Source of the DNA: a virus
Reading direction: 5' to 3' (one strand)
DNA: 22,081 bases
Virus record (IMG/VR): IMGVR_UViG_3300027906_000173
Location: 1-22,081 of that record
Below the pieces are notes generated by a model, which saw nothing but the letters and a program-made list of their open reading frames with translations, was not told where the DNA came from and ran no database searches. Made by a program: the position numbers and the translations under genes. Shown one piece after another: positions 1 through 22,081 of the stretch (position 1 is its first letter; every line of letters begins with the position of its first letter).

Positions 1-249
1 GTAGGCCAGGTCTACGGATCTCCCGTAGTCGTTTGTGATGAGTTCGCTACTGCGGCTGTAAGCAAGTATTATGCCGTTGCGGTTAATACTCGTAACTTTG
101 TAATTCCACGTCTACGTGGTGTTACGGTTGAAAGTGATTATGAGGTTGCAAACCAAAGACGAGTACTGGTTGCTAGCCAGCGTCTAGGGTTTACCGACAT
201 TATTAATGGTGCTACTGACAAGTGGGCACTACAGTATAAGGCTTCTTAA
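1..249 (+). CDS. Major capsid protein, C-terminal end (partial)
   Basis: The window opens inside a reading frame that gives 82 residues before TAA. The peptide contains the stretches CDEFATAA, NFVIPRLRGVTVESDYEV and a closing RLGFTDIINGATDKWALQ. The 'vesdyev..q..vlvasqr.GF.d' ending is typical of HK97-fold major capsid proteins, where it forms part of the axial domain and the last strands. The N-terminus lies outside the window, so neither start nor full length can be judged. Position fits: the next genes are connector and tail-terminator genes, which normally follow the capsid gene in siphophages, and a strong hairpin terminator follows at once. Identity as capsid rests on sequence style plus context; a decoration or other head protein is less likely. 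Confidence 0.75.
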   Translation, partial: VGQVYGSPVVVCDEFATAAVSKYYAVAVNTRNFVIPRLRGVTVESDYEVANQRRVLVASQRLGFTDIINGATDKWALQYKAS

Positions 250-260
250 TCATACTGGGT

Positions 261-291
261 AATCTGGGGAGGGAAACCTCCCCAGGTTTTT
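261..291 (+). terminator. Rho-independent terminator after capsid gene
   Basis: A perfect 9-bp stem CTGGGGAGG (264-272) / CCTCCCCAG (277-285) closes a GAAA tetraloop (273-276) and is followed by G and five T (287-291). Flanking A261-A262-T263 can extend the stem by pairing with G286-T288. It lies 12 bases after the capsid stop codon and just before the ribosome binding site (AAGGG, 294-298) of the next gene, so it probably trims or attenuates the transcript rather than ending the late operon. Confidence 0.85.
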
Positions 292-304
292 ACAAGGGTA
301 TTTT

Positions 305-904
305 ATGGCAGATTTAGTTACTAGAGATCAATACAAAGACTATAAAGGTATTGAACATTTCAAGGACGATGGTAAAATCGATGCCTTGCTTTCGCCTATA
401 AGTACGTTAGTAAAAACCTATTGCGGTACCAGTTTTATAGATCATTACAGCAGTAATAAGGTAGAAATTTTTGACATAACTGATGGTCAAACTGGAGAGC
501 TTTTCTTAACCGAATCGCCTTTAGTAAGTGTAAGTTCAGTAAAAGAAAGAGAGGGCATAACAAGTGCTTATGTTACTTTAGTTAATAATACTGATTATTA
601 CATAGATGTTGAACATGATAGGTTATATAGGATCGATGGGGACATTAGTTCCAAGTCTTGGGCACAAGGTTTCGCATCGGTAGAAGTGACTTACAGAGCT
701 GGATACTCAGCAACTCCACAAGACTTGCGATTAGCTATATACGACTTAATCACTTATTACCTTAAAGAAGAGTACAAAGGGAGAAAGTCTTTAGCTGGTG
801 CAACGCTTCAGAATGAAACGTCAACCAGTATCCGCGAGGATATAGGTTTCCCAGATCACATTAAAAGAATTCTAGATATGTATAGAATTGTGGATGTTAT
901 CTGA
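305..904 (+). CDS. Head-tail connector (HK97 gp6-like adaptor)
   Basis: A 199-aa protein expected to sit under the portal as a ring that joins the head to the tail. The N-terminal part is helical (VTRDQYKDYKG, then DDGKIDALLSPISTLVKTYCG), followed by a beta region containing LTESPLVSVSSVKE and VEVTYRAGYSATPQDLRLAI, then a helical tail with YYLKEEYKGRKSLAG. The 'tYraGYs..P.DLrlAi.dli.yy..eey.gRk' block is characteristic of gp6/gp15-type phage head-tail connectors. Start ATG is preceded by AAGGG 6 bases upstream. The stop overlaps the next start by one base (TGATG), so the two are probably translationally coupled. The capsid gene lies upstream and a tail-terminator-like gene downstream, as expected for this role. 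Family call is from motif memory, strong but unsearched. Confidence 0.82.
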   Translation: MADLVTRDQYKDYKGIEHFKDDGKIDALLSPISTLVKTYCGTSFIDHYSSNKVEIFDITDGQTGELFLTESPLVSVSSVKEREGITSAYVTLVNNTDYYIDVEHDRLYRIDGDISSKSWAQGFASVEVTYRAGYSATPQDLRLAIYDLITYYLKEEYKGRKSLAGATLQNETSTSIREDIGFPDHIKRILDMYRIVDVI

Positions 905-1350
905 TGGCACGTTCAAATACTACGCGTCGCTCCGCCATACTAAACGCTATGGCAGAACTATTTGAGAAAATAGACGGAGGTGACGGGTATAAGCAAGACC
1001 TATCTGGGGCAATAGAGCCCCGTATGAAATTCTGGGACGAAGTAGAATCGTTCCCTTGTCTGCACATGGCCTCGGGTACAGAAACCCGAGAGTACTATGG
1101 AGGCGGACAAAAATGGAGGTATTTAACCGTTACAATTCGAGTCTATGTCAACTCCGAAGATCCCATAACTGAATTGGAGGAGCTACTAGAGGACGTTGAA
1201 ACGGTTATAGATGACGCAGGCCAGTTTGATTATAGTACTACTACTGGGACACAACAAGTGACCCAAGTAACTATTATAAGTATAAGCACCGATGAGGGAG
1301 CATTGCAGCCTCTCGGGGTCGGCGAGATGATCGTAGAAATACGATATTAG
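904..1350 (+). CDS. Tail terminator / tail completion protein (gpU-like)
   Basis: A 148-aa protein likely to cap the head-proximal end of the tail tube and dock it to the head. It starts with a helix (TRRSAILNAMAELFEKIDGG), has a central beta part (KWRYLTVTIRVYVNSEDP), an acidic helix (ELEELLEDVETVIDDA), and ends in a beta strand pair with the motif STDEGALQPLGVGEMIVEIRY. The order helix, strand, acidic helix 'leDve..id', then 'tDEGalqPlGvgem.veirY' is the usual layout of small siphophage tail terminator proteins of the lambda gpU/HK97 gp10 type. It overlaps the connector gene by one base and precedes the tube gene, which is where lambda places U before V. A head-closure protein is the main alternative. 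Confidence 0.72.
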   Translation: MARSNTTRRSAILNAMAELFEKIDGGDGYKQDLSGAIEPRMKFWDEVESFPCLHMASGTETREYYGGGQKWRYLTVTIRVYVNSEDPITELEELLEDVETVIDDAGQFDYSTTTGTQQVTQVTIISISTDEGALQPLGVGEMIVEIRY

Positions 1351-1410
1351 AGCTTACTTTACTTCAGCAAACGCATAGTAAACGCAGCTCAAGTTATATA
1401 GGAGACCATT

Positions 1411-2862
1411 ATGGCTCTATTTTTTCAACGCGACGCGACCTTACAAGTCTATCCGAATAAGTCGGATGGTACTTTCCCGTCGGCGAGTAAAGCTTTTGCT
1501 ATTCCCATGTTGGAAGGTTTTAGTTTTAGTCAGTCTACTAATTCGAGTGAGATAACTCTCTCGGAAATGGAAAGTACAGCAGGAACTTCTAGACGTGGCC
1601 GTAAGATGTTTAACGACTCTTTGGCTCCTGTTGAATGGAGTTTCTCTACTTATATTCGTCCTTATATTGCAAGTGGTACTGCTGTTTCTGGCACTACTAT
1701 TTCATGGGCAGATTCAAATGTTCACTTAGTTGATGAATGTTTGTGGAACGCTCTGCTTTCAAAATCAAGGATAGATGAAGACGGAACAAGCGGAAAATCT
1801 GTCGCAAACATGACCTTCTCAGGAGGTAGTGGTAATGTGGTAGGCGATGTTCTAACTCTAACAGGCGGAACATTAGCTACTGGATATACGGCAGCGAAAG
1901 CAACAGTAGTAACTATTAACGGTTCAGCTCAAATCACAGAAGTAGAAATAACTACTCCTTCTCAATATACAGTAGATCCAACTGGAGCTACCTCTAGTAG
2001 AGGCGGTGCTAATGTAGGTACTGTTACTGTTGTAATGGGTGAAGAACTAGACTCTATGATTGATAGAGGAACCACTAAAACTGTTATGAGTTCTAAAAAC
2101 TCAAACGTATCAGCTTTGAATACGATGAGTATGGAATTTATGATTGGTACTAATGTTGGTTATAAGCTAAATAAGGCAGTTGTAAACTCTGCAACAATTA
2201 ACTTTGATGTAGAAGGTATTGCTACTATCGAATGGAGCGGCATGGCTGCAACAATTGATGGTATTACAGCATTTACCGCAGCAACCGGGGCTAATTCGGC
2301 AAATAAAGCAATCAATGAAGGCGGAACTTCTGCTGATACAGAAGACTTTATTCGTAATCGATTAACAGCTATGTCTGTAGCGCCAAAGACTTCTGGAACA
2401 TCAGCAGGTGTATCTGGAATGCAAACTAGCTACGACTTAACCCTAACAGGAGGAAGTATTACTATTGAAAATAATATTTCATATCTAACTCCTGAAGAAT
2501 TAGGTGTTGTTAACAAGCCGATTGAACACGTAACTGGTGTGCGAAATGTGGGTGGAAGTTTTACTTGTTACTTAGCGTCTAACTCTGCTAATAACGGTAG
2601 TAAGGACTTCTTTGAAGACCTAACTTCAGCCGCAGCACTCGATGTAATTACTCACGATTTTGAAATGATATTCAAGATCGGAGGTAGTACAGGAACTCCT
2701 CGTATAGAAGTGAAGATGCCACAATGTCATGTTGAGGTACCAACTCACTCTATTGAGGACGTGATTTCTTTGGAATCTAGCTTTACCTCGCTTCAAAGCG
2801 ATATGGAAAGTAGTATTGTAGATGACTTAGAACTCAGTGTACATGGTGTAGCACTTAGCTAA
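1411..2862 (+). CDS. Major tail tube protein with inserted domain
   Basis: A 483-aa protein, about twice the size of lambda gpV. Residues 1-120 contain the tube-like pattern IPMLEGFSFSQSTNSSEI...SLAPVEWSFSTYIRPY; residues about 245-480 hold a second set of strands (GYKLNKAVVNSATINFDVEG, then SITIENNISYLTPEELG and PRIEVKMPQCHVEVPTHSIE). Such paired beta-sandwich halves are usual in tail tube subunits that build the hollow tube around the tape measure. Residues about 133-208 form a separate glycine-rich beta domain (FSGGSGNVVGDVLTLTGG to NVGTVTVVMG) that looks inserted and would project from the tube. ATG 1411 has a strong AGGAGA (1400-1405). The 60-base gap before it holds only this site as far as I can see. 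A hairpin follows the stop. Confidence 0.78.
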   Translation: MALFFQRDATLQVYPNKSDGTFPSASKAFAIPMLEGFSFSQSTNSSEITLSEMESTAGTSRRGRKMFNDSLAPVEWSFSTYIRPYIASGTAVSGTTISWADSNVHLVDECLWNALLSKSRIDEDGTSGKSVANMTFSGGSGNVVGDVLTLTGGTLATGYTAAKATVVTINGSAQITEVEITTPSQYTVDPTGATSSRGGANVGTVTVVMGEELDSMIDRGTTKTVMSSKNSNVSALNTMSMEFMIGTNVGYKLNKAVVNSATINFDVEGIATIEWSGMAATIDGITAFTAATGANSANKAINEGGTSADTEDFIRNRLTAMSVAPKTSGTSAGVSGMQTSYDLTLTGGSITIENNISYLTPEELGVVNKPIEHVTGVRNVGGSFTCYLASNSANNGSKDFFEDLTSAAALDVITHDFEMIFKIGGSTGTPRIEVKMPQCHVEVPTHSIEDVISLESSFTSLQSDMESSIVDDLELSVHGVALS

Positions 2863-2869
2863 TAGATAA

Positions 2870-2896
2870 GGCGGGGGTAAAACCCCGCCATTTCTT
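2870..2896 (+). terminator. Hairpin terminator or attenuator after tube gene
   Basis: A perfect 7-bp all-G/C stem GGCGGGG (2870-2876) / CCCCGCC (2883-2889) with a GTAAAA loop is followed by ATTTCTT. It begins 8 bases after the tube gene stop and ends just before the GGAG (2897-2900) of the next gene. The broken T-tract makes it weaker than the one after the capsid gene, so partial termination or protection of the mRNA 3' end is more likely than a full stop. Confidence 0.7.
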
Positions 2897-2905
2897 GGAG
2901 ATAAA

Positions 2906-4414
2906 ATGTCCTTACCTAAATTACAAAAAGATATGAAAATTCTTGCTGAATACCTTGAAGGTAAGGGAGCAGGCTCTAAAGGAGCTTTGCGTCAAGATAT
3001 GAATACTCAAGGACATGAGTTTACTTTCTCTGAGAAACAAATTATTGAAGAGCTAAAGAGTATTAAAAATCGTTTCGATAGTGCAAATAAAAGGAGTGCT
3101 GATAAAAAAGTTAAAAAAAGTTTTGCATTTGACGCTTCTGCTGATGATCGAGTTTTTAAAGGAGAAATGGACAATAGAATTAAAGCTTTTGCGACTACAT
3201 TAGTAAATAAATTAAAAGCAAGGTATTCGAGCCTTGCAAGTAATAATTATGTTAAATGGGTTTTTGTACGAAATACTACAGGATTCACCATAAAAGGAGA
3301 TGTAGAGTGGAAACCCGGAACCCCTCAGCCTACAAATGTTTATAATGTAATAAGAGAAGAGCTATCGGCCGCACAAGTAGAAATGCGAGAAGACTTTGCA
3401 GACATATTCTATAGAGCAGACAAAAGTTTAACAAAAGTAGAGGGACTTTTTAATGTTGGACATGATATAGGAGTAGTAGAGAGAAAGCTAGGCGCAATTA
3501 ATACATTTTTACAAACTTTAGAAGGAGAAGTAGGGGCATTTGCACCAGAACTGCAAACTGTATTTAAGAAGTGGCTAGCAGAGTTGGAGATAAACGCCGA
3601 AGTTATAACTACAGTAGATGCTAGAGGTGGTGTATTAAAAACAGATTTAAAAATAACTACTAATATAGAAAGTTGGTTTAATAATCAATTAGTAAGAAAT
3701 AAAAGAGAAACTGCTTTAGGAAAAGCTATTCAAGCAGTGGACAAGAAAACTTTAAAGCAGAAAGGCGATACTTTAATAAAAAGACTTATAGATAGAATTG
3801 AAAAGTTTTATGAGTCGAAAAATGATTATACAGATGAAGAGATAGCTTCTGATTCCTTACGTAAACAAATAGGAAAGTCTTTTGTCTTATCTCCCACAAT
3901 GAGAAGATTACAAAAGAAAGGTTTAGTAAAAAATCTTTCTCAATATACAGGAAAAGCTCCTGCGAGTAAAAAAACTCCAAAAGCCAAAGGAATAATTAAA
4001 ACAGAACACAAAACATCTAGGAGTAAACCTAAGAAAATAATTTCTAACATGGGAGCTGCTCCAACTATAAAAAGAAGTACTGCTGAAAGCCCTAACAGCA
4101 CAGGAAATTTAGTAGCACTACTTAATGCAAAACTGCCACAAACAGTGGCAAGGAACATGGGACCACCAGGTCTAGAGAACCAAACAGGACGTTTCGCCAG
4201 CAGTGTACGAGTAACAGATGTTAGTCAAACTGCTCAAGGGCACCCTAGCGTTGGTTATTCTTATCAGAAGAATCCTTATCAAGTATTTGAGATGTCACAT
4301 GGAGACCCTAGATGGGCTACTCCAGATCGAGACCCTCGAAAACTGATAGATGCTTCTATAAGAGAGATCGCATCCCAGTTAGCAATGGGAAGATTTTATA
4401 CACGGAGAATATAA
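2906..4414 (+). CDS. Virion-associated protein with neck-like C-terminal domain
   Basis: A 502-aa, lysine-rich and largely helical protein that I do not recognise as a whole. Residues 1-345 are predicted mixed helix with charged segments (for example EKQIIEELKSIKNRFDSANK). Residues about 346-385 are a basic, proline-containing linker (KAPASKKTPKAKGI...). Residues about 395-502 form a distinct domain with NQTGRFASSVRV, a Tyr-rich strand (VGYSYQKNPYQVFEMS) and RDPRKLIDASIREIASQL near the end. The 'TGR.a.S.rv...Y.vFE...RdP..li..aireia' pattern resembles HK97-gp10-type neck or tail-completion domains, which is inference. It sits between two tube-like genes, where lambda has nothing comparable. 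ATG is preceded by GGAG (2897-2900), and the stop directly abuts the next GTG start. Confidence 0.5.
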   Translation: MSLPKLQKDMKILAEYLEGKGAGSKGALRQDMNTQGHEFTFSEKQIIEELKSIKNRFDSANKRSADKKVKKSFAFDASADDRVFKGEMDNRIKAFATTLVNKLKARYSSLASNNYVKWVFVRNTTGFTIKGDVEWKPGTPQPTNVYNVIREELSAAQVEMREDFADIFYRADKSLTKVEGLFNVGHDIGVVERKLGAINTFLQTLEGEVGAFAPELQTVFKKWLAELEINAEVITTVDARGGVLKTDLKITTNIESWFNNQLVRNKRETALGKAIQAVDKKTLKQKGDTLIKRLIDRIEKFYESKNDYTDEEIASDSLRKQIGKSFVLSPTMRRLQKKGLVKNLSQYTGKAPASKKTPKAKGIIKTEHKTSRSKPKKIISNMGAAPTIKRSTAESPNSTGNLVALLNAKLPQTVARNMGPPGLENQTGRFASSVRVTDVSQTAQGHPSVGYSYQKNPYQVFEMSHGDPRWATPDRDPRKLIDASIREIASQLAMGRFYTRRI

Positions 4415-5320
4415 GTGGAATTTTTTAGAGATATTGATACCTATATGTACTATGGTGGACACTTTTATAAGTTACACGTACAAAACATATCCTTTAGTCA
4501 AACTTTTAGGCAAAGAGGTTCTAAAAAGAAAACTATACATACTCCTACAAAATTGATAGAAGGTTCAGAAATTAATGAGGCCAATCCGGCTAATTTTGAA
4601 CTAGAATTGCTAATGGTTGATGAGAGCTCTCGCTATCAACACTACCCTATTCAGGCACTTTTAAGTAATACAAACGATACTCTAACTACTTTTGATTTAT
4701 ATATTGATCCTTCTGTAGCAAGTGATGCTTCTAGAAAAATGTATAAACTTACCACATGTGTATTAGAGTCCGGATCTTTTAGTATTAATAGAGGAGAACT
4801 TATGATAGCTTCTTTATCAGGAACTGCTTCTAAATTAACTAGAGAGAATTATACTGCTTTTAATATTGGAAGTTTCATTACTTCAGCTAACACTACTTAT
4901 GCTATACCTAAGACAGTAAATGTAACAGTAGCAGGTACAGTATTAGAAAATGTTACGGGTATAAGTCTAGAAGTTCAGAACAATATAAAATGGACAAAAA
5001 ATAATACTTTACAAAAATCTTTAACAGCAGTTACTGCCAGTAGTTCTACTTATCCGACATCTTTTAGCTTGGAAGGAAGGGATGTAGCAGGCAATATTAC
5101 TTCTTATGTTGGATCACAGATTTCAGATATACAAACTTGGAAGGAAAACATCACAGTAAGAATACAGGCAGGAATAGCCTCTAATAACTATCAATTAGAC
5201 GCTAATCTAACCCCCTGTTCTTTTACAAATAGAGTAAGCACTACAGAAGTGTTTACTCAAGGGTACGACTTTCGTATGATAGGAAGCCCAACGAACTTAA
5301 ATACTTTATTCACTTATTAG
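4415..5320 (+). CDS. Second tail-tube-like protein
   Basis: A 301-aa beta-rich protein starting with GTG, with GGAG at 4404-4407. The start directly abuts the preceding stop. Its plan follows the larger tube protein at 1411-2862: an early strand ISFSQTFRQRG (compare FSFSQSTNSSE), a hydrophobic strand pair NFELELLMVDE (compare VEWSFSTYIRP), MYKLTTCVLESGSFSINRGE followed by SLSGTASKLT (compare YKLNKAVVNSATINFDVEG followed by WSGMAATI), and a C-terminal half with ISLEVQNNIKW (compare ITIENNISYL). It lacks the inserted domain. Possible jobs are a minor tube subunit, a tube initiator ring or a distal-end adaptor; the position before the chaperone genes supports a tail role. Paralogy is inferred from weak by-eye similarity. 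Confidence 0.6.
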   Translation: MEFFRDIDTYMYYGGHFYKLHVQNISFSQTFRQRGSKKKTIHTPTKLIEGSEINEANPANFELELLMVDESSRYQHYPIQALLSNTNDTLTTFDLYIDPSVASDASRKMYKLTTCVLESGSFSINRGELMIASLSGTASKLTRENYTAFNIGSFITSANTTYAIPKTVNVTVAGTVLENVTGISLEVQNNIKWTKNNTLQKSLTAVTASSSTYPTSFSLEGRDVAGNITSYVGSQISDIQTWKENITVRIQAGIASNNYQLDANLTPCSFTNRVSTTEVFTQGYDFRMIGSPTNLNTLFTY

Positions 5321-5331
5321 GAGAAAAAACA

Positions 5332-5781
5332 GTGAAATTAGAAGACTTAATGGTAGATACTAAGACAGCATGGATCGAGTTTCCTGGCTGCGACGGTTTT
5401 GAAGTAGAAGTAGCAAATCTTTCAAGAAAAGAGCTATTAAACTTACGAAAGCGATGTATCAAAACAAAATTTGACAGAAAAACTCATCAAGCAGTGGAAG
5501 AGCTGGACGAAGATAAATTTGTTCACGAATTCACTAAAGCCACTGTAAAGGATTGGAGAGGATTAAAACTAAAATATTTAGAAGAGTTAATCTTAGTAGA
5601 GCTAGGTGATAATGATCCAGAAGCAGATTTAGCTTTTGATTTAGAAAATGCTGAATCACTGGTTCAAAACTCTACAGATTTTGATAACTGGATAAACGAG
5701 GTGGTCTTTGACCTTGCCAATTTTCGTGGAAAGCCAGAAAGAAAAACTGTGGGAAAGACTAGAAAAGTGGCAGAAGCATAA
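5332..5781 (+). CDS. Tail assembly chaperone (gpG-like)
   Basis: A 149-aa acidic/basic alpha-helical protein, predicted to bind the tape measure protein and bring tube subunits to it during tail assembly; it should not be in the mature virion. Motifs visible are WIEFPGCDGFEVEVANLSRKEL at the start, a long helical section with KFVHEFTKATVKDWRGLKLKYL, and a basic tail. The fold layout (short strand pair, then 'Ls+kel..lrk', then 'W.glk...l.el') is that of phage tail assembly chaperones placed just before the tape measure gene. Start GTG is supported by AGGAG at 5319-5323, which overlaps the previous stop codon. Its last 86 bases overlap the T-like frame, and the sequence GGGAAAG occurs in register at 5751-5757. 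Confidence 0.8.
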   Translation: MKLEDLMVDTKTAWIEFPGCDGFEVEVANLSRKELLNLRKRCIKTKFDRKTHQAVEELDEDKFVHEFTKATVKDWRGLKLKYLEELILVELGDNDPEADLAFDLENAESLVQNSTDFDNWINEVVFDLANFRGKPERKTVGKTRKVAEA

Positions 5782-6115
5782 AGACTCAAAAATGGATAAG
5801 AACAGATACTTATCCATGATGGAGGAACTAGGACAAGACCCAGTACAGGAAGAGATACCTCCGGGAATAGAAGATTTTCCGGAAATAGTAATAGATGGCA
5901 TAAATACTTTTAATAGTTTAGGGGATAGAATATATCCCGAGATAGGTTACATAGGAAAAGACTATACTAATTTACCCCTTTATATAGAAATGTATAAAAT
6001 TAAAGAAAAAGATACATTTTTAGAAATTATACTGAGGTTAGATGCAGAAGCTATCCAAAGCTCGCAAGAAAAATTAAAGCGAGAGTACGATAGAATGAAA
6101 AGGAAAAGCAAATAG
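5708..6115 (+). CDS. T-like extension of tail chaperone, frameshift product
   Basis: This frame is open from 5696 (in-frame TAA at 5693-5695) to TAG at 6113-6115. It has no convincing start of its own: the first possible starts are TTG 5708, lying inside the G-like gene, and ATG 5792 with a poor ribosome site. The peptide carries RYLSMMEELGQDPVQEEIPP, IEDFPEIVIDGINTFN, LGDRIYPEIGYIGKDYTNLP and a charged helical end. The 'MMe.LG..P...e.Pp...dFP......fn.L.DRi....GY.GKDYt' pattern fits the C-terminal half of frameshifted tail assembly chaperones (gpGT in lambda). It is therefore probably made mainly as a fusion to the preceding protein. Reaching this frame from the G frame needs +1 or -2. The stop overlaps the tape measure start by one base. 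Confidence 0.75.
   Translation: MTLPIFVESQKEKLWERLEKWQKHKDSKMDKNRYLSMMEELGQDPVQEEIPPGIEDFPEIVIDGINTFNSLGDRIYPEIGYIGKDYTNLPLYIEMYKIKEKDTFLEIILRLDAEAIQSSQEKLKREYDRMKRKSK
5742..5757 (+). promoter_or_regulatory. Candidate programmed frameshift region
   Basis: Inside the G/T overlap the G frame reads AGA AAA ACT GTG GGA AAG. GGGAAAG at 5751-5757 has the lambda G/GT slip sequence in the right register (G GGA AAG), but a -1 slip there gives GAC and then TAG (5760-5762), not the T frame. Five A at 5742-5746 allow a lysine tRNA to re-pair perfectly after a +1 shift (AAA 5743-5745 to 5744-5746), which enters the T frame at CTG 5747. A +1 event there would give 138 + 122 = 260 residues. Which site works cannot be settled from sequence. 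Confidence 0.45.
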
Positions 6116-9100
6116 TGGCTAAGAACGGTAGTGTAATATTTGAAGTTAGAGCTGAGGGCAAAAACCTAAAGGTTGTTCAGAGAGACGTTGACGCTGTAGC
6201 AAGCGGCGTTGAACGGACTGACACTGCCCGAAAGAAAGCTGGCAAAGGTCAGGACGCCTATAATAAACGAGAAAAAGCTCTGTATCAAAGTGGCTTATCC
6301 TCTGCAAAAGGCTTCTCAAAAATGAGTCAAACAATCGGAGGAGGATCCTCCGGTCTTGTTGGTGCTTATGCTACTTTGGCTGCTAACGTATTTGCTGCTA
6401 CTGCTGCTTTTCAAGTGTTAAAAGAAGCTGCTCAATTTGAAAACTTAGTTCAAGGACTAGAGCAAGTAGGAGCCTCCGCAGGACGAAATCTTACTTTTGC
6501 TTCCGAAAAACTAAGAGAAGTCTCTGGGTATGCTTTATCTACAGAGAAAGCTATGCGTTCAATGGCGTTAGGAATCTCTTCAGGATTTAGTACTGAACAA
6601 ATGGAGGGCCTTACGGAGATAGCAAGGGGTGCCTCAATAGCTTTAGGCAGAGATATGGGCGATGCGATGGATCGTTTAACTAGAGGTGCTGCAAAGTTAG
6701 AACCTGAAATTTTGGATGAATTAGGTATTATGGTTCGATTGGACGATGCTACTGAAGAGTATGCTACTAGTTTAGGAAAAACCGCTTCGCAATTAACTCA
6801 GTTTGAAAGACGACAAGCATTTCTTAATGCCATATTAGAGCAGGGAGAGGCTAAATTTGGTCAATTAGCGGATTCCGTAGACCCTAACCCTTACGATAAG
6901 TTGTCTGCTTCTTTATCTAATTTACAGAAAACTGTGGTTAGTGCTTTTAATGTAGTTTTAGGTCCCATTATTAATTTAATGTCAGAAAGTCAGGCGGCAC
7001 TAGCGGCTGGAGTTACTTTATTTGCTTCTACTATTGTTCGTACGATGATCCCTTCTTTAAATAACTTATCACAAGGAATGGCAAATAACGCAAAAAGAGG
7101 AGCAGATTTAGCAAAAACTCAAGCACAAAATTTAGATGTAAGTACTAAACTTCCCAAAGCCTATAGAGAGGCTGTAAAAGGAATGGATGACGGAACAATA
7201 TCGGCAGGAGGTTATAAAGAGGCTATGAACAGCTTGAATGCCTCCGATAGAAAGTATATCGAAAATATGGATGCGAAAGAGGCAGCGAAAAAGACAGAAG
7301 GAGCCTCTTATAAAAAATCCGCTCTGGGAGTAAAGGAAAATAATATAGCAAGACTTCAGCTCGTTAGAACGTATAAGCTACAACAAGTAGCGGCTGCTAA
7401 ACAGTCTATGGCTAACGCAGTAGAAGCCGGTTCCCAACAAGGGTTACGGGCAGGGTTTAAGGCCTTAGTCGTTTCAGTACACGAATTAAACGCAGCCAAG
7501 ATGGTGGGAGTTACCTCAGCAATTTCTCTTAGAGCTGCTTGGGCAATGTTACAAACAGGAGCACTTGCTACTGCCGGAGCTGTTAAAGTGCTTGGGGCTT
7601 CTTTAATGGCTGCTTTAGGTTGGATTTCTTTAATTGCAAGTGTAGGTTTTATGATTTATGAACTATTTAAAGATAAGCTTTTTCCAGTTTCTGAAACAGA
7701 AGAAAAAGCAGGAAAAATAATAGAATCTTTAAAGTCGGTCGAAGGGGTGGCTACTTCTTTTCAAAAAACAATGGATACAGTAGAAGATCCGGCTTCCGTA
7801 GCTATAGCAGGGTACACAGCTCTTTTAGGTGTAATGCAAGATTTAAAAACAAATTTATTAGATGTTACTAGAACTGCTGAAAGTGCTATTGCTAGACAAA
7901 ATAAAGCATTTGACGATTTACAAAGAGAAAAACAAAAGATAGTGGAAGAGTCAGAAAAGAAGATAACAGAAATAGAAGAGACACACTGGCTTATGCGTAC
8001 TACTCGACAGAAAATAGCCTTGCGGGAGGCTCGTAGTGCTCGTAACGAGGCTAATAATGACATAGTAAAGGCAGAAAAAGAAAAGAATGAGAAAATAGAA
8101 AAAGAAAATGCAGATAGAAAAGATGGTTTGTTAAAAATACTTGATCAAACTACGGCGGGCATAAGAAGTTCAGAAGGTTTTGGGGCCTTTTCAAAGATAC
8201 AATTAGCAGGTATAGACGCCTTAAAGGAAAAGATTCAAAACCTTAAACCAGGAGAAGCTTTATCTGTGGACGAAATAAAGACCGCAATGGATAGTATGAT
8301 AACTCCTGTAGGAACTATAGTTGAAACTTTTAAAGGGGCAAGAGATGCTGCTTCAGAGTTTAATAAAGAAGTTAATAAATTAAATCAAAAACAACAAACA
8401 CCTTTTGATAATGCAATTACAGCCGCGGAAGGACTAGGTCAGAAATTTCTAGAACTAGAAAAAGGCTACGCAGGCATGACTGATAAAGATAATATATCAG
8501 ACGAATTAAAGGAACAAAGACAGGAACTAATAAAAGCGCTTAAAAAGCAGATGGGTACAGATAAAGCTATTGGCGAAGAAGCAATTAATAAATATATTAA
8601 ATCTTTAAAAGACGCTAGGCAAGCTATTATTGATAATAGAGAAGAGGTAAAAAGGCTACAATCAGCACAAAAGGCTTCAGCACGTTTTACTAAAGAAATT
8701 GGTGGAGTAGCCGCTATGAGAAATCAATTGGATATTCAACAAAAGCTTCGAGATGCAAAAATGAATGGTATACAGGCAGAAATTGACGCCAATATAAAGT
8801 TAAGAGGTAATCTAACGAAAGAGCATCGAAAGGAAATAGAAGCTATTGAAGATAAAGCAGAGAGAACAAATAAACTCGAATCTTTTGATAAACAGAGAAA
8901 GAAAGTATTAGAAGATATTAATGGATTGGGTATTAAAATGACTGAGTCTATTCAACAAAATCAAGTTGAGCAAGCAAAAGAACTATATGAATTAGAAATG
9001 GCTCGTATAGACATGGCTAAAAGGTTATTAGATGTAAGAGGACAAATGTTAGCAGTTCAAAAGACAGAACTTAATAATCAAATGAAACTATCCGAAATGG

Positions 9101-10836
9101 AGATGCAATTAGAAAATGCCAAAAATAGAGCAAGGTCCCGTACTGAGGGTATAGATCTTAGGCCCGCTCAACAACTAAGACAGTTTCAAAAATTTGCGGC
9201 TCAACGCATGCAGATTGCACTAGCTGAATATAACATGACTGTAGCAAAGGTTCAGATTGAAAGAGCTTTGCTTACCGCAAAAACAAAATTGATAGAAGCG
9301 GAGTTAAGAGCTTTAAAAGAGAAAACAGAAGACAAAAAAGAAAAGGATAACCTACAAGCTATTATAGATAGTGTGGCTACAATACCAGATGCTATGTCGC
9401 AAGTCTTTGACGCACAAGTTGCATCAGCCCAAACTACTTTAGATATGGCCAATAAGTCTTTAGACATTGAAAGAGAAAAACTACGTTTAGCTAATTTAAC
9501 TAGCATAACAGGAGGTTCTGCGAAAGGTGCAGTAAACCAAAAAGGGATGTTAAATTTTGCTAATGAGATGAGAGATACTATGGACATGGCCATGGAATCC
9601 GGTAAACAATCTTGGAGAGACAAACAAATACAAGATACTAAGGACTTCGAAATAGAGTATGGCATAACTTTATCTGATCAAGATTGGGCGGATTTTGAAG
9701 AAGCGCTTACGGAAAGAATGGGGACTATGAGCCTGGGAGAGGCTTTTGAAAACTTAAACCTAGCAGAACAATTGGACTTTGCACTAACTCCTTTGTCAAA
9801 TATGTTTACAATGCTGTCTGAAATGGGAGGAGAACACTCTAATTTATTCGCGGCTTTAGGTAGTTCAATGACCAATATTACGGGCGCTATGAATGTATTT
9901 AATGAGACAGGTGCGCTTGATAATATGAATACATTGTTCAGCGAAGGATTTAAAAATATAGATATGGGCACGTTGGAGGGTGCGGGTACTGCTATTACCG
10001 GTATAGCCGCAGGAGTGGGTGCAGTAGCTCAAGGATTAGCTTCTGTTTACCAGATAAAAGCGGCTCAAACTGCAGATAGAATAGCACAAATTGATAAAGA
10101 AATTGCAGCAACGAAAAGACTGTATGGAGGAACCAAAAAAGGTGAAAAGATGGTTGCTGAACTTGAAAAGAAAAAAGAAGCAGCAAAGAAGAAACAATTC
10201 CAACAAAATAAGAAAGCAATGATAGCTCAAGCTATAGCAGGAACCGCTTTAGGTATAGTAGGTGCTTTAGGTAGCCAGCCTTGGACTCCTTTTAACTTTG
10301 TCATGGCAGGAATCGTTGCTGCTATAGGCGCATACCAGTTAGCTGTTATCTCTTCTATGTCGTATCAAGGAGGGGGCTCGGCAGGAGGAGGACCTGCTGT
10401 ACCACAATCAGTATCTATGGGGGAGAGAAAAAATAAAGTAGACACTAGGGGAGGAAATGTAGCCGGAGAACTTGCTTATATGCGAGGGGAGAGAGGCGTA
10501 GGTACAGGAGCCAGTAACTTTACTCCTGCTTTTACAGGTTATCGGCACAGGGCAACCGGTGGAGCCGCCTATGTTGTTGGGGAGCAAGGACCCGAGTTAT
10601 TTGTTCCAGAAGTACCAGGACAGATAGTAGCAAATGACGAAATAGCAGAAGGAGGAGCTGCTATAACTGCGAACTTTACAATCAATACTATTGATGCTTC
10701 TACTATGGAACAAACTCTTAATACTCAAAGAGGGAATATAATTAATATGATAAGGGAGGCCGCGAATAATTCAGGAGAGCCTTTCTTAGAAAGCGTAGAT
10801 ACGCTAGGTTTACAAACACAGGGAGGAACAACCTAA
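6115..10836 (+). CDS. Tape measure protein
   Basis: A 1573-aa protein that fills the tail tube, sets its length and leaves with the DNA at infection. Residues 1-290 are the conserved N-terminal domain (VIFEVRAEGKNLKVVQRDVD; GLVGAYATLAANVFAATAAF; a helical bundle with ALGRDMGDAMDRLTRGAAKLEP). Hydrophobic segments lie at about 78-102, 292-312, 471-517, 1290-1312 and 1368-1417, suited to membrane insertion during DNA entry. Between them are long charged helices, probably coiled coil (about 590-690 and 700-1130). The C-terminus has a glycine-rich stretch and YVVGEQGPELFVPEVPGQIV near 1485-1505, a motif typical of tape measure C-termini. No lysozyme or peptidase motif was noticed. Start GTG with AGGAAA (6100-6105); the start overlaps the T-like stop by one base. 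Confidence 0.93.
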   Translation: MAKNGSVIFEVRAEGKNLKVVQRDVDAVASGVERTDTARKKAGKGQDAYNKREKALYQSGLSSAKGFSKMSQTIGGGSSGLVGAYATLAANVFAATAAFQVLKEAAQFENLVQGLEQVGASAGRNLTFASEKLREVSGYALSTEKAMRSMALGISSGFSTEQMEGLTEIARGASIALGRDMGDAMDRLTRGAAKLEPEILDELGIMVRLDDATEEYATSLGKTASQLTQFERRQAFLNAILEQGEAKFGQLADSVDPNPYDKLSASLSNLQKTVVSAFNVVLGPIINLMSESQAALAAGVTLFASTIVRTMIPSLNNLSQGMANNAKRGADLAKTQAQNLDVSTKLPKAYREAVKGMDDGTISAGGYKEAMNSLNASDRKYIENMDAKEAAKKTEGASYKKSALGVKENNIARLQLVRTYKLQQVAAAKQSMANAVEAGSQQGLRAGFKALVVSVHELNAAKMVGVTSAISLRAAWAMLQTGALATAGAVKVLGASLMAALGWISLIASVGFMIYELFKDKLFPVSETEEKAGKIIESLKSVEGVATSFQKTMDTVEDPASVAIAGYTALLGVMQDLKTNLLDVTRTAESAIARQNKAFDDLQREKQKIVEESEKKITEIEETHWLMRTTRQKIALREARSARNEANNDIVKAEKEKNEKIEKENADRKDGLLKILDQTTAGIRSSEGFGAFSKIQLAGIDALKEKIQNLKPGEALSVDEIKTAMDSMITPVGTIVETFKGARDAASEFNKEVNKLNQKQQTPFDNAITAAEGLGQKFLELEKGYAGMTDKDNISDELKEQRQELIKALKKQMGTDKAIGEEAINKYIKSLKDARQAIIDNREEVKRLQSAQKASARFTKEIGGVAAMRNQLDIQQKLRDAKMNGIQAEIDANIKLRGNLTKEHRKEIEAIEDKAERTNKLESFDKQRKKVLEDINGLGIKMTESIQQNQVEQAKELYELEMARIDMAKRLLDVRGQMLAVQKTELNNQMKLSEMEMQLENAKNRARSRTEGIDLRPAQQLRQFQKFAAQRMQIALAEYNMTVAKVQIERALLTAKTKLIEAELRALKEKTEDKKEKDNLQAIIDSVATIPDAMSQVFDAQVASAQTTLDMANKSLDIEREKLRLANLTSITGGSAKGAVNQKGMLNFANEMRDTMDMAMESGKQSWRDKQIQDTKDFEIEYGITLSDQDWADFEEALTERMGTMSLGEAFENLNLAEQLDFALTPLSNMFTMLSEMGGEHSNLFAALGSSMTNITGAMNVFNETGALDNMNTLFSEGFKNIDMGTLEGAGTAITGIAAGVGAVAQGLASVYQIKAAQTADRIAQIDKEIAATKRLYGGTKKGEKMVAELEKKKEAAKKKQFQQNKKAMIAQAIAGTALGIVGALGSQPWTPFNFVMAGIVAAIGAYQLAVISSMSYQGGGSAGGGPAVPQSVSMGERKNKVDTRGGNVAGELAYMRGERGVGTGASNFTPAFTGYRHRATGGAAYVVGEQGPELFVPEVPGQIVANDEIAEGGAAITANFTINTIDASTMEQTLNTQRGNIINMIREAANNSGEPFLESVDTLGLQTQGGTT

Positions 10837-11568
10837 ATGGCATCTTTTAGTTCTTTTTTAAATATACTGCCAGACCCTAGTATCTATATAGCAGATGCTG
10901 GAGAGTCTAGTGAAACTAATACTGGAGCTACTGCTGGGCCCGGCTTCGCCAGTGTAAAATTTAGTTCTAGTACTCCTACTGTTGTATCTCAAACCAATTC
11001 TAATAGAGTAGTTTCTAGAAGAATAGCAGGACAGAAATGGGAAATAAATATAACTTATAACCCTATGACTAGGGATGAGTTTGAGCCTGTTTATAACTTT
11101 TTACTTTATCATGGAAGATTAACCCCTTTTAAAGTTAGGCTTCCTCAATATCAAACTATGAGAGATTCGGACTGGGAAAATCGTGTAACAAGTAATGATA
11201 TTAGAGTAGATGGAGATCACCTTGCAGGCTCTCCAACTTTACTAATAGATAATGCTAGTTCTGAGGGTAACGATCCTCGTCCAGGAGATATGTTTACTAT
11301 AACAGATACAACTGATTCTTTACATACAAAAGCTTATAGAATAGTAAGAGTTGAAACTAACACTAACTATAAAGGTACTCAACCTGTTGCGGACGAAAGA
11401 AGATTGTGGATTCATCCTCATTTAACTAGAGCTACAGCAAATAATATGGTAGTTAATTTCGCAAACCCTGAAATTAGAGTAGTAATGGGCGGAGACCTAG
11501 TTGAATATACTTTAAATACAAGTAACCTTTATAAGTTTAGTTTAAAATTGGTGGAAGCAAATGCCTAG
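10837..11568 (+). CDS. Distal tail / minor tail protein (Dit- or gpM-like position)
   Basis: A 243-aa beta-rich protein placed between the tape measure and hub genes, where phages encode the ring that closes the distal end of the tube. Visible motifs are GFASVKFSSSTPTVVSQTNS, a strand with RRIAGQKWEINITYNPMTRD, then EFEPVYNFLLYHGRLTPFKV and LPQYQTM. The 'gqkWe....y.pmtr.efepv..Fl....G...pf.v.lP' block is a usual feature of distal tail proteins in lambda-like and marine siphophages. A second part (about 120-200) is a small beta domain (SPTLLIDNASSEGNDPRPGD) that may contact the hub. ATG is preceded by GGGAGG (10821-10826). The stop overlaps the hub gene by 8 bases, suggesting coupled translation. 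Confidence 0.7.
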   Translation: MASFSSFLNILPDPSIYIADAGESSETNTGATAGPGFASVKFSSSTPTVVSQTNSNRVVSRRIAGQKWEINITYNPMTRDEFEPVYNFLLYHGRLTPFKVRLPQYQTMRDSDWENRVTSNDIRVDGDHLAGSPTLLIDNASSEGNDPRPGDMFTITDTTDSLHTKAYRIVRVETNTNYKGTQPVADERRLWIHPHLTRATANNMVVNFANPEIRVVMGGDLVEYTLNTSNLYKFSLKLVEANA

Positions 11569-14500
11569 AATTGAAAATTCTCTATTAAGAACAGCCTTAG
11601 ATAATAATGATCCTTTTATTTACACTCATTTAGTTAAATTTGAGCGCCCAAGACAGATTGATATTGAAAATGAAAACGTAAAGTTTGATACTGACGCGTC
11701 AAAGTTTGCCTATATTTCAGATGGAGCCTATAACATTTCCTATAATGATGGAACGGAAGATTTACAAGGAAATGCAAACGGAGCACAAGTCTATGTAGCT
11801 AATAAACTTAAAGACTTAGGCTCTCTTTCGGAAAGCTCCGACTTAAAAATTAGTTCTTTTAACCTAACGCTTGATGCTACTGCTGCGGGTGTCTCTCTTA
11901 CTGCAGTATGGACAATTACTAATGTCTCAGGAAATACCTGTACTTTAACTCTAACTCCTGGAACAGGACGGGACGGGTTTATGGAAGCAGGCTTTCAAGA
12001 AGATGATACAATTATATTTTCGACAGGCAGTAACACAGGTAAGAATTTTCGTATAAAGAAAATTCAAACTTCTACAGTTTCTGGTGAGCAGTATCCAGGT
12101 TATATAGCTACTCTTGAGATAGCAGAGAAAGGAGGTACTCCTACAGCGGAAACTTCCGTATCAGGAACAATTTCTATAGATAGTTCTGAAATAAATACTC
12201 TGCTTTCTGAAACTCAAGCGACTAATTTTGTAAATAGAAAAGTAACTGTTTACAAAGCTTTTTTATACCCCGATAACCCTTCTACTATTATTGGGGAACC
12301 TCTTTGTATATTTTCAGGAATTATAACGTCTGCTGATTATACTCAAGAGCCCTCTAAATCATCAGTACTTCGATGGGGTCTTAAAAGTAATTGGGGAGAT
12401 TTTCAACAAGTACGAGGAAGATTAGGATCGGCAGAATTTCATCAAGCTTTAGACGAAAAAGGACGACCTAATCCTAAAGCTACTTTACGACCTGAATATG
12501 CAAGAGATTATGGATTTATGCACGCAGATCGAGCAGTTGATGTCACAGCAGTTTATCAAGCTATGGAAACTAGAACAAGAACGTGGCGTAAGAAGAAGTG
12601 GTTTAAAAAGAAATTCCATATGGAAGAATACGAAGTAGAAGTAGATAGAGAGGCAGATTTTAATATTAATCTACAATCGAAATATATTCCGTTGATTTAT
12701 GGGGTTAGAAGAACTATGGGGAATCCTGTTTTTGCTGATACTGCAAAAAACGGTCCTGATAAGATATTTGTTGCTGAAGCAATATGCGAAGGTCCTATAC
12801 ATGGGATACTGAACATGGGTCTAGACGAGAAATCAGCAATATGTCTAGATGATGTGGACGAAGGAACAAGAGGCACTAGTGCTTCGGACGAAAATACTGA
12901 TGTTGTATGTTACGGCAGGGCAGATGCAGGTACAGTACTCGGAGGGACAGGAAATACCGCTGTAGGAACAGTTAGTTATAATAGTAATAATAATAGGTCT
13001 AACTCTAATACTATCTATAATTCTGGAACTACAGGTATCGGAATTGGAAGCCATGAGTTTGATGCCGTGGATATGCAACATCTGATGAATCAAATGGACG
13101 ATCAAACTCGTTCAGATTTACTTGCGGCCACTACTCCAGGAGATCCTACTACTAATGATGCTGGTATAATACACGAAGAAAATTTTCAATGGAACGATCC
13201 TGCCTTCATTCAAGGAGAGTTTCATGCAGGAACTTCTCATCAAAAAGTCTCCAAAATGTTATATGAACAAGCAAATGACACAGGTAAAGGATTCCAGCTT
13301 CAGCATAGTCTTTATGGAAGTAATTTATCAGGAGATTACTGGGGCTCTTCTCATCAATTATTAGACACTGCGTATGTGGCTGTAAAACAAACAATTACAG
13401 ACGAAGACGTAGAGATGATACCTATAGATTATACGGTAAAAGGAAAACTAGTAGAATGTAAAAATTACGATGCTAGTTATGAGCATCATGCGGATCCTAC
13501 GTATAGCTCGGAGAACATAGCTAATTTTGGACTTGGAGATACTGTAAATATAAAGGCCACAAAAGCTTTTAGCTCTGGGGGTACTAACTATTCCGCAGGT
13601 CAAGTCTTGGCAAGTAATGTACTTATAAAAGATTTATTCTTTTTTTATGCGGGTTCTCGAGTTAAAAATTGGAGAGTCCGTTGGGATTTAACGGCAGCAC
13701 AATCTACTTTATTAAAAGCCGCAAAAGAATTTTATATGGAAAATTCTGGTTCTGCCACTTGGCATATGATTACTTTTGATGCCACAATTAGTACAACCGT
13801 AGGAAATCATTTATTAGCAGAAATTACAGCAGAGTCAGGAACCAAGAATAGAGTTGTTACCGTAAAAGCGGGAGATTGGCCTTCTGACCTAGCAAGTTTT
13901 TCTGCCATGGGATATAGAGGAACTATAGTACAAATAGACTATCCTACTACAGGTCTGTTAAGAAATTTAGGCAGTGATTTTAAACTAACTATAGCAGCCA
14001 GTGGAAGCACTTACACTTCAACTTTCCCTAGCTATGTTAATAATATATCTGGAACTTCAGGTACAGGTATGGTACTTACTAACATGGTTTATTTACATAG
14101 TAGTAGTAGTGACTTTTCCAGCTCAGACACTACTATGTATGACGGCAAAAGATTAGCAATTACAAAAACTTTAGATAGTGGGGATCAGATAGTAATAGAA
14201 CGTATAGTTGAAGACTATAAAGTAGTGGGAGGGGTTAAAGTTTTTACTGTTACTTCTCCTTTTCATGTTAGTGAATTACCAAAAACAGGGGATACAGTAA
14301 CGGTAGATTTAGGGGAAAAGGATGTCCGAGCTACTAGTAACCCGGCTATGATATTATATGATTATATGACAAATAAGAGGTATGGTGGAGCAATAGACGC
14401 AGATACTATAGATACGGACTCTTTTTTACTTTCAGCACAGACGTGTGATACTCCTTCTGATGTAACCATAGTAATGACTGGAAGCGTTTCTAGTGTAAAC

Positions 14501-17500
14501 GTAGGAGATGTGTATAAGTACAATACTTCCGGAATTACTAATGCTAATACTTTTTGGCAGGGTAAGGTTAAGTCTCTTAATACTGCGGATAATGAAGTAA
14601 CCTTTACAGAGTGTGTAGGTAAATTTACACACAAACACAATAATTGGGCATACAGAAATATAGGAGAAGTAGTGTGGGATCCTAAAGCAACTACTGAGGA
14701 TCCCTCTAACTGTAGAAGAATTACAACTGCAGGGGCCCAAACAGACGACTATACTTCTAACTCTACTCCTGTAACCACTATGCCTTTAGTAAAAGTTTCG
14801 GGATCAGGACCTACTGCTCTAAACGCAAAAACAGATGTAGCCAATCCCGCATCTTATAGTTTGTATGATGCTGATGATGTAAAGTATTGGAAGTATTTAA
14901 ACTGGGACTCTCACGATCAAAGGTGGGTAACTAGACATCAATGTAATATAGAAATAGATACCTCTGGTCCCGTTTTTAAAACTGCTCAAGCTATAGTGGA
15001 TCATTTTAATGGTATAATAAGTTTTGCTGGTGGAAAATATAAATTAAGTGTAAAAACTCAAAGAGACACAGGAGTTAATATACCCGTAGACAGACCTAGT
15101 CATTATATACAAGAAGAAGATATAATAGGTAAAATTAGTGTAAAAGACAAAGGACTGTCTAAAGCTTTTAATTCTTTGACGGCTAATATTAAAGACCCGC
15201 AGAACCATTTTAAACAAAGAAGTGTAAACTTTTTTGATTCTGAGTACTTAAAACAAGATAGAGGAGTAGTGCGTTCTACTAACTTCGGGGTGGATGGAAT
15301 CACTAACTACTATAATGCGAGAATGATGGTAAAACAATTACTTGACTCTTCCCGTTACAATAGAACTATAACTTTTCAGATGAGACCTACTGGTTTAAAT
15401 ATAATTCCGGGAGAAATAATACAGGTAGTAAATGATAGTATAGGATGGGTAGGAAAGTATTTTAGAGTCGATAATATATCAATTAATAAAGATTGTTTAG
15501 TAAATATCACTGCTTCAGAACATCACGATAACGTTTATCTGATTCCTGCTATTCGAAAAAGCGCATTTTACGCAGATCCTAGCTCCGAAAGATTAGCAAA
15601 AATACCTAGCACACCTACTGGTTTAGCCGTAGCGTCTGCTACTGTATCTTCTCCTAATATAGTAACTTGGAATCCTTCTACGGGTATATCTAATACTAAT
15701 GGATATTATGAAATATGGAGAAAGAATAGTTTATCAGGAAACTCTTCCACAGCAGTAACCGCTCACGCAGAATTAGCGGGAGTAGTAGCGGCAGAAAAAG
15801 ATCATTCAACTTCTAATAAGCCAAAATTTGTAGATATTGGATTTACTAATACGGCTGCAGCTACATATTATTATTGGGTTAGGGCATATAATACCTTGAC
15901 TTTACAAACCACTTCTGGTTCAGCAGCGAGCAAGAACTATTACAGTGCTTTTAATGCAAACTCTAACTATGATGGTCTTACAGCGGTTGCAACTAGTTCT
16001 AAAGTAGTACAAGATGGCGAAAGTCCAATCAGTGTAAATGTAAAAAGAAACGCGGTTTCTGTAGAATGTAACTCTGCAGGAACTCCAATTTTAAGCAGTG
16101 GTTCTATTCCAAACTCGGGTAATGAGTTTTATGTTTACGAAGGTCTTACTGCATTACAATTTGATGGGGTAGGTGTTAATAATGGAACTTGGAAAGTAAC
16201 AATCAATGCTAGTAATGTTACTCCTGGTGCTATAACTGATGGAGGAGCACACGCGGTTGTCGCAAATGCTACAGCTCTTGGTGCTACTATTGGGGAACTT
16301 ACTTTTAATTTCTCTGGAAAGACAGCAGGTGGTGATACTTTTACATTTACTAGAACTCAAGAATTTTTCAAACAAATACCAGGAGAGACAGGAACAGCAG
16401 TAGAATTAACTCCGAGTAAGTATGTTATTAATTATACTAAATCGGGTAGCGAAAGTGATACTATATCGTTTACAGCAACTCCAAGAAATATGGAAAGTAT
16501 TACTCCTCATTATCAATTTCTTGTTGGAGCAACAGAAAAACAAGCTTATGGTACAACAGCAACTTTTACCTTGGCAGACAGTGACGAGCCCGCTACTGGA
16601 AATTCCGTTTTAGTATCCGTTAACGTTAAGGATGGGGGCTCGGGAGATGTACTGGCAGGAGATTCTGTTTCTATATATGGTGTTCAAGATGGAAAAGACG
16701 CTGTTACAGGTTTCTTAACTAATCCTACTGCGGCAATTCCTGCAGAAAATGATGGAAGTTTAGCCTCTGGTGCATTAGATAATGCTGATGGAACCTTTAA
16801 AGTATTTATAGGAGGGCAGGATAGAACCACACACAGTGCTGTAACTTTTGCGGCTTCTAATGCTTCTGGAATGAGTGCTTCAATTAACTCCACTACTGGA
16901 GCATATAGTACTTCTGCTTTAAGTGCGGATAAAGCTAATATAGATTTTACAGCAACTATAGCAGCTAATGCAGCTTTAGGAGTTGAAAGCGCAATAACAG
17001 TGGGCCCGCTTACTTTTTCTCTAGCTAAATCTAAGGAAGGTGCACAAGGAAACTCTATAACAGGCGCTACAGGGCCTCGAACAGCTACAGGTAGGCTTTA
17101 TTACAATACTACTGCAAGTAGTGCTCCCTCAGCGCCTACCGCTTCAGGCTTTGTATACAGCACTGCGGCTTTTAACTCTTTAACTACTAATTGGGTATAT
17201 GCACCCCCAACTTACGCCAGTGGTAATACTAACAAATATTGGTATACTACTTATACTGTTACGGAAGCTAGTTATGGAGGTTCACAGACTGTAACTATAG
17301 GAACTGTAACCCAAGCAATAGGGTTTAGTGGTTTAGTAACTTTTACAAGTGCCAATGTTCTTTCAGACGGCACAAATACAAAAACCCCTATTGAAGCCGG
17401 TCAAGTAAATGCAAATGTAACTTCAATTGACGGAGGTGTAATTGATACCGGAGTTATAAATCTAGGAACTTCTAGTGGTATGGCGGTTCGTCAGGCTAAG

Positions 17501-18400
17501 ACAAGTTACTCAAGTACCGCGGCAGGATTCTGGATAGGAAACGATAGCGGAACTCCTCGTTTTAATTTAGGAGAAGCTAACAAGTATCTTAAATGGGATG
17601 GTTCAACCCTTAATATTAAGGGAGGAATACAAGGTGACTTAGCAGGAGGACTTACTGTAGGAAGCTCAGGTTGGATAGCGGGGGGCCAAACTCAATATAA
17701 TAATGGAACAGGCTTCTTTATAGGGTATCAAAGTGGGTATAAATTTAGTCTAGGAAATCCTTCTGGTAATCATATTACATGGAATGGAAGCACTCTAGCT
17801 ATAAATGGTTCAGTAACTTTTAGTAACTCTCCAAATATAAGTTCTTTGAATAATGATAGTGGGTATACGGATAATACTGTAGCGAACGCTGCAAGTACTG
17901 CGGCTAGTAATGCTCAGACAACTGCAAACACTGCAAACAGTGCGGCTGGTGCTGCTCAGACAACTGCGAACTCTGCATCAAGTGCTGCTAGTGCTGCATC
18001 AACTGCTGCGAGTAACGCAAATAGTTTGGCAGCAAGCAAAGTAAGAGTATTTCGTCAAACTAGCACCCCTACCGCTCTTGCCATAGGAGATTTATGGTAT
18101 GATACTGATGCCAATAATAAGCTATATATTGCCACCGCAACAGGAACAGGCAGCTGGTCAGCTTCTGACCTTACCTCCATTAATGGAGGGGTTATCGCTA
18201 CAGGAACTTTAGCTGCTGCGTCAATAGTAACGGACTCGATAACTGCAAATCAAATGGCCGCTAATTCAATCGATGCATCAGAGCTAAAGATTTCTTCTAC
18301 TAGCTCTTCTGCAAGTAGTATGTTTTTTGATGGCACTAATAATAGAATTGATATAAAAGATGCAAGTGGCGTATTAAGAGTTAGAATAGGAAACTTATAA
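11561..18400 (+). CDS. Tail hub / host specificity protein (gpL-gpJ-like fusion)
   Basis: A 2279-aa tail-tip protein. Residues 1 to about 330 match gpL-like style (KFAYISDGAYNI, LGSLSESSDLKISSFNL, FSGIITSADYTQEP, LRWGLKSNWGDF). A basic stretch (WRKKKWFKKKF, about 341-351) leads to the gpJ-like hub: KYIPLIYGVRRTMGNPVF at about 373, NPAMILYDYMTNKRYGGAID near 926, RTITFQMRPTGLNIIPGE near 1270. A fibronectin III domain (PSTPTGLAVAS... YYEIWRK) spans about 1348-1466, followed by Ig-like domains to about 1830, an RTATGRLYYNTT domain (about 1840-1926), two and a half copies of a GFWIG/GFFIG beta repeat, an alanine/serine/threonine 14-residue repeat and a YDTDANNKLY motif. The C-terminus should bind the host receptor. 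The first 330 residues hold only two cysteines, not a gpL-type four-cysteine cluster. Confidence 0.88.
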   Translation: MPRIENSLLRTALDNNDPFIYTHLVKFERPRQIDIENENVKFDTDASKFAYISDGAYNISYNDGTEDLQGNANGAQVYVANKLKDLGSLSESSDLKISSFNLTLDATAAGVSLTAVWTITNVSGNTCTLTLTPGTGRDGFMEAGFQEDDTIIFSTGSNTGKNFRIKKIQTSTVSGEQYPGYIATLEIAEKGGTPTAETSVSGTISIDSSEINTLLSETQATNFVNRKVTVYKAFLYPDNPSTIIGEPLCIFSGIITSADYTQEPSKSSVLRWGLKSNWGDFQQVRGRLGSAEFHQALDEKGRPNPKATLRPEYARDYGFMHADRAVDVTAVYQAMETRTRTWRKKKWFKKKFHMEEYEVEVDREADFNINLQSKYIPLIYGVRRTMGNPVFADTAKNGPDKIFVAEAICEGPIHGILNMGLDEKSAICLDDVDEGTRGTSASDENTDVVCYGRADAGTVLGGTGNTAVGTVSYNSNNNRSNSNTIYNSGTTGIGIGSHEFDAVDMQHLMNQMDDQTRSDLLAATTPGDPTTNDAGIIHEENFQWNDPAFIQGEFHAGTSHQKVSKMLYEQANDTGKGFQLQHSLYGSNLSGDYWGSSHQLLDTAYVAVKQTITDEDVEMIPIDYTVKGKLVECKNYDASYEHHADPTYSSENIANFGLGDTVNIKATKAFSSGGTNYSAGQVLASNVLIKDLFFFYAGSRVKNWRVRWDLTAAQSTLLKAAKEFYMENSGSATWHMITFDATISTTVGNHLLAEITAESGTKNRVVTVKAGDWPSDLASFSAMGYRGTIVQIDYPTTGLLRNLGSDFKLTIAASGSTYTSTFPSYVNNISGTSGTGMVLTNMVYLHSSSSDFSSSDTTMYDGKRLAITKTLDSGDQIVIERIVEDYKVVGGVKVFTVTSPFHVSELPKTGDTVTVDLGEKDVRATSNPAMILYDYMTNKRYGGAIDADTIDTDSFLLSAQTCDTPSDVTIVMTGSVSSVNVGDVYKYNTSGITNANTFWQGKVKSLNTADNEVTFTECVGKFTHKHNNWAYRNIGEVVWDPKATTEDPSNCRRITTAGAQTDDYTSNSTPVTTMPLVKVSGSGPTALNAKTDVANPASYSLYDADDVKYWKYLNWDSHDQRWVTRHQCNIEIDTSGPVFKTAQAIVDHFNGIISFAGGKYKLSVKTQRDTGVNIPVDRPSHYIQEEDIIGKISVKDKGLSKAFNSLTANIKDPQNHFKQRSVNFFDSEYLKQDRGVVRSTNFGVDGITNYYNARMMVKQLLDSSRYNRTITFQMRPTGLNIIPGEIIQVVNDSIGWVGKYFRVDNISINKDCLVNITASEHHDNVYLIPAIRKSAFYADPSSERLAKIPSTPTGLAVASATVSSPNIVTWNPSTGISNTNGYYEIWRKNSLSGNSSTAVTAHAELAGVVAAEKDHSTSNKPKFVDIGFTNTAAATYYYWVRAYNTLTLQTTSGSAASKNYYSAFNANSNYDGLTAVATSSKVVQDGESPISVNVKRNAVSVECNSAGTPILSSGSIPNSGNEFYVYEGLTALQFDGVGVNNGTWKVTINASNVTPGAITDGGAHAVVANATALGATIGELTFNFSGKTAGGDTFTFTRTQEFFKQIPGETGTAVELTPSKYVINYTKSGSESDTISFTATPRNMESITPHYQFLVGATEKQAYGTTATFTLADSDEPATGNSVLVSVNVKDGGSGDVLAGDSVSIYGVQDGKDAVTGFLTNPTAAIPAENDGSLASGALDNADGTFKVFIGGQDRTTHSAVTFAASNASGMSASINSTTGAYSTSALSADKANIDFTATIAANAALGVESAITVGPLTFSLAKSKEGAQGNSITGATGPRTATGRLYYNTTASSAPSAPTASGFVYSTAAFNSLTTNWVYAPPTYASGNTNKYWYTTYTVTEASYGGSQTVTIGTVTQAIGFSGLVTFTSANVLSDGTNTKTPIEAGQVNANVTSIDGGVIDTGVINLGTSSGMAVRQAKTSYSSTAAGFWIGNDSGTPRFNLGEANKYLKWDGSTLNIKGGIQGDLAGGLTVGSSGWIAGGQTQYNNGTGFFIGYQSGYKFSLGNPSGNHITWNGSTLAINGSVTFSNSPNISSLNNDSGYTDNTVANAASTAASNAQTTANTANSAAGAAQTTANSASSAASAASTAASNANSLAASKVRVFRQTSTPTALAIGDLWYDTDANNKLYIATATGTGSWSASDLTSINGGVIATGTLAAASIVTDSITANQMAANSIDASELKISSTSSSASSMFFDGTNNRIDIKDASGVLRVRIGNL
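17525..17820 (+). repeat. Two-copy beta repeat in hub C-terminus
   Basis: At protein level, GFWIGNDSGTPRFNLG...YLKWDGSTLNIKG (from about residue 1989) recurs as GFFIGYQSGYKFSLG...HITWNGSTLAING (from about residue 2051), a spacing near 62 residues. A shortened third copy (MFFDGTNNRIDIKDASG, RVRIGN) ends the protein. Repeats of this sort are common in gpJ-type proteins and act as structural spacers near the receptor-binding tip. DNA identity between copies is low, so the duplication is old. Confidence 0.7.
17900..18025 (+). repeat. Three tandem 42-bp (14-codon) units in hub gene
   Basis: Units 17900-17941, 17942-17983 and 17984-18025 encode AASNAQTTANTANS, AAGAAQTTANSASS and AASAASTAASNANS. 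Units 1 and 2 share TGCTCAGACAACTGC exactly (17911-17925 and 17953-17967). Fourteen residues equal two heptads, so this is probably a trimeric coiled coil that can gain or lose whole units without breaking the frame. Confidence 0.75.
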
Positions 18401-18741
18401 TGGCTTACGGAGTACAGATATATAACGCAGCAGGCAACACTACAATAGATGTTAATAGTAGAAGACTGAATATTGTTGCTGTTAATAATGTTAGTGTGAC
18501 TAATGGTAGTAGTTATTCTGCATATAGTCCTTATATTTCTTTTCCCGGAATGACTACAAGTAATACTGATGAGTTTGATGTAGCGGTAACGACTCCCGGA
18601 ATTGATTCGGGAGGTGCGGGTTATGGAGCCTGGGATCGAGTAGTTGTAGAAAGAGGAACAAATCAATTCAGATTTCAGTATACTAGTTTAAAAAGTACTA
18701 ATGAAACATTAGCTATATACTATTTTTGTTTTAGGTACTAA
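18400..18741 (+). CDS. Small tail-tip/fibre-associated protein, MxYG family
   Basis: A 113-aa beta-rich protein whose start overlaps the hub stop (TAATG), so it is probably translated by reinitiation. It opens with MAYGVQIYNAAGNTTIDVNS, followed by strands ending VVVERGTNQFRFQYTS and an aromatic C-terminus (IYYFCFRY). Short proteins opening M-x-YG-x-x-x-N-x-x-G are common beside tail-fibre genes of phages; I believe they fall in a family of unknown function (DUF6453), from memory only. The next gene begins with a related N-terminus. A role as a cap or adaptor on the hub tip is guessed from position alone. Confidence 0.6.
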   Translation: MAYGVQIYNAAGNTTIDVNSRRLNIVAVNNVSVTNGSSYSAYSPYISFPGMTTSNTDEFDVAVTTPGIDSGGAGYGAWDRVVVERGTNQFRFQYTSLKSTNETLAIYYFCFRY

Positions 18742-18743
18742 TT

Positions 18744-19577
18744 ATGGGATATGGAATTGAGATAGATAACGGAAACGGAGCAAGACAACTAGATTCTAAT
18801 GTTGTTAACTCTATTGCAGTGATTACTTCAGGCACTATTTCGGGGGGAGGTACTCTTACAGGGGTTAATTTAAGTACTGATTTATTTTTTGTGAATAGAT
18901 CAAGTACGGGTATGATAATATTAAATAAATCCGGATCTGATACTAGTGCTACTATTACTAATAACACTAGTACTTCTATAAATTATATAAGAGGTAAATT
19001 AGCTTCTGGAATAGCTCCAGATGGCAGCGGAACTTATGGTGTAGAATTATATAACGCTTCAGGGCAGAGAACCTATTCAAGTAACTACGGTTACGAATCG
19101 AATATTTTGAGTATAAAACCCGCCAATAGTCTTACAACAGGGAGTGATTTAGGAGGAGGATATAGTGGATTAGCGGGCGGGAACGAAAATTATACTGCTA
19201 ATAAATCTTTGTATGCGTCGTACCCTTGGGGTAGCTCAGTGCCTACAAATTGGTATACAGCAGCTTCCTATGACGGTAATCCTTCTTCAGAGAACGATGG
19301 GGGTAAGTTGGCGTATAAGTTTTTGTGGCCTCGACTTATTTATTCGGGAAGCCCTACAAATGTGTACGTGTTCGCGCCTCCATGGAACTATGACAGCACT
19401 AGTATAAGCGGCGCCTCAGGATACAGAACTGGTACAACTTGGGACTACTCAAATAATGAAATAGGATTTACTTCTTGTTATCATAGTTCTTTCAATGTTC
19501 CTTTTGTAGGAACTTATATTTGGAGAGTAGCACCTACTAATCAATGTGCAATAATTATAATGAAAAGGAAGGGATAA
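18744..19577 (+). CDS. Tail-tip/fibre-associated protein, tandem MxYG paralogue
   Basis: A 277-aa protein starting MGYGIEIDNGNGARQLDSNV two bases after the previous stop, with only a weak AGG upstream. At about residue 98 the same signature recurs inside the chain (YGVELYNASGQRTYSSN), so it looks like two MxYG units fused. The C-terminal 110 residues are rich in Tyr, Trp, Ser and Asn (YPWGSSVPTNWYTAASYDG, FAPPWNYDSTS) and end in a strand IWRVAPTNQCAIIIMKRKG, a composition often seen in sugar- or receptor-contacting tips. Function is unknown. Together with the previous gene it forms a small duplicated block between the hub and the fibre chaperone. Confidence 0.6.
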   Translation: MGYGIEIDNGNGARQLDSNVVNSIAVITSGTISGGGTLTGVNLSTDLFFVNRSSTGMIILNKSGSDTSATITNNTSTSINYIRGKLASGIAPDGSGTYGVELYNASGQRTYSSNYGYESNILSIKPANSLTTGSDLGGGYSGLAGGNENYTANKSLYASYPWGSSVPTNWYTAASYDGNPSSENDGGKLAYKFLWPRLIYSGSPTNVYVFAPPWNYDSTSISGASGYRTGTTWDYSNNEIGFTSCYHSSFNVPFVGTYIWRVAPTNQCAIIIMKRKG

Positions 19578-19578
19578 C

Positions 19579-20064
19579 ATGACATTAACAATATCATACG
19601 CAGTCTATATAAAATCAAACGGAGAAATCAATCATTTTGAATCCTATCATGCGGAGCTATCTCCCGCAGAGGGAGTAACTAGTGATGGTTATACTATAAA
19701 ACACATGACATTAGCACAAGTGGAAGCTTTAGCAAAAGATACTTCTGCTTTTTGTGATGAGTATTGGTTAAAAAGCGGTACTTGGACGAAAAGGTCAGTT
19801 AGAAAAAATAATTATTATTTTTGGAACAGCGACACAGAAAGTTGGGATCTCAACAATACAGGTCTAATATCGTCTATAAGAGATGATAGAGATGGAAAAC
19901 TTTATATGTCTGATTGGACACAAGCAGTAGGAGATAGTCCTCTTAACGATACTAAAAAAGCTGAATGGGCAACTTACAGACAAAAACTTCGAGATTTTAT
20001 GTCAACTATTCCTAGTGACATAGATGACGTGGCCGATGTGACTTGGCCTACTAAACCGACTTAA
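19579..20064 (+). CDS. Tail fibre assembly chaperone-like protein
   Basis: A 161-aa protein. Residues about 95-161 carry SSIRDDRDGKLYMSDWTQAV, DSPLNDTKKAEWATYRQKLRD and a closing DVTWPTKPT. 'iR..Rd.lL..sDWTq..DsPL.d.kk.eWa.YRq.LRD......WP.kP' is the signature of the phage tail-assembly-chaperone-like domain (Phage_tail_APC type) often encoded beside fibre genes. The N-terminal half (SYAVYIKSNGEINHFESYHA) is a separate small domain, possibly beta. The protein probably helps fibres fold or trimerise, although in some phages this domain is found on virion proteins. ATG is preceded by GGAAGGG (19567-19573). The stop is followed by a 75-base gap containing a promoter. Confidence 0.75.
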   Translation: MTLTISYAVYIKSNGEINHFESYHAELSPAEGVTSDGYTIKHMTLAQVEALAKDTSAFCDEYWLKSGTWTKRSVRKNNYYFWNSDTESWDLNNTGLISSIRDDRDGKLYMSDWTQAVGDSPLNDTKKAEWATYRQKLRDFMSTIPSDIDDVADVTWPTKPT

Positions 20065-20085
20065 CCACCAAGAAAAAAATATACC

Positions 20086-20115
20086 TTGACAAACGCACTC
20101 TAATTTTGGTATAAT
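20086..20115 (+). promoter_or_regulatory. Perfect-consensus sigma70-type promoter
   Basis: TTGACA (20086-20091) and TATAAT (20110-20115) match both consensus hexamers exactly with an 18-bp spacer. They lie in the only sizeable gap of the distal region. Transcription should start near 20121-20123, giving a leader of roughly 18-20 bases that would begin next to the GGAGA (20126-20130) of the following gene. It would let the host polymerase express the genes from 20140 onward apart from the late transcript. Confidence 0.75.
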
Positions 20116-20139
20116 TTTTGAGAATGGAGAAATATTACT

Positions 20140-20472
20140 ATGGCAGCAGGAAAGTACAACATTACGATAGATCAGGGAAGTGACTTTTCGATTCAATTAA
20201 CAGTGAAAGAATCGGGAACAGCTAAAAACTTGACAGGCTTCAGCGCCCGGGCCCAGCTGCGCCCGACTCAAACGTCCTCCACTCTTAGTGCGACTTTTAC
20301 CTGCGCCATCACGAATGCTAGCGGAGGAGTTATGACTATGTCTTTGCCCTACTCTACTACAGCCAGTCTTGCTGGAGGTAAATATACTTATGACCTTGAG
20401 ATATATACAGGTTCTGTAGTACAGAGACTGATACAGGGAACTGCCACAGTTAGAGCTAACGTGACGGTATAA
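20140..20472 (+). CDS. Small virion protein, BppU-like beta-sandwich
   Basis: A 110-aa protein made almost wholly of predicted strands: YNITIDQGSDFSIQLTVKES, NLTGFSARAQLRP, GGVMTMSLPYSTTASLAGGKYTYDLEIYTG, RLIQGTATV. The order 'i.qG.dfs..i.v......nLtG..a..q.R........i......G...i......t..l..g.Y.YDLei.....v..li.G...v...vt' is shared with small beta-sandwich proteins of baseplates and fibres in many phages. It likely decorates a fibre or tip. ATG has GGAGA at spacing 9 and lies about 20 bases below the predicted start of a consensus promoter. A short GC-rich patch (20236-20266) contrasts with the AT-rich surroundings. The stop overlaps the next start (TAATG). Confidence 0.65.
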   Translation: MAAGKYNITIDQGSDFSIQLTVKESGTAKNLTGFSARAQLRPTQTSSTLSATFTCAITNASGGVMTMSLPYSTTASLAGGKYTYDLEIYTGSVVQRLIQGTATVRANVTV

Positions 20473-20891
20473 TGGAAGAGCCAGTACTAGCAAGCTTAGA
20501 ACCTTTAAGTCCTACTGATCTATTTGTTCAAGAAGATAACTGGTTTGTAACTTTAACTGAATACGATAATGAGATAATAGTTTATAATGAAACTAAAGAG
20601 ATAGAAGTTCCTACAGGCAATTATCTTTTTGATGGAAGTATGTTAGCAGCTTCAGGGTACACAGTCACTCCACACGGTAGGATATCAGGAGATGATATTC
20701 AAGAAGCAATTCAAAATTTAGACGATAGTTTAAGTAATAGAACTACAGCGCCTACTAATCCGGTTGAAGGTAATATTTATTATGATACGGATGACAACAT
20801 CCTTAGATTATATATTGATACTCAATGGAAAACTTTGGCGGCTTTTTCGCTTACTAATAGTATGAGCACAGTTAATGGAGGATCCTTCTAA
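20472..20891 (+). CDS. Small tail protein with YDTD motif, paralogue 1
   Basis: A 139-aa acidic protein. Residues about 56-139 align with the next gene: YTVTPHGRISGDDIQEAIQN, then VEGNIYYDTDDNILRLYIDT, ending TVNGGSF. Residues 1-55 are different and acidic. The 'sp.G.i...nvQ.AiQ.l' and 'P.eGd.yyDTDdn.l.vY' elements are often found in fibre or attachment proteins of marine phages, where they precede a region joining to a longer fibre. Both neighbours overlap by one base (TAATG), so the run 20140-21277 is translationally coupled. The GGAGGA encoding its last residues is the ribosome site of the next gene. Precise role is unknown. Confidence 0.6.
   Translation: MEEPVLASLEPLSPTDLFVQEDNWFVTLTEYDNEIIVYNETKEIEVPTGNYLFDGSMLAASGYTVTPHGRISGDDIQEAIQNLDDSLSNRTTAPTNPVEGNIYYDTDDNILRLYIDTQWKTLAAFSLTNSMSTVNGGSF
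20784..20798 (+). repeat. 15-bp repeat shared by paralogues
   Basis: GATACGGATGACAAC at 20784-20798 recurs exactly at 21158-21172, in both cases encoding DTDDN of the YDTD motif. It marks the best conserved DNA between the two neighbouring genes and gives them a short homology for exchange. Confidence 0.7.
20877..20882 (+). promoter_or_regulatory. Ribosome binding site inside the preceding gene's C-terminus
   Basis: GGAGGA is a near-perfect Shine-Dalgarno 8 bases before ATG 20891, and it also encodes part of the GGSF ending of the previous protein. The next paralogue also ends GGSF, but there the bases are GGGGGATC and a separate AGGAG (21284-21288) follows the stop. Confidence 0.7.
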
Positions 20892-21277
20892 TGGCAGATA
20901 CAGATGTAACTATAAGTGAAGATGTAACTTCTATTTCTATACCCTCAGACACCGAAATAACAATAACAGAAGATGTAACAGAGGTTAAAGTAACTGCAAC
21001 AACTCCTGGAATAATAACAGGAGCTTCAGGAATTAGCTTCAGTCCTTATGGGACTGTAGGTTCTACAAATGTTCAATCCGCTTTACAAGAAATAGCGGAT
21101 CAGTTTACTATAACTACTTCACAACCCGGATCGCCTTCAGAAGGGGATCTTTTTTACGATACGGATGACAACGTATTGCAGGTCTATGCAGATGCAGATG
21201 GATCTACGCAATGGTTGACAATTCTCAGAGCAGGAGCGGCTGACGATATGCAACGGCTCGACGGGGGATCTTTCTAA
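20891..21277 (+). CDS. Small tail protein with YDTD motif, paralogue 2
   Basis: A 128-aa acidic protein. Residues 6-17 and 23-34 are a 17-residue internal repeat (VTISEDVTSISI, ITITEDVTEVKV), suggesting a small beta stack. After a glycine-rich joint comes a part shared with the previous gene: GISFSPYGTVGSTNVQSALQ, EGDLFYDTDDNVLQVYADAD, ending RLDGGSF. It is probably an accessory protein of the fibre or tail tip; no enzyme motif is seen. Its start overlaps the previous stop by one base. A 20-base gap with AGGAG separates it from the large fibre gene, the most likely partner. Confidence 0.6.
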   Translation: MADTDVTISEDVTSISIPSDTEITITEDVTEVKVTATTPGIITGASGISFSPYGTVGSTNVQSALQEIADQFTITTSQPGSPSEGDLFYDTDDNVLQVYADADGSTQWLTILRAGAADDMQRLDGGSF

Positions 21278-21297
21278 GTCCCTAGGAGTTTTTCAAA

Positions 21298-22081
21298 ATG
21301 GCGAACACTATTCAGATAAAACGGAGTACATCTACTGCCGCTCCAACTTCTTTAAGCGCAGGGGAGCTAGCATACTCATCGAATTCCAGTAAATTTTATA
21401 TTGGACATCCCGATGGAACCACTGGTAATGTAATTATTGGCGGTGCTTTATATGTAAATATGCTAGATCACACGGCAGGCACTCTTACGGCCTCAAGCGC
21501 AATACTAGTAGATGCGAATAGTAAAGTAGATCAGCTTTTAGTTGATAATATTCGCATTGGTACAGTAGCAAATCGAATTGACACTTCAAGTGGTGATCTA
21601 ACAATTCATGCTGCTTCTGGTAACATACTTCTATCTACAGAAAATACCAGTATAAAAATAAAAGACAATTCAAATACATCATTAGTATTTAAACAAGGTA
21701 CTGATGCTTATATAACTCTTGACACTTCAAACGGTGCTGAAAAAGTAACTTTTGGTAAGCAAATAAAAGTTGGTTCAGCTTATACTCTTCCAACTGCTGA
21801 CGGTTCAAACGGACAAGCTCTTGTAACTAACGGTTCAGGAGTTGTTAGTTTTGCAACTGTAGCGAGTAACCTTACTATTGGAGCTGACTCAGGTTCTAAT
21901 GATACTGTTACCCTCACTACTGACACTTTAACTTTTACAGGTGGTGAAGGAATTGATACTACGGTTAGTAATAACACTATTACTATTGCAGGGGAAGATG
22001 CAACTACTTCAAACAAAGGTGTTGCTAGTTTTAATACTTCTCACTTTACAGTTTCAAGTGGTGCAGTATCGGCGCAGAATT
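21298..22081 (+). CDS. Long tail fibre / structural protein, N-terminus (partial)
   Basis: An open frame starts at ATG 21298, with AGGAG at 21284-21288, and runs without a stop to the window end (261 codons seen). It begins [20 protein letters not shown] followed by [20 protein letters not shown]. Beta-repeat segments then rich in Thr, Ser, Gly and Asn follow ([75 protein letters not shown]). This start and these repeats are shared with large fibre-like virion proteins of marine phages, including cyanophages (from memory). The N-terminal 'lkaGElAys...~lyiG' module probably docks on the virion. The C-terminus, which would hold the receptor-binding tip, is not in the window. Confidence 0.8.

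Follow-up and report, generated by a model that had tools for sequence, protein, structure and literature searches.

The tail genes analysed here raise the question of how two overlapping chaperone reading frames, G-like and T-like, are joined when their offset bars the −1 shift used in phage lambda. The window, a stretch of 22,081 nucleotides covering positions 1 to 22,081 of IMG/VR virus record IMGVR_UViG_3300027906_000173, carries T5-type tail genes in the order tail terminator, tube protein, p143-like protein, p140-type baseplate tube protein, G, T, tape measure protein and pb9-type distal tail protein (Table 1). Both frames resemble tail assembly chaperones, G matching PHROG 313 (E = 3.7e-17) and T matching PHROG 3914 (E = 1.7e-17). 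When one base is skipped, so that CGTG is read as V, the resulting fusion matches PHROG 313 in a single stretch (residues 9–250). As in lambda, whose G and GT proteins are made with a −1 shift (PMC5009743), G and T overlap in different frames directly 5' of the tape measure gene. The tape measure protein has 1573 residues, and its GTG start shares one base with the T stop codon, which suggests coupled translation. Further upstream, the C-terminal part of the 502-residue product of ORF 2906–4414 gives a weak match to the tail completion protein p143 of T5 (~255 residues), and no match was found for its long N-terminal extension. A tRNA search of the window found none.

Direct reading showed that the G frame begins at a position equal to 1 modulo 3 and the T frame at 2 modulo 3, and that the T frame is open over 5696–6112, between TAA 5693–5695 and TAG 6113–6115. 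G and T can be joined only by a +1 or a −2 shift, in agreement with an earlier note on this DNA, which had held that the offset bars a −1 join. The slippery heptamer of lambda is GGGAAAG, and the same heptamer is found here in the lambda register. As the earlier note had also stated, a −1 slip at this place reads GGG AAA GAC TAG and terminates at TAG 5760–5762. That note had proposed a rarer +1 or −2 event and had pointed to a run of five A, which is indeed present at 5742–5746. Our analysis supports an event of this kind and strongly favours +1, but places it at TTT CGT 5722–5727 and not at the A5 run or GGGAAAG; the site lies 20 nt upstream of both candidates and inside the interval 5696–5790 that had been singled out.

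Table 1 Features of the chaperone locus and its neighbours in the window.
Feature	Position	Strand	Details
Baseplate tube protein, T5 p140 type, gene 5' of G	4415..5320	+	Pfam PF23779, E = 3e-13; order as in T5 relatives
G-like tail assembly chaperone	5332..5781	+	149 aa; GTG start, TAA 5779–5781; PHROG 313, structural matches
TAA closing the T frame upstream	5693..5695	+	Direct reading; bars T translation from farther upstream
Upstream element GAGGTGGTC (consensus GAGGTAGTC)	5698..5706	+	Wobble conservation, marine group; Shine-Dalgarno-like
Proposed +1 shift site UUU_CGU	5722..5727	+	TTT CGN conservation, wobble invariance, short overlaps
T domain, +1 frame from the proposed shift site	5723..6115	+	TAG 6113–6115; PHROG 3914; predicted G-T fusion 260 aa
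A5 run, candidate of the earlier note	5742..5746	+	Not conserved, 19/85 loci
GGGAAAG, lambda-like heptamer	5751..5757	+	Not conserved, 4/85 loci; runs into TAG 5760–5762
Tape measure protein, next gene 3'	6115..10836	+	GTG start; position after chaperone as in T5 relatives

The comparison of frame offsets with homologous phages that the earlier note had proposed gave +1 throughout. T lies in the +1 frame in all 30 IMG/VR homologues first examined. The same holds for a set of 118 distinct homologous loci assembled from IMG/VR homologues, further scans and phage records, every one of which (118/118) also carries the codon pair TTT CGT, TTT CGC or TTT CGA. A DNA pattern that takes no account of the site itself, representing a conserved protein stretch that ends two codons before it, retrieved 110 distinct readable loci, all of them +1 with TTT CGT or TTT CGC (110/110); this set and the previous one partly overlap, both drawing on IMG/VR, and their loci are related, so that the counts are of non-independent events. 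The same offset and a TTT CGN site are present in T5 itself (T5.143 and T5.142), and offset and site recur in further phages of Vibrio, Enterobacter, Klebsiella, Salmonella and Aeromonas. When the fusion was run through tblastn, those of the listed matches that came in two pieces and took in most of the query measured 772, 760 or 751 nt, in every case a multiple of three plus one. The offset is common to independent assemblies and to cultured phages, which excludes a sequencing error and, on the same grounds, refutes the idea, raised in the earlier note, of a base missing between 5757 and about 5762. No relatives turned up when bacterial and archaeal genomes were scanned.

The site itself stands out from its surroundings. 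When the final Phe-Arg of G is used to anchor an alignment of T5, pVp-1, DU_PP_V, phiR2-01, Gary, PM135, Klebsiella and marine sequences, no run other than TTTCG is invariant, and TTTCG is likewise the sole invariant run between the window and the T5, Vibrio, Proteus, Pectobacterium and Yersinia phages. In the G protein, the invariant Phe-Arg is followed by tails that vary in length and sequence. The T frame is closed directly before the site in 48 of the 85 non-redundant loci, and the overlap can be very short: 17 nt in pVp-1 and, at its shortest, 14 nt in Vibrio phage 70E35.6 (AC AAC TTT CGT TAA). Within overlaps of 14–17 nt, UUU to UUC is the sole good re-pairing, the moves AAC to ACU and CGU to GUU and those by −2 being poor; in the 14-nt overlap of 70E35.6, no good re-pairing is left but that of tRNA-Phe, from UUU to UUC. 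The locus shows what defines a UUU_CGN site, namely a conserved in-frame UUU CGN inside the overlap and a downstream +1 ORF that a stop closes on its upstream side.

Selection on the site was traced on a tree of 145 sequences. The wobble base of the site Phe codon underwent 0 parsimony changes, compared with 8 and 10 at two other invariant Phe codons and often 20–60 at third positions. The first base of the site Arg codon also showed 0 changes on this tree, though AGA makes up 56% of the Arg codons in G. In 70 representatives, frame 0 shows high amino acid identity as far as the site and mostly 0.1–0.3 beyond it, and reading downstream of the site the T frame becomes the better conserved one. 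The variable nucleotide positions shift register at the site too. Elsewhere in these phages (504 ORFs), TTT accounts for 42% of Phe codons before CGN versus 65% before the remaining codons that start with C (Fisher p = 5.9e-9), and no comparable fall was seen for 13 other T/C-ending codon pairs pooled. These figures suggest that a tendency to shift makes UUU_CGN disfavoured elsewhere, but not strictly so. Indeed, three more in-frame TTT CGT pairs occur within long ORFs of the window, at 5270, 12047 and 18050; the hexamer by itself can therefore be no strong signal and must depend on its context. Nor is CGU especially rare in these phages (7 per thousand). Low-level shifting at the three additional pairs would yield truncated proteins.

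Part of this context may lie upstream. The element GAGGTAGTC, GAGGTGGTC in the window, occupies positions −24 to −16 from the site and has nearly fixed wobble positions in the marine group. Its GAG is kept in 138 of 143 marine sequences versus 24% usage in G, and its GTC in 124 of the 143 versus 5% in G and 11% before TTY in other ORFs. The element is restricted to the marine group and is missing in T5. It shows partial complementarity to the 3' terminus of 16S rRNA, and its Shine-Dalgarno-like GAGGU ends 19 nt before the site, a distance unlike that in RF2. Judged from sequence, the element may be a stimulator of the shift. An RF2-type site (CUU_UGA with a Shine-Dalgarno 3 nt upstream) was rejected as a candidate, given that the codons here are UUU CGN and that GAGGU, marine only, is 19 nt away. 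Downstream of the site no conserved pseudoknot or stem was detected (mononucleotide-shuffle z near −1 for +6..+86, weaker elsewhere). RNAalifold returned only a 5-pair hairpin at −25..−12 with no pair changed on both sides, and an Rfam search gave nothing above gathering scores. Tentatively, and with more doubt than confidence, one may go further and regard UUU_CGN as an ancient phage-wide +1 signal, common to T5-like phages of enterobacteria, vibrios and Aeromonas and to abundant marine phages, with the marine GAGGURGUC as a new 5' stimulator that possibly pairs with the 16S rRNA 3' end.

G and T were modelled separately by AlphaFold, with models built on homologous loci. The G model has a C-terminal helix (115–133) that ends at Phe-Arg, with a low-confidence tail beyond it, and the T model has a helix from residue 2. 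As far as two separate models allow, the fusion would join helix to helix at the shift site. The best structural matches of G in BFVD are T5-type tape measure chaperones, with E values down to 4.5e-13; against the PDB only weak matches were obtained, including HK97 gp13 (2OB9, E = 3.5). T matched no PDB fold.

The frame offset, the conservation of the site, the switch of constraint between frames, the lack of an alternative T start and of a workable −2 or −1 re-pairing, and the avoidance of UUU_CGN elsewhere were established directly. On this sequence evidence we regard programmed +1 frameshifting at UUU_CGN in the tail chaperone of this marine phage, as in T5 and every relative examined, as very probable, and we infer that the shift takes place, how efficient it is and what both products do. 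In the proposed mechanism, most ribosomes would read G through to its stop at 5779. A minority would pause with the P site on UUU 5722–5724 and the A site on a waiting CGU, whereupon tRNA-Phe (anticodon GAA), which pairs better with UUC, would slide +1 onto UUC 5723–5725. From there the T frame (GUG GAA AGC ...) would be read as far as 6112, and the product would be a G-T fusion of 260 residues with the junction ...DLANF/VESQKEK.... By analogy with lambda, G would coat the tape measure protein and the T part would recruit tail tube subunits.

A −2 shift like that accepted for Mu gpGT (PMC3498833) would give the same net frame and could join G and T in the same short overlap; a joined chaperone product of 277 aa in the record of Salmonella phage Shivani fits −2, +1 giving 276. 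We consider this very unlikely, because the re-pairing fails. Most loci read AAC TTT or AAT TTT, where −2 puts tRNA-Phe on ACU or AUU, unpaired at the first codon position and, for ACU, at the second position too; more generally, the contexts AAC, AAT, CAC and TCC before TTT lead to ACU, AUU, ACU and CCU. Nor is any slippery run permitting −2 common to all loci, and the invariance of the third base of TTT together with that of the following C fits UUU to UUC only. Less probable still is translation of T from a start of its own (TTG 5708 or ATG 5793) with no frameshift at all. In the window, GAGGTGG does precede TTG 5708 at normal spacing, an ATG 22 codons into T is conserved in marine loci, and GenBank records list T as a separate gene. 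However, a T-frame stop lies at −8, directly after that TTG, in 53% of marine representatives. The conserved ATG has no Shine-Dalgarno and is absent from two loci (L035 and L036), where the first 45 T codons include no ATG at all. Moreover, T is conserved upstream of the ATG, from the shift site onward, and an own start would leave TTT and CGN without need of conservation. The strong independent T start in homologues that the earlier note had envisaged is thus not borne out: no conserved start codon with a Shine-Dalgarno was found.

The two sites named in the earlier note fare worse. That the window lacks a base and that the true event is a lambda-type −1 slip at GGGAAAG has almost no probability, in spite of the perfect −1 register of the heptamer: all independent loci share the +1 offset, 4 of the 85 loci carry GGGAAAG, and numerous G genes end before it. 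The heptamer arises where T encodes L-W-E-R-L, and being unconserved it gives no backing to the shortened G protein that had been suggested as a third product. An equally negligible chance is assigned to lysine tRNA re-pairing by +1 on the A5 run. AAA to AAA re-pairing would be perfect there, but the run is found at that place in only 19 of 85 loci and is absent in the other 66; in 15–16 of the 85 G has already stopped, and T-frame residues upstream of the run are already conserved.

The proposed +1 shift at UUU_CGN bears on how related phages are annotated. The annotated T5-like records examined give two separate genes or miss T, except that of Shivani (KP143763.1, 93207–94038), the sole T5-like record seen with a joined two-piece chaperone CDS, whose length implies −2; the Shivani genome paper does not discuss this CDS. 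In the partial record of Klebsiella phage vB_Kpn_3 (MZ079855.1), the chaperone and neighbouring tail genes are split into several short CDS, probably through sequencing errors. The Shenzhenvirus phages AhP_Mru1 (PV190393.1, Aeromonas) and vB_AdhS_TS3 (OP820700.1) look TAG-recoded, as the internal stops in G and T are all TAG. With TAG as sense, the ORFs of 300+ codons in AhP_Mru1 total 17239 aa instead of 6551 aa, and a tRNA gene with anticodon CUA is present in Shenzhenvirus (L292:1234–1308). These records are annotated with the standard code; the shift site there is TTT CGA. A full-text literature search, outside which most subscription papers lay, returned no report of a UUU_CGN site in phages, and priority is not proven.

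No frameshift signal was predicted in T5 in a T5-like genome paper (PMC6256483), so that the route of this model phage to G-T was open. The UUU_CGN +1 site is the likely answer and predicts a specific peptide in T5-infected E. coli, the T5 junction under +1 being ...HLDTF joined to VAQKRKE.... It would let hundreds of records be re-annotated as fusions, and would allow a motif described to date in influenza A and plant amalgaviruses to be studied in bacteria.

Compared with known systems, the locus combines features of several. It shares with lambda G/GT the gene order (tail tube genes, G, T, tape measure), a short G with a longer G-T, and a T that has no usable start of its own. The shift differs, being −1 at GGGAAAG by two-tRNA slippage in lambda, whereas here it would be +1 at UUU_CGN by a single tRNA, with no −1 heptamer able to join the frames. 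Mu gpGT (FS-gp41) is also a tail chaperone whose T lies in the same net frame, and FS-gp41 is a distant structural match of G, but Mu re-pairs by −2, which is unworkable at the site here. T5 and other Demerecviridae have the same genes (T5.143 and T5.142 in T5) with the +1 offset and the TTT CGN site, listed in their records as two separate genes. In tailed viruses, +1 shifting in a structural module, as proposed here, has been predicted for the tail chaperone of haloarchaeal virus HSTV-2 (PMC5009743) and is found at CCC sites in Listeria phages PSA, A118 and A500; the Listeria phages shift at proline codons of tail or capsid genes, and HSTV-2 represents a different gene lineage. The closest parallel at the codon level is influenza PA-X, in which UUU_CGU was proven as a +1 site by mass spectrometry (PMC3498833), together with the UUU_CGN +1 site proposed for plant amalgaviruses (PMC5052127). 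UCC_UUU_CGU of influenza A PA-X and UUU_CGN of amalgaviruses have the same P- and A-site codons, the same direction and the same UUU to UUC re-pairing as the site proposed here, but they operate in eukaryotic RNA viruses, on eukaryotic ribosomes and for other proteins, whereas here the E site mostly holds AAY or ACT.
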